Of a stretch of DNA of 64,000 nt, positions 1 to 64,000 are shown in pieces. Origin of the DNA: Catenuloplanes niger (GTDB taxonomy: Bacteria > Actinomycetota > Actinomycetes > Mycobacteriales > Micromonosporaceae); the NCBI RefSeq assembly GCF_031458255.1, contig NZ_JAVDYC010000001.1, forward strand, positions 1,435,001-1,499,000. Reading direction: 5' to 3'. The stretch's first letter is position 1; each line of letters opens with the position of its first letter. The notes beneath the pieces were generated by a model, which saw only the letters and a list, made by a program, of their open reading frames with translations, was not told the DNA's origin and did not search any database. Made by a program: the position numbers and the translations under genes.

Positions 1-594
1 GTCGACGGCTTCGCCACGGTCGACGACCGGGTGGTCGCCGGCGAGGTCACCGGCGACGGGCTGGCCGGGCTGCCCGCGCTGCTGGCCGGGCTGCCGCGGC
101 GGGCGGCCGAGCTCACGGTGGAACTGGCGGCCGGCGTGCTGACGCTGACCGGCACCGCCGGGTCGGAGACCGAGTGGATCGCGCTGACCACGGCCGCCCG
201 CGGCACCGGGCTGACGGTCGTCGACCGGCTCGGTGTCGTGGACCTCGGTGCGCAGCTGGCCGACGTACCCCCGTTGCTGTTCCCGGAGGGCAGTGCCTGG
301 CTGTCGCCGCAGGCGCAGCGGAACCTGTGGCGCACCGCCGGGCTGCTGAACGCGTATCCGAGCGCGACGGTCAGGATCGAGGGGCACACCGACGCGTTCG
401 AGGCGGGCGATCCGCTCAGTGCGGAGCGCGCCGTCGCGGTTCGCGACGTCCTCGTCTCGTTCGGCATCGACGGCGGCCGGCTGACCACCGACGGTCTCGC
501 CCACGACCGTCCGGACCGGCCCGACGACACCGACGACGGCCGGGCCCACAACCGGCGCGCGGTGCTCGCGGTCACCGGCCCGGCCGGTCCCTGA
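1..594 (+). CDS. OmpA-family C-terminal domain protein, 5' truncated
   Basis: The frame is open from the first base of the window, so the gene starts upstream and only its last 197 residues are visible. The first half resembles a BON-like module (a TVELAAGVLTLTGTAGS stretch). The second half is an OmpA-like peptidoglycan-binding domain: a PPLLFPEGSAWLSPQAQ start, the VRIEGHTDAFEAGDPLSAERA core with the GHTD and LS..RA signatures, and a C-terminal NRRAVLAV. In actinobacteria this BON-plus-OmpA order is known from ArfA/OmpATb-type envelope proteins. I infer a membrane-tethered, cell-wall-binding role. A strong hairpin directly follows the stop. Confidence 0.75.
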   Translation, partial: VDGFATVDDRVVAGEVTGDGLAGLPALLAGLPRRAAELTVELAAGVLTLTGTAGSETEWIALTTAARGTGLTVVDRLGVVDLGAQLADVPPLLFPEGSAWLSPQAQRNLWRTAGLLNAYPSATVRIEGHTDAFEAGDPLSAERAVAVRDVLVSFGIDGGRLTTDGLAHDRPDRPDDTDDGRAHNRRAVLAVTGPAGP

Positions 595-599
595 CGGAT

Positions 600-640
600 G
601 GCCGGCGCCCGGGGCGGTCACGGCGCCCCGGGCACCGGCC
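600..640. terminator. Hairpin terminator after the OmpA-like gene
   Basis: GGCCGG pairs with CCGGCC and GCCCGGGGC with GCCCCGGGC around an 8-9-nt loop, with one unpaired base on each side. It starts 6 nt after the stop codon. There is no U-tract, as is usual in high-GC actinobacteria. Confidence 0.6.
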
Positions 641-820
641 ACCCGGCCCGGTGAGCGGCCACCCGCCGTCCGATGCCACCGGAGACGGTCGGTGCCGTCG
701 CCGAGGACGGTCGGGGTGCCGGCTTTCCGGCGCGTCCACGGCATCACCGCCGATAAACTGGACAAAACACCACCACGGGGGTACGAGATCAACGGGCGTC
801 GGCCAGGAGCCGCGCGGGCG

Positions 821-1474
821 GTGCGCGAGTTGCCGTCGGCCGCGCAGGTGCTGGATCGCGTCTTCGCGGGGCGGGTGCTGCTGGCCGTGCTGCGTGGCCT
901 GCCGATCGATCGGACGGTGGCGCTCGCCGAGGCCGTCTGGGACACCGGTCTCGGCGTGGTCGAGGTGCCGCTGCACGCGCCGTCGTCCCGGGACGCGCTC
1001 GCCGCGGTCGCCCGTCTCGGCGCCGAACGTGGCGAGGTGGTCGGCGCGGGCGGCGTCCTCACGCCCGATCTGGTGCCGGTCGCGAAGGCCGCAGGCGCCG
1101 CGTTCACGCTGTCTCCCGGCTTCGACCCGGACGTGCTCCGGGTCAGCCTCGCGGCCGGTCTGGCCCACGTGCCGGGTGCCAGCACCCCGACGGAGATCCA
1201 GCGTGCGCTCCGGACCGGCTGCCGGTGGCTGACCGCGTTCCCGGCGGCGCCGCTCGGCCCGTCCTGGATCCGCGCGCTGCGTGACGTCTTCCCACAGGTC
1301 GCGCTGATCGCCACCGGCGACGTGACCGTCGCGAACGCGGCCGAGTTCCGCACCGCGGGGGCGCGCTGCCTGGGCGTGGACGGCGCGCTCCTGCCGCCCG
1401 GCGGCCTCGCCGCCCTGGTCGCGGCGCTGGGCCCGGTGCCTGACGCCACCGGCCCCGGGGCGGCACCGGCCTGA
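821..1474 (+). CDS. KDPG/KHG aldolase-family protein lacking the Schiff-base lysine
   Basis: This (beta/alpha)8-barrel protein of 217 residues (GTG start at 821, AGGAG 11 nt upstream) matches bacterial 2-keto-3-deoxy-6-phosphogluconate aldolase (Eda) along its length: VVEVPLHAP with the conserved Glu near residue 48, VVGAGGVLTP, FTLSPGF and HVPGASTPTE. The Schiff-base lysine of the FKFFPA motif is replaced: the sequence is LTAFPAAPLG, with Thr near 138. The active-site Arg after the Glu is His, and the usual GTV is GGV. The frame stays open to 692, but the extra N-terminus is not family-like. No other Entner-Doudoroff gene is nearby. The fold is clear; aldolase activity is doubtful. Confidence 0.75.
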   Translation: MRELPSAAQVLDRVFAGRVLLAVLRGLPIDRTVALAEAVWDTGLGVVEVPLHAPSSRDALAAVARLGAERGEVVGAGGVLTPDLVPVAKAAGAAFTLSPGFDPDVLRVSLAAGLAHVPGASTPTEIQRALRTGCRWLTAFPAAPLGPSWIRALRDVFPQVALIATGDVTVANAAEFRTAGARCLGVDGALLPPGGLAALVAALGPVPDATGPGAAPA

Positions 1475-1585
1475 CGGACCGCGGCCCGGTCCCCGGCCCC
1501 ACCGGTGCGCGCATCGACGCCGGCGGCGCGGTGCCGAGGCGGCCGGTACGCCGGGCCGTGCGCTACCGGGCGTGCAGAGCGCGGC

Positions 1586-2545
1586 TCACGTGCGGGGTTC
1601 GCCGGGGGCACGGCGGGCCACCTCGCGGGCGTACCGCGCGGGAGTCAGGCCGTAGTGGCGGCGGAACGCGCGGATGAAGTGGCTGCTGTCCGCGAAGTGC
1701 CAGCGCGCCGCGAGCGCGGAGACCGCCGGCGGCGCGGCGGAGACCAGTGCGGCGGCGGTGAGCGCGGCGTGGGCCTCCTCGAGGCGGCGGCGCCGAAGGT
1801 AGGCGGTGACCGGCTCGCCCGTACCGGCGAACGCGCGGTGCAGCGTGCGGACGGAGACGTGCAGCGCGCGGGCCAGGGTGGCGGGCGTGAGCTCCGGATC
1901 GGTGAGGCGCGTGTCGGCGAGGTCGCGGGCGGCCCGGGCGAGCGCGTGCGCCAGGCGTGGCTCGGCCTCGTCGACGTAGCCGTGCAGCACGCCGCGGACC
2001 AGTTCGACCATCGCGTCCCGGGCCGCGCCGAGGCCGGCCTCGGTGAGCTCGCCGATCGTCTCGTGCAGCATGCTCGCGTGCGCCAGCAGCAGCCGTACCT
2101 CGGGCGCGCCGGCCGCACCGCGGATGAACGGATCGCCGGTGAGCGGCGCGAGCGCGCCCGGGGACAGCCCGACCGTGCGGGCCGTTGTCCGGGGTCCGAC
2201 GTCGAAGCCGGTCATCCCGGTCGAGCGGCCGAGCAGGAACCGGCCGGCCGGGACCGGCACGGCATCGCGGCCGTACCGGAACGTCCAGGCGCCCCGCTGG
2301 ACGACGTGCAGCCGCAGCTCCCCGCGGCCGGGCACGCCGCCGGCCCGTACCCGCGTGGTGGTGTGGAAGTCCATCACCGCCACGTCCCGGGCGCGGGACG
2401 CGACGCCGCGCAGCCGCGACGAGGCCCCGGTGGTGTCCTGGGTGAAGCGGGGCAGCGGAAGGCCGATCTGCCGGTCCCAGTCGCCGAACGTGCCGTCGTC
2501 GATCCGCTCGGTGTCCAACCGGACCGTGCCGCGCGATGCGCTCAT
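1586..2545 (-). CDS. AraC-family transcriptional regulator
   Basis: A 319-residue regulator. The N-terminal ~190 residues are an AraC-type sensing domain (RGELRLHVVQRGAWTFRYGRDAV, then a PAGRFLLGRS cupin-like stretch). The C-terminal ~100 residues are the double helix-turn-helix (LTPATLARALHVSVRTLHRAF and ARWHFADSSHFIRAFRRHYG). I chose the ATG at 2545 because the longer in-frame version would run into the divergent gene. It is transcribed away from a sugar-isomerase-like gene across an 88-bp gap, the usual geometry for a regulator controlling its neighbour. The effector is unknown. Confidence 0.85.
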   Translation of the reverse strand: MSASRGTVRLDTERIDDGTFGDWDRQIGLPLPRFTQDTTGASSRLRGVASRARDVAVMDFHTTTRVRAGGVPGRGELRLHVVQRGAWTFRYGRDAVPVPAGRFLLGRSTGMTGFDVGPRTTARTVGLSPGALAPLTGDPFIRGAAGAPEVRLLLAHASMLHETIGELTEAGLGAARDAMVELVRGVLHGYVDEAEPRLAHALARAARDLADTRLTDPELTPATLARALHVSVRTLHRAFAGTGEPVTAYLRRRRLEEAHAALTAAALVSAAPPAVSALAARWHFADSSHFIRAFRRHYGLTPARYAREVARRAPGEPRT

Positions 2546-2620
2546 CCGCCCATCCAACACCCGGCGCGGAGGTTCCACGGTGCGGCACCCAGGTTCAACC
2601 GGGCGTGGTCCGCCGCTGCC

Positions 2621-2626
2621 TAGCGT
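2621..2626 (+). promoter_or_regulatory. Candidate -10 hexamer of a leaderless promoter
   Basis: TAGCGT lies 7 nt before the ATG at 2634 and no Shine-Dalgarno sequence is present. This spacing is typical of leaderless actinobacterial mRNAs. Prediction only. Confidence 0.4.
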
Positions 2627-2633
2627 GGCCGCC

Positions 2634-3455
2634 ATGGAGATCACGTTCACTCATCTGCAGCTGGCCGGTGCGTTGCCGCCGGAGCCGCCGCGTTTCGGGT
2701 TCGACGAGCGGTTGGCGGCCGTGGCCGGTGCCGGCGGTACCGGGCTCGCCACCCAGGTGTTCGAACTGGACGAGCTGCTGGCGACGCGCTCACCGGCCGA
2801 GGTGCGCGCGCTGCTGGACGCGCACGGCGTGCGGTTCGTGGAGCTGGAGGCGATGTACGGCTGGTTCGCCGGCGACCGCGGGCCGGAGGAGGCACTGCTG
2901 CGGTACGCGGAGCTGTTCGGCGTGCCGCGGATCAAGACGGCGGTGCTGCTGCTGCCGCCGGCCGTGCGGCCGGACGCGGATCTGCTGGCCGAGCGGTTCG
3001 CGGCGCTGTGCGACCGGGCCGCCGCGGCCGGGACCACGGTGGCGCTGGAGCCGGTCGTGGTGCTGCCCGGCTTCGACCACGTGGCCGCGCACGACCTGGT
3101 CCGCACGGTGGACCGGCCGAACGCGGGCCTGTTGTTCGACGCCTGGCACGTGTTCCGCGACCCGGCCGGGATGGGGGTGGTGCGCTCGGTGGCGGCCAGG
3201 CACGTGGCCGGCCTGGAGCTGACCGACGGGCTTGCCACGCCGAAGGGCGGCATCTACCAGGACTGCGTCGACGAGCGGCTGCTGCCGGGTGCGGGCGACT
3301 TCGACCTGGCCGGGCTGCTGTCCGCGCTGGGGGCGACCGGCGCGGACGTACCGCTGTCCGTGGAGGTGCTCTCCACCGAGCTGCGGGCGCTGAGCCCCGC
3401 GGAGAACGCCCGGCGGACCATGGCGGCGGTCACGTCGCTGCTCGCCCGGGGGTGA
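2634..3455 (+). CDS. Sugar phosphate isomerase/epimerase (xylose isomerase-like TIM barrel)
   Basis: A 273-residue AP-endonuclease-2/xylose-isomerase-like TIM barrel. Visible signatures are RFVELEAMYGWF, VALEPVVVLPGF with the metal-ligand Glu, NAGLLFDAWHVFRDP with the Asp-x-x-His pair, a later LELTDG strand and a C-terminal PLSVEVLS strand carrying the final Glu. The family isomerises or epimerises sugars, inositols or hydroxyacids using a divalent metal. The substrate cannot be read from sequence. The gene is divergent from an AraC regulator. Its 3' end overlaps the convergent heparinase-like gene by 26 bp. It is probably part of a carbohydrate-catabolic function with its neighbours. Confidence 0.8.
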   Translation: MEITFTHLQLAGALPPEPPRFGFDERLAAVAGAGGTGLATQVFELDELLATRSPAEVRALLDAHGVRFVELEAMYGWFAGDRGPEEALLRYAELFGVPRIKTAVLLLPPAVRPDADLLAERFAALCDRAAAAGTTVALEPVVVLPGFDHVAAHDLVRTVDRPNAGLLFDAWHVFRDPAGMGVVRSVAARHVAGLELTDGLATPKGGIYQDCVDERLLPGAGDFDLAGLLSALGATGADVPLSVEVLSTELRALSPAENARRTMAAVTSLLARG

Positions 3456-5211
3456 ACCTGATGGTGACCTCGCCGGTGACGGCCGGCGCGGTCACGTCCA
3501 GCGTCATCAGGGTCAGGCGGTCGCCCCAGACCGCGTGCAGCTGCGGGTCGGTCAGGTCGAGGTGCTCGGTGCGCGGCCGCACGTGGCCCGGCAGCGCGAT
3601 GCGTACCGCCCGGTGGTCGTCGCGCAGCAGCAGGCGCAGCCGGATCCGCTGTGGACGGTGGTCGAGCCGCCAGGCGTCGGTCAGGGTGACCAGGTCGTCG
3701 TCGACGGTGAACGTGCGGCGCAGGGACTCGATGCCGGCCTCGGGCGGGTAGGCGCCGGCCAGGTCGAGCGTGAAGGTCCGCCCGGCGAGTCGCACGTACC
3801 GGGCGGCGAACCCCGGGCCGGGCCGCTGCTCGTGGCCGTCGATCTCCGGGACGCTGTGGAACGCCGACCGGGTGAACCAGGCGCGGTAGCGGTCCGGGCC
3901 GAAGCTGTCCCGGTCGTAGACGCCGGTGCCCGCGTCGACCACGACCGGCTCACCGTGCACGGCGAGCACGAAGCTGCCGACGTCGTTGTGGTTGTGCGGT
4001 TCGTCGTTGTGGCCGGCCTTCGCGATCAGGTGCAGCGCGCCGCCGCGCAGCGACGCCACCTGGGTCTCCGGCAGCCACTGCACCGGCGGCGCCGGGAAGG
4101 TGCGTGGCGCGGCGTCGCGCCAGACCGGGTCGGTCAGCGCCGCGATCGCCCGGCCCATCGGGCTGGGCAGCGTGGTCAGCGGGTCGTCGCCACGGGACGC
4201 CCGGGCGAACGCGGTGATCTCGTCGTCGCCGACCGCGCGGCCGTACCGGTGCAGCAGCGCGGGTGAGAGATGGTCCTTGCGGGCGCGGCCGTGCGCGTGC
4301 GGCACCCGGGCGGCGCCGTCGCCGAAGCTGGCGCTCCACTCCCCGCCGAGGTGCGCGGTGAGCGGAAAGCGCGCGATCCGGTGGATCAGCGGCGTGGACC
4401 ACACCGCCGCGGGTACGCCCAGCAGTTCGAGCGCCTCGAACAGCCGGGCGCCGGAGTGCCACCAGTAGGAGATGCCCTCCGGGCAGCCGCCGTCGCCGGG
4501 CACGCCGTCGAGGTAGGCGTCCAGGCTGCGCACGGCCGCGGCGACGATCGGGGCCGGGTCGTCGTCGGTGAGCAGCGCGGCCGCGATGACGTTGCTGATG
4601 ATCCACGGGTTCCAGTTCATCGGCGCGCCGAACCAGGGGTAGCCGGGGCCGTCCGTGCGGAACGGGTCGAGCACCCGGCGGCGGATCTCGGCCGTGACCC
4701 GCTCCGCCGTGCCGGGGACCGTGGCGAACAGGTCCGCGTGCAGGCACCGGATCCAGGCGAGCGTGGCCGCGGTCTCGGCCGCGAAGAGGTCGAGGTACGG
4801 CCGGGCGGGGTCGGGCACCACCCGCTCCGGGCCGAGGGCGAGGTCGTCGTGGGCGGGCAGGCACCAGGTGGTCTCCTCGGCCAGCAGCCAGACGCCGTCG
4901 AGCAGTTCGTCCGCGTAGCGGTCCGCGTCGCCGGTGAGCGCCAGCGCGAGCGCGGTGGCGTGCAGCCGGTGGCGGCGGGCGAAGTACGGCTCCTCCCAGG
5001 CGAGCCGGCTGCCCTCGCGCAGGTAGGCACGCCAGTGGGTGAGCGTCGGTTGCGGCCAGGGCGTGCCGAGTGTCTCGTCCGCGATCGCCACGATCCCGTC
5101 CCGGGTGGGCGCCGGCACGTCCGCGAACGCGGCCCGGTCGACGCCGGCGCGGGGTGCGAGCCGGCCCTCGCGGAGCGCGGCGCTCAGCGGGCCGGGCTGG
5201 TCGGTGCGCAT
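3430..5211 (-). CDS. Heparinase II/III-family polysaccharide lyase-like protein
   Basis: A 593-residue protein with an N-terminal alpha/alpha-toroid (about residues 40-330; WLLAEETTWCLPAHDD, GYPWFGAPMNWNPWIISN) and a C-terminal heparinase II/III beta-sandwich. The sandwich begins near KAGHNDEPHNHNDVGSF, followed by VVVDAGTGVYD and WFTRSAFHSVPEIDG. These His/Asn/Tyr clusters correspond to the lyase active site and metal site. The family depolymerises uronic-acid polysaccharides by beta-elimination. No convincing signal peptide is seen, so the substrate may be imported oligosaccharide. The start at 5211 is preferred over one 18 nt upstream. The last 26 bp overlap the convergent isomerase gene. 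Confidence 0.8.
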   Translation of the reverse strand: MRTDQPGPLSAALREGRLAPRAGVDRAAFADVPAPTRDGIVAIADETLGTPWPQPTLTHWRAYLREGSRLAWEEPYFARRHRLHATALALALTGDADRYADELLDGVWLLAEETTWCLPAHDDLALGPERVVPDPARPYLDLFAAETAATLAWIRCLHADLFATVPGTAERVTAEIRRRVLDPFRTDGPGYPWFGAPMNWNPWIISNVIAAALLTDDDPAPIVAAAVRSLDAYLDGVPGDGGCPEGISYWWHSGARLFEALELLGVPAAVWSTPLIHRIARFPLTAHLGGEWSASFGDGAARVPHAHGRARKDHLSPALLHRYGRAVGDDEITAFARASRGDDPLTTLPSPMGRAIAALTDPVWRDAAPRTFPAPPVQWLPETQVASLRGGALHLIAKAGHNDEPHNHNDVGSFVLAVHGEPVVVDAGTGVYDRDSFGPDRYRAWFTRSAFHSVPEIDGHEQRPGPGFAARYVRLAGRTFTLDLAGAYPPEAGIESLRRTFTVDDDLVTLTDAWRLDHRPQRIRLRLLLRDDHRAVRIALPGHVRPRTEHLDLTDPQLHAVWGDRLTLMTLDVTAPAVTGEVTIRFTPGRAAT

Positions 5212-5266
5212 GGCGGCCGACCGTAGCACCGGACGTCCCGGGAGACGATCAACCGTTCACGACCGA

Positions 5267-5316
5267 ACACACTCAGATCGTTTCGAGCAGGACACACTCA
5301 GATCGTTTCGAGCAGG
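5267..5316. repeat. Perfect 25-bp tandem duplication spanning a gene end
   Basis: Positions 5267-5291 and 5292-5316 are identical. The inner copy holds the last codons and the stop of the SARP gene; the outer copy is non-coding remnant. On the minus strand each unit encodes the same LLETI end. Confidence 0.95.
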
Positions 5317-6029
5317 CGCTGGTGGAGGCGGCGCAGGACCGGTCCGGGCTCGACCGCGAGGTCGGTGACCAGCCGGTTGCGGGTGCGGCGGTAGAGGTCG
5401 AGCGCCTCCGGCAGCCGGTCGGACGCGTGCAGCGCCTGCATCAGCTGGCCGACGAAGCGTTCCCGGAGCGGGTGCCGGCCGACCAGGCGCACCAGCTCGG
5501 GCACCAGCCGCCCGGCCTCGCCGGTGCGCAGCAACGCGTCCAGCCGGTCGCCGATCGCGGCCAGCCGCAGCTCGTCCAGGCGCGGCGCCTCGATCGCGTG
5601 GATCGGCAGCGCGCCGAGGTCGGCCAGCGGCGGGCCGTGCCACAGCGCGAGGGCCTCGTCCAGCAGCGGTACGGCCGCGGCCGGTGACTGCGAGCGCGCG
5701 TCCGCGGTGAGGCGCTCGAAGCGGTCCAGGTCGAGCGTGCCCGGCGGCACGTCGAGCCGGTAGCCACCGGCCGCGGTGCGCACGGCCGGGACCGCCTTGC
5801 GCAGCCGGGAGACGTAGTTGCGGGCGGTGACGACGGCGGTGGGCGGCGGCCGGTCGCCCCAGAGCAGGTCGACGAGCGTGCCGACCGCGACGATGCGGCC
5901 GGCGCGCAGCAGCAGGGCGGCGAGGATCGCGCGCTGCCGTGCGGCCGGGACCGGCACGGGCTCACCGCCGCGCCGGGCCTCGACCGGGCCGAGGAGGCGG
6001 TATCGCGTCTCCGGGAGAGCGTCGTTCAT
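5298..6029 (-). CDS. SARP/AfsR-like regulator with BTAD domain
   Basis: A 243-residue protein with an N-terminal OmpR-type winged helix (YRLLGPVEARRGGEPVPVPAARQRAILAALLLRAG, then TARNYVSRLRKAVPA) and a bacterial transcriptional activator domain of TPR-like helices (LDLDRFERL, LWHGPPLADL, ELRLAAIGDRLDALL, LDLYRRTRNRLVTDLAVEPGPVL). This is the short SARP layout, without an NB-ARC domain. SARPs usually activate secondary-metabolite clusters by binding direct repeats near the -35 region. No such cluster adjoins it, so its target is unknown. The ATG at 6029 is chosen because the domain begins right after it. Its 3' end carries a 25-bp duplication. Confidence 0.85.
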   Translation of the reverse strand: MNDALPETRYRLLGPVEARRGGEPVPVPAARQRAILAALLLRAGRIVAVGTLVDLLWGDRPPPTAVVTARNYVSRLRKAVPAVRTAAGGYRLDVPPGTLDLDRFERLTADARSQSPAAAVPLLDEALALWHGPPLADLGALPIHAIEAPRLDELRLAAIGDRLDALLRTGEAGRLVPELVRLVGRHPLRERFVGQLMQALHASDRLPEALDLYRRTRNRLVTDLAVEPGPVLRRLHQRLLETI

Positions 6030-6161
6030 GGCGGATACCGAACCAGTGCGGACGATCATCCGGCAAGCACGCCGGACGGAACCGGACGTATCCGGACGGG
6101 CACGCACGGTTGTCAATCAGCAAGTACTGTCTCACCTGCGGCACCACGAATCGGGGAAGCT

Positions 6162-7245
6162 GTGGGATCGGTGGAGAAGCAGGTGTCCGGCCGTCCGGAT
6201 CCGTCCGGATCGGACAGTGCGGGCGAATTCACGGACGCGCTCGTGGCGCTCCGGGTGTGGGCGGGCAAGCCGTCGCTGCGGACGCTGCGGGACCTGGCCC
6301 GGCCGGCCGGGGCGCTGCCGACCAGCACGGTGCACGAGATCCTGGCCGGGCGACGGCTGCCGAACCTGCCGCGGCTGGAGTTCGTCGAGGCCTACGTGCG
6401 CACGTGCCTGCGGGTGCACGGCGGTGCCGAGCCGGCCGAGACCGAGGCCGAGGTGCAGCGCTGGCGGGACGCGTGGCGGCGGCTGACCTCGGACCGGCCG
6501 TACGCGATCGCGGACGGTCCACCGCCGGTGCTCGCCCGCGCGCCGGACCCGCTGCCACCGGTCACCGTGGTCACGCCGGAACCGTTGCCGGCGGCCGATC
6601 CGCCACCGCGGACGATCGTGCTCGCACCGCCGCGCCGCCGGTCGGCCCGGATGCTGGCCGCGGCCGGGCTGTTCCTGACCGGGCTGCTGGTCGGCGCGGT
6701 CGGTGTCTGGTTCCTGCCCCGGGACTCCGGCGCGCCGGCCACGGCCGCGTCCGGGTCCGCGCCCCCGGAGGTGACGTGCCGGACGGCATTGCCCGCCCCG
6801 CCGGACGGCCCCGAGCTGATCAGCAACGGCGCGTTCGACCGCCCGCTCCGCCGTCCGTGGTGGACGGACTCGCCGAAGGTCGAGCTGACCGCGGCCGGCG
6901 ACGCGCTGGTCGCCCACGTGATGGGCGGGGACCGTGAACGCGTGGGACGCCGGGCTCGTCCATGGTGGACTCGGGCTTCGCGCGGACACGGGCTACGCGC
7001 TGGTGTTCCGGATCGCGGCGAGCACCCCGGCGCGGGTGCGGGTGACGGTGCAGGACGGCGCGTCACCGGAGGCCGGGCCGATGCTGGTGCACGACGTGCC
7101 GGCCGGGCCGCAGCCGTGCCTGGTGGCGCTGCGGTTCGTCGCCGACGCCGACACCGACGCCGGTGAGCTGGGGTTCGGCGTGGGCGGGCAGCGGACGGCG
7201 TACTCGCTGACGCTGGACGACGTGTCGCTGCGCCCGGCCGGCTGA
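6162..7245 (+). pseudogene. HTH-transmembrane-CBM protein with a one-base frameshift
   Basis: The first frame encodes an XRE-like HTH (about residues 15-105: LRTLRDLARPAGALPTST, EILAGRRLPNLPRLEF), a Pro-rich linker, one membrane helix (MLAAAGLFLTGLLVGAVGVWFL) and the start of a carbohydrate-binding-like domain. The domain continues in the +1 frame from about 6931 (NAWDAGLVHGGLGLRADTGY to TLDDVSLRPAG). Removing one G from GGGG at 6927-6930 restores a continuous protein of about 360 residues. The restored junction then matches the CBM of the next gene, which reads VTGGT here. This is either a real lesion or a homopolymer sequencing error. The intact form would be a membrane-tethered DNA-binding protein with an extracellular sugar-sensing domain. 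Confidence 0.7.
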
Positions 7246-7344
7246 CCCCACCGCGCTATCCCGGCGCTACCGGGACGATGACGGCGGCGCTCATTCTTCC
7301 GCTCGGGATCGGCGGGGGCCGGTCCCGCACCGGAGGAAACAGTG

Positions 7345-9543
7345 ATGAGACCCGTTCCGCGCCGCCTCGGCCTGACCCTCGTCCTCACTCTCGTCGCCGG
7401 GTTGCTCGCCGTCGTCACGACCGGCAGCCCCGCACTCGCCACGCATTCCAACCAGATCGATGACGGCACGTTCGGCACCGGTGTGGGCTCGTGGTGGTCC
7501 AGCTCGGCCGCCCCGATCCGCACGGAGAACAACGAGCTCTGCGCGGACGTCACCGGCGGCACCGCGGTCATCCACGACGTCATCGTCGGCCGGTCCGGCG
7601 TGCAACTGACGGCCGGCCGGTCCTACACGCTGACCTTCGACGCCAAGTCCACCGCCGCCGTGCAGCTGCGCACCCGCGTGCAGGACGGGGCCGCGCCGTA
7701 CACCGGTGTGCTCGACCAGGGCTTCAACGTCTCCCCCGGCCTGCGGCGGTACGCGATGCCGTTCACCTCCACGCTCACCCGGACGGACGGGCAGGTCACC
7801 TTCCAGGTCGGCGGCTACCAGGCCGCGATGACGGTCTGCTTCGACAACGTCACGCTGGTCGAGACGAACGAGGTCTCCAACGGCACCTTCGACGCGGGCA
7901 TCCAGCACTGGTGGAAGGGCCGCGCGCAGACCACGATCGCGGCCGAGTCCGGGCAGCTGCGCATCGACACGCCCGGCGGCACGGCGAACCCGTGGGACGA
8001 CATCGTCGGCCTGAGCGGCGTCACGCTGCGCGCCGGCAAGCAGTACCGGCTGACGCTCACCGGCTCCGCAACCGCCGCGCGGACGGTGCGGACCGTGGTG
8101 CAGACCGAGGCGTCGCCGTGGACCTCGCCGCTGCAGCAGGACTTCGGGCTGACCACGAGCGCGCAGACGCTGTCCTGGACGTTCACGTCGCCGCTGACGA
8201 TCACAGCCGGGCAGCTGCTGTTCCAGATCGGCGGCACGGCCGGGTTCACCGCCCGGTTCGACAACATCTCGCTCGTCGAGCAGCCGGCGCTGGCCAACGA
8301 CCCGGTGCTGTACTGGAACGACGTGCTCAAGCAGGCGATCCGCGAGTCGGTCGAGCCGCAGCGCTCGCCGACGAACCTGGCCCGGGCGGCCGCGGTGATG
8401 AACACCGCGATCTTCGACGCGGTCACCTCGGTGACGAACATCGGCACGCCCTACGTCGGCCGGATCACGGTGCCGGTCGACACGCACGTCGCGTCGCTGG
8501 AGTCGGCGGTCAACATGGCCGCGTTCGACACGCTGCGCGTCCTCTTCCCGAACCTGACGTTCACCGACGAGCTGACCGCCGCGCGCGGTGTGCTGCCGAA
8601 CGGCACGAACTCGGTGCAGCGCGACCGCGGCGAGGGCGTCGGCGCGGCCGCCGCGTCCGCGGTGGTGGCGAACCGGTCGAACGACGGGTCCACCTCGACC
8701 GCGACGTACACGCCGAGCACCACGCCGGGCGCGTGGCGGCCGACGGACACGACGCCTGCGGTGACCCCGTTCTGGGGCCAGGTGCGGCCGTGGACGATGA
8801 CCAGCGGGTCGCAGTTCCGGCCGCCGCTGCCCGGCGGTTACAGCTCCTACTCGACGCTGCTGGCCAGCCAAGCGTACGCGGACCAGCTCAACGAGGTGAA
8901 GAACCTGGGCCGGGCGACCGGCTCGACGCGGACCGCGGAGCAGACCGACATCGCGTTCTTCTGGGCCAACGACGTCCCCGGGACGTACAAGCCGCCGGGT
9001 CAGCTGCTGGAGCACACCGAGATCGTGGCGGTGCAGCGCGGCCTGGGCGTGCTCGAGCACGCACGGCTGTTCGCGCTGGTGTCGCTGGCGATGGCGGACG
9101 CGGCGATCGCGGCGTGGGACGCGAAGTTCCTGACGCCGATCGACCTGTGGCGGCCGCAGAGCGCGGTGCAGAACGCGGACCTGGACGGGCGGTCCGACAC
9201 CGTGAAGGACGCGGCCTGGCTGCCGCTGTCGATCAACCCGGCCGGGCAGCGGTTCTCGCCCGCGTTCCCGGCCTACATCAGCGGGCACGCCACGTTCGGC
9301 GGCGCCTGGGCGGCCGTGATGCGTAACTACTTCGGCCTGGACCACCTGGAGATGCGGCTGACCACGGAGGACCCGAGCCGGCCCACCGTGGTGCGCACGC
9401 TGCCGAGCTTCACGGCCGCGGCCGCGGAGAACGGGCGCAGTCGCATCTACCTCGGGGTGCACTACCAGTGGGACGCGGACAACGGCGTCGCCACCGGCAC
9501 CCAGATCGGCAACCAGGTCTTCGCCGGCTACCTCCGGCCCTGA
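7345..9543 (+). CDS. Secreted vanadium-dependent haloperoxidase-like protein with two CBMs
   Basis: A 732-residue protein with a clear signal peptide (RRLGLTLVLTLVAGLLAVV, cleavage after PALA). Two tandem carbohydrate-binding-like jelly-roll domains follow (about 35-170 and 175-312; each has NGTFD/DDGTFG..WW, a VQDGA/VQTEA strand and a DN(V/I)(T/S)LVE end). The C-terminal ~400 residues are a PAP2/vanadium haloperoxidase domain: a LWRP motif, FPAYISGHATFGGAW (Ser-Gly-His) and SRIYLGVHYQWDAD (Arg and His). Members either halogenate organics with vanadate or are acid phosphatases. The Lys-to-Arg spacing in KFLTPIDLWRP is two residues longer than usual. GGAGGAA at 7332 favours the ATG at 7345 over the GTG at 7342. 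It probably works with the CBM-sensor gene upstream. Confidence 0.8.
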   Translation: MRPVPRRLGLTLVLTLVAGLLAVVTTGSPALATHSNQIDDGTFGTGVGSWWSSSAAPIRTENNELCADVTGGTAVIHDVIVGRSGVQLTAGRSYTLTFDAKSTAAVQLRTRVQDGAAPYTGVLDQGFNVSPGLRRYAMPFTSTLTRTDGQVTFQVGGYQAAMTVCFDNVTLVETNEVSNGTFDAGIQHWWKGRAQTTIAAESGQLRIDTPGGTANPWDDIVGLSGVTLRAGKQYRLTLTGSATAARTVRTVVQTEASPWTSPLQQDFGLTTSAQTLSWTFTSPLTITAGQLLFQIGGTAGFTARFDNISLVEQPALANDPVLYWNDVLKQAIRESVEPQRSPTNLARAAAVMNTAIFDAVTSVTNIGTPYVGRITVPVDTHVASLESAVNMAAFDTLRVLFPNLTFTDELTAARGVLPNGTNSVQRDRGEGVGAAAASAVVANRSNDGSTSTATYTPSTTPGAWRPTDTTPAVTPFWGQVRPWTMTSGSQFRPPLPGGYSSYSTLLASQAYADQLNEVKNLGRATGSTRTAEQTDIAFFWANDVPGTYKPPGQLLEHTEIVAVQRGLGVLEHARLFALVSLAMADAAIAAWDAKFLTPIDLWRPQSAVQNADLDGRSDTVKDAAWLPLSINPAGQRFSPAFPAYISGHATFGGAWAAVMRNYFGLDHLEMRLTTEDPSRPTVVRTLPSFTAAAAENGRSRIYLGVHYQWDADNGVATGTQIGNQVFAGYLRP

Positions 9544-9551
9544 CCGGCACG

Positions 9552-9586
9552 GCCGGTGCGGGCGGGGCCGACCCGCCCGCACCGGC
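9552..9586. terminator. Hairpin terminator after the haloperoxidase gene
   Basis: A perfect 15-bp stem (9552-9566 with 9572-9586) around a 5-nt loop begins 8 nt after the stop. Confidence 0.75.
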
Positions 9587-9666
9587 CCGCACGGATGTGA
9601 CGCCGTCCGCCCGGCGACCCGGGCTGACGGCGACCGGGGTTCACCGTCGGTCGTCGGGGGTAACCA

Positions 9667-10647
9667 GTGGCGATGACATGCCGGGACGTCATCGCGGTGG
9701 GCGCGTCCGCCGGTGGGGTGGAGGCGCTGCGCGCGCTCGCCCAGGGTCTGCCGGCCGGGCTGCCCGCGGCCGTGCTCGTGGTCCTGCACATGCCGCGGGA
9801 GGCGCCGAGCGCGCTGCCGGCGATCCTGAGCCGGCACTGCGCGTTGCCGGTCGTCGCCGCGGCCGACGGCGAGCAGATCACGCCGGGGCGGGTCTACGTG
9901 GCGCGGCCCGGTCACCACCTGCTGCTGCTCGGCGGCCGGTTGCGGCTCAGCCACGGGCCGTCCGAGAACGGGCACCGGCCCGCGGTCGACCCGCTGTTCC
10001 GGTCCGTCGCCCGGTCCGCCGGCCCGCGCGCGATCGGCGTGGTGCTGTCCGGTTCCCAGGCGGACGGCGCGTCCGGCGCGGTCGACATCGCGCGGCGCGG
10101 CGGCCTGACCGTGATCCAGGATCCGGCGGACGCGCTCTACCCGTCGATGCCGATGGCGGTGTCCGCCCGGCGCGCGCCGGACCACGTCGCCACCGCGGCC
10201 GAGATGGGCGGCCTGCTGGCGAAGCTCACATCCGTACCGCTGCCCGAAGGTCTTGATCTGCACATGGACCCGCGCCTGGAGGACGAGGTCGCGATCAGCG
10301 ACGTCGAGGCCCGCACCACCGACCGGACGCCCGGCGCCACGCCCGCCGGGTTCGGCTGCCCGGACTGCGGAGGCAACCTGTTCGAGCTGGGCGGCGAGCC
10401 GATCCCGCACTTCCGCTGCCGGGTCGGGCACGCCTGGTCCCCGGAGAGCCTGCTGGCCGAGCAGGCGGTGGCGACCGAGGGTGCGCTGTGGACCGCGCTG
10501 CGGGCGCTCGAGGAGAAGGCCGCGCTCAGCCGGCGGATGGCCGGCCGGACGTCGGCGGACGGCTACCGGCGGACCGCGGACGACGCCGACCACGCAGCCG
10601 CGCTGATCCGCCAGCTCATCGACCGGATCGCCGACCAACCCTCGTGA
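9667..10647 (+). CDS. CheB-type methylesterase-domain protein, stand-alone
   Basis: A 326-residue protein. Residues 5-190 are a CheB catalytic domain without receiver: VGASAGGVEAL (nucleophile Ser), VVLHMP (His) and VVLSGSQADGASG (Asp). Residues ~225-260 hold a zinc-ribbon-like CPDCGG...FRCRVGHAWSPE module, followed by a helical tail. Classical CheB demethylates chemoreceptors, but there are no che or flagellar genes here. Stand-alone CheB-ribbon proteins are common in actinobacteria and their substrate is not established. The start may be GTG 9667 or ATG 9673, and GGGGG precedes both. It is convergent with the sigma factor gene. Confidence 0.8.
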   Translation: MAMTCRDVIAVGASAGGVEALRALAQGLPAGLPAAVLVVLHMPREAPSALPAILSRHCALPVVAAADGEQITPGRVYVARPGHHLLLLGGRLRLSHGPSENGHRPAVDPLFRSVARSAGPRAIGVVLSGSQADGASGAVDIARRGGLTVIQDPADALYPSMPMAVSARRAPDHVATAAEMGGLLAKLTSVPLPEGLDLHMDPRLEDEVAISDVEARTTDRTPGATPAGFGCPDCGGNLFELGGEPIPHFRCRVGHAWSPESLLAEQAVATEGALWTALRALEEKAALSRRMAGRTSADGYRRTADDADHAAALIRQLIDRIADQPS

Positions 10648-10696
10648 CCGGCCGCGGGCGAATCCCGGGGCCGCACCGTCCGGCGACGTGCGCCGG

Positions 10697-11803
10697 TCAG
10701 CTCAGCAGCACGCCGAGGCCGGTCGCCCGGATCAGCTGCTCGAGGTACGCCGAGACGCCGGTGTACCGCAGCCCGACCCCGCGGGCGGCCGCGATCTCCC
10801 GGACCGCCATCAGCGCCCGCATGCCCGCCGCGTCCAGCAGCGACACGCCGCTCAGGTCGACGTCCAGCCGGCTCGGCCGCCCGGTGGAGAGCGCGGCCAT
10901 CAGCCGTACCCGCAGCTCACTCGCGTTGTCCCGGTCGATCTCGCCGTGCAGGCGGGCGATCCGGGTCCGGCCGGGCGCGCTGGTCACGACCATGCGCACG
11001 CCGGGCTCGTCGGTCTCGCCCGGCCACGGCGGCACCACGTCGGTCAGCATCGCGGTCCGCAGCCAGGTCAGCGCGCGGCTGAGCAGCCGGGACACCTGCA
11101 TCTGGGAGATGCCGAACTGCTCCGCGATCTCCGCCTGGCTCAGGTTGCCCCAGAAGCGCAGCGCCAGCATGCGCCGGTCCCGGCGGGGCACGCGCAGCAG
11201 CAGGTCGGCGAGCGTCGCCCGGTCGTCGACCGCGGCCATCTCCGGGTCGAGCGCGCCGAACAGGTCACCGATCTCGGTGTCGTCCGTGTCGGAGATCCGG
11301 CGGTTGAGCGACTCGGAGGAGTAACCGGCCAGCGAGGTGCGGGCCGCACGCACGTCCGACTCCTCGACGCCGAGGAAGTCGGCGATCTCCGCCTGCGTCG
11401 GTGGGCGGGAGAACCGGGCGGTCAGCGCGTCCGCGGCGCGCTTGACCTCCAGGCCGAGGTCCTGCAGCCGGCGCGGCACGTGCACGCTCCAGGTGTGGTC
11501 CCGGAAGTGCCGGCGCAGCTCGCCCCGGATCGTCACCACGGCGAACGCGGTGAACGAGCCGCGGTCCGAGTCGTACCGGTCGACGGTCTTGACCAGACCG
11601 ATCCGCGCGACCTGCTCCAGGTCCTCCGCGGGCTCGCCCCGGCCGCGGTAACGGCTGGCCAGGCGACCGGCGAGGGGCATCGCGGCACGGATCAGGTCCT
11701 CGCGCAGTCGCTCCCGTTCGGCCGGCCCGGCGTCGAGGCGCGCCCGGGTGTACTCCTCGGCGCACAGGTCGAGGTCGAGCTCTTCACCGACGAGTGCCGA
11801 CAT
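10697..11803 (-). CDS. SigB/SigF-type sigma factor fused to a C-terminal STAS domain
   Basis: A 368-residue protein. Residues ~1-255 are a group-3 sigma-70 factor: region 2 (AMPLAGRLASRYRGRGEPAEDLEQVARIGLVKTVDRYD, split here by inspection), region 3 (RRLQDLGLEVKRAADALTARF) and region 4 HTH (LSQAEIAEQFGISQMQVSRLLSRAL). Residues ~275-368 are a STAS anti-anti-sigma domain (RLHGEIDRDNASEL, then LDVDLSGVSLLDAAGMRAL). The usual phosphorylatable DSSG loop is DAAG, so this STAS part cannot be switched by serine phosphorylation at that site. The ATG at 11803 is preceded by GGGTGGGG. No anti-sigma gene is adjacent. It is divergent from the catalase gene, whose promoter fits this sigma class, so control of general or oxidative stress is likely. 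Confidence 0.85.
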   Translation of the reverse strand: MSALVGEELDLDLCAEEYTRARLDAGPAERERLREDLIRAAMPLAGRLASRYRGRGEPAEDLEQVARIGLVKTVDRYDSDRGSFTAFAVVTIRGELRRHFRDHTWSVHVPRRLQDLGLEVKRAADALTARFSRPPTQAEIADFLGVEESDVRAARTSLAGYSSESLNRRISDTDDTEIGDLFGALDPEMAAVDDRATLADLLLRVPRRDRRMLALRFWGNLSQAEIAEQFGISQMQVSRLLSRALTWLRTAMLTDVVPPWPGETDEPGVRMVVTSAPGRTRIARLHGEIDRDNASELRVRLMAALSTGRPSRLDVDLSGVSLLDAAGMRALMAVREIAAARGVGLRYTGVSAYLEQLIRATGLGVLLS

Positions 11804-11956
11804 GCAATGACCCCACCCTTCCGACTCCGCGACGGCCGGTCGACCCCGCGGCCCCGTTCCTTCCCCCCGTCGACCGCCTGAAACCACAATCGCCAGACTC
11901 GCACAGGCGAATGCTCTAAGTAACTATTCGATCACTATCAGTTCTGGTAATGACCC

Positions 11957-11981
11957 GTTTGGCACCTCACCGCCCGGGTAT
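11957..11981 (+). promoter_or_regulatory. SigB/SigF-type promoter of the catalase gene
   Basis: GTTT at 11957-11960 and GGGTAT at 11976-11981 are separated by 15 nt, matching the actinobacterial SigB/F consensus GTTT-N14-16-GGGTAT. It ends 36 nt before the catalase ATG. The adjacent divergent gene encodes a sigma factor of this class. Confidence 0.75.
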
Positions 11982-12017
11982 GCGGGCCGTGAAGACCACA
12001 CTCGAAGGGGCTACCGC

Positions 12018-14249
12018 ATGGAAGCGCGCAAGATCGTTGACGCGGTGAAGGATGCCGTGGAAGCCGTCACCGAACCCACGGTCCCCGGAACGCCGGGCAG
12101 CGGCACCCCCACCGTGGCGGAGCCGACGACGCCCCGCGAGCCACTGCCGCCGAAGAGCGATCAGGGCACGCCGGAGCCGGTCACCCCGACCGGCTTCGAC
12201 ACCGGGGCGCCGAAGACCGCACGGGGCCAGCAGGGCGCATACCTCACCACCGCGCAGGGAGCCCGGCTCCGGGACACGGACCATTCACTGAAGGCGGGCC
12301 CGCGAGGCCCGATCCTGATGCAGGACCACCACTTCCGCGAGAAGATCACGCACTTCGACCACGAGCGCATCCCGGAGCGCGTGGTGCACGCGCGTGGCGC
12401 CGGCGCGCACGGCGTGTTCACCGCCTACGGCAGCGCGGAGGCGATCACCAGCGCCGGCTTCCTGAAGAAGAACGCGGAGACGCCGGTGTTCGTCCGGTTC
12501 TCCACCGTGCTCGGCTCGCGCGGCTCGGCCGACACGGTCCGCGACACCCGCGGCTTCGCCACCAAGTTCTACACCAGCGAGGGTACGTTCGACCTGGTCG
12601 GAAACAACATCCCGGTGTTCTTCATCCAGGACGCGATCAAGTTCCCGGACATCATCCACGCCGGTAAGCCGCACCCGGACCGGGAGATCCCGCAGGCGCA
12701 GAGCGCGCACGACACGTTCTGGGACTTCGTCTCCCTGCACACCGAGGCCCAGCACCACACGATCTGGAACATGTCCGACCGGGGCATCCCGCGCTCGTAC
12801 CGGCACATGGAGGGCTTCGGGGTCCACACGTTCCGGATGGTCAACGACGCCGGCGAGACCGTGCTGGTCAAGTTCCACTGGAAGCCGAAGCTCGGCGTCC
12901 ACTCGCTGGTCTGGGAGGAGGCGCAGCTCGCGAGCGGCGTCGACCCGGACTTCCACCGGCGCGACCTCTACGACGCGATCGAAGCCGGCGCATACCCGGA
13001 ATGGGAACTCGGTGTGCAGGTCTTCCCGGACACGCCGGACGAGACGTTCGCCGGCATCGACCTGCTCGACCCGACCAAGATCGTGCCGGAGGAGCTGGCC
13101 GAGGTGCAGCCGATCGGCCGCCTCGTGCTCAACCGGAACCCCACCAATTTCTTCGCCGAGGTCGAGCAGGTCGCTTTCCACCTCGGTAACCTGCCGCCCG
13201 GCATCGACGTCACCAACGACCCGCTGCTCCAGGGCCGGCTCTTCTCCTACGTGGACACGCAACTGACCCGGCTGGCCGGGCCGAACTTCTCGCAGATCCC
13301 GATCAACCGGCCGCACGCGCCGGTCAACGACATGCTCCGGGACGGCTTCCACCAGCAGGGCGTGCACGCGGGCGTGGCGCCGTACAAGCCGAACTCGCTG
13401 GACGGCGGCAACCCGTTCGAGACCACCGAGAAGGCGTTCGCCGACCTGCCGGTCCGGGTCGCCGAGTCGACCAAGGTGCGGGAGAACCCGGCCTCGTTCG
13501 ACGACCACTACTCGCAGGTGCGCCTCTTCTGGCAGAGCATGACGCCGGTGGAGAAGGAGCACATCGTCTCCGCGTACACGTTCGAGCTCGGCAAGTGCTA
13601 CGAGCAGGCGATCAAGGAACGTCAGCTGCTCGCGCTCGCCAACATCGACGCGGACCTGTGCGCACAGGTCGCGGCCGGTCTCGGCCTGCCCGCGCCGGCC
13701 CCCACCGTGGAGCCGGTCGAGGTCGCGCCGAGCCCCGCGCTGTCCCAGCTCGGTCAGGAGTGGCCGGCCGACGGCCGGATCATCGGCATCGTGGTCGGCC
13801 CGGACGGTGCCGACGGCGCCGGCGCGGTGCGTGAGGCGATCCTCGCCGCCGGCGCGCTGCCGCTGATCATCGCGCCGGTCGGCGGGCACGCCGGCGGCCT
13901 GGTCGTGCAGCGCACGTTCAACACCGCACGGTCCGTCGAGTTCGACGCGATCCTGGTCGCGGACGCCGCCGCCCCCGCCGCCGACGCGATCCCGGCCCGG
14001 GACGCGAAGGCCGGCGCGGCCGGCACGATCGCGGTCGACCCCCGGGTGCGGCTGCTCATCGAGGAGGCCTGGCGGCACGCCAAGCCGGTCGGCGCCTGGG
14101 GTTCCGGCGCCGCCGTGCTGGAGCAGGCCGGGATCACCGGCACGCCCGGCGTCTTCCTGGCCGAGTCCGGGCCCGGCGCGCTCACCACGCTCCAGCAGTT
14201 CCTCGCGCTGCACCGCGTGTGGGAACGATTCCCGGCCACGCTCGCCTGA
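12018..14249 (+). CDS. katE: Large-subunit (clade 2, HPII-type) catalase
   Basis: A 743-residue monofunctional haem catalase that disproportionates H2O2 in the cytoplasm. The N-terminal extension (1-85) is followed by the core: RVVHARGAGAHGVF (catalytic His), RDTRGFATKFYTSEGTFDLVGNNIPVFFIQD (catalytic Asn; quoted here as two adjacent parts RDTRGFATKFYTSEG and TFDLVGNNIPVFFIQD) and RLFSYVDTQLTRL (proximal haem Tyr). The C-terminal ~150 residues are the class-I glutamine-amidotransferase-like flavodoxin domain typical of HPII (GRIIGIVVGPDGADG, LPLIIAPVGGHAGG). The length fits the large-subunit class. AAGGGG lies 7 nt before the ATG. A SigB-type promoter precedes it and a CBS protein follows after 38 bp, probably in the same transcript. 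Confidence 0.95.
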   Translation: MEARKIVDAVKDAVEAVTEPTVPGTPGSGTPTVAEPTTPREPLPPKSDQGTPEPVTPTGFDTGAPKTARGQQGAYLTTAQGARLRDTDHSLKAGPRGPILMQDHHFREKITHFDHERIPERVVHARGAGAHGVFTAYGSAEAITSAGFLKKNAETPVFVRFSTVLGSRGSADTVRDTRGFATKFYTSEGTFDLVGNNIPVFFIQDAIKFPDIIHAGKPHPDREIPQAQSAHDTFWDFVSLHTEAQHHTIWNMSDRGIPRSYRHMEGFGVHTFRMVNDAGETVLVKFHWKPKLGVHSLVWEEAQLASGVDPDFHRRDLYDAIEAGAYPEWELGVQVFPDTPDETFAGIDLLDPTKIVPEELAEVQPIGRLVLNRNPTNFFAEVEQVAFHLGNLPPGIDVTNDPLLQGRLFSYVDTQLTRLAGPNFSQIPINRPHAPVNDMLRDGFHQQGVHAGVAPYKPNSLDGGNPFETTEKAFADLPVRVAESTKVRENPASFDDHYSQVRLFWQSMTPVEKEHIVSAYTFELGKCYEQAIKERQLLALANIDADLCAQVAAGLGLPAPAPTVEPVEVAPSPALSQLGQEWPADGRIIGIVVGPDGADGAGAVREAILAAGALPLIIAPVGGHAGGLVVQRTFNTARSVEFDAILVADAAAPAADAIPARDAKAGAAGTIAVDPRVRLLIEEAWRHAKPVGAWGSGAAVLEQAGITGTPGVFLAESGPGALTTLQQFLALHRVWERFPATLA

Positions 14250-14287
14250 TCCCCGGCGAGCGACCTTCTCACCGTAGAGGAGATCAG

Positions 14288-14704
14288 ATGACCACCGCTC
14301 GTGAGATCATGACCCCCGACGCCACCTGCGTGGGTGAGCAGGAGACGCTCGCCGACGCCGCCCGCAAGATGGCCGAGCTGGAGGTCGGCGCGCTGCCGAT
14401 CTGCGGCGCCGACAACCGTCTGAAGGGCATGCTCACCGACCGCGACATCGTGGTGAAGGCGATCGCCCAGGGCCGCAACCCCGCCGACGTCCGCGCCGGC
14501 GACCTGGCCCAGGGCAAGCCGGTCACCATCGGCGCGGACGACGACACCACCGAGATCCTCCGCACCATGAGCAAGCACCAGGTCCGCCGGCTGCCGGTCA
14601 TCGACGGGCACGACCTGGTCGGCATGGTGGCGCTGGCCGACGTGGCCCGCGCGCTCCCGGACAAGCCCACCGGTGACCTGCTCGACGCCATCAGCAAGCC
14701 CTGA
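14288..14704 (+). CDS. CBS-domain pair protein
   Basis: A 138-residue protein made almost entirely of two CBS motifs (AREIMTPDATCVGEQETLAD..., LPICGADNRLKGMLTDRDIV; then DDTTEILRTMSKHQVRRLPV with VALADVARAL). It resembles mycobacterial hypoxic response protein 1 and similar stand-alone Bateman modules, which bind adenine nucleotides. The ATG at 14288 has AGAGGAGA just upstream. Lying 38 bp downstream of the catalase gene, before a strong terminator, it is probably part of the same stress transcript. The partner it regulates is unknown. Confidence 0.85.
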   Translation: MTTAREIMTPDATCVGEQETLADAARKMAELEVGALPICGADNRLKGMLTDRDIVVKAIAQGRNPADVRAGDLAQGKPVTIGADDDTTEILRTMSKHQVRRLPVIDGHDLVGMVALADVARALPDKPTGDLLDAISKP

Positions 14705-14716
14705 CCCGCTCCATCC

Positions 14717-14754
14717 GACGACGGGCGTTCCGCTTCCGCGGGACGCCCGTCGTC
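14717..14754. terminator. Bidirectional hairpin terminator
   Basis: 17-nt arms (14717-14733 and 14738-14754, one G-T pair) around a TTCC loop separate the convergent CBS and AraC genes. The right arm covers part of the AraC stop codon. Confidence 0.85.
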
Positions 14755-15697
14755 AGTTGCGGAGCGTGTGAGCCGGGGTCTCGCCGAACAGGGCGCGGTA
14801 CTGCCCGGCGAAACGGCCCGGGTTGGCGAAGCCCCAGCGGTGGGCCACCGCGCGGACCGTGACACCGCCGGCCGGGTCGGCGGACCGCAACTCCTGGTGC
14901 ACCCGTTCCAGGCGGATGCGGCGCAGGCGTGCCAGCGGCGTGGTGTCCAGGTGGCGGCGGAACGCGGCCTGCAGGCCGCGCGGCCCGACACCGGCGGCGG
15001 CCGCGAGGTCGATGATCGTCAGCGGGTCGGCCGCATGCTGCTCCATGAACGTGATCGCCCGCCGGACCACCGCCGTCGGCTCCCGGCCGGGCACCCGCCG
15101 GCACCCGGCGATCATCGCGGTGTTCGGGAAGACCGTGAGCACGGACGTGGCCGCGAGCCGGCGCAACTGGTCGGCGAGCAGCGGCGGCAGGTCCAGCGCC
15201 GGCGCGGTGATCTGCCGGACCAGGTAGTCGGCGGTCTCGGCCCAGTGCCGGCGCATGCGCGGGTTCACCGGCGTGAACGACTCGAACCGCAGGCCGGGCT
15301 CGCCGGCGACCGCGGCGACGTAGGAGAGCGGCAGCTGGACGAACATCATCCTGGTGTCGCCGTACTCGCCGCCGGACGTGACGCCCTCCGGGTAGACGAC
15401 GCCGTCCCCGCCGCTCAGCAGGATCTCCTGGCGGCCGATCCGGATCCGCGCCCGGCCGCCGGCGATCACCCCGGCGGTCACCATCGGCATCGGCGGCACG
15501 TCCGCGCCGTAGCGGACGCCGGTCAGCCGCACCCGGAACGCGCTGAGATCGCGGTAGGCGACCGACCGCACCGCGAGATCCGTGGTGTCCGCGTCCGCGA
15601 AGGAGACCCGGGCCCGGTGCCGGATGATCCGGTTGACCGCGTCGGCCACCGCGTCCCGATCATGGGTGACGACGTCCATGCGCTGCGGCGTGTCCAC
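14753..15697 (-). CDS. AraC-family transcriptional regulator (AraC-binding-like N-domain)
   Basis: A 314-residue regulator. The N-terminal half is an AraC-binding-like sensing domain (VNRIIRHRARVSFADADTT, GGRARIRIGRQEILLSGGDGV). The C-terminal ~105 residues are the tandem HTH (TIIDLAAAAGVGPRGLQAAF and VAHRWGFANPGRFAGQYRALFGE). The start may be the ATG at 15697 or the Met at 15679. It lies 37 bp downstream of the last glycan-operon gene on the same strand, so read-through is possible, but the module is typical of a separately transcribed gene. The target is not evident. Confidence 0.85.
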   Translation of the reverse strand: MDTPQRMDVVTHDRDAVADAVNRIIRHRARVSFADADTTDLAVRSVAYRDLSAFRVRLTGVRYGADVPPMPMVTAGVIAGGRARIRIGRQEILLSGGDGVVYPEGVTSGGEYGDTRMMFVQLPLSYVAAVAGEPGLRFESFTPVNPRMRRHWAETADYLVRQITAPALDLPPLLADQLRRLAATSVLTVFPNTAMIAGCRRVPGREPTAVVRRAITFMEQHAADPLTIIDLAAAAGVGPRGLQAAFRRHLDTTPLARLRRIRLERVHQELRSADPAGGVTVRAVAHRWGFANPGRFAGQYRALFGETPAHTLRN

Positions 15698-15734
15698 GAC
15701 GCGACCTCCCTACCGGAGGCCGACATTACCGCCG

Positions 15735-16649
15735 TCACACGCGCGCGATGGGGAGAGTCTCGCGAAGGACCTCCGCCACGGTGATTTTCCGCAGCGCCGG
15801 GTGCACGCCGGGATCCGGCGAATCACCGCGCTCCGCCCGTACGCCGTGCCAGATCGTCCGGTGCCGGGGCCGGTCCGGCGGCGGTCCCCAGCGGCTCGGC
15901 GGCATCGGGCCGAACAGCGTGACCGACGGCGTGCCGAACGCGGTCGCCAGGTGCGCCACGCCGGTGTCGCCGCTGATCAGCAGCCGGGCGTGCGCGATCA
16001 GCCCGGCCAGTTCGGCCAGCCCGGTCTCCGGCACCGACTCGGGTCCCAGCCCGGCCCGGCCGGCGACGTCGCGCGCGAGTTCCCGCTCGGCCGCCGACCC
16101 GGTCACCACGATCCGGTGCCCGGCGCCGGCCAGCGACCGGGCGACCTCCGCGTAGCGGCCGGCCGGCCATCGCCGGGACGGTGACTTCGCGCCCGGGTGG
16201 ACGATCGTGACGCCGTGCGGCACCGCGACGGCCGGCGGCCGAAGATCAAGATCAGATTCGTTCACCGGTACGCCGTGGAAGCGCAGCAGACGAGCCCAGC
16301 GTGCCACCTCGTGCTCGTCGTCCGACCACTCCGGCCCGGCCGGGAAGGACTCGTGCGCGAACGCCCAGAGCGCTCCCGGCCGTACCGCCAGAAGGCTCTG
16401 ATGGCTCTGCGGGCCCCGGCCGTGCAGGTTGACCGCGAGCGTGACGCCCGGCAGCGGCGGCAGTGGATCGTCCAGCCCGGCGCAGGGCACCACCCGGTCG
16501 ACGCCGCCGATCAGGTCGATCAGCGGCGTCAGCCAGGCGGGTGCGGCCAGCGCGAGCTCCTCGGCCGGGAACGCGGCCCGCAGCGCGCGCAGCGCGGGCA
16601 CGCCGGTGGCGAGATCGCCCACGCCGAGCGCGCGAAGCACCAGGATCAC
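15735..16649 (-). CDS. Glycosyltransferase family 9 (heptosyltransferase-like)
   Basis: A 304-residue GT-B enzyme of the ADP-heptose:LPS heptosyltransferase family. Visible signatures are LRALGVGDLATGVPALRALR at the N-terminus, the HPGAKSPSRRWPAGRYAEVA nucleotide-sugar strand, VVTGSAAERELA, and LLISGDTGVAHLATAFGTPSVTLFGP, with the conserved D-T-G-x-x-H-L and FGP. The GTG start at 16649 overlaps the SDR stop by 4 nt. In a Gram-positive organism the acceptor cannot be lipid A, so I infer a cell-surface or secreted glycan. It is the last gene of the heptose operon, a second GT9 besides the fused one upstream. Confidence 0.85.
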   Translation of the reverse strand: MILVLRALGVGDLATGVPALRALRAAFPAEELALAAPAWLTPLIDLIGGVDRVVPCAGLDDPLPPLPGVTLAVNLHGRGPQSHQSLLAVRPGALWAFAHESFPAGPEWSDDEHEVARWARLLRFHGVPVNESDLDLRPPAVAVPHGVTIVHPGAKSPSRRWPAGRYAEVARSLAGAGHRIVVTGSAAERELARDVAGRAGLGPESVPETGLAELAGLIAHARLLISGDTGVAHLATAFGTPSVTLFGPMPPSRWGPPPDRPRHRTIWHGVRAERGDSPDPGVHPALRKITVAEVLRETLPIARV

Positions 16650-17335
16650 GGGTACGAGCTCTCCCGCTCGGCCGCGATGACCAGCTCGCGGACCGCGGAC
16701 CCGGCCGGTTGCCGGAGCGCGAACAGGATCGCGTCCGCCACGTTCGCCGGGTCGTTGAGCACCGCGTCCGGCCCCGGCTTGTACCGCTCGTCCCGCTCGT
16801 CGAAGAACTTCGTCCGCATGCCGCCCGGGATGACCAGCGTGACGCCGACCGTGCCGGCCAGCTCGGCCGCGAGCGCGCGGGTGAAGCCGACCACGCCGAA
16901 CTTCGCCGCGCAGTACGCGGTCGCGTCGCTGACCGCCTTGATCCCGAGCGTGGACGAGATCGTGACGACGCCGCCGTGCGAGGCCTCCAGCGCGGGCAGC
17001 GCCGCCCGGATCACCGCGGCCGTGGCCAGCAGGTCGACCATGACGATCCGGTCCCAGACGTCGCCCGGCACGTCCCGCAGCGCACCCGGCACGTCGAAGC
17101 CGGCCGCGGTGACCACGCCGTCCAGGCTCCCGCCGGCCCGCTCGATCAACTCCCGGGTCGCCGCCTCGGCCGCACGCGTGTCGGCCAGGTCGCACTCGAT
17201 CCACTCGACGCCGTCCGCGGGCGCCTGACGGTCGATGACCAGCGGGCGCCCGCCGGCCTTGGTGACGGCGTCCACGACGGCGGCACCCAGGCCGCTCGAC
17301 CCGCCGGTGACGATGACTGCATCCATGGTGATCAT
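16646..17335 (-). CDS. Short-chain dehydrogenase/reductase in the heptose operon
   Basis: A 229-residue classical SDR: VTGGSSGLG (Rossmann Gly-rich loop), TAAGFD (NAG equivalent), TISSTLG with catalytic Ser, and AYCAAKFGVVGFTRAL (Tyr-x-x-x-Lys). It is not an extended-SDR HldD epimerase: it is too short and lacks that family's C-terminal substrate domain. It may oxidise or reduce a heptose intermediate or epimerise it by a redox route. The ATG at 17335 overlaps the hldE stop as ATGA, so translational coupling supports this start over the Met nine bases downstream. Confidence 0.8.
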   Translation of the reverse strand: MITMDAVIVTGGSSGLGAAVVDAVTKAGGRPLVIDRQAPADGVEWIECDLADTRAAEAATRELIERAGGSLDGVVTAAGFDVPGALRDVPGDVWDRIVMVDLLATAAVIRAALPALEASHGGVVTISSTLGIKAVSDATAYCAAKFGVVGFTRALAAELAGTVGVTLVIPGGMRTKFFDERDERYKPGPDAVLNDPANVADAILFALRQPAGSAVRELVIAAERESSYP

Positions 17336-18744
17336 CCCTTGACCGAGAGCGAGGCCCGCGCGGCCTCGATGGTGGACGTGGTGGAGTGGCCGCTCAGGTA
17401 CGGCACGATCACGGTCTGGCCGCCCCAGCGCCGGACCAGCGCGGACTCCGGCAGCTCCGCGTCGCCGGAGTAGTCGCCGCCCTTGACCCAGACGTCCGGC
17501 CGCAGCCAGGTGAGCACCGCCTCCGGCGTCGGCTCGTCGAAGATCACAACGGCGTCCACGCAGTCGAGCGCGGCCAGCAGCGCGGCCCGGTCCTGCTGTG
17601 CGGTGAGCGGCCGGTCCGGGCCCTTGAGCGCGGACACGCTGGAGTCGGAGTTGAGGCAGACGATCAGGCAGTCGCCGAGCCCGCGGGCCGCGCGCAGGGT
17701 GGCGAGGTGCCCGGCGTGCAGCAGGTCGAAGCAGCCACCGGTCGCGACGACCGTGCCACCCCGGGCCCGCACCTCGGCCACGATCGCACCGGCGTCCCCG
17801 CGCTCCGGCCCGGCCGGCCGCTCCGGTTCCGCGAACGCCCCGGCCGCGCCACCGGCCGCGACGTAGGCCGACGCCGCGTCCACCGCCTCCCGCACCGCCT
17901 CGGAGACCAGCGCGCCCCGGGCCAGCGCCAGCGCGGCCGTGGACGCGAACCGGTCCCCCGCACCGCAGGTGTCCCCGTCCGGCACGTCCGGGGCCGGCAG
18001 CACCAGCGGCGTCGAGCCGCCGTGGCACAGCACCGCACCGGCCGCGCCCACGGTCACCGCGACCGCGCCGGCCCGCCAGTGCCGCTTCAGCGCGAACCCG
18101 GCCCGCTCCGCCGCGGCCAGCGCGGTCCCGCCGCCCGCGTCACCGGACATCGCGCGCGCCTCGGCCGCGTTCGGCGTGCACAGTCGCACGTTCGGCACCG
18201 GGACCGGGCCGCGCGGATGCGGATCCCAGACGATCGGCGCACGCGCCTCCTCCAGCGCCTTCCGCACGGCCGGCTGACGGGCCACGCCGCGGCCGTAGTC
18301 GGAGACCAGGATCGCGGTGGCGCGGCCGATCACGTCCAGCGCGGCCCGCGGCGCGTCCGCCGGCACCGCGGGCTCGCCGCCCCGGTCCAGCCGGACCAGC
18401 ACCTGACCGCCGGCGCGCAGCCGGATCTTCTCCGGCGTGGGCACGGCCGACGGCAGCGCGTAGACCTCGATCCCGGCCGCGGTGAGCAGCTCGACCAGCC
18501 GGGCCGCGGCCGGGTCCGAGGCGAGTGCGGTGACCAGCGCCACGTCGATGCCGGTGCCGGCCGCGAGCAGCGCGGCGAGCCCGGCGCCGCCCGGACGGTC
18601 GGTGGTGGACTCCTCGTCCAGCACCGGCGCGGGCGCGTCCGGCGCGATCCGGCGCACGCTGCCGTCCACGTCCCGGTCCAGCAGCGTGTCACCCACGACG
18701 ACCAGCATCTGTCGACTCATCGCAGTGTTCTTGTCGGCGCTCAT
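17332..18744 (-). CDS. hldE: Bifunctional heptose 7-phosphate kinase / heptose 1-phosphate adenylyltransferase
   Basis: A 470-residue protein in the classical HldE order. Residues ~10-310 form a PfkB/ribokinase domain (VVGDTLLDRDV, RPGGAGLAALL, DTCGAGDRF at ~259-266 with the catalytic Asp). Residues ~330-470 form a cytidylyltransferase-like domain (GGCFDLLHAGH at ~336-346, VWVKGGDYS). Together they phosphorylate D-glycero-beta-D-manno-heptose 7-phosphate at C1 and later adenylate the 1-phosphate, giving ADP-heptose. The gene overlaps gmhA and the SDR by 4 nt each. With GmhA and the GmhB domain in the same operon, the whole route to ADP-D-glycero-D-manno-heptose is present. Confidence 0.92.
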   Translation of the reverse strand: MSADKNTAMSRQMLVVVGDTLLDRDVDGSVRRIAPDAPAPVLDEESTTDRPGGAGLAALLAAGTGIDVALVTALASDPAAARLVELLTAAGIEVYALPSAVPTPEKIRLRAGGQVLVRLDRGGEPAVPADAPRAALDVIGRATAILVSDYGRGVARQPAVRKALEEARAPIVWDPHPRGPVPVPNVRLCTPNAAEARAMSGDAGGGTALAAAERAGFALKRHWRAGAVAVTVGAAGAVLCHGGSTPLVLPAPDVPDGDTCGAGDRFASTAALALARGALVSEAVREAVDAASAYVAAGGAAGAFAEPERPAGPERGDAGAIVAEVRARGGTVVATGGCFDLLHAGHLATLRAARGLGDCLIVCLNSDSSVSALKGPDRPLTAQQDRAALLAALDCVDAVVIFDEPTPEAVLTWLRPDVWVKGGDYSGDAELPESALVRRWGGQTVIVPYLSGHSTTSTIEAARASLSVKG

Positions 18745-19340
18745 CGCGCTAATGCCTCCTCGAGGGCGTCCACGACCGTCGGCAGCGCCAGATCGACGTA
18801 CTCGCAGAGCAGGTGCACCGAGACCAGGTGCAGCTCCTGCACGACCTGCGAGTCCGGGGACGGGCAGGCCAGCGTCTCGTCGCAGGCGCGGGAGAGCGGG
18901 TTCGGCTGCTGCCCGGTCATCGCCCAGGTGCGCACGCCCGCCTCCCGGGCCGCGTGCGCGGCCTTGACCAGGTTCGGGCTGCGCCCGCTGGTCGACATCA
19001 GGATCAGCACGTCGCCGGGGCGACCGTGCGCGCGGACCTGGCGGGCGAAGACCTCCTCGTACCCGTAGTCGTTGCTGATCGCGGTGATCGCGGACGAGTC
19101 CGGCGTGAGCGCGATCGCGGACAGCGGCTGCCGCTCGTCGCGCAGCCGCCCGACCAGCTCGGCCGCGAGATGCTGGGCCTCGGCCGCGCTGCCGCCGTTG
19201 CCGGCGACCAGCAGCCGCCCGCCGGTGCCGAGGTGGCGGGCCAGCCGCTCACCCCAGCGCGGCAGCGTCGCGGACGCGAGCGTGCGGAACTCGGGCAGCG
19301 CGGCCTGCAGGCCGCTCAGGTGGGCGTCGAGCGGATCCAT
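18741..19340 (-). CDS. gmhA: Sedoheptulose 7-phosphate isomerase (SIS domain)
   Basis: A 199-residue single-SIS-domain protein matching GmhA: LLVAGNGGSAAEAQHLAAELVGR (first 20 residues define the sugar-phosphate loop), LTPDSSAITAISNDYGYEEVF, LMSTSGRSPNLVKA, and the C-terminal QELHLVSVHLLCEYVD helix with the conserved Glu and His. It converts sedoheptulose 7-phosphate into D-glycero-D-manno-heptose 7-phosphate, the first step of the heptose route. Its ATG shares one base with the stop of the upstream GT4 gene (TGATG). Its end overlaps hldE by 4 nt. Confidence 0.92.
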   Translation of the reverse strand: MDPLDAHLSGLQAALPEFRTLASATLPRWGERLARHLGTGGRLLVAGNGGSAAEAQHLAAELVGRLRDERQPLSAIALTPDSSAITAISNDYGYEEVFARQVRAHGRPGDVLILMSTSGRSPNLVKAAHAAREAGVRTWAMTGQQPNPLSRACDETLACPSPDSQVVQELHLVSVHLLCEYVDLALPTVVDALEEALAR

Positions 19341-20539
19341 CAGGCGACCGCCTCTCGGACCCGGGCGACCGACGCGTAGACGTCCGCGATCCGGGACGCG
19401 ACCGTCGGCCAGCCGTAGACGCTGCGGGCCCGGTCGAGCGCGGCGGCGCCGTAGGAGATCCGGCGCACGTCGTCGCCGAGCAACCGGCGCAGCGCCACCG
19501 CGAGCGCGGCCGGGTCGCGCGGCGGGACCAGCTCACCGGTGACCCGGTCGACCACGGTGTCGGTGAGGCCGCCGACCGCGGTCGCCACCACCGGCACACC
19601 GCACGCCATCGCCTCCAGCGGGGTCAGGCCGAACGGCTCGTACCAGGGCGTGGCCGCCAACACGTCCGCGGACCGGTACCAGCGGGGCATCTCCGCCGGT
19701 GCGATCGCGCCGGTGAGCCGCACCCGGCCGGCCACCCCGGCGGCGCGGGCCAGCTCCTGCAGCCGGCGCGCGCGGGGATCGTCCATCAGCCGGTCCCGGG
19801 GTGGGCCACCCGCGATCACCAGCTCCGCGTCCGGCACCGCGGCCAGCGCGCGGATCAGCTCGGCGTAGCCCTTGCGCTCGACCAGCCGGCCGACCGTGAG
19901 GATCCGAGGGCGTTCGCCGCGCGGCGCGGCCGGGCCGTCCGGGCGGAAGAGCTCACCGTCCACACCGGACGGTACGAGACTCATCCGCTCCCGGGGCACG
20001 CCCATCGAGGCCAGCTCGTGCTCCTCGTCGCGGCACTGCACGATCACCCGGTCCACCACCCGGCCGAGCTGCCGTTCGTACGCGGTGCGGTGCGCCGGGC
20101 TGGTGTCGGCCGCGCCCTGGTGACGGCGCTTGACCGTGCCGAGCGCGTGGTACGTCTGCACCACCGGCACGCCGCAGACCCGGCCCGCCGTGACCGCGGC
20201 CAGCCCGCTCATCCAGAAGTGCGCGTGCGCCACGTCCGGCAGGCCGGTCGCCCGCCAGTCCGCGGCCATCCACTCCGCGAACGCGCCCATGTGCGGCAGC
20301 AGGTCGTCCTTGGGCAGCACGGACGGCGGGCCGGCCGGCACGTGCACCACCTCGAAGCCGCGCACCGCCACCCGCTCCGGCGTGTCCGGGTCGTCGCGCC
20401 GGGTGTAGACGCGCACGTCGTGGCCCTGCCCGGCCAGCTCGGCCGCGAGCGCGGCCACGTGGGTGTTCTGGCCGCCCGCGTCCACCCCGCCGAGCGCGGC
20501 CAGCGGGCTGGCGTGTTCGGAGATCATCGCTACGCGCAT
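19340..20539 (-). CDS. Glycosyltransferase family 4 (GT-B)
   Basis: A 399-residue GT-B enzyme. The N-terminal domain carries MISEHASPLAALGGVDAGGQ and the DVAHAHFWMSGL acceptor-side motif. The C-terminal domain has PSGVDGELFRPDG, ILTVGRLVERKGYAELIRAL and the E-x7-E nucleotide-sugar motif in YEPFGLTPLEAMACGVPVV. It resembles retaining GT4 enzymes such as MshA/sucrose-phosphate-synthase-like proteins. Donor and acceptor are unknown. The ATG at 20539 lies 10 bp inside the end of the preceding gene. As part of the operon it probably extends the heptose-containing glycan. Confidence 0.85.
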   Translation of the reverse strand: MRVAMISEHASPLAALGGVDAGGQNTHVAALAAELAGQGHDVRVYTRRDDPDTPERVAVRGFEVVHVPAGPPSVLPKDDLLPHMGAFAEWMAADWRATGLPDVAHAHFWMSGLAAVTAGRVCGVPVVQTYHALGTVKRRHQGAADTSPAHRTAYERQLGRVVDRVIVQCRDEEHELASMGVPRERMSLVPSGVDGELFRPDGPAAPRGERPRILTVGRLVERKGYAELIRALAAVPDAELVIAGGPPRDRLMDDPRARRLQELARAAGVAGRVRLTGAIAPAEMPRWYRSADVLAATPWYEPFGLTPLEAMACGVPVVATAVGGLTDTVVDRVTGELVPPRDPAALAVALRRLLGDDVRRISYGAAALDRARSVYGWPTVASRIADVYASVARVREAVA

Positions 20540-21462
20540 GTGTGTTCCTCCAGGAGTCGGTCCCAGTCGGCGAGAAAACGGTCCAGGCCGTACCGGGTCA
20601 GGGCGGATTGGCGGGCGGCGGCACCCATGCGACGCGCGGCGGCGGGATCGTCGATCAGCCACTGCGCGGCCTCGACCAGCGTGTCCACCCGGGTGGCGAG
20701 CACACCGGCGTCGGCCGGCACGGCCGCGACCGCCTCCGTGGTGGCCAGCGCGAGCACCGGCATGCCGATCTGCATCGCCTCGATCAGGCTCAGCCCGAGC
20801 GACGTCCACCGGCACAGGTGCAGGTAGGCCCGGCGGTGCGCGATCTGCTCGTGCATCGCGGCCTGCGGCGGGTCGTCGTGCGTGAACACCCGGTCCAGGT
20901 GCAGCCCGGCCACGCCCATGCCGTAGACGTCCAGCGGCGCGACCGGCGTGAACCGGTGGTACAGGTCGGTGCCGGTGACCCGGTTGCGGCGCACCGGCTC
21001 GTTGGTGACCACGGCGAGCCGTTCCAGCTCGCCGGTCCAGCGCACGGCCGGCGGCACCACGCCGTGCTCGATCACGTGGGTGCGGGTGCCGCCCGCGTCC
21101 CAGAACAGGTCGTTGAAGTGGGTCACGTGCACGATCGCGAGGTCGTCCCGGTCCGCCATCGGGTGCCGGGTGTCCGGCACGTTCCCCTTCGGCGTGTTGT
21201 GCTCCAGGAAGATCTTCGGCCGCTGCCGCAGGTGCGCGATCCGGTCCAGTTCCGCCGGGCGCTGCAGCACGATCACGTCCACGTCGTCCGGGCGCAGCGC
21301 CGCGACGTCGACCTCCTCGACCGTGTCCGGCCACGGGAACGTGCGCGCCCGGCCCCGCCCCCACTCGTCCCGCGCGTCGTTGACCGGCACCAGGTAGCGG
21401 TGTTTCCCCTGGACGAACGCGGTCGCCCAGGAGCCGTGCACATGCCAGAACAGGATGTTCAC
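20530..21462 (-). CDS. Glycosyltransferase (GT-B-like)
   Basis: A 310-residue protein starting at a GTG that overlaps the upstream stop as GTGA. The N-terminus (NILFWHVHGSWATAFVQGKH) and the WTSLGLSLIEAMQIGMPVLAL stretch near residue 225, with an E-x7-like acidic motif, mark a GT-B glycosyltransferase. IFLEHNTPKGN and HVTHFNDLFWDAGG are distinctive of a family found beside heptose genes in actinobacteria; I cannot name it further. It ends with a TAG inside the next gene. No signal peptide or membrane segment is seen, so it acts in the cytoplasm. Confidence 0.75.
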   Translation of the reverse strand: MNILFWHVHGSWATAFVQGKHRYLVPVNDARDEWGRGRARTFPWPDTVEEVDVAALRPDDVDVIVLQRPAELDRIAHLRQRPKIFLEHNTPKGNVPDTRHPMADRDDLAIVHVTHFNDLFWDAGGTRTHVIEHGVVPPAVRWTGELERLAVVTNEPVRRNRVTGTDLYHRFTPVAPLDVYGMGVAGLHLDRVFTHDDPPQAAMHEQIAHRRAYLHLCRWTSLGLSLIEAMQIGMPVLALATTEAVAAVPADAGVLATRVDTLVEAAQWLIDDPAAARRMGAAARQSALTRYGLDRFLADWDRLLEEHTCA

Positions 21463-23129
21463 GCGGCCATCTCCCTGATCGTGTCGTGAGGCATGAGCGT
21501 GCGCACGGCGGCCAGGACCTCGGCCGGCGTGATCGTGGACAGGCACGGGTGCCCGGCGACCGGGCAGCGCGTCGCCCGGGTGTCCCGGCAGGCCGCGGTC
21601 GCGTCGCCGAGCCGCACGTGCGGCACCCGGTACGGACCCCACTGGCCGTACGGGACGGTCGGGGCGAACAGGCTGACCACCGGCGTGCCGACCGCGGCGG
21701 CCAGGTGCGCGGGGCCGGTGTTCGCGACCACGGCACAGCCGGCGCCGGACAGCAGCCGGGCGAGGCCGGCGAGGTCGGTCGGCTCCACCACCGTGGCGGT
21801 GCCGCCGGCCACGAACGCGGCCAGGTCGCGCTCCCCCGGCCCGCCGGTGATCCGCACGTCGTGGCCGTCCGCGACCAGCGCCGCGGTGATCTCCCGCAGC
21901 ACCTCGGGCGGGCCGGACCGGGCCGGCACGGACGCGCCGGGATGGACCACGACGTAGCCGCCACGCGCCGGTCGAGGCCCGTCACCGCCCGGGACGGGCC
22001 GCGCGGGACCGGGCTCGCCGGGCCACCGCACCGCGGCGGCGCCCGGCCGCGCGGGCGGCGATCCGGCGGCGCCGGGGACCGGGAGGGCGACGCGCAGCGC
22101 ACCGTCGTCGCCCGGAGGCAGCGGGAAACCGGCGGCGGCCGCGATCGATCGGGCCCGCTCCGGCTCCGGGACACCGGCCGGGACGCCTCGGTGCCGCACG
22201 TCCAGCAGCGAGCCCGGGTAGTCCTCGCTGATCGCGGTGATCCGGCCGACGCCGGCCGCGCGCAGCAGCAGGGCCAGCGGCAGCGCGTTCTGGTGGAACG
22301 ACGTGAAGATCACGGCCTCGTCCGCGGCGATCGCGGTGAGCCCGGCGGTCAGCTCCGCGACCAGCGCGGCGTCGACCGGTTCCGGGTCCGGGACGATCCA
22401 CGGCAGCCGGGCCTCGACGATCTCGTCGACGCCGGGCAGCAGCGAGGCCGCGTCCCGGCCGCGCGGGCCGCAGAGCAGCACGACCTCGTCCGCGTGCGCC
22501 GCGACCGCGCGGATCGCCGGGCCGGTGACCAGCACGTCACCGGCCGAGTCCGCGCGTACCACCAGGACTCTTCCGGCCCTTCTGGTCTCGGCCGGGGTGA
22601 CGGAGGCGATCCGGTCCAGGAGCAGCGTGGCCGCGGCCTCGATCGTGTCCGCGACCGCGGGCGCGGCCGCGATCTCCGGCGCGAGCGTGACCTCCGTCGG
22701 GATCAGCACCCCGGCGGCACCGGTGGCCGCGGCGGCCTGCATGTCCCGGCCGATGTCGCCGACCATCACGCAGCGGCGCGGGTCGGTGCCGAGCGCGGTC
22801 GCCGCGTCAATGATCATGCCGGGCGCGGGCTTGCGGCAGCGGCAGCCGGCCCGGTCGTCGTGCGGGCAGATCTGCCACGTGTCGAACGGCCCGAGCAGCT
22901 CCTCCACACGCGCGTTCACGGCGTCCAGCTGCGCTTGGGTGAACCGCCCGCGGGCCAGCCCGGACTGGTTCGTGACCACGCCGAGCCGCAGACCGGCCGC
23001 GCGCAGCCGGTCCAGCGCCGCGCGGGCGCCGGGCATCGGCCGCACCAGCTCCGGATCGCCGTTGTAGGGCACGTCCACCACGAGCGTGCCGTCCCGATCG
23101 AAGAGGACGGCGTCGTAAAGGCTCGTCAC
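21459..23129 (-). CDS. Fusion: heptose 1,7-bisphosphate phosphatase (GmhB-like) plus GT9
   Basis: A 556-residue two-domain protein. Residues 1-170 are a HAD-IIIA phosphatase with DRDGTL (D11, D13), VVTNQSGLARG and the GmhB zinc site CPHDDRAGCRCRKP (C88, H90, C96, C98). This removes the 7-phosphate of D-glycero-D-manno-heptose 1,7-bisphosphate. Residues ~185-556 are a GT9 heptosyltransferase (VLVVRADSAGDVLVTGPAIR, VVVHPGASVPAR, VVANTGPAHLAAAVGTPVVS with D replaced by N, SLFAPTVPYGQWGP). Fusing a biosynthetic step to a transferase suggests substrate channelling. The GTG start at 23129 overlaps the upstream stop by 4 nt. Confidence 0.88.
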   Translation of the reverse strand: MTSLYDAVLFDRDGTLVVDVPYNGDPELVRPMPGARAALDRLRAAGLRLGVVTNQSGLARGRFTQAQLDAVNARVEELLGPFDTWQICPHDDRAGCRCRKPAPGMIIDAATALGTDPRRCVMVGDIGRDMQAAAATGAAGVLIPTEVTLAPEIAAAPAVADTIEAAATLLLDRIASVTPAETRRAGRVLVVRADSAGDVLVTGPAIRAVAAHADEVVLLCGPRGRDAASLLPGVDEIVEARLPWIVPDPEPVDAALVAELTAGLTAIAADEAVIFTSFHQNALPLALLLRAAGVGRITAISEDYPGSLLDVRHRGVPAGVPEPERARSIAAAAGFPLPPGDDGALRVALPVPGAAGSPPARPGAAAVRWPGEPGPARPVPGGDGPRPARGGYVVVHPGASVPARSGPPEVLREITAALVADGHDVRITGGPGERDLAAFVAGGTATVVEPTDLAGLARLLSGAGCAVVANTGPAHLAAAVGTPVVSLFAPTVPYGQWGPYRVPHVRLGDATAACRDTRATRCPVAGHPCLSTITPAEVLAAVRTLMPHDTIREMAA

Positions 23130-24589
23130 CGCGCGTACTCCAGCCGGTGGGCGCCGCGCCAGCGGGTCCAGCCGCGCAGCCACCAGGCGATCGCGACCGG
23201 CGGGATGACCGCGCTGGTCAGCACCATCGTGGTGATCTCGCGGGCGGTGCGCGGGCCCGGTACGACGCGGGCCGCGGCGAACTCCGCGGTGCCGGCCGCC
23301 CAGAGCGCGCCGGTGACCGCGGCCGTCCGCGGCCGGCGGGCCGCGAGCGCGAGCAGCGTCAGCGCGCCGGCCGCGGTGACGGCCGCGTGCCGGGTGCGGC
23401 GACCGGGTGGGATCTCCAGCAGGTGCCGCCAGTCCGGGCCGTAGAGCCGGCGCAGCAGCGCGTCGTCCGCGTTGCCGCGCTGCTGGCGGACGCTGACCCA
23501 GCGGTCCTCGTCGCGCACCGGGTGGGTCACCGTGCGCGTGCCGCGGACCAGGTCCCAGCCGGCCCGGCGCACCCGGAACGCCAGTTCCGCGTCCTCCCGG
23601 AAGGCGCGCGGCAGCCGCTCGTCGAAACCCCGGCAGACCTCCAGGACCGCGCGCCGGTACGCCATGTCCGCCGTGATCCACTTGCCGTCCGCGAGCGCGG
23701 CGGTCCCGCGTTCCCAGTCGGTCGGCCGCCGGCCGGCCGGCAGCGGCACGCGCAGCCGGCCCTGGACGCCTCCGGCCCGCGCGGGCGCGGCGGCGAGGTC
23801 ACCGGCCAGCGCGGCGAGCCAGCCCGGCTCCGGCACCACGTCGTCGTCGAGGAACGCCACCCACTCGTGGCTCGCCGCCCGCCAGCCGGCGTTGCGCGCC
23901 GCGGCGGGCCCGGCCGCGCGGCCGGCCAGCACCTTCACGTCCAGTCCGGCGGGCAGCGGCAGCGGCTCGGTGGTGTCCGGCCGGTCGTCGACCACCAGGA
24001 TCTCGACCGCCGGCGCGGCCCACCCGGCCGGTTCGCCGGGCCCGGCCAGGCCGGTCCGCTCGGCGGGCGGCGTCCGCCCGGCGAGCACGGTCCGGCCGGC
24101 GAGCCCGGTGCGCTCCGGCGGCGGCGTGCGCCCGGCGATCGCGGTCCGCCCGGTAGCGACGGACGATCCGGCAGCCGCAGCCGCTCCGCCGCCGGCCGTT
24201 CCGGCGCCGCCGGCCGTTCCGGCGCCGACGGCGTCTGTGGCCCTCACGGACGCGCCCGCGGCGGTTCCGGCGCCCACGGACTCACCCGCTGAGGTTCCGG
24301 TACCCGCGGGGATTCCGGTGCCCGCCGGGATTTCACCGTCCGCGGCGACCCCGGTGCCCGTGGTGGCGCCGCCGAGGGTCCAGGCGGGCACGGTGGCCGC
24401 GGCATGGACCGGACCCGACGCGGCGTGGACCGGACCCGGCGCGGCGTGGACCGGACCCGGCGCGGCGTGGACCGGACCCGGCGCGGCCGTCGCCGGCCCG
24501 AGGTCCGGCAGCTGCGCGGCCAGCGTGGTCAGCAGCGTGCCGAGCGTGGGGCGGCCGAGCGTGGGGATGACGACGGAGACGCCGGTCAT
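23126..24589 (-). CDS. Membrane-associated GT2 glycosyltransferase with ~160-residue low-complexity insert
   Basis: A 487-residue protein. A GT-A/GT2 domain begins at MTGVSVVIPTLGRPTLGTLL, is interrupted at about residue 31, and resumes at 194 with VEILVVDDRPD. It then shows AAARNAGWRAAS, FLDDDVVPEPGW (the D-x-D at 248-250) and RAFREDAELAFRVRRAGW. The C-terminal third has hydrophobic helices (ALTLLALAARRP; TTMVLTSAVIPPVAIAWWL), so it is probably membrane-bound. The insert (31-193) is Ala/Gly/Thr/Pro-rich, with four near-identical seven-residue PVHAAPG units and later RTPP.ERTGLAG repeats. The ATG at 24589 overlaps the carbamoyltransferase stop as ATGA. Confidence 0.82.
   Translation of the reverse strand: MTGVSVVIPTLGRPTLGTLLTTLAAQLPDLGPATAAPGPVHAAPGPVHAAPGPVHAASGPVHAAATVPAWTLGGATTGTGVAADGEIPAGTGIPAGTGTSAGESVGAGTAAGASVRATDAVGAGTAGGAGTAGGGAAAAAGSSVATGRTAIAGRTPPPERTGLAGRTVLAGRTPPAERTGLAGPGEPAGWAAPAVEILVVDDRPDTTEPLPLPAGLDVKVLAGRAAGPAAARNAGWRAASHEWVAFLDDDVVPEPGWLAALAGDLAAAPARAGGVQGRLRVPLPAGRRPTDWERGTAALADGKWITADMAYRRAVLEVCRGFDERLPRAFREDAELAFRVRRAGWDLVRGTRTVTHPVRDEDRWVSVRQQRGNADDALLRRLYGPDWRHLLEIPPGRRTRHAAVTAAGALTLLALAARRPRTAAVTGALWAAGTAEFAAARVVPGPRTAREITTMVLTSAVIPPVAIAWWLRGWTRWRGAHRLEYAR
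24402..24485. repeat. Four tandem 21-bp units inside the GT2 gene
   Basis: Units begin at 24402, 24423, 24444 and 24465. The last three are identical and the first differs at two bases. They encode seven-residue repeats in the low-complexity insert and keep the frame. Confidence 0.95.
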
Positions 24590-26229
24590 CGTGCGGTTCC
24601 GAACGCGGACGCGCGGTGCACCGCGAACGGGCCCAGTGCCAGCAGGTCGACCGGGGCGGAGCCGAAAAGTTCCATCGCCTCGCGCGGTGTGTCGACCATC
24701 GGCCGGCCGGCCGTGTTGAGCGACGTGTTGATCACGACGGGCAGGCCGGTGAGCCGCTCGAACTCGGCCAGCATCTCGGCCACCCGCGGCTCGGTCTCGG
24801 CGTGCACGGTCTGCACCCGGGCGGTGCCGTCGACGTGCGTGACCGCCGGGATGCGGTCCTTCCACTCCGGCTTCACCGTGTGCACGAACAGCATGTACGG
24901 GCTGGGGTAGACGCCGTCGAAGATGTCCGCGAACCGCTCCGCGCGGACCATCGGCGCGATCGGCCGGAACTGCTCGCGGCCCTTCACGTCGTTCATCCGC
25001 GTCTGCGTCTCCGGGTCACCCGGGTGGGCGAGCAGTGACCGGTGGCCGAGCGCGCGCGGGCCGTACTCGCTGCGGCCCTGGAACCAGGCGACGATCCCGT
25101 TGCCGGCCAGCACCCGCGCGGCCTCGGCCGCGATCGAGTCCGGCCGGGTGTACGGCAGCGCGGCGCGCCGCAGCTCCGCCTCCAGCTCGTCGTCGGACCA
25201 GCCGCGGCCCAGGTCCGCGCCGGTGAACGGCTCCACCGGGCCGGACGGGCGGGCGACCGCGAGCGCGGCGCCGAGCGCGGTACCAGCGTCACCGGCGGCC
25301 GGCTGCACCCAGACCCGCTGGAACGGGCCCTCCGCGGCGAGCCGCGCGTTGGCGACGCAGTTGAGCGCGGTGCCGCCGGCCATGGTGAGCGTGGCCGGGC
25401 CGCCGGCCGCGTCGTACGTCCAGCGGGCCAGGTCGAGCAGCACCTCCTCCAGCCGGGCCTGCACGGTGGCGGCCAGGTCGGCGTGCTCCGCGGTCATCTC
25501 GCCGTCCGCGGCGCGGGCCTTGGCGAGCGCGGGCCAGTCGATCCGCTCGACCCGGAATCCGCCCTCGCCGTCCGCGTGCACCAGCTCGCGGAACAGCCCG
25601 AGGTGGCGCGGCGTGCCGTAGGAGGCGAGCGCCATCACCTTGTACTCGTCGCTGGAGTGCAGGAAGCCCAGGTGCCGGGTGAGGTCCTCGTAGAGCAGGC
25701 CGAGCGAGTGCGGCAGCCGCTGCGCCGCGAGCGTGGTCAGTTCGCCGTCGCGGTAGACGCCGGCCAGGTGGCTGGCGCTCTCGCCGCGCCCGTCGAGCAC
25801 CAGCACCGCGCTGTCCTCCGGCACGGAGAGTCCGGCGGAGGCGGCGTGCGCCACGTGGTGCGGCACGAAGCGCACCTTGTCCGGGTCGAGCCCGGGCAGC
25901 GCGGCCGCGAGGAACTGCGGTGCCCGGCGCGCGTAGTCGACGCGCAGGTGGTCCCACGGGTCGCGCAGGCCGAGGCTCTCCGCGTCCGCGGTCAGCGCGG
26001 GGTCGAAGGAGTAGGCGACGGCGTCGACGTCGGCCGGGCTCAGGCCGGCCGACTCCAGGCACCAGGCCGCGGAGAGTTCGGGCAGCTCCCAGGCGGAGAA
26101 CGGGACCGGGCGCTTGCCGTGCTTGCGCCGGCTGAACCGCTCCTCCTCGGCGGCGGCGACCACACGGCCGTCGATGATCAGCGCGGCGGCCGGATCATGG
26201 AAGATCGCATTGATTCCCAGGACTCGCAT
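24586..26229 (-). CDS. Carbamoyltransferase (NodU/TobZ/CmcH family)
   Basis: A 547-residue O-carbamoyltransferase. The N-terminal Kae1-like ATPase domain shows MRVLGINAIFHDPAAALI, VAAAEEERFSRRKHGKRP, FVPHHVAHAASAG (metal-binding His pair) and VLVLDGRGESAS. The second half has LTMAGGTALNCVANARL, FQGRSEYGPRALGHRSLLA and NTSLNTAGRPMVDTP. The family makes carbamoyl-adenylate from carbamoyl phosphate and ATP and transfers the carbamoyl group to a sugar hydroxyl. It is first in the heptose operon, so a heptose or other glycan residue is the probable acceptor. The Met at 26229 is used because the family N-terminus starts there; the open frame upstream is AT-richer promoter sequence. Confidence 0.9.
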   Translation of the reverse strand: MRVLGINAIFHDPAAALIIDGRVVAAAEEERFSRRKHGKRPVPFSAWELPELSAAWCLESAGLSPADVDAVAYSFDPALTADAESLGLRDPWDHLRVDYARRAPQFLAAALPGLDPDKVRFVPHHVAHAASAGLSVPEDSAVLVLDGRGESASHLAGVYRDGELTTLAAQRLPHSLGLLYEDLTRHLGFLHSSDEYKVMALASYGTPRHLGLFRELVHADGEGGFRVERIDWPALAKARAADGEMTAEHADLAATVQARLEEVLLDLARWTYDAAGGPATLTMAGGTALNCVANARLAAEGPFQRVWVQPAAGDAGTALGAALAVARPSGPVEPFTGADLGRGWSDDELEAELRRAALPYTRPDSIAAEAARVLAGNGIVAWFQGRSEYGPRALGHRSLLAHPGDPETQTRMNDVKGREQFRPIAPMVRAERFADIFDGVYPSPYMLFVHTVKPEWKDRIPAVTHVDGTARVQTVHAETEPRVAEMLAEFERLTGLPVVINTSLNTAGRPMVDTPREAMELFGSAPVDLLALGPFAVHRASAFGTAR

Positions 26230-26324
26230 GAGGGCCGGATTCCCTACAAGTGCCGGAGTATTCGCAAGATCACCGACTTCTCTGAAATTCCCTCTACAGG
26301 GCTGCCACCTGCACTGATAGAGCC

Positions 26325-26340
26325 CAAACGGGCCCGTTTG
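26325..26340. promoter_or_regulatory. Perfect 16-bp palindrome, candidate operator in a divergent promoter region
   Basis: CAAACGGGCCCGTTTG lies between the divergent carbamoyltransferase and aldehyde dehydrogenase genes, 29 bp before the latter's ATG. ATAG and CTAT extend the dyad imperfectly, and two TGCACTG copies flank it. The 140-bp region is AT-rich compared with the rest. A repressor-binding site is likely; the protein is unknown. Confidence 0.55.
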
Positions 26341-26369
26341 AGCTATTTGCACTGGGGAAAGCATGCGCG

Positions 26370-27776
26370 ATGAATCTCGTGCGACAGCTCATCGCCGGCA
26401 CCTGGAGCGAGGGTGGCTCCGGCCGCACCCTGACCGTTTTTGATCCTTCGACCGGAACGCCGGTCAGCACCGTACCGGTCTCCTCGGACGCGGACGTGAC
26501 GGCCGCGGTCCACGCCGCGCGGCAGGCCGCGCCGGGCTGGGCCGGCACGTCACCGGCGGACCGGGCCGCCGCGCTGCGGGCCGCGGCGGACGCGGTGGAG
26601 CGCGCGACCGGCGAGCTGGCCGCGCTGATGCACACGGAGATGGGCAAGCCGGCCGACGAGGCCGCCGGCTCGATCGAGGCCGGCGTGGGCACGCTGCGGC
26701 AGTACGCGGAGCTGGGCCCGGTGCACCGCGGTCGCGCGCTGGCCGGCGACGACACCGCGATCGACCTGATGGCGTTCGGCCCGCGCGGCGTGGTCGCGGT
26801 GATCACGCCGTGGAACGATCCGGTCGCGGTCGCCTGCGGGCTGCTCGGCGCCGCGCTGGTCACCGGCAACACGGTCGTGCACAAGCCCAGCGAGCGTACG
26901 CCCGCGACCGGTCACCGGCTGGCCGAGCTGCTCGCCCCGCACGTCCCGGACGGCGTGCTGTCGCTGGTCAACGGCGACGGCCCGGTCGGCGCCGCGCTGG
27001 CCGCGGCCGAGGTGGACGTGGTCGCACACGTCGGCTCCACCGCGACCGGCCGGTCGATCGCGGCCGCGTGCGCGCGGACCGGCGCGAAGGCGCTGCTGGA
27101 GAACGGCGGCAGCGACCCGCTGATCGTGGACGCCGGCGTCGACCCGGTCTGGGCCGCCGGGCAGGCCGCGACCGGCGCGTTCGCGAACTCGGGGCAGATC
27201 TGCGTGGCGGTCGAGCGGATCTACGTGCACCGGGAGGTGGCGGACGCGTTCCTGGACGCGCTCACCGCCGAGGCGCGGGAGTGGGCCGCGCGGATCGGCC
27301 CGCTGGTCGACACGCGGCTGCGCGACGGCGTGCACGCCCAGGTCAGCGCCGCGGTCGAGGCCGGCGCGCGGGCGCTGACCGGCGGCGCGGTGCCGGACGG
27401 GCCGGGCGCGTTCTACCCGCCGACCGTGCTGGCCGGGTGCACGGACGAGATGGCGGTGATGCGCGACGAGACGTTCGGCCCGGTCGCGCCCGTGATGGTG
27501 GTGGAGTCGTTCGACGAGGCGCTGAAGCGGGCCGCGGACTCACCGTACGGCCTGGCCGCGACCGTGCTGACGCCGTCGATGTCGCGTGCTCAGCGCGCCT
27601 GGCGGGACCTGCCGGCCGGCACCGTCAAGGTGAACGCGGTCTTCGGCGGCGCACCCGGCGGCGCGGCCCACCCGCGCAAGAGCAGCGGTCACGGCTTCGG
27701 GTACGGCCCGGAGCTCCTCGACGAGATGACCGTGACCAAGGCCGTGCACATCGAGGCGCCCCCGGCCGGCTGGTAA
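26370..27776 (+). CDS. NAD(P)-dependent aldehyde dehydrogenase
   Basis: A 468-residue ALDH-superfamily enzyme. It has VVAVITPWNDPVAVACG and HKPSERTPATG (cofactor Lys), VAHVGSTATGRSIAAAC, LLENGGSDPLIV with the general-base Glu, ANSGQICVAVERIYV with the catalytic Cys, and RDETFGPVAPVMVV. It oxidises an aldehyde to the acid; the substrate class is not determinable. GGGGAAAG precedes the ATG. It is divergent from the glycan operon across a palindromic operator, so both may respond to the same regulator, although a functional link is unproven. Confidence 0.88.
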   Translation: MNLVRQLIAGTWSEGGSGRTLTVFDPSTGTPVSTVPVSSDADVTAAVHAARQAAPGWAGTSPADRAAALRAAADAVERATGELAALMHTEMGKPADEAAGSIEAGVGTLRQYAELGPVHRGRALAGDDTAIDLMAFGPRGVVAVITPWNDPVAVACGLLGAALVTGNTVVHKPSERTPATGHRLAELLAPHVPDGVLSLVNGDGPVGAALAAAEVDVVAHVGSTATGRSIAAACARTGAKALLENGGSDPLIVDAGVDPVWAAGQAATGAFANSGQICVAVERIYVHREVADAFLDALTAEAREWAARIGPLVDTRLRDGVHAQVSAAVEAGARALTGGAVPDGPGAFYPPTVLAGCTDEMAVMRDETFGPVAPVMVVESFDEALKRAADSPYGLAATVLTPSMSRAQRAWRDLPAGTVKVNAVFGGAPGGAAHPRKSSGHGFGYGPELLDEMTVTKAVHIEAPPAGW

Positions 27777-27795
27777 CCCCCGCGACCACGGTAGA

Positions 27796-27835
27796 GGTGT
27801 CCCGCCGGGTCGTCGGCACGACGTGGCGGGACACC
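27796..27835. terminator. Hairpin terminator after the aldehyde dehydrogenase gene
   Basis: An 11-bp perfect outer stem (27796-27806 with 27825-27835) encloses an inner GTCGT/ACGAC pairing. It starts 20 nt after the stop codon. Confidence 0.8.
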
Positions 27836-27856
27836 CCGGCTCTCCACCCCGGCGGA

Positions 27857-27932
27857 ACCGGCAGGGAGGAGCCCTGGCGACGACCGGTGCCCGCGGGAGC
27901 ACCGGTACGCGACCACGCCGGAAGCGGGAAAC
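27857..27932 (+). repeat. Dispersed ~72-bp repeat, copy A
   Basis: Shares three fixed blocks with copies at 36921-36997 and 60803-60874: CCGGCAGGGAGG, GACCGGTGCCCGCGGGAGCA and CGCCGGAAGCGGG, with constant 12-nt and 14-15-nt variable spacers. It sits between convergent gene ends. Confidence 0.85.
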
Positions 27933-27936
27933 CGCT

Positions 27937-28911
27937 CTAATGTTCCAGAAGTTCGCGCACCTCGCGCTCGCTGCCCGTCCTGATCTCGCCGCCGTTCTCG
28001 TAGTGCGCGACGATGCGCGGGTCGACGTAGGAGGCGCGGGCGACCGCCGGCGTGTTGCCGAGCGCCTCCGCCACGTGCTTCATCGCGCGCGAGATCACCC
28101 GCCGCCGCTTCGCCCTCGTCGGCTGTTGACCGCTTTCGGCCAGTGCCGAGGCGGCCTCGACCGTGCCGTGCCAGGTGCGGAAGTCCTTCGCGGTCATCCG
28201 GCGGTGGCTGACCTCGCGCAGGTACGCGTTGATCGACTCGGCGGAGACCTCGACCCAGCGGCGTGCGTCCGGATCCCAGTAGGCCAGCAGCCGCTCGTCG
28301 CCGTGCCGGCGTCTCTTCAGCCGGGTGAGCACCGTGTTGACCAGGTGGTCGGAGATCGTGACGCAGTGCTCGACGCCGGACTTGCCGGGGAAGCAGAGCG
28401 TCGCCGCGCCGTTCTGGACGGTCAGATGGTCGGCGCGGAGCGTGGAGAGCCCGAACGACGGGTCCTCGTCGCGCGCCGCGTACTGCTCGCCGCCGACCCG
28501 GAACAGGCCCAGGTCGAGCATGCGCACGCTCGCGGCCAGCACCCGCTCGCGGTTGAGTCCCTGACCACCGGTCAGGTCGCGGCGCACCTTGGCGCGCACG
28601 CCGGGCAGGTGCCGGGCCGCCTCCAGGACCCGGTCGAACTTCTTCGCGTCGCGCGCGGTCCGCCACTCGTCGTGGTAGCGGTACTGCTTGCGGCCCGCGT
28701 CGTCGATGCCGGTCGCCTGCACGTGGCCGCGCGGGTCCGGTGAGATCCACACGTCCTTCCAGGCCGGCGGGATGACCAGTGCCCGGATCCGGCGCAGCGT
28801 CGCCGAGTCCCGGATCGGCCGGCCGGTCGCGTCCCGGTAGCTGAACCCGGTCCCCTGCCGCCTGCGGCTGATCCCGGGCCGGTCCAGCCTGCTGCGCCGG
28901 AGTCTGTTCAT
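27937..28911 (-). CDS. DNA topoisomerase IB (poxvirus type)
   Basis: A 324-residue type IB topoisomerase that relaxes supercoils by a 3'-phosphotyrosyl intermediate. The N-terminal domain is visible at GTGFSYRDATGRPI and IPPAWKDVWISPDPRGHVQATG. The catalytic domain has FRVGGEQYAARDEDPSFGLSTLR (arginine region), FPGKSGVEH (Lys), TAKDFRTWHGT (Arg) and ARASYVDPRIV with the nucleophilic Tyr. The length is the usual ~320 for bacterial poxvirus-like enzymes. It is a stand-alone gene; copy A of the dispersed repeat lies just past its stop. It overlaps no real gene. Confidence 0.93.
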   Translation of the reverse strand: MNRLRRSRLDRPGISRRRQGTGFSYRDATGRPIRDSATLRRIRALVIPPAWKDVWISPDPRGHVQATGIDDAGRKQYRYHDEWRTARDAKKFDRVLEAARHLPGVRAKVRRDLTGGQGLNRERVLAASVRMLDLGLFRVGGEQYAARDEDPSFGLSTLRADHLTVQNGAATLCFPGKSGVEHCVTISDHLVNTVLTRLKRRRHGDERLLAYWDPDARRWVEVSAESINAYLREVSHRRMTAKDFRTWHGTVEAASALAESGQQPTRAKRRRVISRAMKHVAEALGNTPAVARASYVDPRIVAHYENGGEIRTGSEREVRELLEH

Positions 28912-28999
28912 GGAGCCGCAGTACCCCGGCTCGCGACGATCTCACCTGGCTCATCCGCCGATGCGCGAACCTTTCCGGTCGCCCCGTCGTCCCCCGGGC

Positions 29000-29368
29000 G
29001 TGAAGATCCTCAAATCCCTGACCCGGTACGCCGTCGACGGCCTGGACGGCCCGGTCGACCTGTTCGAGGCGCTGAGCGGCGAGACCGCGATCCGCGCCGG
29101 CAACGGCTTCACCGACGTCGCGATCGTCGGTGGTGTCCTGTTCGCGGTCGCGACGGACGGACCGGTCGAGCCCGCGGCCCGCGCCCGGGCCGTGTTCGTC
29201 GTCGACGACCTCGACGCCGTCGAGGCGGCGCTGACCGCCCGGTACGTCGGCGTCATCGTGCCGGCCGCGGAGGTGCCGCTCGGCCGGCGCCTGGTGGCGG
29301 AGATCTCGGACGGCGAACTGGCCGAGTTCATCCAACTCAACCCGGAGGCGGCCGCGGTACTGCACTGA
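29000..29368 (+). CDS. Small VOC-superfamily (glyoxalase-like) protein
   Basis: A 122-residue protein from a GTG start; an ATG at 28961 in the same frame is less likely. The pattern ILKSLTRYAVDGLDGPVDLFEALSG at the start, FTDVAIVGGVLFAV in the middle and ARAVFVVDDLDAVEAAL in the second half is the beta-alpha-beta-beta-beta arrangement of vicinal-oxygen-chelate domains. Metal-ligand positions are not clearly conserved, so it may be a binding or resistance-like protein and not an enzyme. A strong hairpin follows. Confidence 0.6.
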   Translation: MKILKSLTRYAVDGLDGPVDLFEALSGETAIRAGNGFTDVAIVGGVLFAVATDGPVEPAARARAVFVVDDLDAVEAALTARYVGVIVPAAEVPLGRRLVAEISDGELAEFIQLNPEAAAVLH

Positions 29369-29387
29369 CCCCTCGTCCCGTTCGCCG

Positions 29388-29415
29388 CCCTCGCCGGGCT
29401 CCCGCCCGGCGAGGG
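29388..29415. terminator. Hairpin terminator
   Basis: A perfect 12-bp stem (29388-29399 with 29404-29415) with a 4-nt loop lies 20 nt after the VOC gene stop. Confidence 0.75.
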
Positions 29416-29439
29416 CCCCGGCGAAGCGCCCGATCACAT

Positions 29440-29445
29440 TAGTCT
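29440..29445 (+). promoter_or_regulatory. Candidate leaderless -10 element of the Nudix gene
   Basis: TAGTCT ends 6 nt before the Nudix ATG, in a locally AT-richer stretch without a Shine-Dalgarno sequence. Confidence 0.4.
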
Positions 29446-29451
29446 GTCTCG

Positions 29452-29925
29452 ATGACCGAGGACTTCACCGCGACGCTGCCGCGCAAACGGATGAGCGCGG
29501 GCCTGCTGTTCCAGGACGAGTCGGGCCGGGTGCTGCTGGTCGAGCCGACCTACAAGCCGTACTGGGAGGTGCCCGGCGGCACGGTCGAGGCCGGCGAGTC
29601 ACCGCACGCGGCCGCGGCCCGCGAGATCCGGGAGGAACTCGGCCTCACCATCACCCCCGGCCGCCTGCTGGTCATCGACTGGACGCCGCCGCGCCCCGGC
29701 CGCACCGAGGGCCTGCACCTGGTCTTCGACGGCGGGCCGCTCACCGCCGCGCAGGTCGCCGCCATCCGCGTCCCCGCGGACGAGCTGCGCTCCTGGGCCT
29801 GGTGCACCGCGGCCGAGGCCACCACCCGGCTTCCGGCGCTGCTCGCCCGCCGGATCGCCGCCGCGTGCCGCGCCCACGCCGACGGCACGTCCGCCTACCT
29901 GGAGAACGGCTTCCCGGTGAACTGA
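29452..29925 (+). CDS. Nudix hydrolase
   Basis: A 157-residue protein with a complete Nudix box at about residues 42-64 (GGTVEAGESPHAAAAREIREE then LGL), including the G-x5-E-x7-REUxEExGU spacing needed for Mg2+ binding. It hydrolyses a nucleoside diphosphate linked to another moiety. Substrate specificity cannot be told from sequence. Probably leaderless. It is followed after 31 bp by a thioesterase-like gene on the same strand. Confidence 0.88.
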   Translation: MTEDFTATLPRKRMSAGLLFQDESGRVLLVEPTYKPYWEVPGGTVEAGESPHAAAAREIREELGLTITPGRLLVIDWTPPRPGRTEGLHLVFDGGPLTAAQVAAIRVPADELRSWAWCTAAEATTRLPALLARRIAAACRAHADGTSAYLENGFPVN

Positions 29926-29956
29926 ACCTCGGCGGCGCACCCGACGTCTACCCGGC

Positions 29957-30478
29957 ATGCGACTGATCATCGACCAGCTGTGGGCGACCCGGCCCGGGCC
30001 GAAGGCACCGGGCTACCACCTGCACGACACCACGCGGTTGCGGTTGCGGGTGCTGCCCGGTGACGTGGACCTGGGCCGGCACATGAGCAACAGCCGGTAC
30101 CTCGCGTACATGGACCGGGGCCGCTTCGACCTGTTGCGCCGGTCCGGCGTGCTCGACCTGATGCGGCCGCGCGGCTGGTACCCGGTCGTCGCCGCTCAGA
30201 CGATCAGTTACCGCCGCGCGCTGCGGCCGGGCCGGCCGTTCGTGCTGGAGACCCGCATGCTCGGCTACGACGACCGTTCCGCCTTCGTGGAGCAGCGCTT
30301 CGTCGCCGGCGACGAGACCGTCGCGGTCGGCATCGTCCGCAACCGCATCCTGAGACGCACCGGCGGCGTCGTCCCGCTGCACGAGATCGCGGCCGTCGCC
30401 GACGTCGACGTCGACGCCCACCCGGCTCCGCGGTGGGTCCTCGACTGGGCCGACCGCAGCCGCGCGATCTTCGACTGA
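29957..30478 (+). CDS. Acyl-CoA thioesterase-like protein (4HBT/THEM6 type)
   Basis: A 173-residue single hotdog-fold protein. LRLRVLPGDVDLGRHMSNSRYLAYMDRGRF (first 20 residues contain the Asp-x-x-x-x-x-His-x-x-N motif) is the catalytic region of thioesterase-like proteins. AAQTISYRRALRPGRPFVLETRMLG forms the central strands. The family hydrolyses acyl-CoA thioesters, usually long-chain. It lies 31 bp downstream of the Nudix gene and may share its transcript; a hairpin terminator follows. Confidence 0.8.
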   Translation: MRLIIDQLWATRPGPKAPGYHLHDTTRLRLRVLPGDVDLGRHMSNSRYLAYMDRGRFDLLRRSGVLDLMRPRGWYPVVAAQTISYRRALRPGRPFVLETRMLGYDDRSAFVEQRFVAGDETVAVGIVRNRILRRTGGVVPLHEIAAVADVDVDAHPAPRWVLDWADRSRAIFD

Positions 30479-30540
30479 CCGACGGCCGGTGCCGTCGACG
30501 CTCGGGCCGGTCGGGGTGCGGCTCCACGTGCGCGATGAAG

Positions 30541-30572
30541 CGGCCCCGCCACCGGTCGGGGTGGCGGGGCCG
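30541..30572. terminator. Bidirectional hairpin terminator
   Basis: A perfect 13-bp stem (30541-30553 with 30560-30572) and a 6-nt loop lie between the convergent thioesterase and hydrolase genes. Confidence 0.8.
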
Positions 30573-30593
30573 GGCCGGATCGGGCATTGCCGG

Positions 30594-31679
30594 TCAGCGG
30601 CAGTCGAGGACCGCGCGGGGGTGTGGTCCCCGGCGGAGCGTGTGGTCGATCCAGGCGAGCGTGGTGGCGGTGCCGGCCTGGGCGGAGCGGTGGATCAGCA
30701 TGGAGTGGCCGGTGTCGCGCTGGACCGTGGTGGACAGCGGGGCCCGCGGGTAGAGCGCTTTCTCACGCGCGCACAGGTCGGCCGGGGTGGCGCAGGACAG
30801 GCCGGTGAGCGGGTTGCAGAAGAGCAGGTCCTGGACGCCGATCTGGAGCAGCACCGGGCGGCGGATCCGGCTGGTGTAGGTCGGGTCGGCCAGGTTCTTC
30901 AGCGAGGTCAGCTCGCCGCTGGTGCCGGTGGTGCGCAGGCGCTCGTCCAGTTCGGTCATCTGGCGGGTGACGCCGGGCGGGTGCAGGTAGGCGCGGCGGC
31001 GGAAGTTCGGCGCCTGGGTGAGGTAGCCGGGTGGCGCACCCTCGGCCTGTTGCAGGTGGGCGCGGATCAGCAGCTGGGTGGGCACGTCCGTGCCGTGCAG
31101 GTAGCCGCTGAGCACCAGAGCGTCGACGTCGTCGTAGCGGTGGGACTCGGCGGCCCAGATCAGCGAGCCGTACGAGTGGCCGACCGCGACGACGGTCCGG
31201 TATCGATCCTTGCGCAGCCGCTGCACCAGCTGGTGCGCCACGTGCGCCTCGGTGTCCGCGTTCACCTGATCCGCGGGCGGGCGGTCACTGCCGCCGACCC
31301 CTATTCGATCGACATGGAGAACGGCGTACCCGGCCGCGAGCGCGGATTGCACATATGATCTCCGGCCCGGACTCGCCACGGTCCAGTAATGGTGATCGTA
31401 CGTGAATCCCGACATCAGAACCTGCACCACCGAGGTCGGCCGTTTCGGTGTGCAGAGCCATGTCATCAGCCGGTACCGGGGCGCCGCACGGTCCGCGGTC
31501 AACGCGACCGTGACCAGGCTGCGGGCGCATTGTCCACTGTGCGCGGCCGCGGGCGCACCCGCCGCGAGGCCGCCGGCCGCCGCGATGGAGATCGCGGCGA
31601 CAATGCGTGGAAAAGATCGATAGAACAGTGCCATCATGAGGCTCATAATCGCCGGAAATTTGAGATGAGAAAGTCTCAT
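30594..31679 (-). CDS. Secreted alpha/beta hydrolase
   Basis: A 361-residue protein with an N-terminal signal peptide (FPRIVAAISIAAAGGLAAGAP, cleavage near PAAA-HS). The alpha/beta-hydrolase fold follows: VQVLMSGFTYDHHYW (oxyanion region), VLHVDRIGVGGSD, VAVGHSYGSLIWAAE with the GHSYG nucleophile elbow, LLQIGVQDLLFCN with the acid and DTGHSMLIH with the catalytic His. The substrate is unknown; it is probably an extracellular esterase or lipase. The ATG at 31679 lies in a small palindrome (ATGAGA-AAG-TCTCAT on the plus strand); Met residues 12 and 15-16 are alternative starts. Confidence 0.8.
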   Translation of the reverse strand: MRLSHLKFPAIMSLMMALFYRSFPRIVAAISIAAAGGLAAGAPAAAHSGQCARSLVTVALTADRAAPRYRLMTWLCTPKRPTSVVQVLMSGFTYDHHYWTVASPGRRSYVQSALAAGYAVLHVDRIGVGGSDRPPADQVNADTEAHVAHQLVQRLRKDRYRTVVAVGHSYGSLIWAAESHRYDDVDALVLSGYLHGTDVPTQLLIRAHLQQAEGAPPGYLTQAPNFRRRAYLHPPGVTRQMTELDERLRTTGTSGELTSLKNLADPTYTSRIRRPVLLQIGVQDLLFCNPLTGLSCATPADLCAREKALYPRAPLSTTVQRDTGHSMLIHRSAQAGTATTLAWIDHTLRRGPHPRAVLDCR

Positions 31680-31691
31680 TCCGGCCTCATT

Positions 31692-31737
31692 CAGCCTTAG
31701 GGATCATAAAGTCGCCTTATCGACACCGCTAAGGGTG
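31692..31737. promoter_or_regulatory. Inverted repeat upstream of the secreted hydrolase gene
   Basis: CAGCCTTAG (31692-31700) and CTAAGGGTG (31729-31737) pair at 8 of 9 positions across 28 nt, in an AT-rich stretch between two same-strand genes. It may be a promoter or operator of the hydrolase gene or a weak terminator of neither. Low confidence. Confidence 0.3.
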
Positions 31738-31760
31738 ATCGTGCATACACAAAGGAATGA

Positions 31761-33302
31761 TCAGGCGACGACGCGGTCCCGGCCGGCGCGCTTCGCGGCG
31801 TAGAGATTGCGGTCCGCCTCGGCGAGCAGCGCGGCCATCGTGACGCGGCCGTCCACCGTGGTCGCGACGCCGACGCTGGTGCTGACCGGCAGCACGCCGG
31901 TCAGCGGCGCCCACGCGTGCGCGCGCACCCGGCGCCGCAGCCGCTCCGCCCGCCGGGTCGCGGACGCGGCCGGCGTACCCGGCATGACCAGCACGAACTC
32001 CTCGCCGCCCCAGCGGGCCGCGAAGCCGTCCGGCCCGGCCGCCTCGGTCAGCAGCAGCGCGACCTGCTGGAGCACGGTGTCGCCGGTGGCGTGCGAGAGC
32101 GTGTCGTTGATCCGTTTGAAGTGATCCAGGTCGAGCAGCGCGATCGAGAGCGGCCCGTCGGCCGCGGCCAGCAGCGCGGGCAGCCGCTCGTCCACGTACC
32201 GCCGGTTGTAGAGCCCGGTCAGCGCGTCCCGGTGGGCCATCTCGCGGAAGCGCTCGGTGGCGCGCCGGGCCTCGTCCGCCTCGAACAGCGCCTGCAGCGC
32301 GAACGCGCGGGCCTGCTGCCGCTCCCGGTGCAGCGCGGTGGACTCGGCGTGGAACACCCGGTGCTCCTCGTACGCCTCCCGGAACCGGCCCGCCGCGGCG
32401 TGCAGCGCGGCCTGCTCCTGACGGGCCTGGGCGCGCACGCCCGCGAGCCCGTTCGCGTCGCACAGCGCGACCGCGTGATCCAGCGCGACCTGGGCCTCGT
32501 CGTAGCGGCCCGCCCGCCGGCGCGCCTCGGCCAGCGTGAGCAGGCACTCCGCGACGCCGTCGCCGTCGTGGTCGGGCAGCGCGCCGGTCAGCGCGCCCGC
32601 GAGCGTCTCCTCCACGGCCGCGTACCGCCCACCCATCAGCTCCACGCGCGCGATCGTGTCCCGCTCCTTCGCCGCGAGCGGGTGACCGAACCGCGCGCCG
32701 GCCTGGCGCAGCAGCTCGGCGAGCGCGATCGCCTCGGGTTCGTCACCGGTCTCGTACGCGTTGTAGGCCATGTTGTTGAGCACGCGCAGCGTGAGCGCGT
32801 GGTCCCGGACCTCCGCCGCGATCTCCAGGATGGTGCGGTAGTACCGGTCGCTGTCCGCGAAGCGCCCGTTGTCGTCGAGCGAGACGGCCAGCATCATCAG
32901 GTGCTGCGCGCGGGTGCCGGCCGGCGCGCCCGCCAGGCCGGCGACGCACTGCACCGCGTGCGCGAGCGCGTCGGAGAACTCGCCGACCAGGCGGTGGAAG
33001 AGCGCGAGCTCGCGGTGGGCGCGGGCGCGCAGGAACGGGCGGTCGTGCTGCTCGGCCCAGGCGAGCACCTGCTGCGCCATCCGGCCGCCCTCGGCGAGCC
33101 GGCCGCCGCGGAGCAACACGTCCGCGTGCAGCAGGACGGCGCGCCGGACGGAGTCCTCGTCGCCGAGCTGCTCGGCGACGCGGCGGGCCTCGATCGCGGG
33201 GCCGAGCACCGCGCGCGGGTCGCCGGCCGAGCGGCCCTCGTGGGCGTCGAGGACGGCGTGGAGCGCGTCATCCGCCCGACGCGCCTGCGCCCCGATCGTC
33301 AC
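31761..33302 (-). CDS. TPR-GGDEF diguanylate cyclase
   Basis: A 513-residue cytoplasmic protein. Residues ~20-330 are tetratricopeptide-like helical repeats (e.g. LRVLNNMAYNAYETGDEPEAI, quoted to 20: LRVLNNMAYNAYETGDEPEA). Residues ~345-513 are a GGDEF domain with DALTGLYNRRYVDERLPALL, LLDLDHFKRINDTLSHATGD and the active-site RWGGEEFVLVMPG. It synthesises cyclic di-GMP. The inhibitory RxxD I-site is absent upstream of GGEEF (AGPD instead), so feedback inhibition is not expected. There is no transmembrane or PAS sensor; the TPR part probably receives a protein signal. It is transcribed as a single gene. Confidence 0.9.
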   Translation of the reverse strand: MTIGAQARRADDALHAVLDAHEGRSAGDPRAVLGPAIEARRVAEQLGDEDSVRRAVLLHADVLLRGGRLAEGGRMAQQVLAWAEQHDRPFLRARAHRELALFHRLVGEFSDALAHAVQCVAGLAGAPAGTRAQHLMMLAVSLDDNGRFADSDRYYRTILEIAAEVRDHALTLRVLNNMAYNAYETGDEPEAIALAELLRQAGARFGHPLAAKERDTIARVELMGGRYAAVEETLAGALTGALPDHDGDGVAECLLTLAEARRRAGRYDEAQVALDHAVALCDANGLAGVRAQARQEQAALHAAAGRFREAYEEHRVFHAESTALHRERQQARAFALQALFEADEARRATERFREMAHRDALTGLYNRRYVDERLPALLAAADGPLSIALLDLDHFKRINDTLSHATGDTVLQQVALLLTEAAGPDGFAARWGGEEFVLVMPGTPAASATRRAERLRRRVRAHAWAPLTGVLPVSTSVGVATTVDGRVTMAALLAEADRNLYAAKRAGRDRVVA

Positions 33303-33565
33303 CCGCGCCCGCCCCCATGATCAACCACACGCTCAGCTGCAGCAAGATTACAACAGGTGCTCACGTCGCATCCGAAACCGCCGTCAACCCGACATGGGCC
33401 GCAGCCCTTGACAGGACGGACACCAGACGGTAGCCATTTAGAAACTTCGATGTATCGTTTCAAGGCGGATTCCTTATGTCTTTCTCATCTTCCGCCTCGA
33501 TCGCCGGACCCCGGGGTACCGTCCGGCTCCGGCCGATATGTCCCGAGAGAGAGGCAGTCCCCCAC

Positions 33566-35221
33566 GTGGCTCCCGACGACACCGCCGCGCGTACGCCCAC
33601 GCGCGCGGCCCCCGCACCCGCCCGCCGGCGATGGCGCGCGACCCTGACCGGCGCGACCGTCGCGGTGCTCGCGGCCGGTGCCGCGCTCTTCGGCGTCCAG
33701 GCCGCCGACGCCGCGACCGTCAACACCAACGCCTGGTACGTGTTCGTCAACCGGCACAGCGGCAAGGCGATGGACGTCTACGACCTGGCGACCAGCGCGG
33801 GTGCCGGCATCGCGCAGTTCACCCGCAACGACGGCAACTGGCAGCAGTGGCAGTTCGTCGACGCGGGCAGCGGGTGGTACAAGATCAAGAGTCGGCACAG
33901 CGGCCTGCTGCTGGAGCTGCCGAACGCGACCGACGGCACCCAGCTGATCCAGAACGCCGACAACGGCAGCACCCGCCAGCAGTTCACGCTGAAGGACTCC
34001 GCGAACGGTGACGTGCGGTTCATCAACCGGCACACCGGTAAGGCGCTGGACCTGTGGGAGTGGTCCACCGCGGACGGCGGGATCATCTCGCAGTTCGCGG
34101 ACGCGGACGGCGCGAACCAGCGTTGGCAGCTGGTCCAGGTCGGCACCGGCGGCGGCTCCGCGGCGGCCTGCGGCACCGGCACCTACCAGTCCGAGGTCAC
34201 GGTCAGCGGCAGCACCTGGACCGCGCGCAACGCGTCCGGCGCCGCGGTCTACACCGGCACCGACTTCCGGGCCGCGGTGCAGGCCGGCATCGGCAGCCTC
34301 ACCGCCGGGCGCACCTCGATGCAGCGCGTCGTGGTCCGCGGCAACGGCAGCATGTCGGCCGGCAGCCGCATCTCGCTGGCCAACTGGACCTCGCTGTCCG
34401 TCTGCGGCACGATCAACGTGACCGGTTCCGGCAGCGGTGACCAGGCGCCGATCTACGCGCGCGGCGTCAGCAACATCGAGGTGCCCTACCTCAACGTGAC
34501 CGGCACGCCGCTGTACGGCATCTTCATGCGCAACGTGACGAACGTCTGGCTCGGCCAGATCGACATGCGCCTGTCCGCCGGCCTCGGCGTGCGGATCGAC
34601 AACCGCGGCGACACCTCGCAGTGGACCCGCAACGTGCGGCTGGACAACGCGTACGTCTCCGGCGCCTCGTCGCACGCGGTGGAGACCTACGGCGTGGACG
34701 GCCTGACCGTCGGCACCGTCACCGCCCGCAACGTCGGCGAGTCCGGCCTGCTGCTCAACCAGACGATCAACGCGACGATCGGCACGGTCGACGCGGAGAA
34801 CGCCGGCGCCGGCACCGGGTACGCCGCGTTCCGGATGGCCAACCGCAACGGCCGCGTCGGCAGTTCCTACCCCGACAACATCCGGGTGGGTACGGTCAAG
34901 GCGCGCGGCGGCGGCCGGGGCATCTTCTGCGTGTCGGAGAGCGGCGGCGCCACCATCGACCGGGTCGACATCGCCAACACCGGCAACAACTCGATCCTGG
35001 TCGAGAACTGCTACAACGTGACCGTGGCCGGCGTCTCCGGCACGGTCAGCGGCGGCGGCGAGATCCGCATCGCGGCGCGCACCGAGTTCCCGCCCTCGTC
35101 CGGCATCCGGTTCCAGAACCTGACGGTGTCCAACACCAACATCACCTGGAGCCCGTGCACCGGCAGCAACAACACCATCGCCAACGTGACCCGCAACAAC
35201 TCCACGCTGACCTGGTGCTGA
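33566..35221 (+). CDS. Secreted ricin-lectin plus right-handed beta-helix protein
   Basis: A 551-residue protein with a signal peptide (ATLTGATVAVLAAGAALFG, cleavage near ADA-AT). Residues ~55-190 are a ricin B-type beta-trefoil (FVNRHSGKAMDVYD, QQWQFVDAG, FINRHTGKALDLWEW, NQRWQLVQVG), and the C-terminal ~330 residues are a parallel beta-helix (repeated GTVTARNVGESGLLLNQT-like coils) resembling pectate-lyase/polygalacturonase-type enzymes. It probably binds and cleaves a plant or microbial polysaccharide. The start is uncertain: GTG 33566 has GAGAGAGAGG 11 nt upstream; an in-frame ATG at 33476 has AAGGCGGA 7 nt upstream but gives an unusually long N-region. Confidence 0.82.
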   Translation: MAPDDTAARTPTRAAPAPARRRWRATLTGATVAVLAAGAALFGVQAADAATVNTNAWYVFVNRHSGKAMDVYDLATSAGAGIAQFTRNDGNWQQWQFVDAGSGWYKIKSRHSGLLLELPNATDGTQLIQNADNGSTRQQFTLKDSANGDVRFINRHTGKALDLWEWSTADGGIISQFADADGANQRWQLVQVGTGGGSAAACGTGTYQSEVTVSGSTWTARNASGAAVYTGTDFRAAVQAGIGSLTAGRTSMQRVVVRGNGSMSAGSRISLANWTSLSVCGTINVTGSGSGDQAPIYARGVSNIEVPYLNVTGTPLYGIFMRNVTNVWLGQIDMRLSAGLGVRIDNRGDTSQWTRNVRLDNAYVSGASSHAVETYGVDGLTVGTVTARNVGESGLLLNQTINATIGTVDAENAGAGTGYAAFRMANRNGRVGSSYPDNIRVGTVKARGGGRGIFCVSESGGATIDRVDIANTGNNSILVENCYNVTVAGVSGTVSGGGEIRIAARTEFPPSSGIRFQNLTVSNTNITWSPCTGSNNTIANVTRNNSTLTWC

Positions 35222-35234
35222 TTCGCTGAGACCC

Positions 35235-35264
35235 GGGTCCGGCCGGCACGTGCCGGCCGGACCC
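35235..35264. terminator. Perfect 30-bp palindromic terminator
   Basis: GGGTCCGGCCGGCAC is followed immediately by its reverse complement, starting 14 nt after the beta-helix gene stop. Confidence 0.85.
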
Positions 35265-35361
35265 ACCGGTGCGGTCCGGCTCGTCGGCTTCTGCCGCGTC
35301 GTTCTCCTGGCGCAAGGAGCGACATCGGCCCGCGGCCGGTCACCGACCCTACGATGGCGTG

Positions 35362-36894
35362 ATGGCGCTCAATGCGAGAGTGCGGGTCGCGGCCCTGTCG
35401 GTGCTGGTCCTGGTCGCGACCGCCGGCTGCGACGGGTGGTCCGGCCCGCCCACCGCGGTCGGCACCACGTCCGCCACGCTGAGCGCGCAGACCCGGTGCC
35501 TCGCGGAGAGCACCACCAACCCGTGCACGTACTGGTTCCAGTACTGGGCGGACGGCGCCACCACGGTCACCGGCACGCCGCAGCGCGTCGCGAACGTGAA
35601 CACGAACGGCTTCGTGGAGGTCACCGAGGCGATCACCGGCCTGACCCCGGGCACGCTCTACCACTCGCGGTTCTGCGGCTTCGGCGACGGCAACGTGCCC
35701 GCGCCCGGCCTGTGCGTGGGCCAGCCGGGCGGCGCGGTCACCTCGCCCGGTACCCGGCCGGACACCGGCGACCACAACTCCACGCAGCGCTTCCGCACCG
35801 CGGACGCGGGCACGGCCGCCACCGTCGACCTCGGCCGCCCGCTGTCCACGGCGGACACCGCGGAGCGGCCGATCTCCCGCGACGCCGGGTTCAGCGCGGC
35901 GTACTCGGCCACGAACGCGCTCTGGATCTTCGGCGACACCGTGCACCGCGACGGCTCGCCGCCGTGGCTGCTCGGCACGACCGCGGCGGCCGGGCCGTAC
36001 ACGCGCGGCCAGGTGCCGACCACGCTGCAGGAACTACCGACGCCACCGGCCGCGCCCACGCCCGGCCGCACCGGCGTCGCGATGTTCCTGCCGCAGCCGC
36101 AGGGGCTGCTCGTCCCCGGCACCCCGACCGCGGAGAACCCGAACCCGCCGCCGGTGGCCTGCGGCGCGGAGGGCAGCCGCAGCTACCCGGCGTCGTGGAC
36201 GTCCGGCATGACCCGGATCCCCGGAACCGGGCGGCTGCTGATCGCGTACCACCAGATCTGCGTGGCGCTCGACCGGGACTGGCCGGTCGAGCGGGTGACG
36301 CTCACCGAGTACGACCCGGCCACGAACCGGTTCGGCGGCACGGTCACGCCGTTCACCGCGGCCCCGCTGCAGAACGGCGTGCCGGTGGTGCGGCAGCTCG
36401 GCTCGCCGGTCTTCGGCGGCGACGGGTTCCTCTACCTCTACACGCACGACTTCGCGACCGCGCGCGTGGTCGCCGCCCGGGTCGCCGCGAACGCCGCCTC
36501 CTGGGGCGACGCGGCGAACTACCGCTGGTGGAACGGCACGACCTGGACCGGCACCCAGTCCGCGGCCGTCTCCGTGATCACCGGAGCGCCGGAGATCTGG
36601 TCCGCGCACGTCGCCGACTTCACCGGCGTCGGCACGCACCGGCTCGCCATGATCGTCCAGACGTCGTTCGGCACCGGCGGCTACCGCGTCTACGAGGCCG
36701 CCTCGCCCGCCGGACCGTGGACCGCCGGACCGGCCGGCCGCGTCCCGGACACCTGCCCGGGCGGCGGCTTCGGCTGCTACGCCTTCACCGGCCACGCCGA
36801 GCTCAGCACGGCCGACCGCTTCTGGCTCTCCTGGTACTCCCCCGGCGACCGCAACGGCTTCGCCCACCTCCGGCTCGCGTCCGTCCCCTGGTGA
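35362..36894 (+). CDS. Lipoprotein with fibronectin-like and DUF4185-like domains
   Basis: A 510-residue predicted lipoprotein: the N-terminus ARVRVAALSVLVLVATAGC ends in a lipobox (VATAGC) with Cys near residue 23. Residues ~30-150 look like a fibronectin-III/sandwich domain (TTSATLSAQTRC, ITGLTPGTLYHSRFCGFGDG). The rest resembles DUF4185-type beta-propeller proteins (FSAAYSATNALWIFGDTVHR, RIPGTGRLLIAYHQIC, YRVYEAASPAGPW, FWLSWYSPGDRNGF). The function is not established; related proteins are often sugar-processing or surface-binding. TACGAT 6 nt before the ATG suggests a leaderless transcript. Confidence 0.7.
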   Translation: MALNARVRVAALSVLVLVATAGCDGWSGPPTAVGTTSATLSAQTRCLAESTTNPCTYWFQYWADGATTVTGTPQRVANVNTNGFVEVTEAITGLTPGTLYHSRFCGFGDGNVPAPGLCVGQPGGAVTSPGTRPDTGDHNSTQRFRTADAGTAATVDLGRPLSTADTAERPISRDAGFSAAYSATNALWIFGDTVHRDGSPPWLLGTTAAAGPYTRGQVPTTLQELPTPPAAPTPGRTGVAMFLPQPQGLLVPGTPTAENPNPPPVACGAEGSRSYPASWTSGMTRIPGTGRLLIAYHQICVALDRDWPVERVTLTEYDPATNRFGGTVTPFTAAPLQNGVPVVRQLGSPVFGGDGFLYLYTHDFATARVVAARVAANAASWGDAANYRWWNGTTWTGTQSAAVSVITGAPEIWSAHVADFTGVGTHRLAMIVQTSFGTGGYRVYEAASPAGPWTAGPAGRVPDTCPGGGFGCYAFTGHAELSTADRFWLSWYSPGDRNGFAHLRLASVPW

Positions 36895-36920
36895 CGAGCC
36901 ACGAAGAACCCACCGAATCC

Positions 36921-36997
36921 TTTTCCCGCTTCCGGCGTGGGCACGTTCCGAGTGCTCCCGCGGGCACCGGTCGGCCGCGGGCGGCCTCCCTGCCGGC
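36921..36997 (-). repeat. Dispersed ~72-bp repeat, copy C
   Basis: Read on the minus strand it carries the same three blocks as copies A and B, with a 15-nt second spacer. It lies between the convergent ends of the lipoprotein gene (36894) and a hydrolase gene (37024). CCCGCGG and CCGCGGG can form a stem within it. Confidence 0.85.
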
Positions 36998-37023
36998 TGC
37001 GTGGTGGCCGGCGAGCACGCCGT

Positions 37024-37995
37024 TCAGGCGGAGCGACCCTGATAGAGGGCCAGGTAGAGCCGGTAGACGTCGTCCCTGGCCGCGCCGACGTCGTTCGGAT
37101 CGACCGGGTCATGACCGAGGCCGGACGCGTCCGGGAACTCGTGCGTGACCAACGGCAGGCCACGGGCCTCCGCGATGGCCCGGGGCACGGACGCCGCGCG
37201 CCCCATGTCGATCAGGTCGTCGTTCGCGCTGGTCACCACCGCGATCGAGGCCAAGTTGCCGCCGGCCCGGCCGGTGTCCATCGTCTCGGCGAGGCGGATG
37301 TACTGGGCGAGCGCCCGGTACGACATGTTCTTGTCGTCCACGTGGTCGGGCAGCACGCCGAAGCCGTAGAGCACGACCAGCGGCCGGATCGTGGCCGGCG
37401 CGGCCTGCGCCGGCGCCGGACGGTAGAACGGCGAGATCGTGAGCAGCCGCCGCACGTCGTCCGGCCGCTCGGTGGTCAGCCGGGTGGCCAGCATCCCGCC
37501 GCCGGACAGCCCGATCACGCCGGCCTCGGTGCCGAGCGCCGCGGTCACGTCCAGCGCGTCCGACGCGTACCCCGCCAGGTCCGGCGCGCGCAGCTGGGTG
37601 AGCGCGTCCCGGTTCGGGTACCCGTGCCGCGGCGCCAGCGGGACGTACACGTTGTAGCCCCGCTCGTGGAACACCCGCGCCAGCTCCGCGAACTGCACCG
37701 GGCAGTCCGTGAAGCCGTGCAGCATCAGCACGGACGCCGCGGCCGGCCGGTCCTCGTGCACCAGCGCCAGTGACCGGCACTCCGGCAGGATCCCGGGATC
37801 GGCCCGCTCCGCCGCCACCTTCTCGGCGATCCGCGCCCTGGCCTCCGGGTAACTCAGCCGCTGTCCGGCCGGGTGCAGCCGGCCGGCGTCCAGCGGCCAG
37901 GTGTACACCGCGACAGCGGCCGCCAGCAGGACGGCGAGCAGCGCGGCGACCGCGATCCCGGCGGGACGCAGCACGCGTATGACGGCAGGACTCAT
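37024..37995 (-). CDS. Membrane-anchored alpha/beta hydrolase (lysophospholipase-like)
   Basis: A 323-residue protein with one N-terminal membrane helix or uncleaved signal (GIAVAALLAVLLAAAVAVYTW). The hydrolase fold follows: ASVLMLHGFTDCPVQFAELA (HGFT oxyanion motif), YVPLAPRHG, GVIGLSGGGMLATRL with a GLSGGG nucleophile elbow, and VVTSANDDLIDMG. The catalytic His is probably in the C-terminal GHDPVDPND or THEF segment. It most resembles monoglyceride lipase/lysophospholipase-type proteins. It is a single gene with copy C of the dispersed repeat beyond its stop. Confidence 0.78.
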   Translation of the reverse strand: MSPAVIRVLRPAGIAVAALLAVLLAAAVAVYTWPLDAGRLHPAGQRLSYPEARARIAEKVAAERADPGILPECRSLALVHEDRPAAASVLMLHGFTDCPVQFAELARVFHERGYNVYVPLAPRHGYPNRDALTQLRAPDLAGYASDALDVTAALGTEAGVIGLSGGGMLATRLTTERPDDVRRLLTISPFYRPAPAQAAPATIRPLVVLYGFGVLPDHVDDKNMSYRALAQYIRLAETMDTGRAGGNLASIAVVTSANDDLIDMGRAASVPRAIAEARGLPLVTHEFPDASGLGHDPVDPNDVGAARDDVYRLYLALYQGRSA

Positions 37996-38167
37996 GGCGT
38001 CTCGCTCCGGGTTCGACGGTGCACCGAACGATCATCCACGGTGGAGCGCCGCCGCACCACCGGCGGCGCCGCCTCCGCTACGCTCCGCCCGCACGACGGC
38101 GTCGTCCACCGACGACCGTGGTGCCGCACACCGCGCCATGCACCGTGGCGCCGAACGGGGAGACGTC

Positions 38168-39337
38168 ATGGGCTCGGATGCCGATCAGCGCCTGTTCGAG
38201 GCGGTCTACCGCGATGACGAGTCCGCCGCCGAACGGGCGCTCGCCGACGGCGCGGATCCGGACGCCGCACACGAACGGCTCCGGGTGTCGGTGCTGGCGC
38301 TGGCCGCCCGCCGCGGGTGCGAGGGAATCGTGGAGCGCCTGCTGCGCGCGGGGGCCGGCGTCGACCCGGTCGGCCTCCGCGGCGTGACGCCGCTGCGGTG
38401 CGCCGTGGTGGGTGGGTACGCGGACATGGCGCGCTCCCTCCTGACCCACGGTGCGCTCGCGGTGGAGCCCACCACCAACGGAAGCGTGCTCACCGTCGCC
38501 GTCTCGTTCCTGTCACACCGATCGAGGCCGGCGAACCTGACGGTGCTGCGGCTCCTGCTGGAGGCGGGGGCGGCACCGGCGCCGGGCGAGGAGGCGCCGC
38601 TGATCACCGCGGTGATGCTGCCGCACGCACCACCGGCGGCGGTGCGCCTGCTCCTCGCGCACGGCGCGGACCCGGACCAGCGGCGTTCCGACGGCGCGCC
38701 GGCGATCGTCCTCGCTGCCCGGCGCGGCGACCACGCCCTGGTGGACGTGCTGCTGGCGGCCGGAGCCGAGGTGGATGCCCAGGACCGGCACGGCCGCACC
38801 GCGCTGATGCACGCGGCCGAACGCAACGAGCGGCGCGTCCTCGGCACGCTGCTGCTCGCCGGCGCGGCCGTCGACACGGTCGGCGCGGACGGCATGACCG
38901 CGCCGCACCTGACGCGCGGCTGGCTCGAGCACCACCACGGGCTCGAGTCAGGCGAGGAGCGGGCCGCGCGGGGTGAGGTGCCGGTCGTCCGCAGCACGGT
39001 GCGCCTGGCGCCGGCCGGCCTGCGCCTCGCCGCCGACGAGCGCCTGCTCCGGCTGCTGGCGGACGTCGTCGACACCGCCGTGGCCGGCCTCGGCGACGAC
39101 GAGTGGGAACGCCGGGCGTGCAAGAACGCCGGCCTGGCCAGGTCGTTCGCCGTACGGCTGCGCGACGGGAGCGCCCCGTCGGCCGACGGGGCCTGGCAAC
39201 AGCTCGACATCACCGTGGATGAACTCGCGGTGGTCCGCTTGGCGCTGGACACACTCGTCCACGGTCGATCGACCGTGCCGAACCGGCTGGAGCTCGCCGA
39301 CCTGCTCGACGAGCTCCAGCGGCAACATCACCGATAG
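38168..39337 (+). CDS. Ankyrin-repeat protein
   Basis: A 389-residue protein with about six ankyrin repeats over residues ~5-245. Typical units are VSVLALAARRGCEGIVERLL, VTPLRCAVVGGYADMARSLL, APAIVLAARRGDHALVDVLL and RTALMHAAERNERRVLGTLL. The C-terminal ~130 residues are helical without a recognised domain. No signal peptide or membrane helix is seen, so it is cytoplasmic and presumably a protein-protein interaction scaffold. GGGGAG lies 5 nt before the ATG. The 101-bp gap after it leads into the metal-transport locus, from which it is probably separate. Confidence 0.8.
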   Translation: MGSDADQRLFEAVYRDDESAAERALADGADPDAAHERLRVSVLALAARRGCEGIVERLLRAGAGVDPVGLRGVTPLRCAVVGGYADMARSLLTHGALAVEPTTNGSVLTVAVSFLSHRSRPANLTVLRLLLEAGAAPAPGEEAPLITAVMLPHAPPAAVRLLLAHGADPDQRRSDGAPAIVLAARRGDHALVDVLLAAGAEVDAQDRHGRTALMHAAERNERRVLGTLLLAGAAVDTVGADGMTAPHLTRGWLEHHHGLESGEERAARGEVPVVRSTVRLAPAGLRLAADERLLRLLADVVDTAVAGLGDDEWERRACKNAGLARSFAVRLRDGSAPSADGAWQQLDITVDELAVVRLALDTLVHGRSTVPNRLELADLLDELQRQHHR

Positions 39338-39395
39338 GCGCCCGGCGCCGCGTCGACAGCGCGAAGCGCCTCGTGCTACCTTCCGTTCGCTTTAA

Positions 39396-39410
39396 TGGGA
39401 ATGGTTTTCA
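39396..39410. promoter_or_regulatory. Zur/Fur-like operator 1
   Basis: On the minus strand this reads TGAAAACCATTCCCA; it shares TGAAAAC-N-ATT-N-N-C with the site at 43635-43649. It resembles the actinobacterial 7-1-7 Zur box (TGAAAAT-G-ATTTTCA type). It ends 28 bp before the first ATG of the anchored-repeat locus. Confidence 0.65.
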
Positions 39411-39438
39411 GCTCCGGAAACCTCGGGAAGGTAGAACC

Positions 39439-40857
39439 ATGAACGCTCTGCGACGACGGGCCGCCGCCGGCTCGGTCGCGGCAACCCTGCTGGCCGGGCT
39501 GATCGCGGCCGGCCCGGCGCACGCCGCCGACGCGGTGGTGCTCTCCCAGGGCCACACCGACGCGATCGACGTGCGGTACACGAACGGCGCGCTCGGGCTG
39601 TGGGTCAACGACGACACGGTCAGCCCGCCGGTCTCCCGGTCCGTCGAGGACGTCACGTTCCAGGTGCTCCCCGGCGCGCGGACCGAGGTGCCGGACCTCG
39701 AGGCCTTCGCGTTCCTGGGCGCGCCCGGCACGCCGATCTGGATGCTGCCGCAGGTCCAGGAGCCGTCGCTGCTCTGGCCGGGCTGGAACACGACCGGGCT
39801 CGCGTCCGGCACGTTCCGCGACGACAGCGTCCGGCTCAGCCTGGTCGGCGTGGACGGGCCGGGCGCGGTGACCGTCTTCGACACCAGCTCGCTCGGCGAG
39901 CCGAACATCCGGTTCCGCAGCGCGGACGGGCTGCCCGACCGGATCGACGTGCCGGTCCACACGCACGCGCACGCGAGCTGGGTGTTCGGCGCGACCGGCC
40001 GCTACACGCTCACGTTCCGGGCCGACGCCACGCTGGCGGACGGCACCGCGCTGTCCACCGGCCCGGTCCGCTACCGCTTCCTGGTCGGCGACGCGGTCGC
40101 GCTCTCGATCAGCGGCCTGGCGGACTCGTACCCGCCCGGCCGGACCGTCACGCTGCAGGCCGTGCGGACGCCGCAGGGCCCGGACACCGGGTATCGCTGG
40201 TACAGCCGCCGACCCGGCGCGGACGCGTTCACCGAGATCACCGGCGAGACCGGCGCGGCCTACCGCTTCACCGCGACCGAGGCGCTGAGCGGGACGGAGT
40301 ACCAGGTCCGGCTCGCGGACGGCACGACGAGCGCACCGGTCACGCTGCGCGTCACCACCACACCACCACCCGGGGGTACGTCGAAGAGCGTCACCGCGTC
40401 GATCGACCCGTCGGCCGGCGCGCTCGTGCTGAGCGTGCTGCCGGAGGACCGGGCGATCACGCTGCCGCCGGCCGCGCTCTCCCCCGGCGGTGACGCGTGG
40501 GAGACCGGCGGCGCGCTGCGGCCGGTCACGGTGACCGACACCCGCGCCGGCGCGCCCGGCTGGAGCGTCTCCGGGCAGGTCTCCGGCGGGTTCCGCACCG
40601 GCGACGGCGCGTCGTTCGGCGCGCAGCACCTCGGCTGGACGCCCACGGTGGTCTCGCAGGGCGCGGAGCAGGGCGTGCAGGCCGGCCCGGTCGCGACGCC
40701 GGGCGGGTCCGGCCTCGGCACCGGCGCGCTGCTCGCCACCGCGCCGGCCGGTCAGGGCCGCGGCACCGCGAAGCTCGACGCCCAGCTCCGGCTGAGCGTC
40801 CCGACCGAGACCGCGGCCGGCACGTACACCGGCACGCTCACCCTGACCGTCATCTGA
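39439..40857 (+). CDS. Surface protein: choice-of-anchor-M domain plus WxL-like C-terminal domain
   Basis: A 472-residue secreted protein with a signal peptide ending GPAHA-AD. Residues ~30-215 are an actinobacterial choice-of-anchor-M/anchored-repeat domain: QGHTDAIDVRYTNGALGLWV, AFAFLGAPGTPIWMLPQVQE, GPGAVTVFDTSSLGEPNIRF and the HTHAHASWVFG metal-like motif. An Ig-like segment follows (GYRWYSRRPGADAFTEI). The last ~150 residues resemble a WxL domain (LGWTPTVVSQG and a YTGTLTLTVI end), which in Firmicutes binds peptidoglycan non-covalently. GGGAAGG lies 7 nt before the ATG and a Zur-like site is just upstream. It probably pairs with the DUF916-like protein next door. Confidence 0.8.
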   Translation: MNALRRRAAAGSVAATLLAGLIAAGPAHAADAVVLSQGHTDAIDVRYTNGALGLWVNDDTVSPPVSRSVEDVTFQVLPGARTEVPDLEAFAFLGAPGTPIWMLPQVQEPSLLWPGWNTTGLASGTFRDDSVRLSLVGVDGPGAVTVFDTSSLGEPNIRFRSADGLPDRIDVPVHTHAHASWVFGATGRYTLTFRADATLADGTALSTGPVRYRFLVGDAVALSISGLADSYPPGRTVTLQAVRTPQGPDTGYRWYSRRPGADAFTEITGETGAAYRFTATEALSGTEYQVRLADGTTSAPVTLRVTTTPPPGGTSKSVTASIDPSAGALVLSVLPEDRAITLPPAALSPGGDAWETGGALRPVTVTDTRAGAPGWSVSGQVSGGFRTGDGASFGAQHLGWTPTVVSQGAEQGVQAGPVATPGGSGLGTGALLATAPAGQGRGTAKLDAQLRLSVPTETAAGTYTGTLTLTVI

Positions 40858-40867
40858 TCCTTCCCCA

Positions 40868-40908
40868 CGCGGGGCGGCGGCCCACGCCCCCGGCGCCGCC
40901 GCCCCGCG
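40868..40908. terminator. Hairpin terminator inside the metal-transport locus
   Basis: A 14-bp stem (40868-40881 with 40895-40908) and a 13-nt loop lie 10 nt after the first gene's stop and 45 nt before the next gene. It may give partial termination. Confidence 0.65.
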
Positions 40909-40953
40909 CCCCCGCTGGATCACCCCGGTGCGGCGCACTGATCGGACACCGCG

Positions 40954-41994
40954 ATGCACAGGCTCCCGGCACTGCTGATGACACCCCTGCTGGCCACCGT
41001 CCCGACGCCGGCCCCGGCACCCCCCGCACCGGCCGCACCGGCCGCGATCACCTGGTCCGTCGCGCCCGCCGGGCCGGCCGGACCGGACGGGCGGCCGGCG
41101 CTGGACTACACGCTCGACCCCGGTGCCACGCTCACCGACCACGTGGTCGTCGCGAACCACTCGCGACGGACGCTGACGCTGCGGCTCTACGCCAGCGACG
41201 CGCTGACCACCGCGGAGGGCGGTTTCGACCTGCTGCCCGCGGACCGCGCGCCGGTCGACGCGGGCGCCTGGATCACGCCGGAGCGCGACACGATCGTGCT
41301 GCCGTCCACGTCGCGGGTGATCGTGCCGGTCACGGTCGCGGTCCCGGCCACCGCGACGCCCGGCGACCACGCGGGCGGGATCGTGGCGTCGCTGTCCGCG
41401 CGAGCCACCGGGCCGGACGGCTCCGAGGTCTCGGTCGACCACCGGGTCGGCACGCGCGTGCACCTGCGGGTGACCGGCGCGCTGCGCCCGGAGCTGAGCG
41501 TGCGCGACCCGGCGATCACCCGGCACACGTCGTGGAACCCGCTGCGCCTGCCCACGCTGACCGCCGCGTACACGGTCGCGAACACCGGGAACGTGCGGCT
41601 CGCGGGCGCGCGCTCGATCCGTACCGCCGGACGGGTCTTCGCCGCGGCGGACCTGCCGCAGGTGCTGCCCGGTGGCGAGGTGCGGGTGACCGCGACGACC
41701 GGTGGCGTGTGGCCGCTGTTCCGGGTGCCGGTGGAGATCGCGGTGGAGCCGGTCGCGCTGGACGGGCGGGTACTCGATCCACGGCCGCCGACCGCGGTCG
41801 CGCGTACCACCGTCTGGCTCGTGCCCTGGTCCCAGCTGGCCGCGCTCGGCGCGCTGCCGGCGCTGGTGGCGGCCGGGCTGCTGCTGCGCCGGCGACGACG
41901 CCGACGCACCGCCGCCGCGCTCGCGGCGGCCGAACGGCGCGGCCGGGACCGTGCCCTCTCATCCCTCCATGCCCTGAAGGAGCCGACCTCATGA
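40954..41994 (+). CDS. DUF916/WxL-interacting-protein-like membrane protein
   Basis: A 346-residue protein with an N-terminal signal region, a WxL-interacting peptidoglycan-binding-like domain (LDYTLDPGATLTDHVVVANH, then LRLYASDALTTAEGGFDLLP and VIVPVTVAVPATATPGDHAG) and a second sandwich domain. A single C-terminal membrane helix (LAALGALPALVAAGLLL) is followed by a basic cytoplasmic tail. In Firmicutes such proteins are encoded beside WxL proteins and bind both them and peptidoglycan. The upstream gene has a WxL-like tail, which supports the pairing. It overlaps the next gene as ATGA. Confidence 0.75.
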   Translation: MHRLPALLMTPLLATVPTPAPAPPAPAAPAAITWSVAPAGPAGPDGRPALDYTLDPGATLTDHVVVANHSRRTLTLRLYASDALTTAEGGFDLLPADRAPVDAGAWITPERDTIVLPSTSRVIVPVTVAVPATATPGDHAGGIVASLSARATGPDGSEVSVDHRVGTRVHLRVTGALRPELSVRDPAITRHTSWNPLRLPTLTAAYTVANTGNVRLAGARSIRTAGRVFAAADLPQVLPGGEVRVTATTGGVWPLFRVPVEIAVEPVALDGRVLDPRPPTAVARTTVWLVPWSQLAALGALPALVAAGLLLRRRRRRRTAAALAAAERRGRDRALSSLHALKEPTS

Positions 41995-43634
41995 GACGTT
42001 TCCGGGCGGCCGCCGCGACGGCGGCCGCGCTGACCCTGCTGGCGGTGACCGGCGCGCCGGGTGCGGCCGTCGCCGCGCCGGCCGGCCCGTCCGCGGACGG
42101 CGCCGACCTGCTCTCGGTCGCGGCCGGCGGCGGCGCGCTGTCGGTGCGGTTCCGCGACGCGACCGGGGCCGTGCACGATCCGGCCGGGCTGACGTTCGGG
42201 CCCGAAGGCGGGCTGTCCACGACCGTGCCGGACGATCCGGCCTACGCGTTCCTGGGCACGCCCGGCCGCGCGGTCTGGTCACTGTCCGCCGGCGGGGGCC
42301 GGTTCCCCTCGATCGACACCACCGGGGTGCCCGGCACGGCCCCGCTGTCGCTGCGGTTGACCGGCGTGGACGGTCCCGGTGGGTTCGCCGCCTACACGGT
42401 GTCCCGCTGGGGGCGGCCGGCCGTGCTGCTGGACAGCGACGGGCCGGCCGCCGCCACGCTCCCGGCCGGGACCCGGCTGCGGAACGTGGCCTGGACGTTC
42501 GACACGGCCGGCGTCTACCGGCTCGCCTTCACCGTCGCCGCCCCGGCCGCGACCACCGGCGCGGGCGGCACCGCGTCGGCGGTCTACACGGTCACGGTGC
42601 CGCCGCTCACCCCGGCACCGCCGGCACCCGCCCCGGCACCACCGGCGGGCGGCTCCCCGGCGGGCGATTTCCCGGCGGGCGGCTCGGTCACGGACGACTC
42701 GCCCGCGACCGGTTCCACCACGCACGCGCCGGCGGCGGACCCGGCGCCCGCGGCGGACCTCGCCGGTGCGGCCGACGCGGCTCCGCGGGCCCGGGCCCAG
42801 GCGCAGGCGCCGCCGGCCGGGGCGAGGGCGGCGGCCACCACGGCCGCGCCCGCGAGCGGCACCGTGATCAGCGACGGTCACGTGGACATGGGCCCCACGC
42901 TGGAGAACGGCGTCTGGCGCATCAGGATCAAGGACGACGCGGCCAGCCCACCGGTCTGGCGCGAACTGTCCGACGTGGTGCTGAAGGTGACGGACAAGGC
43001 GAAGATCCCGGTCCCGGCCGGGGCCGGCTACGCGTTCCTCGGCCGGCCGGGCGCGCCGATCCACCTGCTGCCGCAGACGCAGCAGCCCGGCATCGTCTGG
43101 CCGGGCTGGAACACCCAGCACGCGAGCGTCACGTCCGGCGTGACCGGCGACGTGACCTGGTCGCTCAAGGGCGTGCAGGGCCCCGGCACCGTCGCGCTGT
43201 TCCTGACCGACTCGTTCGGGGCGCCGCAGGTGCTGTTCGACTCCGCGAAGGCGATGCCGCAGAAGCTCCCGATCCGGCTGAACACGCACGCGCACGGCAA
43301 CTGGGCGTTCACCGCGCCCGGCCTCTACCGGCTCTCCGTGGAGATGTCCGCCACCACCAGGTCCGGCAAGGCGGTCACCGACACGCGCACGCTGACGATC
43401 GCGGTCGGCGACGCCACCGACGCGGGCGCGGGGTTCACCGGTGGTGCCGCCCCGGGCGGGACCACGCCGGGCGGCTCGGCCCCGGGCGGCGGCAGCGGCG
43501 GCCGACTGCCGCTCACCGGCGGGAACGTGCTGCTCACCGCGGCCGCCGGGGTGGCCCTGCTCGCGCTCGGCCTGGTCGCCGTCGTGGTCGGCCGGCGGCG
43601 GACCGTGACCCACGACACGCTTCCCCACGCTTAA
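41991..43634 (+). CDS. Sortase-anchored surface protein with two choice-of-anchor-M domains
   Basis: A 547-residue secreted protein: signal peptide to AVAA-APA; a first anchor-M domain (~35-195: YAFLGTPGRAVWSLSAGGG, VDGPGGFAAYTVSRWGRPAV) whose HxH motif is absent (LRNVAWTFDTAG); a Pro/Ala-rich linker; and a second domain (~290-480: SDGHVDMGPTLENGVWRIRI, YAFLGRPGAPIHLLPQTQQP, NTHAHGNWAFT). The tail carries a sorting signal, LPLTG, a hydrophobic helix (TAAAGVALLALGLVAVVVG) and an RRR end, so sortase should link it to the cell wall. No sortase gene is in the window. Its TAA stop abuts the second Zur-like operator. Confidence 0.85.
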   Translation: MRRFRAAAATAAALTLLAVTGAPGAAVAAPAGPSADGADLLSVAAGGGALSVRFRDATGAVHDPAGLTFGPEGGLSTTVPDDPAYAFLGTPGRAVWSLSAGGGRFPSIDTTGVPGTAPLSLRLTGVDGPGGFAAYTVSRWGRPAVLLDSDGPAAATLPAGTRLRNVAWTFDTAGVYRLAFTVAAPAATTGAGGTASAVYTVTVPPLTPAPPAPAPAPPAGGSPAGDFPAGGSVTDDSPATGSTTHAPAADPAPAADLAGAADAAPRARAQAQAPPAGARAAATTAAPASGTVISDGHVDMGPTLENGVWRIRIKDDAASPPVWRELSDVVLKVTDKAKIPVPAGAGYAFLGRPGAPIHLLPQTQQPGIVWPGWNTQHASVTSGVTGDVTWSLKGVQGPGTVALFLTDSFGAPQVLFDSAKAMPQKLPIRLNTHAHGNWAFTAPGLYRLSVEMSATTRSGKAVTDTRTLTIAVGDATDAGAGFTGGAAPGGTTPGGSAPGGGSGGRLPLTGGNVLLTAAAGVALLALGLVAVVVGRRRTVTHDTLPHA

Positions 43635-43652
43635 TGAAAACGATTATCGTTT
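43635..43652. promoter_or_regulatory. Zur/Fur-like operator 2
   Basis: TGAAAACGATTATCG at 43635-43649 matches operator 1. It overlaps AAACGATTATCGTTT (43638-43652), a perfect 7-1-7 palindrome. It starts one base after the preceding stop and 62 bp before the next ATG, implying an internal metal-regulated promoter. Confidence 0.7.
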
Positions 43653-43696
43653 GGCGCGGGTCGTCCACTGGGGACGGCTCATCGATGGGAGAACCC

Positions 43697-44347
43697 ATGC
43701 GACACTCCATCCGCCTGCTGGCCGGCACCGGGGCCGTGGCCGCCGCGCTGGTCGCGGCCGCCGGGCCGGCCCAGGCCCACCCGGCGCCGACCGTGCTCAG
43801 CGTCGGCCACGTCGACGCGATCGACGTGGCGTTCGAGGACGGCGAGCTCGAGCTCGCGATCCACGACGAGAACTCCGACTCCGAGTTCGCGCCGTCCGAG
43901 GCCGTGCTGCTGGTCAAGCGGGAGGCGCGGACCGCGGTCCCGGCCGACCCGGCCTACGCGTTCCTCGGTGCGGCCGGTGCGCCGGTCTGGGTGCTGCCGC
44001 AGGTGCAGGACCCGCAGCTGCTCTTCGCCGGCCTCTCCGCCGAGGAGCTGGAGCCCGGTGTCCTCGCCGGCGACACCGTGCGGATCAACCTCACCGGCGT
44101 CAGCGGCCCGGGCGACATCGCGATCTTCACGCAGGACGCGGTCGGCACCCCGGCCGTGCTCGCGGACGACACCGACGGCCTGCCCGACACGCTGTCCGTC
44201 GCCGCCGGCGACCACGAGCACGTCAACTGGGCGTTCGACCGGGCCGGCACGTACCGGCTGACCGTCACCGCGTCCGCCACGCTGGCCGCGACCGGCGAGA
44301 CCGTCACGTCCGCGCCGGCCGTCTACACGTTCCGGGTGCAGCGATGA
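43697..44347 (+). CDS. Secreted choice-of-anchor-M domain protein
   Basis: A 216-residue protein with a signal peptide (LLAGTGAVAAALVAAAGPAQA, cut after AQA; written to 20 as LLAGTGAVAAALVAAAGPAQ) and a single anchor-M domain: VGHVDAIDVAFEDGELELAI, AYAFLGAAGAPVWVLPQVQD, VSGPGDIAIFTQDAVGTPAV and DHEHVNWAFDRAGTYRL. No membrane tail or sorting signal is present, so it is probably released or held by other repeat proteins. The ATG at 43697 has GGGAGAA upstream. It ends overlapping the next gene as ATGA. Confidence 0.82.
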   Translation: MRHSIRLLAGTGAVAAALVAAAGPAQAHPAPTVLSVGHVDAIDVAFEDGELELAIHDENSDSEFAPSEAVLLVKREARTAVPADPAYAFLGAAGAPVWVLPQVQDPQLLFAGLSAEELEPGVLAGDTVRINLTGVSGPGDIAIFTQDAVGTPAVLADDTDGLPDTLSVAAGDHEHVNWAFDRAGTYRLTVTASATLAATGETVTSAPAVYTFRVQR

Positions 44348-44961
44348 GGGGCCGGCTGCTCGCCGCCGCGCTGACCGCGGCCGTCGCCGGCACGCTGGTC
44401 GCCACCCCGGCGCAGGCCGCGCCGGTCACGCTGACGGCCGGGCACGTGGACGTGCTCGACGTGGACTACACCGGCGGCGCGCTCACGCTGGACCTGCGGG
44501 ACGGCACCGGCGCCACCCCGGTCGAGCGGAACCCGGCGGACGTCACGCTCGCCGTGCCGGCCGCCGCGAAGGTGACCGTGCCCAGCGGGTCCGCCTGGTC
44601 GTTCCTCGGCACGCCGGGCAGCACGGCCTGGGTGCTGCCGCAGTCGCAGAACCCGAGCCTGCTCTACGCGGGCTGGGACACGACCGGGGCCACCGGCGCC
44701 ACCGGGCTGACGATCCGGCTCACCGGCGTCAGCGGGCCGGGCCGGTTCAGCGTCTACACGACCGGCGCGTTCGGCACGCCGAGCAAGCTGTTCGACTCCG
44801 GTGACGGCCTGCCGGACGGCCTGGCCGTGGCGACCGGCACGCACGCGCACGCGAACTGGGCGTTCGGCGCGGCCGGCACCTACACCGTGACGTTCGAGGT
44901 CACCGGCGCGGGCGGACTGAGCTCGGGCGCGCGGACGTACACCTTCCAGGTCTCTAACTAG
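44344..44961 (+). CDS. Secreted choice-of-anchor-M domain protein
   Basis: A 205-residue close paralogue of the preceding gene. It has a signal peptide ending PAQA-AP and one anchor-M domain: AGHVDVLDVDYTGGALTLDL, WSFLGTPGSTAWVLPQSQNP, VSGPGRFSVYTTGAFGTPSK, GTHAHANWAFGAAGTYTVTF. It has no anchor sequence. Its start is coupled to the upstream gene by ATGA. A very strong hairpin follows its stop, so expression of the transporter genes beyond may be lower than that of these surface proteins. Confidence 0.82.
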   Translation: MRGRLLAAALTAAVAGTLVATPAQAAPVTLTAGHVDVLDVDYTGGALTLDLRDGTGATPVERNPADVTLAVPAAAKVTVPSGSAWSFLGTPGSTAWVLPQSQNPSLLYAGWDTTGATGATGLTIRLTGVSGPGRFSVYTTGAFGTPSKLFDSGDGLPDGLAVATGTHAHANWAFGAAGTYTVTFEVTGAGGLSSGARTYTFQVSN

Positions 44962-44966
44962 ATCGG

Positions 44967-45005
44967 GTTGCGGCCCGCTCCACCGGAATTGGAGCGGGCC
45001 GCAAC
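44967..45005. terminator. Strong internal hairpin before the substrate-binding gene
   Basis: A perfect 16-bp stem (44967-44982 with 44990-45005) and a 7-nt loop lie 5 nt after a stop and 22 nt before the next ATG. It is probably an attenuator or partial terminator. Confidence 0.8.
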
Positions 45006-45027
45006 GCCACCAGCGTACGGAGAGCAG

Positions 45028-46551
45028 ATGAGGGCGAGGCTCGCGGCCGTCACCGCGGCGGTGCTGGGACTGAGCGGGTGCGCCGCGCCGGCCGCGTTCA
45101 CCGGTGACGAGCGCCGGGTGCAGGTCGTGACGACCACCGGCATCCTCGCGGACCTGGTCCGCAACGTCGGCGGCGACCGGGTGCTGGTCGACTCGCTGGT
45201 CCCGGACGACGCGGACCCGCACGGCTACGAGCCGACGCTGCGCGACGTGCGCAACACGGTCTACGCAGACCTGGCGTTCAGCAACTACCTGCTGCTCGAA
45301 CCGGCCGCGGTGATCAAGGCGCTGGACGCGAACCTGCGCGACGGCGTCCCGAACATCTCGCTGGCCGAGGGTGCCACGAAGTACGCCGCCGAGATCATCC
45401 CGCTGGTCGAGAACGTCTCCCTGGACACGATCTGGCTCGGGCTGCGGGCACGCGGAACCGGCGCGGAGTACGGCGTCACCCGCTCGTCCGACGTGCGGCT
45501 GACCGCGACCCGCGCCGAGGGCCCCGGCCGGCTGCTCGCCTACCTGACCGGCTCGTTCGGCGCGCCGGAGATGGTGTTCGACTCCGCCGCGCAGCAGGGC
45601 ACCGTGGTGCTGCCCGCCGACGCGCACACGCACATGAGCTGGGCGTTCACCGAGCCGGGCGTCTACCGCCTGACGCTGCGCGCGGACCTGGCGATCGAGG
45701 CGGACGCCGGCACCGTGCCGCTCGGCGAGAACACGTTCACGTTCGCGGTCGGCGTCGACCCGCACAGCGTCCCCGGCATGGCCGGCGCGGACGTGCTCGG
45801 CCACGGGCACGCGGACCTGACCGCGGACATCGACAGCGGTGAGCTGTACCTCTACGCGGACCCGCACGGCGGCGGCGAGGCGCACCAGCACCGGCACGAC
45901 CCGGCGCGCACCGTGATCGAGGTGCCGGCCAAGGCGCTGCAGGAGGTGCCGGGCGGCGCCGCGTTCCGGTTCCTCGGCCGGGACCGGGTCTACCAGCTGC
46001 CGCAGGCGGTGCTCGGCCGGCACGTGCACGGCGAGATCGACCCGCACCTGTGGCAGGACGCCGGCAACGCGATGGCGTACACCGAGCTGATCCGGGACAC
46101 GCTGATCGGCGTCGACCCGGCCGGCACCGGCGCCTACCGGGAGAACGCGGACCGCTACCTGCGCGAACTCACCGCACTCGACGCCTACCTGACCGAGACG
46201 ATCGCGTCCATCCCGGCGTCGCGGCGGTACCTGGTCACCACGCACGACGCGTTCGGCTACCTGGCCAAGGCGTACGGCATCCCGGTGGCCGGGTTCGTCA
46301 CACCGAACCCGGCGGCCGAACCGAGCCTGGCCGACCGGCGCAAGCTCACCGAGACGCTGCGGACGCTGCGCATCCGGGCCGTGTTCCTGGAGCCGAACCT
46401 GCGCGCCCGCTCGTCCACGCTGGTCGAGGTCGCGCGCGAGCAGGACGTCGCGGTCTGCGACATCTACGGCGACGCGTTCGACGGCCGGATCACCACGTAC
46501 CTGGCGATGATGCGCTTCAACGCGGACTCGCTCAAACGCTGCCTCTCATAG
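45028..46551 (+). CDS. Anchored-repeat-type metal ABC transporter substrate-binding lipoprotein
   Basis: A 507-residue lipoprotein (lipobox LSGC, Cys 18). It is a cluster A-I (ZnuA/TroA-like) metal receptor split by an insert. The N-lobe runs from VQVVTTTGILADLVRNVGGD through DADPHGYEPT (ligand His) to about residue 130. The insert (~130-335) is an anchor-M domain in permuted order: first LLAYLTGSFGAPEMVF and HTHMSWAFTEPGVYRL, then GHGHADLTADIDSGELYLYA and FRFLGRDRVYQLPQ. The receptor resumes at HGEIDPHLWQDAGNAM (ligand His), TTHDAFGYLAKAYGIPV and CDIYGDAFD. This matches the known anchored-repeat substrate-binding family. Zn2+ or Mn2+ is the probable ligand, zinc favoured by the Zur-like sites. 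Confidence 0.88.
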   Translation: MRARLAAVTAAVLGLSGCAAPAAFTGDERRVQVVTTTGILADLVRNVGGDRVLVDSLVPDDADPHGYEPTLRDVRNTVYADLAFSNYLLLEPAAVIKALDANLRDGVPNISLAEGATKYAAEIIPLVENVSLDTIWLGLRARGTGAEYGVTRSSDVRLTATRAEGPGRLLAYLTGSFGAPEMVFDSAAQQGTVVLPADAHTHMSWAFTEPGVYRLTLRADLAIEADAGTVPLGENTFTFAVGVDPHSVPGMAGADVLGHGHADLTADIDSGELYLYADPHGGGEAHQHRHDPARTVIEVPAKALQEVPGGAAFRFLGRDRVYQLPQAVLGRHVHGEIDPHLWQDAGNAMAYTELIRDTLIGVDPAGTGAYRENADRYLRELTALDAYLTETIASIPASRRYLVTTHDAFGYLAKAYGIPVAGFVTPNPAAEPSLADRRKLTETLRTLRIRAVFLEPNLRARSSTLVEVAREQDVAVCDIYGDAFDGRITTYLAMMRFNADSLKRCLS

Positions 46552-46562
46552 AAGGAACCGCC

Positions 46563-47441
46563 GTGTTGTCACTCGCAGGCCGCGTCATGCTGGCCGCCGC
46601 GCTGGCCGTACCGTCGCCGGACGGCCTCTCCCAGAGCCTCGCGCCGGACCAGGGGCAGGCCGCCGGGCCCGCCGTCCTGGAGACCGGGCACGTCGACGTG
46701 GGACCGCGGTTCCGCGACGGCGCGTTCCGCGTCCAGATCCACGACGACGAGGCGACGCCGCCGGTCTGGCGCAGCCCGGACGAGGCGGTCATCCGCGTGC
46801 GGGACACGGCCGCGCAGGAGATCCCGGACGACCCGGCGTACGCGTTCCTCGGCGCGCCCGCGGGCACGTCCGTGCACGTGCTGCCGCAGACCCAGCGGGA
46901 GGACGTGGTCTGGCTCGGCTGGAACACCCAGGACCCCGGCCTGCTGGAACGGGCCGGCCGCGGCGTCACCATGAACCTGCGCGGCGTCCAGGGGCCGGGG
47001 AAGCTGACCGTGTTCCTGCAGTCCGGCACGCTCGGCGCGCCGCAGGTGCTGTGGAACTCGGACGACGCGTACCCGCAGGCGCTCTGGGTCGACCGGAACA
47101 CGCACACGCACGCGAACTGGGTGTTCGGCGCGCCCGGGGTCTACCTGGTCGCGCTGGACGTGACCGCGGAGCTGGCCGACGGCGGCACCGCGACCGCGAG
47201 CACCACGCTGCGTTTCGCGGTCGGCGACGCGGCGAGCCCGGACGAGGCCCGCGCCGCCACGATCACGGTCGCGTCGCCGTCCGCGGCCCCGGCCGTACCC
47301 GCCGCTGATCGGGGTTTTCCGGGCTGGCTGCTCGGGGTGCTCGGCCTCGCCGGCCTGCTGCTGGTCGCGCTGCTGGTCAGCGTGGCCGTGCGCGGTGCCG
47401 CCGTGCGCCGCCGGGCCGAGCGGGAGCGTGCGTCCGCATGA
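46563..47441 (+). CDS. Membrane-tethered choice-of-anchor-M domain protein
   Basis: A 292-residue protein starting at GTG 46563 with AAGGAA just upstream. A short signal region precedes one anchor-M domain (TGHVDVGPRFRDGAFRVQIH, YAFLGAPAGTSVHVLPQTQR, QGPGKLTVFLQSGTLGAPQV, NTHTHANWVFGAPGVYLVAL). A linker, one membrane helix (WLLGVLGLAGLLLVALLVSV) and a basic cytoplasmic tail follow. It fits the anchored-repeat ABC transporter-associated family. It overlaps the ATPase gene as ATGA, so its amount is coupled to the transporter. Confidence 0.83.
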   Translation: MLSLAGRVMLAAALAVPSPDGLSQSLAPDQGQAAGPAVLETGHVDVGPRFRDGAFRVQIHDDEATPPVWRSPDEAVIRVRDTAAQEIPDDPAYAFLGAPAGTSVHVLPQTQREDVVWLGWNTQDPGLLERAGRGVTMNLRGVQGPGKLTVFLQSGTLGAPQVLWNSDDAYPQALWVDRNTHTHANWVFGAPGVYLVALDVTAELADGGTATASTTLRFAVGDAASPDEARAATITVASPSAAPAVPAADRGFPGWLLGVLGLAGLLLVALLVSVAVRGAAVRRRAERERASA

Positions 47442-48151
47442 GCCCGGTGCTCTCGCTCGACGGCGTGACGGTGCGGCTCGGCGGCCGGACCGCGCTGGAG
47501 GACGTCACCATGGGCGTCTCCGGCGGCGAGTTCGCGGCGCTGCTCGGCCCGAACGGCGCCGGCAAGACCACGCTGCTCCGCGCCGCGCTCGGGCTGCTGC
47601 CGCTGGCCGCCGGACGAACCACGATCACCGGCCCGGGGTACGTGCCGCAGCGCCACGAGTTCGCCTGGGACTTCCCGGCCTCCGTGCAGGACGTGGTGCT
47701 CAGCGGCCTGGTGCGCCGGATCGGGCTGTTCCGCCGCCCCCGGGTCGCGCACTGGACCGCGGTCTGGGACGCGCTCGACCGGGTCCGGCTCGGTGACCTG
47801 CGCACCCGGCCGGTCGGCGAGCTCTCCGGCGGCCAGCGGCAGCGCGTGCTGGTCGCCCGCGCGCTCGCGCTCGACCCGGCCGTGCTGCTGCTCGACGAGC
47901 CGTTCACCGGCCTGGACATGCCGTCCCAGGAGGTGCTGACCGAGCTGTTCACCACGATCGCCCGGGAACGCGCGGTGCTGATGGCCACGCACGACCTGGC
48001 GGCCGCGGCGTACACCTGCGATCGCCTGATCCTGATCAACCGCACCGTGGTGGCCGCCGCCGCGCCGGCCGAGCTGCGCGACCGCGACGTGTGGATGCGC
48101 ACGTTCCAGGTCGGCGCGGACAGTCACCTGCTCAAGGCCCTGGGGGTCTGA
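47438..48151 (+). CDS. Metal ABC transporter ATP-binding protein (anchored-repeat type)
   Basis: A 237-residue ABC ATPase with Walker A GPNGAGKTT, Q-loop VPQRHEF, signature LSGGQRQR, Walker B AVLLLDEPFTGLD and H-loop ATHD. The family is that of manganese/zinc uptake ATPases (ZnuC-like). It drives uptake by the permease encoded immediately downstream with no intergenic base. Its start is coupled to the upstream repeat protein. Confidence 0.92.
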   Translation: MSPVLSLDGVTVRLGGRTALEDVTMGVSGGEFAALLGPNGAGKTTLLRAALGLLPLAAGRTTITGPGYVPQRHEFAWDFPASVQDVVLSGLVRRIGLFRRPRVAHWTAVWDALDRVRLGDLRTRPVGELSGGQRQRVLVARALALDPAVLLLDEPFTGLDMPSQEVLTELFTTIARERAVLMATHDLAAAAYTCDRLILINRTVVAAAAPAELRDRDVWMRTFQVGADSHLLKALGV

Positions 48152-49006
48152 ATGTCACCGCTCGACTTCCTCGCCGACCTGGTGAACCCGGACCTGGCGT
48201 TCCTGCCGAAGGCGCTGGCGATCGCGGTCATGTCCGCGATCATGTGCGGCGTGGTCGGCTGCTACGTGGTGCTGCGCGGCATGGCGTTCATCGGCGACGC
48301 CGTGGCGCACGCGGTCTTCCCCGGGCTGGCCGTGGCGTTCCTGTTCTCCGGCAGCCTGGTGCTCGGCGGCATCACGGCCGGCGTGCTGACCGCGCTGCTG
48401 GTCGCGGTGTTCGCGCAGAACCGGCGGATCAAGGAGGACTCGGTCATCGGCGTCTTCTTCGTGGCCGCGTTCGCGCTCGGCATCGTGATCATCTCGCGCG
48501 CGCCCGGGTACGCCGGCTCGCTCCAGCAGTTCCTGTTCGGCTCGATCACCGGCATCCCGGACCGGGACCTGTTCGTGGTCGGCGGCACCGGGCTGTTCCT
48601 GCTGCTCGCGGTCGCGCTGCTGCACAAGGAGTTCGTCGCGGTCACGCTGGACCGGGAGATGGCCCGCGCGCTCGGCCTGCGTGTCTTCTGGCTCGACGTC
48701 ACCCTCTACGTGCTGGTCACGCTCGCGGTGGTGATGGCGGTCCAGACGATCGGCAACATCCTGGTGCTGGCGCTGCTGGTCACGCCGGCCGCGGCGGCGC
48801 GCCTGCTCACCGACCGGCTGGTCGTGATGATGCTGCTGGCCCCGGCGATCGGCGCGCTGTCCGCGGTGCTCGGCCTCTACCTGTCCTGGTCCTGGGACCT
48901 CCCGGTCGGCGGCACCGTCGTGCTGGTCCTCACCGGTGTCTTCCTGCTCGCCTTCCTGCTGGCCCCGCGCCACGGCGCCGTCACCCGCCTCGCCCGCGCC
49001 CGCTGA
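48152..49006 (+). CDS. Metal ABC transporter permease (anchored-repeat type)
   Basis: A 284-residue ABC-3-family membrane permease with about eight hydrophobic helices (e.g. IAVMSAIMCGVVGCYVVLRG, AVAFLFSGSLVLGGITAGVL, TIGNILVLALLVTPAAAARL). GMAFIGDAVAHAVFPG near residue 50 is the ATPase-coupling and metal-channel motif of ZnuB/MntB-type permeases. It is the last gene of the locus; its stop lies inside a 48-bp palindromic terminator. Confidence 0.92.
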   Translation: MSPLDFLADLVNPDLAFLPKALAIAVMSAIMCGVVGCYVVLRGMAFIGDAVAHAVFPGLAVAFLFSGSLVLGGITAGVLTALLVAVFAQNRRIKEDSVIGVFFVAAFALGIVIISRAPGYAGSLQQFLFGSITGIPDRDLFVVGGTGLFLLLAVALLHKEFVAVTLDREMARALGLRVFWLDVTLYVLVTLAVVMAVQTIGNILVLALLVTPAAAARLLTDRLVVMMLLAPAIGALSAVLGLYLSWSWDLPVGGTVVLVLTGVFLLAFLLAPRHGAVTRLARAR

Positions 49007-49050
49007 GCGGACCGCCTCCCCCACGCGCGTGGGGGAGGCGGTCCGCTCAG
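49003..49050. terminator. Perfect 48-bp palindromic bidirectional terminator
   Basis: 24-nt arms (49003-49026 and 49027-49050) are perfectly complementary, with the turn in ACGCGCGT. Both convergent genes end inside it: the permease TGA at 49004-49006 and the SDR stop at 49047-49049. Confidence 0.92.
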
Positions 49051-49888
49051 AAGTCCGCGTCCCGGGAGATCCGCTCGTTGGCCCTGATCTCGGCGAGCTG
49101 CCGTTCCAGGTGGGACACCACCAGATCGAAGCCGTCGCCGCCGAGGACGAGTTGCCGGGGCGGCCGCGCGGCGCGGACCGCGTCCGCGACCGCCCGGGCC
49201 GCCTTCCGCGGGTCGCCGGGCTGCCGGCCGTGCTGGGCGATCATCGCGTCCCGCACGCCGGTGAGCAGCGGGTGGTAGTCCGCGATCGCCTCGTCGACCG
49301 GCTCCTCGGCGAACCCGGCGTAGGCGTTGGTCCGGAACGCGCCCGGCTCGACCGCGAGCACGTCGATGCCCAGCGGCTCCACCTCGCGGCGCAGCACGTC
49401 GGTGAGCCCCTCGATCGCGAACTTGGCCGCCGTGTAGTAGCCGAACCCGGCCGCGCCGATCAGGCCGGCGACCGAGGAGACGTTCACGACCGTGCCGGTA
49501 CGCCGCCGGCGCATGCCGGGCAGCACCGCGCGCAGCACCGTGACCACCGCGAAGAAGTTGAGCTCGAACAGGTCCCGCACGGCCGGCCCGGCCATCCCCT
49601 CGACCGAGCCGACCCAGCCCCGGCCGGCGTTGTTGACCAGCACGTCGATGCCGCCGAAGCGCTCCTCGGCCGCGGCCACCGCGTCCGCCACCGCCGCCGG
49701 GTCGGTGACGTCCGCGTCGAGCAGGACGGCCCGGTCCCCGTACGGGGCCACCCACCGCGCCAGCTGCCCGGGCCGGCGCGTGGTCAGCGCCACCCGGTCG
49801 CCACGGGCCAGTGCCTCCTCGGCGAACGCGACGCCGAGACCGCCGGGCGTACCGCCGGTGATGAACCAGGTTTCGTGTCGTCATTCAT
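49047..49888 (-). pseudogene. Short-chain dehydrogenase with an N-terminal one-base frameshift
   Basis: The long frame starts at codon 49793 and contains LLDADVTDPAAV, VLVNNAGRGWVGS, VVNVSSVAGLIGAAGFG and YYTAAKFAIEGLTDVLRREV (Tyr-x-x-x-Lys), so it is a classical SDR. The Rossmann N-terminus (TWFITGGTPGGLGVAFAEEA) is encoded upstream in the same frame, but a TGA precedes it and no start codon lies between. The ATG at 49888 is one base out of frame. Adding one A at the TTT run 49871-49873 (plus strand) gives a normal MNDDTKTWFITGG start. This is either a real mutation or a homopolymer error. The gene is divergent from merR with matching operators. Confidence 0.7.
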
Positions 49889-49904
49889 GGCACGAACGCT
49901 CCGG

Positions 49905-49922
49905 CCTCCGGCCACCGGAGGG
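49905..49922 (-). promoter_or_regulatory. MerR-type operator before the SDR gene
   Basis: CCTCCGG-N3-CCGGAGG dyad. On the minus strand TGGACC (-35) is followed by a 19-nt spacer holding the dyad, the long spacing typical of MerR-controlled promoters. Confidence 0.65.
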
Positions 49923-49952
49923 TCCAGGCGGCGTGCGGACCGTCACCGGTGC

Positions 49953-49983
49953 TGGACCCTCCGGCTGCCGGAGGGTGCAGGCT
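49953..49983 (+). promoter_or_regulatory. MerR-type operator/promoter before the merR-like gene
   Basis: ACCCTCCGG (49956-49964) and CCGGAGGGT (49968-49976) form a dyad between TGGACC (49953-49958) and CAGGCT (49978-49983), spaced 19 nt. The GTG start is 7 nt further. Confidence 0.7.
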
Positions 49984-49989
49984 GGTGCC

Positions 49990-50817
49990 GTGACCGCGTT
50001 GCTGAGCGTCGGCGAGTTCGCCGCGATGACCCATCTGAGCGTCAAGACGCTGCACCACTACCACGACGCCGGGCTGCTGGAGCCGGAACGGATCGACCCG
50101 CACACCGGCTACCGGTACTACTCGCCGGCGCAGATCCCGACCGCGCAGGTGATCCGCCGGTTCCGGGACCTGGACATGCCGGTCCGGGACGTCGCGCGCC
50201 TGCTGGCGGCGGACGTCGGCGAACGGACCTCGCTGATCAGCGAGCACCTCACGCGCCTGGAGCGGCGGCTGGCCTCGACCGCCGCGGCCGTCGGCGCGCT
50301 GCACCGGCTGCTCGCCCCGGACCCGCCGCGTCTGGAGGTCACCCACCGCGTCGACCCGGCCCGCCGGGTCACCGCGATCAGCGACGTGGTGACCGTGGCG
50401 GACACGCTGACCTGGTACGCGGACGCGATGGAGGAGATCGGCGCGGCCGTCACCGGCACCGGCGCGCGGCTCACCGGTCCGCCGGCCGGGCAGTACGACA
50501 ACGAACTGTTCACGCACGGCACCGGCCGGATGACCGTCTTCGTGCCCACCGACCGCGAGGTGCGCTCCGGCCGGGTGCGGCCGCTCGACCTGCCCGCCCG
50601 CGAGCTCGCCCTGGTGATGCACCACGGGCCGCACGACGACATCGACGTCACCTACGGCGCGCTCGGCGCCCACCTCACCGCGCACGCGCTGGTCCTCGAC
50701 GGCCCGGTGCACGAGACCTACCTGGTCGGCCCGCGGGACACGCCGGACGCCACGGCCTGGCGCACCGAGATCGGCTGGCCGGTCTTCACCACCACGTCAC
50801 CGAAGGGGATCTCATGA
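49990..50817 (+). CDS. MerR-family regulator with GyrI-like effector domain
   Basis: A 275-residue regulator. Residues 1-75 are a MerR winged helix (LLSVGEFAAMTHLSVKTLHH, HYHDAGLLEPERIDPHTGYRYY split by inspection, AQVIRRFRDLDMPVRDVARLL). A coiled-coil dimer helix spans ~85-115. Residues ~120-275 are a GyrI-like/BmrR-type small-molecule domain (VTAISDVVTVADTL, GRMTVFVPTDREV, LVMHHGPHDDIDVTYGALGA), typical of drug-sensing activators. Start GTG 49990. Operators flank it and the divergent SDR, so it probably regulates both. It overlaps the SnoaL-like gene by ATGA. Confidence 0.88.
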   Translation: MTALLSVGEFAAMTHLSVKTLHHYHDAGLLEPERIDPHTGYRYYSPAQIPTAQVIRRFRDLDMPVRDVARLLAADVGERTSLISEHLTRLERRLASTAAAVGALHRLLAPDPPRLEVTHRVDPARRVTAISDVVTVADTLTWYADAMEEIGAAVTGTGARLTGPPAGQYDNELFTHGTGRMTVFVPTDREVRSGRVRPLDLPARELALVMHHGPHDDIDVTYGALGAHLTAHALVLDGPVHETYLVGPRDTPDATAWRTEIGWPVFTTTSPKGIS

Positions 50818-51149
50818 CCCGCAGCACACTGCCACCGTTGCTGGAGAAGCACTTCCGAGCCGGCGACGACCACGACTGGGAGACGCTGGCGGCGTGCTTC
50901 CACGAGGAGAGCGTGGTGGTCGACGACTCCCGCCTGCACGTCGGGCGGGCCGCCATCCGCGCCTGGCGCGAGGAGGCCGCCGGTGCCTTCACCTACACCG
51001 CCACGCTCACGCACGCGGAACCGGTCGGCCGGACCGGGCACCACGTCGTCGTGCACCTGGAGGGCGACTTCCCCGGCGGCGTGATCGACCTGCACTACCA
51101 GTTCACGCTGGCCGACGGCCTGATCCGGTCACTGACGATCGCGCCCTGA
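50814..51149 (+). CDS. SnoaL/NTF2-like small protein
   Basis: A 111-residue alpha+beta-cone protein: LEKHFRAGDDHDWETLAACF, HEESVVVDDSRLHVGRAAIR, AIRAWREEAAGAF and HYQFTLADGLIRSLTIAP fit the SnoaL-like/NTF2 fold used by small isomerases, cyclases and dehydratases. Its translation is coupled to the MerR regulator. With the divergent SDR it forms a small inducible unit, perhaps for detoxifying the MerR effector. Catalytic residues cannot be assigned. Confidence 0.8.
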   Translation: MTRSTLPPLLEKHFRAGDDHDWETLAACFHEESVVVDDSRLHVGRAAIRAWREEAAGAFTYTATLTHAEPVGRTGHHVVVHLEGDFPGGVIDLHYQFTLADGLIRSLTIAP

Positions 51150-51153
51150 GAGC

Positions 51154-51186
51154 GCCCGCCGCGCCGCTGGACGCGGCGCGGCGGGC
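51154..51186. terminator. Bidirectional hairpin terminator
   Basis: A perfect 14-bp stem (51154-51167 with 51173-51186) and a 5-nt loop lie between the SnoaL-like gene and the next convergent gene. Confidence 0.85.
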
Positions 51187-51192
51187 ACCGGG

Positions 51193-51954
51193 TCAGCGGA
51201 ACAGGCTGACCAACGCCTTCTTCAGCGCGCTGTCGTGCCGGTCGCTCGCCCACAGCGCGGTGTCCAGCGCCCGGCCCTCGCGGCGGGCCTGCGAGCAGTA
51301 CGCCAGCACGTCGTCCGCGGCCGGCAGGTCCGTGATCGCCAGCGCCGCGTGCGCCCGGTGGTGGTAGGCGGCCTCCTCCGCGTCGCGGACCGCCACCCGC
51401 CCGTCGTCCCCGTGCCGCGCCGCGATCGCCACCCGGCGGCCGAACAGCGGCACCAGCAACACCCCGGCCGGCCCCGAGTGCGGGATCATCACCTCGGTGT
51501 TCGCCCTGGCCAGCGCGTCCGCCACCGCACGCTCGTAGTGCGGCGCGACCGCGGCCTGGGCCTGCCGGGGATCCAGCTTCGACAGCACGTCCGGCTGCAC
51601 CGCGGACGGCAGCGAGCCGAACAGCGCGCTGGACACCGCGCCGGGCAGCCGGTCGACGATCGCGACCAGCCGGTCCTCCGGCAGCGTGCGCAGCACCGCC
51701 ACCGCGGAGTCCGGCGGCACCTTCCCGGCCAGCCCGACCAGCTGGGCGTCGGACAGCATCCCGATGACCCGGTCGCGGTAGTCCCCGGTCATCGCGGGCA
51801 TCAACCGCGCCAGGTCGGCCGGGGTCAGCTCCTTCACCACCACCGGCAGGCGGTCCGGCGGCATGCCTTTCATCAACGTCACGCCGTTCGCCGGCGGAGA
51901 ATTTCTGATCATGACTATCAGCTGGTTAACGGGCATCATCCCGCCCATCAGCAT
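51193..51954 (-). CDS. Hypothetical protein with MgtE-N-like helical repeats
   Basis: A 253-residue cytoplasmic protein. Residues ~25-135 consist of short helical repeats (MPPDRLPVVVKELTPADLAR, MLSDAQLVGLAGKVPPDSAV, TLPEDRLVAIVDRLPGAVSS) similar in rhythm to the superhelical N-domain of MgtE magnesium transporters, but there is no CBS or membrane part. The C-terminal ~115 residues (VLLVPLFGRRVAIAARHGDD) are unrecognised. GGGAG lies 6 nt before the ATG. No functional assignment is justified. Confidence 0.6.
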   Translation of the reverse strand: MLMGGMMPVNQLIVMIRNSPPANGVTLMKGMPPDRLPVVVKELTPADLARLMPAMTGDYRDRVIGMLSDAQLVGLAGKVPPDSAVAVLRTLPEDRLVAIVDRLPGAVSSALFGSLPSAVQPDVLSKLDPRQAQAAVAPHYERAVADALARANTEVMIPHSGPAGVLLVPLFGRRVAIAARHGDDGRVAVRDAEEAAYHHRAHAALAITDLPAADDVLAYCSQARREGRALDTALWASDRHDSALKKALVSLFR

Positions 51955-52127
51955 GGTGCTCTCCCTGTGGTCGCCCAGCCGCCGAGACAGGCCGTGGAGG
52001 ACCTGCTTACCGTTTGCTCAGGACTGGATAGCACGACCAGGTTACGAGCGCCATCGCCGAACGGCGCTGATCACACCCCGTTCGACCGGCCGTGGCGGCC
52101 CGGTCATCGCCGGGCCGCCACGCTGCG

Positions 52128-53762
52128 TCACTTCTTGACGGTCCAGGACTGCTTGTCGTGGTGCACGCACCACCAGATGACCACGGGCAGGCCGGCCTCG
52201 CTCTGGTTCACGTCCAGACAGTAGTTGCTGTCCAGTCCGGTGTAGAGCGTGTTGTCCGCGATCGTCCACTGCTGCGCGGCCGTACCGTTGCAGTTGGCGG
52301 TCTGGACCTTGACGTTGTTCTCGACCTTCGCCCAGGCCACGTCCAGGCAGAGACCGGTCAGGTACGACCGGATCGTGCCGTCCGAGCGGACGTCCCAGCG
52401 CTGCGCGGTCCGCGACGTCGGGTTGCAGTCCGTAACCGTCATGATCACGCCGTCGGTGGCCGCGCCGGCGTCGACGCACTTGCCGGTCTTCCAGTGGGTG
52501 ATCTGCTGACCGGGCAACACCGGCGGCTTCGGCGCGGCCGTGGTGCCCTGCGGCGCCGGCGCGACCGGTGCGGGCGCGCCCGCCTGGGCCGGCGTGCCCG
52601 GCGTCGGGCTGGGCGTCGCGGACGGCGTCGCCTTGGCACTCGGGGACGCGCTCGCGGACGGCGAACCGGCGACCGGGGACGGCGCCACCGGCGCACCCAG
52701 GCGCGAGTCCAGCCGGTAGTAGTCGGTGTAGTCCGTGACCTTCTTCAGGAACGCGCGGGTCATCACGTCCGGCAGGCCACCGGCCCGGCGCACCGTGTCC
52801 GGCCCGGCGTGGAACGCGGCCAGCGCGGCCGCGTACGGGTCGCCCTCCAGCCCGTCGAGCTCGTCGGTCAGCGCGCACAGCACCCGGCCGAGCGCCGGGA
52901 TCGCGGAGCCCGGCTCCCACGCGGACGCGCCGGGCGGTGCGTACCGCGACCAGACGTCCGACCGGAACTGCGCCACCCCCTGGCGGCCGGCCTCGCCCAG
53001 CTTGCCCTCGTCGAACGCGGACGCGGCCATCAGCTCGGCCGCCACCGCGGCCGGGGTCACCTCGGGGCAGATCCGGCCGGCCTCGGCGACCAGGCCGACG
53101 TACGCGTCCGGCAGCGGCTGCGCCTCCGGCGTGTCACCGACCACCGCGTCGACCACCTCGACCGCGCCGGCGCCGCCGAACTGTGGCAGGTCCGCGTAGT
53201 AGGCGGCGTACCCGGCGGACTCGTCGACGTAGAGCTGCGCCGCCTCCGGCACGCCGCCGGCCTCGGTCACCGCGTCCAGGCCCGAGTGGTACGCCGCGAG
53301 CGAGAGCCGCCACGGGTCGCCCTGCACCCCGGCCTGCCGCAGCTCGCCGCTGAGCCCGCACATCCGGTGCGCCAGCGCGAGCGCGCCGGCCGTGGTGTCG
53401 GTGCGCGGCGCGCCCGGCCACGGCGCCCACTTCTTCCAGTCCGCGTCCTTCAGGCCGGCCAGGCCGGAGCCGCCCGAGGCGGTGCCGGTGGCGGTGGCGT
53501 CGAAGCCGGACTCGGCCATCAGCTGCCCGGCGATCCGGTGCGAGCCGAGCATCGGGCAGGAGTGCGCCGCGCGCAGGATCGCCGAGAGCTGCACGTCCGA
53601 GACGGCGTTGCCGGTGATCTTCTCGTCGTCCGCGCGGGCCACCCCCCAGCCGAGGACCGCGGCGGTCAGGACCACGATCGCCAGGGCCGTGCACATGGCC
53701 GCGGTGATCCGCCCGGACCGGTCCGCCGGTAACCGGAGACTGATGTTCGGCACGACTCGCAC
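52128..53762 (-). CDS. Secreted protein with two lysozyme/SLT-like domains and a ricin lectin
   Basis: A 544-residue protein with an N-terminal signal or anchor (MCTALAIVVLTAAVLGWGVA). Residues ~55-200 and ~215-360 are two lytic-transglycosylase-like domains (HRIAGQLMAESGFDATATGT, SLAAYHSGLDAVTEAGGVPE; AAELMAASAFDEGKLGEAGR, ALAAFHAGPDTVRRAGGLPD). In the second the catalytic-position Glu is Ala (MAASAF), so it may be inactive. A Ser/Pro/Ala linker (~370-420) leads to a ricin-type trefoil (TGKCVDAGAATDG, AQRWDVRSDG, QQWTIADN, YCLDVNQSEAG). A role in peptidoglycan cleavage is likely. The start is GTG 53762. The Cvn genes end upstream. Confidence 0.8.
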   Translation of the reverse strand: MRVVPNISLRLPADRSGRITAAMCTALAIVVLTAAVLGWGVARADDEKITGNAVSDVQLSAILRAAHSCPMLGSHRIAGQLMAESGFDATATGTASGGSGLAGLKDADWKKWAPWPGAPRTDTTAGALALAHRMCGLSGELRQAGVQGDPWRLSLAAYHSGLDAVTEAGGVPEAAQLYVDESAGYAAYYADLPQFGGAGAVEVVDAVVGDTPEAQPLPDAYVGLVAEAGRICPEVTPAAVAAELMAASAFDEGKLGEAGRQGVAQFRSDVWSRYAPPGASAWEPGSAIPALGRVLCALTDELDGLEGDPYAAALAAFHAGPDTVRRAGGLPDVMTRAFLKKVTDYTDYYRLDSRLGAPVAPSPVAGSPSASASPSAKATPSATPSPTPGTPAQAGAPAPVAPAPQGTTAAPKPPVLPGQQITHWKTGKCVDAGAATDGVIMTVTDCNPTSRTAQRWDVRSDGTIRSYLTGLCLDVAWAKVENNVKVQTANCNGTAAQQWTIADNTLYTGLDSNYCLDVNQSEAGLPVVIWWCVHHDKQSWTVKK

Positions 53763-53813
53763 CCTTCTAGACGCCGGAGTTCGGCCTTAAGACGTACGCC
53801 GGCGTGCATCAGT

Positions 53814-54380
53814 TCAACGAGCGGCCGAGGTTCCCGCCGGCAACCGGGTCATCGCGTGCTTGACCAGCGCGATCAGCGCCTGCTTGCTGGACTGCCGGTC
53901 CCGCGCGTCACACCAGACCAGCGGCACGGCCGCGCTCAGCTTGAGCGCGCCGCGGATCTCGTCCTCGGTGTACGGGCACTCGCCGAAGAACATGTTGACC
54001 GCGGCCACGAACGGGATGCGGCGCCGCTCGAAGTAGTCGATCGCCGGGAAGCTCGCGTCCAGCCGGCGCGTGTCGACCAGCACGATCGCGCCGATCGCGC
54101 CGACCGCCAGCTCGTCCCAGATGAACCAGAACCGGTCCTGGCCGGGAGTGCCGAACAGGTAGAGCACCACGTCCGAGTTGACCGTGATCCGGCCGAAGTC
54201 CAGTGCGACCGTGGTCTTGGACTTGTCCTCGATGCCGGTCAGGTCGTCGACGCCCTCGCTCGGCGCGGTCAGCACCTCCTCCGTGGTCAGCGGCGCGATC
54301 TCGCTGACCGACCCGACGAGCGTGGTCTTCCCGGTGCCGAATCCGCCCGCGACCACCACCTTGACCGATTTGCGATTCAC
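53814..54380 (-). CDS. Conservon GTPase (CvnD-like)
   Basis: A 188-residue Ras-like GTP-binding protein: P-loop VAGGFGTGKTTLVGSVSEI, a TTVALDFGRI switch I region, LYLFGTPGQDRFW switch II, and a NMFF-type base-recognition segment (AAVNMFF) where the classical NKxD is degenerate, as in this family. In Streptomyces conservons the CvnA kinase, CvnB roadblock, CvnC DUF742 and CvnD GTPase form a membrane-associated complex resembling eukaryotic G-protein signalling. It is the last gene of that set here, 18 bp after the DUF742 gene. Confidence 0.9.
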   Translation of the reverse strand: MNRKSVKVVVAGGFGTGKTTLVGSVSEIAPLTTEEVLTAPSEGVDDLTGIEDKSKTTVALDFGRITVNSDVVLYLFGTPGQDRFWFIWDELAVGAIGAIVLVDTRRLDASFPAIDYFERRRIPFVAAVNMFFGECPYTEDEIRGALKLSAAVPLVWCDARDRQSSKQALIALVKHAMTRLPAGTSAAR

Positions 54381-54398
54381 GAAGCAGAGTCCTTTGTA

Positions 54399-54764
54399 CT
54401 AGAGGCGCTGGAGTCGATCGAGAATGGTTTCCAGGAGCCGGTAGTCGGCCACGGTCCGCTCGGCGGGGTCGCCCAGCGCCAGGAAGCCCCGCTCCAGCAG
54501 CACGTCCACCAGCAGCTTCACGACCGTGAGCTGCTTGTTCAGGTAGGCGGCGAGCTCGGCGACGGAGATCCAGCCGGTGCAGCAGGCGATGATCTCCCGG
54601 TACTCCGGCTCCAGCGCCGAGGTGTCCACCGGCAACGCGGTCACCTGGGTGGCGAGGTTGAGGCTGGTGTTGCGCGGCGTGGTGCGCCCGTTGACGAGCA
54701 TGTAGAGCGGGACCAGCCGGCCACCGGGCTCGCCGTCGTCTCCGTACCAGGTCTCGTCCGGCAT
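54399..54764 (-). CDS. Conservon DUF742 protein (CvnC-like)
   Basis: A 121-residue DUF742 protein: RLVPLYMLVNGRTTPRNTSL, LATQVTALPVDTSALEPEYR, EIIACCTGWISVAELAAYLN and a winged-helix-like LLVDVLLERGFLALGDP. In conservons it couples the roadblock protein to the GTPase. Its ATG shares one base with the roadblock stop (TAATG). Confidence 0.9.
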   Translation of the reverse strand: MPDETWYGDDGEPGGRLVPLYMLVNGRTTPRNTSLNLATQVTALPVDTSALEPEYREIIACCTGWISVAELAAYLNKQLTVVKLLVDVLLERGFLALGDPAERTVADYRLLETILDRLQRL

Positions 54765-55168
54765 TAGGCGGCTCCCTGCGGCACTCGAAGCGTGGTCCCG
54801 AGGTACTGACCGATCCGGGTGACCAGGCGGCCCATCTCGTAGGCGACCGTGCCCATGTCCACGTCCTGGCCGCAGAGCACCGCGAGCCGCGCGTGCGGGC
54901 CGGCCGCCGCGACGAAGAGCGTGTGCCCCTGGTACTCCACGATCACCTGGCCGACCGGCCCGCTCTCGAACCGGCGGCCGGTGCCGGCCGCCACGCTGTG
55001 CAGCGAGGACGCGCCGGCCGCGAGCAGTTCCGCGGCGTCCTGCTGGAGCGCCGTGGACTTCTGGATGATCAGACCGTCCGCGCTCAGGACCACCGCGTGA
55101 TGCACGTCGGGGACCTGCACCAGCTCGTCGAGCATCCAGGTGAGATCGTTCTGCGATGTCGGGTCCAT
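54764..55168 (-). CDS. Conservon roadblock/LC7 protein (CvnB-like)
   Basis: A 134-residue roadblock/LC7-fold protein: LTWMLDELVQVPDVHHAVVL, SADGLIIQKSTALQQDAAEL and HTLFVAAAGPHARLAVLCGQ. By analogy with other roadblock proteins it may act as a GTPase-activating partner of the CvnD-like protein. Its start overlaps the kinase stop by one base (TGATG). Confidence 0.9.
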   Translation of the reverse strand: MDPTSQNDLTWMLDELVQVPDVHHAVVLSADGLIIQKSTALQQDAAELLAAGASSLHSVAAGTGRRFESGPVGQVIVEYQGHTLFVAAAGPHARLAVLCGQDVDMGTVAYEMGRLVTRIGQYLGTTLRVPQGAA

Positions 55169-57603
55169 CAGGCTTTCCTGTCTCCGTCGGTACGAGGTCC
55201 GTCCCCCTCGTCGGCGGCGCGGCCGGCCTTCCAGCCTCGCTGGTACTGCGAGAGGCGGGAGCGGGCCTGCTCCGGCGAGCGGGTGGTATCCGGTGCCTGC
55301 GGCTCCGGTGCGGGGCCCGGTGGCTCGTCACGCAACTGCTGCGCGAGGTGCTCCTGCGGGCGGCGGACCGGCAGCGGCGGGCGGGACGCGGGCCGGGGTG
55401 TCGGCGGTGCGTGGGTAGGTGCGATCGTCTGACCTCCTACGGCGGGGATCCCGTCCCTGATCGCCGGCATCTCGGCGGTGGGGTACGAGTCGTCCATCGG
55501 CGGTTCCGCCACGGCCACCGGAGCGGCCGTGGTCGCGGGGGTCTGCGGGGCCGGCGGCTCCGGCGCACGCCGCGGCACGGCCGGGGGCACGGCCGCGGGC
55601 GGTGTCATCCGCTCGCGCGGGGCCGGCGGCGTCGCGGCCGCGTCCGGCGCGGTCAGGATCAGGCGGGTGGGCAGCAGCACGATCGCCATCAGGCCGCCGT
55701 ACGCGCTGGTCCGCAGCGACACCTGGATGCCGCCGCGCTTGGCCAGCTCCGCGACGACCCAGAGGCCGACCTGCGCGCCGTCCCGCAGCGCGGTCACGTC
55801 CGGCGTGGGCGCGTCCGCGAGCAGCGCGTTCGCCTTCTCCAGCGCGTCGTGCGGCATGCCGACGCCGGCGTCCTCGATCTCGATGACCACGCCGTGACTG
55901 GCCTGGCCGCAGCTGATGAAGACCTCGGACTCCGGCGGCGAGAACGTCAGCGCGTTGTCCAGCAGCTCGGCCAGCAGGTGCGTGGTGCCGGCCACCGCGG
56001 CCGCGGCCAGCGACAGGTCCGGCGTGTTCCGCAGCGTGACGCGCCGGTACTTCTGCGTCTCCGCGATCGCGCCGAGCAGCACCCGGCGCAGCGGCACCGG
56101 CTTGTGGAAGCGGCGGCCGATCTGCCCACCGGCCAGGATGACCAGGTTCTCCAGGAAGCGCCGGGTCTGCGCGAGCTGGTGGTTGACGTCGAACAGCTCC
56201 GCCAGCACGTCCTCGTCGCCGAGCTTGTTCTGCAGCTCCTCGATGGTGCGCAGGCCGCGCTGCAGCGGGCGCTGCGGGCGGCGGGCGACGCCCATCAGCA
56301 TCGCGGTGCCGGCCGCCCGGGTCGCGGCCTCGTCGACGGCCGCACCGACCGCCACGCTCAGCGAGCGGTTGAGCACGTCCGCGAGCCGGCCGATCTCGTC
56401 CTGGCCGTAGTCTCGCGAGGCCAGCTCGACGCGGGTGTCGACCTTCTCCCGGCGGCGCAACCGGTCCATCATCTCCGGCAGCCGCTTGTCCACCATCGTG
56501 GCCGCGTCCGCACCGAGCTGCTCGAGGCGAACGGAGAGCGCGCGGTCGACCAGGATCCGCGACTGGCGGACGGCCCAGACGATCGCGGCGATCGCGACCC
56601 CGATCGCGGCCAGGCTGACCAGCAGCGCGGTGAGCAGCGTGGTGTTCGCGTCGTCAAGCGTGCGTTTGGAGACCGCGTCGGCCTGCGTGATCGAGAGCTC
56701 CAGCAGCGCGTCGGAGACCGCGACGCTGGCCGCCTCCCAGGAGGCCGCGTCGACGTTCAGCCCGGCCGGTGGCGCGTTCCCCCACGGGCCGGCCGCGATC
56801 AGCTCGTTCTCCGCCGCGAGCAGGCGCGACCAGGCGTCGCTCTTCAGCAGCGCCTCGTACCGCTCGCCGGCGGCCGGCTCCAGCGCCTCGGACACCTCGT
56901 CCAGCTCACCGTGGTACGCGCCGATCAGGCCGGCGAACGCGCGGTGCTCCTCCGCCGTGAGCGACCTGGCACCGTACGCACTGACGATCACCGAGGCGGC
57001 GCGGGACATCAGGTCGGAGACGCGGAACGCCTCGGTCGCGGTGTTACCGCCGATCGCACCGTCCTTGGACGGGACCACGCGGGACTGCTCGTCGAAGAGC
57101 GCGGTCGCCGCGTCCAGGATGCCGTCGTAGTACTCGGTGACCTTCTCCCGCGACGTGGCCCGGTAGTCGATCGCGCTGCGCTGCTGCGGCAACTGGTCCA
57201 GCCGCGCCACCAGGTCGTCCCACCGGGTGGTGATCGAGTTCGGCGCGGCGGCCAGCGCCTCCTCGGCGCTGGAGCGCATCCGCGCGAGCGCGGCGTCGGT
57301 GCGGACCCGCTGATCCTGCAGCTCCTGCGCGGCGGCGCCGGACCGGGCCGCGAAGTCGATACTCAGGCGGCGCTCCCGCTGCACGTCCGCGAGCGCGGTG
57401 GCGGCCGGGATGGACACCTCGCGCACGCTGACCGCGACCGCGCGGGTGTAGTAGCCGTTGAACACCAGGTATCCGGCGACGATGAGCGCCAGGATCAGCG
57501 CCACGACGCTGGGGATGAGGACGAGCCGGATGACCCGCCGGCTGATCGACTGCTGTCGTCCGCCCTTCGCCTGCGCGGCGCGGGGATCGGGTCGCTTCGT
57601 CAC
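55168..57603 (-). CDS. Nitrate-sensor-type histidine kinase of a conservon (CvnA-like)
   Basis: An 811-residue membrane kinase: first membrane helix near residue 25 (VALILALIVAGYLVFNGYY), an extracellular helical NIT-like sensor (~55-300; VQRERRLSIDFAARSG), a second helix (TALLVSLAAIGVAIAAIVWA), HAMP, a phospho-acceptor helix with NHQLAQTRRFLENL, then a HATPase domain (LLAELLDNALTFSPPESEVF, IEDAGVGMPHDALE). The C-terminal ~150 residues are Pro-rich. The H-box is one residue longer than the usual LDHLATRMRR form. Start GTG 57603 is chosen because the basic N-region and helix follow; an in-frame ATG at 57636 is possible. It heads the cvnABCD operon. No P450 (CvnE) gene is present. Confidence 0.88.
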   Translation of the reverse strand: MTKRPDPRAAQAKGGRQQSISRRVIRLVLIPSVVALILALIVAGYLVFNGYYTRAVAVSVREVSIPAATALADVQRERRLSIDFAARSGAAAQELQDQRVRTDAALARMRSSAEEALAAAPNSITTRWDDLVARLDQLPQQRSAIDYRATSREKVTEYYDGILDAATALFDEQSRVVPSKDGAIGGNTATEAFRVSDLMSRAASVIVSAYGARSLTAEEHRAFAGLIGAYHGELDEVSEALEPAAGERYEALLKSDAWSRLLAAENELIAAGPWGNAPPAGLNVDAASWEAASVAVSDALLELSITQADAVSKRTLDDANTTLLTALLVSLAAIGVAIAAIVWAVRQSRILVDRALSVRLEQLGADAATMVDKRLPEMMDRLRRREKVDTRVELASRDYGQDEIGRLADVLNRSLSVAVGAAVDEAATRAAGTAMLMGVARRPQRPLQRGLRTIEELQNKLGDEDVLAELFDVNHQLAQTRRFLENLVILAGGQIGRRFHKPVPLRRVLLGAIAETQKYRRVTLRNTPDLSLAAAAVAGTTHLLAELLDNALTFSPPESEVFISCGQASHGVVIEIEDAGVGMPHDALEKANALLADAPTPDVTALRDGAQVGLWVVAELAKRGGIQVSLRTSAYGGLMAIVLLPTRLILTAPDAAATPPAPRERMTPPAAVPPAVPRRAPEPPAPQTPATTAAPVAVAEPPMDDSYPTAEMPAIRDGIPAVGGQTIAPTHAPPTPRPASRPPLPVRRPQEHLAQQLRDEPPGPAPEPQAPDTTRSPEQARSRLSQYQRGWKAGRAADEGDGPRTDGDRKA

Positions 57604-57673
57604 GATGCTTCGAGGTTCCTGACCGAGTGCGGGCATGCGGGCATGCGAAGAGGAGCTGTCAGCCCTCCCCATC

Positions 57674-57712
57674 CGCTGATCGGCCACACAGGATCGCCGG
57701 GCCCGATCAGCG
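57674..57712. promoter_or_regulatory. 10-bp inverted repeat upstream of cvnA
   Basis: CGCTGATCGG and CCGATCAGCG are perfect complements, 19 nt apart, 71-109 bp before the kinase GTG. Candidate operator or 5' leader hairpin. Confidence 0.4.
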
Positions 57713-57934
57713 AGGGCGATTCGACGACCCTACCGAAGACGCCCGGTTTGCACCAGCCTGAGTGGACGCCCGTCCGTCCACAAACGACCCACGCTGACCT
57801 GCGGCGGCGCGCTCCCACCGGGCCGGGATCAGGGCAGGCGTGAATTCGAACTCAGTCCGGCCGGCAACCCGTCCGGGGACCGGATCAGCGGCGTCGCGCC
57901 CGTCTGCCGCCAGCCGTCGTGGCGATCCGCCGTC

Positions 57935-57998
57935 GCGGATCACCACCATCGCGGTGATCCGCTGTCGCGGTGATCCGCTGTCGCGGTGATCCGCTGTC
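57935..57998. repeat. Tandem 16-bp repeats in intergenic DNA
   Basis: Three identical units of GCGGTGATCCGCTGTC (57951, 57967, 57983) are preceded by a diverged unit at 57935. GGATCACC and GGTGATCC can pair at the left end. Confidence 0.9.
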
Positions 57999-58284
57999 GG
58001 GGTCAGGTCCGCCTCGGCCGAGTCCGCGTCCGTGGCGCCGTCGGCCGTCGCCGGCGGGACAGCCGGTGGAAACCGGGTACCGCGGGCGTCCCGGGCCGGC
58101 CGCGCGCCCGCAGCGGCCCGACGCTGGAACCGCCGCCCGTGTCCGCCCAGTCGCTCGGCGCGGCTGGTTCGTCCCGGATGATCCGCCGGCTGCCGATCCT
58201 GGGCGTACGCGAAGCGGCCGCGGCCGAGGCGGCCGCCGCACCGGGATGCCCGTCCCGGTCGGGTCCCGATGCGGCCGCGCCAGC

Positions 58285-60021
58285 TCAGCCGTCGACGGCG
58301 ATGACCTTCAGGCAGTCGTCCCTGGTGAGCTCCACGGCGGCCAGCGGGCTCGGGCCGGCCGGGCCGAGCGTCAGCGTGTAGAGCGCACCGGCCCCGAACC
58401 GCTCCGGGCCGGTGACGGTGCCGTGCCGGGCGAGCATGGCGGCCACCTTCGCCTCACCGGGTGTGCCGCCCGCCTGCATGCCGAGGTAGACCAGCACCCG
58501 CGCGTAGTCGGGCGCGACCTGCTCCAGTACCGGCCCGGACCGGTTGCACGTGGTGTGCAGCAGCAGGACCGGGGCGAACGTGGTCGCGCCCGCGTACCAC
58601 TCGACGGCCGGCCAGGAGGACGGCGTGACCACCACCAGGTCGCCGGGACGGTACGCCGCGGTCAGCGCCGCGATCGCGGCCCGGTCGTCGACGCCGTTCG
58701 TGAGCGGTGCCGGCCGGGTCGCGCCCACCGCGGCGGGCGCGACCGCGAAGATCGCCAGCGCGGCGAGCACGACCGCGCCACCGGCGGCCGTGAGCGACCG
58801 GGCCGCGGTCGCCGGGCGGCGCAGCGCGGCCGGGGAACGGAGCACCGGCGGCAGTGCGGCCGCGATGAGGTCGGTGGCGATCGCGACCGCGAGGAACAGC
58901 GGCGGCAGCAGTTGCACCGCGAAACGCCCGTAGAGCGGCACCGCGTGCACGGCCGCCGCCGCGAACGCGGTCACCACGGGCGCGGCCAGCACCAGCCCCA
59001 GCACCCACCGCGGCCCGCCCCGCCAGCCGGGCACCCGCCCGGCCGCACCGGGCACCTCCGCAGCAGCCGGGCCGGGTGCGGTGGCCGGGCCGGGTGCGGT
59101 GGCCGGGCCGGGTGCGGTGGCGAGGTCGGGTGCGGTGGCGAGGTCGACGGTGGTGGAGCGGCGTGGCAGGGTGGCTGCCGCGATCATGCCCGTGACCGCC
59201 AGCAGCCAGAAGAGGACGGCGAGCCACCACGGCACGCCGATCGGGTCGCCGGCCAGCGTGAGCGGCCGGGCGAGCAGCCAGCGCGCGGTCGGCACCAGGC
59301 CGTCGGGCGGGAATCCGAGGCGGGCGTTGAGCGCGGCGAGCGTGTCGTCGCCGAGCGCGTACCGCAGCGCCAGCAGGTAGTGCGCGCCGACCGACGCGGC
59401 CCACAGCGCGATGCCGGCGGCGTGCCGCCGCGCGGTGGTGAGCCAGCCGGTCTCCCGGACCGCGACGGCCAGCACGACCAGCGCGACGCCGGGCGTCGCC
59501 ATGATCGCGGCGGTGCTGAACAGTCCACCGATCGCGGCCGCGATCCAGAGGTACAGCGCGGGCGGGCCCGCGGCCGGCCGGCGGGTGGCGGATACCGCCA
59601 GCACCAGCAGCAGGAGCACCGTGAACGCGTCCGCGGAATACTGTTTGAGCTCGGTGGCGTACCGGATCAGCGAGCCGTTCACCGCGAGCAGCGTGACCAG
59701 CGCGAGCGTGCCCGCGGGGCCGAGCAGGCGGCGGCCGGCCCAGTACGCGAGCACCAGCGTGCCGACGCCGAACAGCAGCGGGACGAGCCGCAGCGCCAGG
59801 CCCCCGTCGCCGAGCACCAGGTACACCACCCGCTGCAGCCAGAGCCACCCGATCGGTGCGCTCTGGTCGTGGGCGAGGTCGGTGGCGAGACCGGCGAACC
59901 CACGGTCCCGGATGTTGATAGCGATCATCTGCTCGTCGAGCCACAACGGTTGGTCCGCCAGCCAGCGGACGATCCGGGCGGCCGAGCCGAGGAGGACGAC
60001 GAGGAGAGCCATTATGCGCAC
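58285..60021 (-). CDS. Polytopic GT-C membrane glycosyltransferase (ArnT/PMT-like)
   Basis: A 578-residue membrane protein with about ten hydrophobic helices (e.g. LALVTLLAVNGSLIRYATEL, ALVVLAVAVRE, WVLGLVLAAPVVTAFAAAAV). The first loop holds WLDEQMIAINIRDRG, with the acidic pair characteristic of GT-C enzymes, and DQSAPIGWLWLQRVV follows. The family transfers sugars from polyprenyl phosphates on the outer face of the membrane. The C-terminal ~130 residues are a soluble extracytoplasmic domain. A loop near residues 295-320 is lengthened by six-residue repeats (DLATAP, GPATAP). The start may be GTG 60021 or ATG 60012. Confidence 0.78.
   Translation of the reverse strand: MRIMALLVVLLGSAARIVRWLADQPLWLDEQMIAINIRDRGFAGLATDLAHDQSAPIGWLWLQRVVYLVLGDGGLALRLVPLLFGVGTLVLAYWAGRRLLGPAGTLALVTLLAVNGSLIRYATELKQYSADAFTVLLLLVLAVSATRRPAAGPPALYLWIAAAIGGLFSTAAIMATPGVALVVLAVAVRETGWLTTARRHAAGIALWAASVGAHYLLALRYALGDDTLAALNARLGFPPDGLVPTARWLLARPLTLAGDPIGVPWWLAVLFWLLAVTGMIAAATLPRRSTTVDLATAPDLATAPGPATAPGPATAPGPAAAEVPGAAGRVPGWRGGPRWVLGLVLAAPVVTAFAAAAVHAVPLYGRFAVQLLPPLFLAVAIATDLIAAALPPVLRSPAALRRPATAARSLTAAGGAVVLAALAIFAVAPAAVGATRPAPLTNGVDDRAAIAALTAAYRPGDLVVVTPSSWPAVEWYAGATTFAPVLLLHTTCNRSGPVLEQVAPDYARVLVYLGMQAGGTPGEAKVAAMLARHGTVTGPERFGAGALYTLTLGPAGPSPLAAVELTRDDCLKVIAVDG
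59073..59144. repeat. Four tandem 18-bp units inside the GT-C gene
   Basis: Units start at 59073, 59091, 59109 and 59127, in two sub-types. They encode six-residue repeats in a loop and preserve the frame. Confidence 0.9.
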
Positions 60022-60140
60022 GATCGGCAGATGATAACGCCGTTTTGTCAGAGTTCCGCAGGAGGGCCGACCAGGTCACCACACGTCATCACGCGCGTGC
60101 CGACAGCTTCGATCGCGCTGGTCAGCCCTCGGACGGACGG

Positions 60141-60638
60141 TCAGGCCGCGAGTTCCCGCAGCGTCGTGTCGAGCGTGGTGAACATGGTGTCATCGCCGCC
60201 CTCCCACGGCGGTGCCGGGTCCGGCCGGCCGGGCGCGGGTGACCACAGCCACCAGAGGTTGTCCCACGGGTCGAGCATGCGGGCCAGCGTCGTCTCGCCG
60301 TAGAACGGAAGCGGCGCGGTCACCGTGCGGGCACCGCGCGCGACCGCCCGGTCCAGCACCGCGCCCGCGTCCCGCACCCAGGCCTGGAGCAGGCCGGGCC
60401 GGGCCGGCCATCCGTCGAGCCGGTCGACCATCATCAGATCGACGGTGCCCAGCCGCACCTGGGCGTGGATCAGCCGCCCGTCCGGCATCGGCGTGCGCGC
60501 CTCGACGGTCTCCACCACGTCGAACACCCGGCAGACGAACTCCATCAGTCCGGCCGCGTCGTCGACGATCACGAAGGGGTTCAGCACGGCGGCGCCCTCG
60601 GGCACGTCGCCGGCCGCCAACAGCATGGTCTCGCTCAT
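60141..60638 (-). CDS. VOC-family (glyoxalase/bleomycin-resistance-like) protein
   Basis: A 165-residue protein. AVLNPFVIVDDAAGLMEFVC starts the first beta-alpha-beta module; RLIHAQVRLGTVDLMMVDRL and QAWVRDAGAVLDRAVARGAR start the second half; and RMLDPWDNLWWLW ends the fold. It resembles PhnB-like VOC proteins, for which no single function is known. The ATG at 60638 has AGGGTGGG upstream; a GTG nine bases further is possible. Confidence 0.75.
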   Translation of the reverse strand: MSETMLLAAGDVPEGAAVLNPFVIVDDAAGLMEFVCRVFDVVETVEARTPMPDGRLIHAQVRLGTVDLMMVDRLDGWPARPGLLQAWVRDAGAVLDRAVARGARTVTAPLPFYGETTLARMLDPWDNLWWLWSPAPGRPDPAPPWEGGDDTMFTTLDTTLRELAA

Positions 60639-60802
60639 GCCGCCCACCCTGCCGGCCGTACCGGTCAGTTCCTGGCCTGAACTTCGCCGTCCCGCGTCGG
60701 CGTGGCCGGCCCCCGGTGCTGCCGTGGGCGGCGGTTGCCGATCCGTGGCCGGTCACCCGGGCCCGGCCGGGTGCGCCGGGGGTGGTGGTGACCGGCCACG
60801 GG

Positions 60803-60874
60803 ACCGGCAGGGAGGCCGCCCGCGGCCGACCGGTGCCCGCGGGAGCATGCGGGCCGCACCGCGCCGGAAGCGGG
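60803..60874 (+). repeat. Dispersed ~72-bp repeat, copy B
   Basis: Same three blocks and spacing as copies A and C. It lies between the Gfo/Idh gene's 3' end (60916) and the VOC gene's start (60638). In it CCCGCGG can pair with CCGCGGG across 11 nt. Confidence 0.85.
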
Positions 60875-60915
60875 TAGAGCGAATTGTGGGTCCGGGTTCG
60901 TCGGGGTGGCGGTGG

Positions 60916-62013
60916 TCAGCGGCGCCAGGTGGCGGCCGGGGTGAGTGGAACCGGGGACGGGCGGTCGGTGGTCGTGGCGAGCGGGATGCGGCGGCCGTCG
61001 GCGGCGGAGCGGAGCAGTGCGGTCATCGCCTCGAGGACGTGCAGCGCGAGCGTGCCACCGGCGCGTGGCTCGGCGGACGCGGTGGTCAGCATGTCGAGGA
61101 GACCGATGCCGCGGCCGGAGTCGGCGTAGCCGGCCGACGGCGGGAGCGGCCGCCAGGCGTCGCCGTCGAGCGGGAAGAGCCGGACGTCGCCGCCGAACGT
61201 GTTCGGGTCCGGGACGGCCAGCGTGCCGGCTTCCCCGTGCACCTCGATCGGAGGGGCGCCGGTGCGGACGCCGTCGAAGCTGGTGATGATCGTGGACAGT
61301 GCGCCGCCGGCGTGTTCCAGGACGCCGGTGACGTGCGTGTCCACGCCGACCGGGATGCGTTCGCCGGCGCGTGTGCCGGACCCGATCGTCCGCTCGCCGC
61401 GCAGCCGCGCGCCCGCGCCGGTCACCGCGCGGATCGGGCCGAGCAGGTGGACCAGCGCGGACAGGTAGTACGGGCCCATGTCCAGCAGCGGGCCGCCGCC
61501 GGGCGCGTAGTAGAAGTCCGGGTTCGGGTGCCAGCGCTCGTGCCCCGGCGTGACCATCACGGCCAGCGCGGAGAGCGGCCGGCCGATCGTTCCGGCGTCG
61601 ATCGCGGCGCGCGCGGTCTGCGTGCCGGTGCCGAGCACGGTGTCCGGCGCGCAGCCGAGCGCGACGCCCCGCCGGGTGGCCGCGGCGACCACGTCCGCGG
61701 CCTCCTCGAACGTCGCGGCCAGCGGTTTCTCGCCGTAGACCCGCTTGCCCGCGGTGACCGCCCGGAGCGCTATCTCCGCGTGCGCGGCCGGGATCGTGAG
61801 GTTCAGGACGGTGTCCACGTCCGGGCTGTCCAGCAGCGCGTCCACGGTCAGCGCGCGGGCGCCGGGCAGCTCGGCCGCGACCGCGGCGGCCCGGTCCGCG
61901 TCCAGGTCCGCGACCGCGGTGATCCGGGCGGCCGGGTGCCCGGCCAGCGTGTCCAGGTACGCACCGGAGATGTAACCGGTGCCTACGATGCCGATGCCGT
62001 GCGGGTCGCCCAC
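60916..62013 (-). CDS. Gfo/Idh/MocA-family oxidoreductase
   Basis: A 365-residue NAD(P)-dependent sugar oxidoreductase. The Rossmann domain has GIGIVGTGYISGAYLDTLAG, ITAVADLDADRAAAV, and the GKRVYGEKPLAATFEEA strand with the EKP motif. The C-terminal alpha/beta domain carries GGGPLLDMGPYYLSALVHLL, with the D-x-G-x-x-x-x catalytic helix. It oxidises or reduces a sugar or cyclitol; the substrate is unknown. The GTG start at 62013, with GAGAGGGG upstream, lies inside the ThuA-like gene (31-bp overlap), indicating translational coupling. Confidence 0.85.
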   Translation of the reverse strand: MGDPHGIGIVGTGYISGAYLDTLAGHPAARITAVADLDADRAAAVAAELPGARALTVDALLDSPDVDTVLNLTIPAAHAEIALRAVTAGKRVYGEKPLAATFEEAADVVAAATRRGVALGCAPDTVLGTGTQTARAAIDAGTIGRPLSALAVMVTPGHERWHPNPDFYYAPGGGPLLDMGPYYLSALVHLLGPIRAVTGAGARLRGERTIGSGTRAGERIPVGVDTHVTGVLEHAGGALSTIITSFDGVRTGAPPIEVHGEAGTLAVPDPNTFGGDVRLFPLDGDAWRPLPPSAGYADSGRGIGLLDMLTTASAEPRAGGTLALHVLEAMTALLRSAADGRRIPLATTTDRPSPVPLTPAATWRR

Positions 62014-62699
62014 ACCATGCCCCTCTCGATGATCGTCCGTACGCTCGGGTGTTCCAGCACGTCCAGGCTGTGCCCGGGGGTGGACACCACGATCCGGCCG
62101 GCGCCCCAGAGCCGGGTCCAGACGGCCGGCGAGGTGACCGGCCGGTGCCACGGATGCCACTCCGGCGCCGGGTGCGTGGTGGTCGCGAGCACGTCGCTGA
62201 GATCGTCGTGCAGCACCCAGTACTGCTCGGTCGTCAGGCCGAAGTCGTCCAGTCCCGCGGTGATCGGGTGCTCCCGGCCGAGCGCGGTGAACGTGATCCG
62301 GTGCGGCAGGAAGTTGTCCTCCGGTCCGCCCGCGCACGCCTGTGGTTCCTTGCTCGGGTGCGTCGCGAACTGCCCGCCGACCAGCTGCAGGTAGTCCGAC
62401 GACGCGCGGAACGAGTCCGCGATCCCGCCGTGCCATCCGGTGAACCCGGTCCCGGCCGCGACCGCCGCCCGCAGCCCCTTCACCTCGTCGGCCTTGATCT
62501 CCGACATGGTCACGCACTGGACGATCAGGTCCGTGCGCGCCATCTCGTCCGCGTCCGCGTACACCGCGGTGTCCCCGGTGACCCGCACCTCGTAGCCGCC
62601 GGCCTCCAGGAACGGCAGGAACAGATCGGTCGCCTCGACCGGCCGATGTCCCTCCCAGCCGCCCCGCAGCACCAGTGCCCTCACACGACGATCATTCAT
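61983..62699 (-). CDS. ThuA-like protein
   Basis: A 238-residue member of the ThuA (trehalose utilisation) family, which has a glutamine-amidotransferase-like fold: VRALVLRGGWEGHRPVEATD at the start, GTGFTGWHGGIADSFRASSD, HPSKEPQACAGGPEDNFLPH, and ILVSTP-type IVVSTPGHSLDVLEHPSVRT near the end. ThuA proteins act with Gfo/Idh oxidoreductases (ThuB) in 3-keto-disaccharide metabolism. Here the next gene is such an oxidoreductase and overlaps it, so a disaccharide or 3-keto-sugar pathway is plausible. Start 62699 is chosen for its GGAGA spacing; 62708 is possible. Confidence 0.82.
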   Translation of the reverse strand: MNDRRVRALVLRGGWEGHRPVEATDLFLPFLEAGGYEVRVTGDTAVYADADEMARTDLIVQCVTMSEIKADEVKGLRAAVAAGTGFTGWHGGIADSFRASSDYLQLVGGQFATHPSKEPQACAGGPEDNFLPHRITFTALGREHPITAGLDDFGLTTEQYWVLHDDLSDVLATTTHPAPEWHPWHRPVTSPAVWTRLWGAGRIVVSTPGHSLDVLEHPSVRTIIERGMVWATRTASAS

Positions 62700-62838
62700 G
62701 ACCGCCATTCTCCGTCGCCCCGTCCCGTACCGCACCGGTCTTCCCGGACCACTCTTGCGGACCGCGCCGGGAGGTCGCGCGGGCACGGTCGTGGAGATCC
62801 GCTGAGGGCGGCGGTCCCCGGCATGGCAGGCTGGGGGG

Positions 62839-63324
62839 ATGTGGGAGACCGCCCGGATGGCCGGGTACTTCGCGGCGCACGCGGTGTGGAGCGTGTCCGA
62901 CGGTGCGACGCTGGTGCCGATGTACGGCTACGAGACGCCGGACGGCAAGCGCGGCCTCGACCGGTTTCCCGGCGATCTGCAGGCCGGCGCCGCCGCGGTG
63001 CAGGCGGCGCTGCGGGACAACGCGCGCGGCGCGGTGCACGCGGTGACGGTGCTGGACGCGTTCATCGACCTGCCGGACGGCAAGACCGACGCGCTGATCG
63101 TGGAAGCGGCCGGTCACACGGACGGTTTCCTGCTGCGCATGGCGATCCCCTACCGCCCGCAGGACGCGCCGGGTGGCTTCGCCGTGCACCGCCCCAAGTT
63201 CCTCGGGGTGACCGGCGCGCCCCAGGAGGAGTACCAGCGGGTGGCGGAGGCGTTCTTCCAGGGCGTCGACGCGCACGAGAAGGCCGGCCCGATCTGGGCC
63301 GCGCACCTCGACGAGTCCCGCTGA
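62839..63324 (+). CDS. Conserved hypothetical protein
   Basis: A 161-residue soluble protein that I do not recognise. It has normal actinobacterial codon use, GGGGGG directly before the ATG, and an alpha/beta-looking pattern (WSVSDGATLVPMYGYETPDG, GRAV-like HAVTVLDAFIDLPDGKTDAL, VEAAGHTDGFLLRMAIPYRP). No signal peptide or membrane helix is visible. Its stop lies 2 bp from the convergent aldehyde dehydrogenase stop. Confidence 0.65.
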   Translation: MWETARMAGYFAAHAVWSVSDGATLVPMYGYETPDGKRGLDRFPGDLQAGAAAVQAALRDNARGAVHAVTVLDAFIDLPDGKTDALIVEAAGHTDGFLLRMAIPYRPQDAPGGFAVHRPKFLGVTGAPQEEYQRVAEAFFQGVDAHEKAGPIWAAHLDESR

Positions 63325-63326
63325 CC

Positions 63327-64000
63327 TCAGCTCACGCCGATCGCCTTCGTCTCCAGGAACTCCTCGAAGCCCCAGAGGCCGGTCTCCCGCCCGAGACCGC
63401 TCTGCTTGTAGCCGCCGAGCGGCGCGTTCTGGAAGTAGTGCGCGCCGTTGACCGAGATCGTGCCGGTCCGCACCCGCCGGGCCACGCTCAGCGCCCGTTC
63501 CCGGTCCGCGCTCCAGACCGCGCCGTTGAGCCCGTAGACGCTGTTGTTCGCGACCCGCACGGCCTCGTCGTCGTCCGCGACCGGGATCACGCACACGACC
63601 GGGCCGAACACCTCCGTCTGCGCGATGGTGGAGTCCGGGTCGACGTCCGCGAGCAGCGTCTGCTGCACGTAGAAGCCGCGGGCCACGTCCGGCACGCCGC
63701 CGCCGACCACGACCCGGGCGCCCTCCGCCCGCGCGGTCGCGATCAGGCCGAGGATCCGGTCCCGGTGCGCGGCGGAGATCTGCGGGCCCTGCCGGGTGGC
63801 CGGGTCCGCCGGGTCGCCGACCTCGACGTCGCGCATCATCGCGGCCGCGAGCGCGATCCCCTCCTCGTAGCGGGAGCGGGGCAGCAGCAGGCGGCTGAGC
63901 ATGCCGCACATCTCGCCGGCGAACGCGCAGGACTGGCCGACCGTGGTGGCGACGGCCGCCCGGAGGTCACCGTCGTCGAGGACGATGTTCGCGGACTTGC
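63327..64000 (-). CDS. Aldehyde dehydrogenase, C-terminal part (gene runs off the window)
   Basis: The last 223 residues of an ALDH-superfamily enzyme; the 5' part lies beyond the right edge. Visible parts are KSANIVLDDGDL, VGQSCAFAGEMC with the catalytic Cys in GQSC, DPATRQGPQISAAHRDRILG, QTEVFGPVVCVIPVADDDEA and PLGGYKQSGLGRETGLWGFE. The ending is typical of short-chain and betaine-type aldehyde dehydrogenases with a tetramerisation tail. The substrate is not determinable. Confidence 0.88.
   Translation of the reverse strand, partial: KSANIVLDDGDLRAAVATTVGQSCAFAGEMCGMLSRLLLPRSRYEEGIALAAAMMRDVEVGDPADPATRQGPQISAAHRDRILGLIATARAEGARVVVGGGVPDVARGFYVQQTLLADVDPDSTIAQTEVFGPVVCVIPVADDDEAVRVANNSVYGLNGAVWSADRERALSVARRVRTGTISVNGAHYFQNAPLGGYKQSGLGRETGLWGFEEFLETKAIGVS

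Follow-up and report, generated by a model that had tools for sequence, protein, structure and literature searches.

A probable Zur-controlled zinc-acquisition locus in Catenuloplanes niger, with choice-of-anchor-M surface proteins, a WxL-like/WxLIP pair and a permuted domain in the binding protein

The closest described system is the znu locus of Corynebacterium diphtheriae, which is induced when zinc is absent or zur is mutated and has two zinc-repressed promoters (PMC6711530, 2019). Its surface proteins are reported to bind zinc and to affect growth at low zinc (PMC12445094, 2025); they shift with zinc and their His residues matter for growth, and a His-to-Ala ZnuE still shifted with zinc. 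According to the same report, ZnuF reaches the wall by a sortase-independent route, deletion of znuF-445 restored the growth of a transporter mutant, and overproduction of ZnuF/ZnuG slowed growth (PMC12445094), so sequestration or storage fits the latter effects as well as a relay does. In C. acnes, an RNA-seq comparison gave a TIGR03773 protein, a choice-of-anchor-M protein, a metal permease, L28 and S14 as five genes lowered together, with qPCR repeats that vary in sign (PMC10045295). A first-pass annotation of the DNA treated here, made from the letters alone, held that the role of such repeat proteins was not established, a view made out of date by the Zur and zinc regulation (PMC6711530) and the zinc binding (PMC12445094) reported for C. 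diphtheriae.

We describe nine co-directional genes (A to I, 39439-49006, all on the + strand) of Catenuloplanes niger, within a window of 64 kb, i.e. the whole stretch of DNA that was analysed. Their parts are those of the TIGR03770-03773 "anchored repeat" ABC system together with choice-of-anchor-M proteins. This core is not new, since C. diphtheriae znu has the same parts; what look new are a rearranged (permuted) zinc domain in the binding protein of the importer and an extra wall-anchoring pair. We read the whole as a Zur-repressed, two-transcript zinc-acquisition locus in which capture at the wall would be followed by import via F and H/I, and give this reading a probability of about 0.72. 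A search of the open-licence literature for Catenuloplanes together with zinc and Zur found nothing.

Gene content and modes of anchoring

Four proteins exceed the curated NCBIfam cut-offs of the anchored-repeat ABC system: the ABC-3 permease I (48152-49006; TIGR03770, 447 bits against 296.8; also PF00950), the ATPase H (47438-48151; TIGR03771, 309 against 268.8), the ZnuA/AztC-type metal-binding lipoprotein F (45028-46551; TIGR03772, 726 against 350; lipobox LSGC by eye) and the wall protein C (41991-43634; TIGR03773, 333.5 against 190.3). The repeat, or choice-of-anchor-M, domain is present in several proteins of the locus, with NF038134 (choice_anch_M) matched by A, C, D, E, F and G at 95-249 bits (cut-off 55). 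The first-pass annotation had recognised the ABC transporter, the surface proteins sharing this domain and the anchored-repeat architecture, all of which these matches confirm, but its inventory contained neither the permuted domain nor the WxL-like/WxLIP pair.

The shared domain comes in several settings. D (43697-44347; NF038134, 178 bits) and E (44344-44961; 176 bits) read as secreted proteins, with no anchor seen in their sequences. G (46563-47441; 200 bits) ends in a membrane helix and is ZnuE-like by position and layout. C has two copies, the first without HxD/HxH and the second with both intact, and its C-terminus is an LPLTG-helix-RRR sorting signal, for which the genome offers three PF04203 (sortase) matches. 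A (39439-40857) has a signal peptide (by eye) and a domain with HxD/HxH, followed by an Ig-like domain and a WxL-like C-terminus, the layout of a large-WxL-type protein.

A falls below the Pfam WxL cut-off (20 bits against 25), and 12 of 30 A members match WxL at E 0.01 or less. The A-type profile matches the L262 WxL protein (E 1e-19), which itself scores 31.4 bits against 25. Judged by these profile comparisons, A is indirectly homologous to WxL proteins via L262, and we file it as WxL-like. Two Trp residues (W375 and W400) are invariant in 30/30 members; the Leu of the two W-x-L motifs is not kept, and the Trp is followed by x-A/V and x-P. A Foldseek search with a model of A ranked second 3lso, a C. 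diphtheriae membrane-anchored protein, at E 9e-8 but TM 0.2, and the structure-match (VIA) list for the same model consists of antibody domains on the Ig-like part.

B (40954-41994), which lacks a choice-of-anchor-M domain, is placed among the WxL-interacting proteins (WxLIP) by PF06030 (WxLIP_PGBD; 35.1 bits, cut-off 27.3) and by a C-terminal membrane helix, followed by a basic tail, read from the sequence. PF06030 is matched by 26/26 B-set members at E 0.01 or less, and the B profile matches the EfmWxLIP1 structures 9i25/9i1y (E 0.002); the host-binding domain DUF3324 gave no Pfam match in B or the 26 members (E 0.01). No small WxL protein was found in the locus, which is thus not a cluster of the Firmicutes type (small WxL, large WxL and WxLIP). 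The A-B pair is present in 46 of the 55 family loci and would constitute a fourth anchor type beside lipoprotein, membrane helix and LPxTG, an addition to the known core. Among the papers listed by our searches of an open-licence library, none linked WxL to zinc; a different metal-binding domain, Ang-2, has already been described in print close to DUF916 genes (PMC12537917).

The shared domain and its permuted copy in F

Among 300 choice-of-anchor-M domains (from this locus and the 55 family loci), 266 have both HxD and HxH, 34 have neither and none has a single one. The two motifs are kept or lost together, which supports their forming one metal site and bears on a question raised by the 2025 study, namely if the motif makes up a single zinc site. 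A PDB sequence search with an eight-row profile of the domain returned nothing below E 0.08, and one with D as sole query nothing below 0.9.

F has the PF01297 fold with three His and one Asp at its site, as in ZnuA/AztC-type proteins. Its insert at about residues 124-327 is a circularly permuted choice-of-anchor-M domain, placed just before the metal ligand H340; E. coli-type ZnuA carries a His-rich loop at the corresponding place. The permuted order occurs in 52 of 56 F genes (those of L098, L099, L101 and L103 lie outside the rule). When the pieces of the insert are re-ordered they give one match, with a median of 109 bits against 68, and 49 of the 52 cover at least 150 of the 182 positions. 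By fold, F is equally near to MntC, YfeA and PsaA (Z within 1).

That nearness, together with matches of Mn-type models to F below their cut-offs, could be taken to mean a manganese or iron importer under a Fur-type regulator. We consider this very improbable: the third ligand of F, a His, corresponds to a His in AztC (5kzj) and to a Glu in the Mn-type 5hx7, and a consensus search of 39001-49600 found no DtxR-like box with five or fewer mismatches. The boxes of the locus, moreover, match those of znuABC-zur, aztABCD and L28-L33-S14.

Operators and their regulator

Two Zur-box-like sites precede the two halves of the locus, at the positions where the first-pass annotation had put its 15-bp operators. 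Operator 1 (39396-39410, TGAAAACCATTCCCA on the - strand) lies 28 nt before gene A and has two mismatches to TGAWAAYNRTTWTCA, both in one half; operator 2 (43635-43649, TGAAAACGATTATCG on the + strand) lies 47 nt before gene D, with one mismatch to the consensus. Operator 2 is identical in 4/4 aligned same-genus loci, own included. Operator 1 is found at the same place in the three aligned same-genus relatives, identical in one and with 1-2 changes in two. Just upstream of it a block, CGTGCTACCTTCCG (39372-39385, + strand), is identical in 4/4 of these loci, again with our own, and its TACCTT is a candidate promoter -10.

Because both sites are low in G+C within a window of 74% GC, they might be suspected of being chance AT-rich islands, an explanation that we find scarcely credible and reject. 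The genome-wide search proposed with the first-pass motif, TGAAAACNATTNNC, gives exactly two matches in 9,742,698 bases, both at this locus, and none for the reversed pattern. With a weight matrix built on six other Zur-like boxes of this genome, operator 2 scores highest in the window and operator 1 second highest, and 0 of 200 dinucleotide shuffles reached either score. Similarity to site 2 had first brought up four of those six boxes (a consensus gave the remaining two), so site 1 is tested more fairly than site 2. Chance is further contradicted by the same-genus conservation and by the recurrence in the family and class described below. The site ranked third (54419-54433), inside a putative coding region beside a GTPase-like gene (by eye), was taken as a chance hit.

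The first-pass annotation had named absence of its motif from other zinc genes as evidence against its reading. Taken literally this would fail the reading, because the exact 14-mer is present at this locus only, and it is useless as a regulon marker; the degenerate Zur consensus does recur. With a few mismatches the box precedes the genome's own znuABC-arsR-zur, aztABCD, cobW/L28-L33-S14 and one non-ribosomal peptide synthetase gene. The aztABCD genes exceed the cut-offs of all four NCBIfam Azt models and have two Zur-like boxes upstream. Genome-wide, the relaxed consensus is found at 36 places, against 5 for the reversed pattern. The neighbours of 15 of these 36 boxes comprise canonical zinc genes (four boxes), this locus (two), peptide synthetase (two) and a siderophore-type binding protein (one), while the remaining six (481095, 640442, 1111919, 2166334, 3764674 and 6637122) have no visible zinc gene nearby. 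The box at 481095 adjoins a response-regulator-like gene.

The box also recurs beyond this genome. The family had 57 genomes above the cut-off, i.e. our own, two with split genes that were left out (G001 and G057) and 54 others, which yielded 55 loci selected by F (G010 contributes two; L090, L096, L118, L122 and L128 are short, at contig ends). L122 is a similar locus in Catenuloplanes japonicus. Overlapping boxes (e.g. in L133 and L138) being counted separately, 119 sites occur in 52 of the 55 loci, against 0-8 for 20 permuted patterns (low median, single ones up to 8). Of these sites, 69 fall within the zones 60-450 nt ahead of the first domain encoded by a choice-of-anchor-M or F gene, and such zones account for 11% of the bases. 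In the class set (26/26 loci besides our own, L147 and L152 shortened), 32 sites occur in 21 loci, against 0-17 for 20 permuted patterns, again with a low median. Among 79 named A homologues, 43 have no box with two or fewer mismatches in the 460-nt zone searched; of 50 permuted patterns, again with a low median, a single one had matches at 29/79 loci.

A zur gene, for which the first-pass annotation had suggested looking, adjoins znuABC-arsR in the same genome (L038:6351-6761). Its product has as best PDB matches 3mwm (E 4e-55), which we take to be the Streptomyces coelicolor Zur entry, and the FurB structure 2o03 (E 2e-50); against NCBIfam it passed the cut-off of none of the matched models. 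A second Zur-like regulator, L039, shares 3mwm as best PDB match (E 6e-44), and site 1 and the znuA box are not identical, so that L039 might control the locus instead, perhaps at a different zinc level. We regard this as improbable: both sites fit the znuABC-zur box consensus, with two and one mismatches against its own two, and the 13 kb around L039 hold no box with two or fewer mismatches and one with three. The genome thus combines an operator shared with canonical zinc genes and a zur gene. The Zur-like control proposed by the first-pass annotation is in keeping with the boxes shared with znuABC-zur, aztABCD and cobW/L28-L33-S14 and recurring in family and class. On this comparative evidence Zur control is well supported, and the locus is very probably switched on by zinc shortage.

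A likely zinc relay and its relation to known systems

With ample cytoplasmic zinc, the L038 Zur would sit on both operators and keep A-B-C and D-E-F-G-H-I off, although the two groups could be one read-through transcript. When zinc is short, one type of zinc-binding domain (choice-of-anchor-M with HxD/HxH) would be displayed in several places: (i) as free copies, D and E; (ii) in A, held non-covalently on peptidoglycan by the WxL-like domain and its WxLIP partner B; (iii) in C, attached covalently by sortase; (iv) in G, on a membrane helix; and (v) inside the lipoprotein F. Zinc caught at the wall, in what we infer to be a "zinc-capture layer", would pass to the permuted domain of F, acting as a capture arm before H340, and from F through H/I to the cytoplasm. 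We take such a wall-to-importer relay to be the likely mechanism.

Alternatively, the wall proteins might be a surface zinc store or buffer, or might deny zinc to neighbours, with transport left to F-G-H-I. ZnuF/ZnuG of C. diphtheriae restrict growth if they are overproduced or the transporter is missing, and the authors offer storage as a possible interpretation (PMC12445094); here, D and E lack a visible anchor. We think this alternative unlikely, as choice-of-anchor-M genes neighbour F, H and I in 55/55 family loci (themselves chosen by F) and the domain is also built into F. Returning to the relay, we suggest tentatively, and with more doubt than conviction, that actinomycetes recruited the peptidoglycan-anchoring WxL-like/WxLIP pair for use in zinc starvation and inserted a permuted copy of the wall zinc domain into the importer's binding protein, fixing a like-to-like zinc relay that runs across the thick Gram-positive wall through tethered copies to the transporter.

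Several known systems share parts of this design. AztABCD likewise combines a secreted protein, an AztC-type binding protein and an ABC importer, and AztD hands zinc to AztC. Unlike the proteins of the locus, AztD has a weak PQQ_2/propeller match (below cut-off) and no choice-of-anchor-M match, and we know of no wall anchoring for AztABCD. Pneumococcal Pht proteins, which carry a His motif at the surface and have been proposed to pass zinc on to the binding protein AdcAII, have a different sequence and His motif (PMC12445094). The ZepA exoproteins of cyanobacteria and others are likewise Zur-controlled and act in zinc uptake, but have the motif H-X2-9-H-F/Y-H, a PEP-CTERM anchor and other phyla as hosts (PMC10957091). 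WxL/WxLIP clusters of Firmicutes, described almost only in Lactobacillales and Bacillales, also pair a large WxL-type protein bearing N-terminal cargo with a DUF916 protein bearing a C-terminal helix (PMC10599100); the present locus has a zinc domain as cargo, behind a Zur-like box, with neither DUF3324 nor a small WxL found and with W-x-L lacking its Leu.

Nearest of all, C. diphtheriae znuAECB/znuF-dip0445 (TIGR03769-03773) has, as here, a lipoprotein, ATPase, permease, membrane- and sortase-anchored HxD/HxH proteins and two Zur/zinc promoters (PMC6711530, PMC12445094); the main text of PMC12445094 contains none of the terms WxL, DUF916, permut or insert. In the present locus, by comparison, the wall genes come first and the importer after, and there are two extra secreted single-domain proteins and the WxL-like/WxLIP pair. 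The zinc system of one pathogen is thus extended to a soil actinomycete and its relatives and tied to Zur by operators conserved across the class, with two structural clues, the non-sortase anchor and the permuted capture domain, to how surface zinc may reach an ABC importer in thick-walled bacteria.

Gene set and predicted modes of surface display

The window lies at G000:C1:1435001-1499000 of the 9.74-Mb, single-contig genome, and the nine genes A to I occupy 39439-49006, all on the + strand. The first-pass annotation had proposed nine genes with an ABC transporter of the anchored-repeat family and several choice-of-anchor-M proteins, and this was borne out: the lipoprotein F, ATPase H, permease I and LPxTG wall protein C, the four components that define the anchored-repeat ABC system, all exceed curated cut-offs, and the choice-of-anchor-M (M) domain is carried by A, C, D, E, F and G. 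B, a WxL-interacting protein (WxLIP, PF06030), is set apart from the other locus genes. The closest named relatives of A are from Catenuloplanes japonicus (79%) and Actinoplanes species. The predicted proteins show five display routes for one zinc domain: free, WxL-like, LPxTG, membrane helix and lipoprotein.

The C-terminus of A is a WxL-like domain with two invariant Trp and no Leu; it falls under the Pfam WxL cut-off, while its profile matches L262, the sole protein of the genome passing that cut-off, at E 1e-19. The genome has four PF06030 genes, and a profile search added a fifth at 0.6 Mb; every one adjoins a WxL-like gene. A single actinomycete genome holds five WxL-like/WxLIP gene pairs (L262, L263, L264, L265 and window 39439-41994); a profile search of the five for the M domain found none in three. 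One region outside the A-I locus (G000:C1:599382-600869; L053, L263) encodes a second protein with M and WxL-like domains next to a WxLIP gene, and a site with three mismatches to the Zur consensus (L053:1324-1338) lies 48 nt upstream of its start. The A-B pair is present in 46 of 55 family loci, and 8 of 26 class loci contain both genes.

Zur-like operators

The two 15-bp sites claimed earlier, site 1 (39396-39410, before A) and site 2 (43635-43649, before D), are both present, and a genome search for their shared motif returned two matches, both at the locus (reversed pattern, none). Site 2 with up to three mismatches has 61 matches genome-wide (3 in the control), and a Zur consensus, with up to two mismatches, has 36 (5 in the control). 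These include boxes at znuABC-arsR-zur (L038:3246), two in aztABCD (L043:7166 and 10167), one at the divergent pair of cobW and the L28-L33-S14 genes (L044:5653), and another two where a non-ribosomal peptide synthetase gene begins (L046:6125 and 6170); the ribosomal proteins and AztA-D were identified above family cut-offs. Zur classically controls spare copies of L28, L33 and S14. Neighboring genes were inspected for 15 of the 36 places: four have canonical zinc genes, two are at the locus, two at the synthetase and one at a siderophore-type binding protein (L172), and in six no zinc gene was seen alongside. A matrix built from six boxes gave the two locus sites the top two ranks in the window, and no shuffle out of 200 scored as high as either. 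Since four of those six boxes had originally been picked up by their resemblance to site 2, this ranking supports site 1 more strongly than site 2.

Several further features were observed. A second Zur-like regulator (L039:6168-6596; best PDB match 3mwm, E 6e-44) adjoins a gene for a large secreted-looking protein. The full aztABCD zinc system, with its two boxes, spans L043:6505-11375. Two or three boxes, two of them overlapping, lie at L046:6119-6184, in what is a candidate zinc-metallophore cluster. The L172 box (1501-1515; G000:C1:1408181-1408195), with one mismatch, lies 27 kb ahead of the window, where a siderophore/F420-type binding-protein gene begins. An imperfect palindrome, TGATCATGACTATCA, at window 51906-51920, outside the locus, is identical in C. 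japonicus (L122:11507, turned).

Conservation of boxes and metal motif

Of 200 family genomes, 57 have a match above the cut-off to TIGR03772, the family of F, as do 27 of 394 class genomes (own included in each). The family loci contain 119 boxes (at most two mismatches) spread over 52 of 55 loci, where 20 permuted palindromes gave 0 to 8; 69 of the 119, in 46 loci, sit 60-450 nt ahead of where the first domain starts in an M-domain or F gene; such zones make up 11% of bases. The class added 32 boxes in 21 of 26 further loci (20 permuted patterns, 0 to 17). Among 79 named A homologues, which overlap in part with the family loci, 36 have a box within the upstream 460-nt zone (50 permuted patterns, median 0, one reaching 29). 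In three aligned same-genus relatives site 2 is unchanged, and site 1 has zero to two base differences.

This locus and the 55 family loci together supply 300 M domains with at least 140 aligned positions; of these, 266 have HxD and HxH together, 34 have neither and none has just one. The 103 class M domains comprise 99 with both, two with neither and two with HxH alone, of which one is truncated N-terminally and the other reads HTE. This joint retention or loss supports one shared metal site, a point on which the mutants of the C. diphtheriae study (PMC12445094) gave no decision. Nearly all motif-less copies in this locus and the 55 family loci (33 of 34) are the first of two domains within a reading frame; among the 12 listed are gene C and similarly arranged ORFs. 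In sortase-anchored C (window 41991-43634) the first M domain lacks both motif halves. Such loss in 33 two-domain frames suggests a structural or docking role for this domain.

Probable zinc capture and known systems

Judged from sequence, the locus is most likely a Zur-repressed zinc capture-and-import system. Zinc would probably be relayed between like domains from the wall to the importer. Two precedents are AztD-AztC and, as described in PMC12445094, Pht-AdcAII. Zinc storage by the wall proteins, instead of relay, is a live rival left standing by the C. diphtheriae data.

The core of the capture-and-import system is already known from those data. In Gardnerella vaginalis grown in genital-secretion-simulating medium, the ten genes with the strongest induction, up to 120-fold, include those for the anchored-repeat transporter and choice-of-anchor-M proteins (Table 1 of PMC11979175, whose main text does not use the word 'zinc'). 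WxL clusters are described in PMC10599100 as nearly exclusive to Firmicutes, whose share is put at over 91% in the PMC9772566 account; the WxL-like/WxLIP pairs here stand in an actinomycete genome. The WxL-like/WxLIP pair, together with the circularly permuted M domain inserted in F, makes the locus a variant of the known system.
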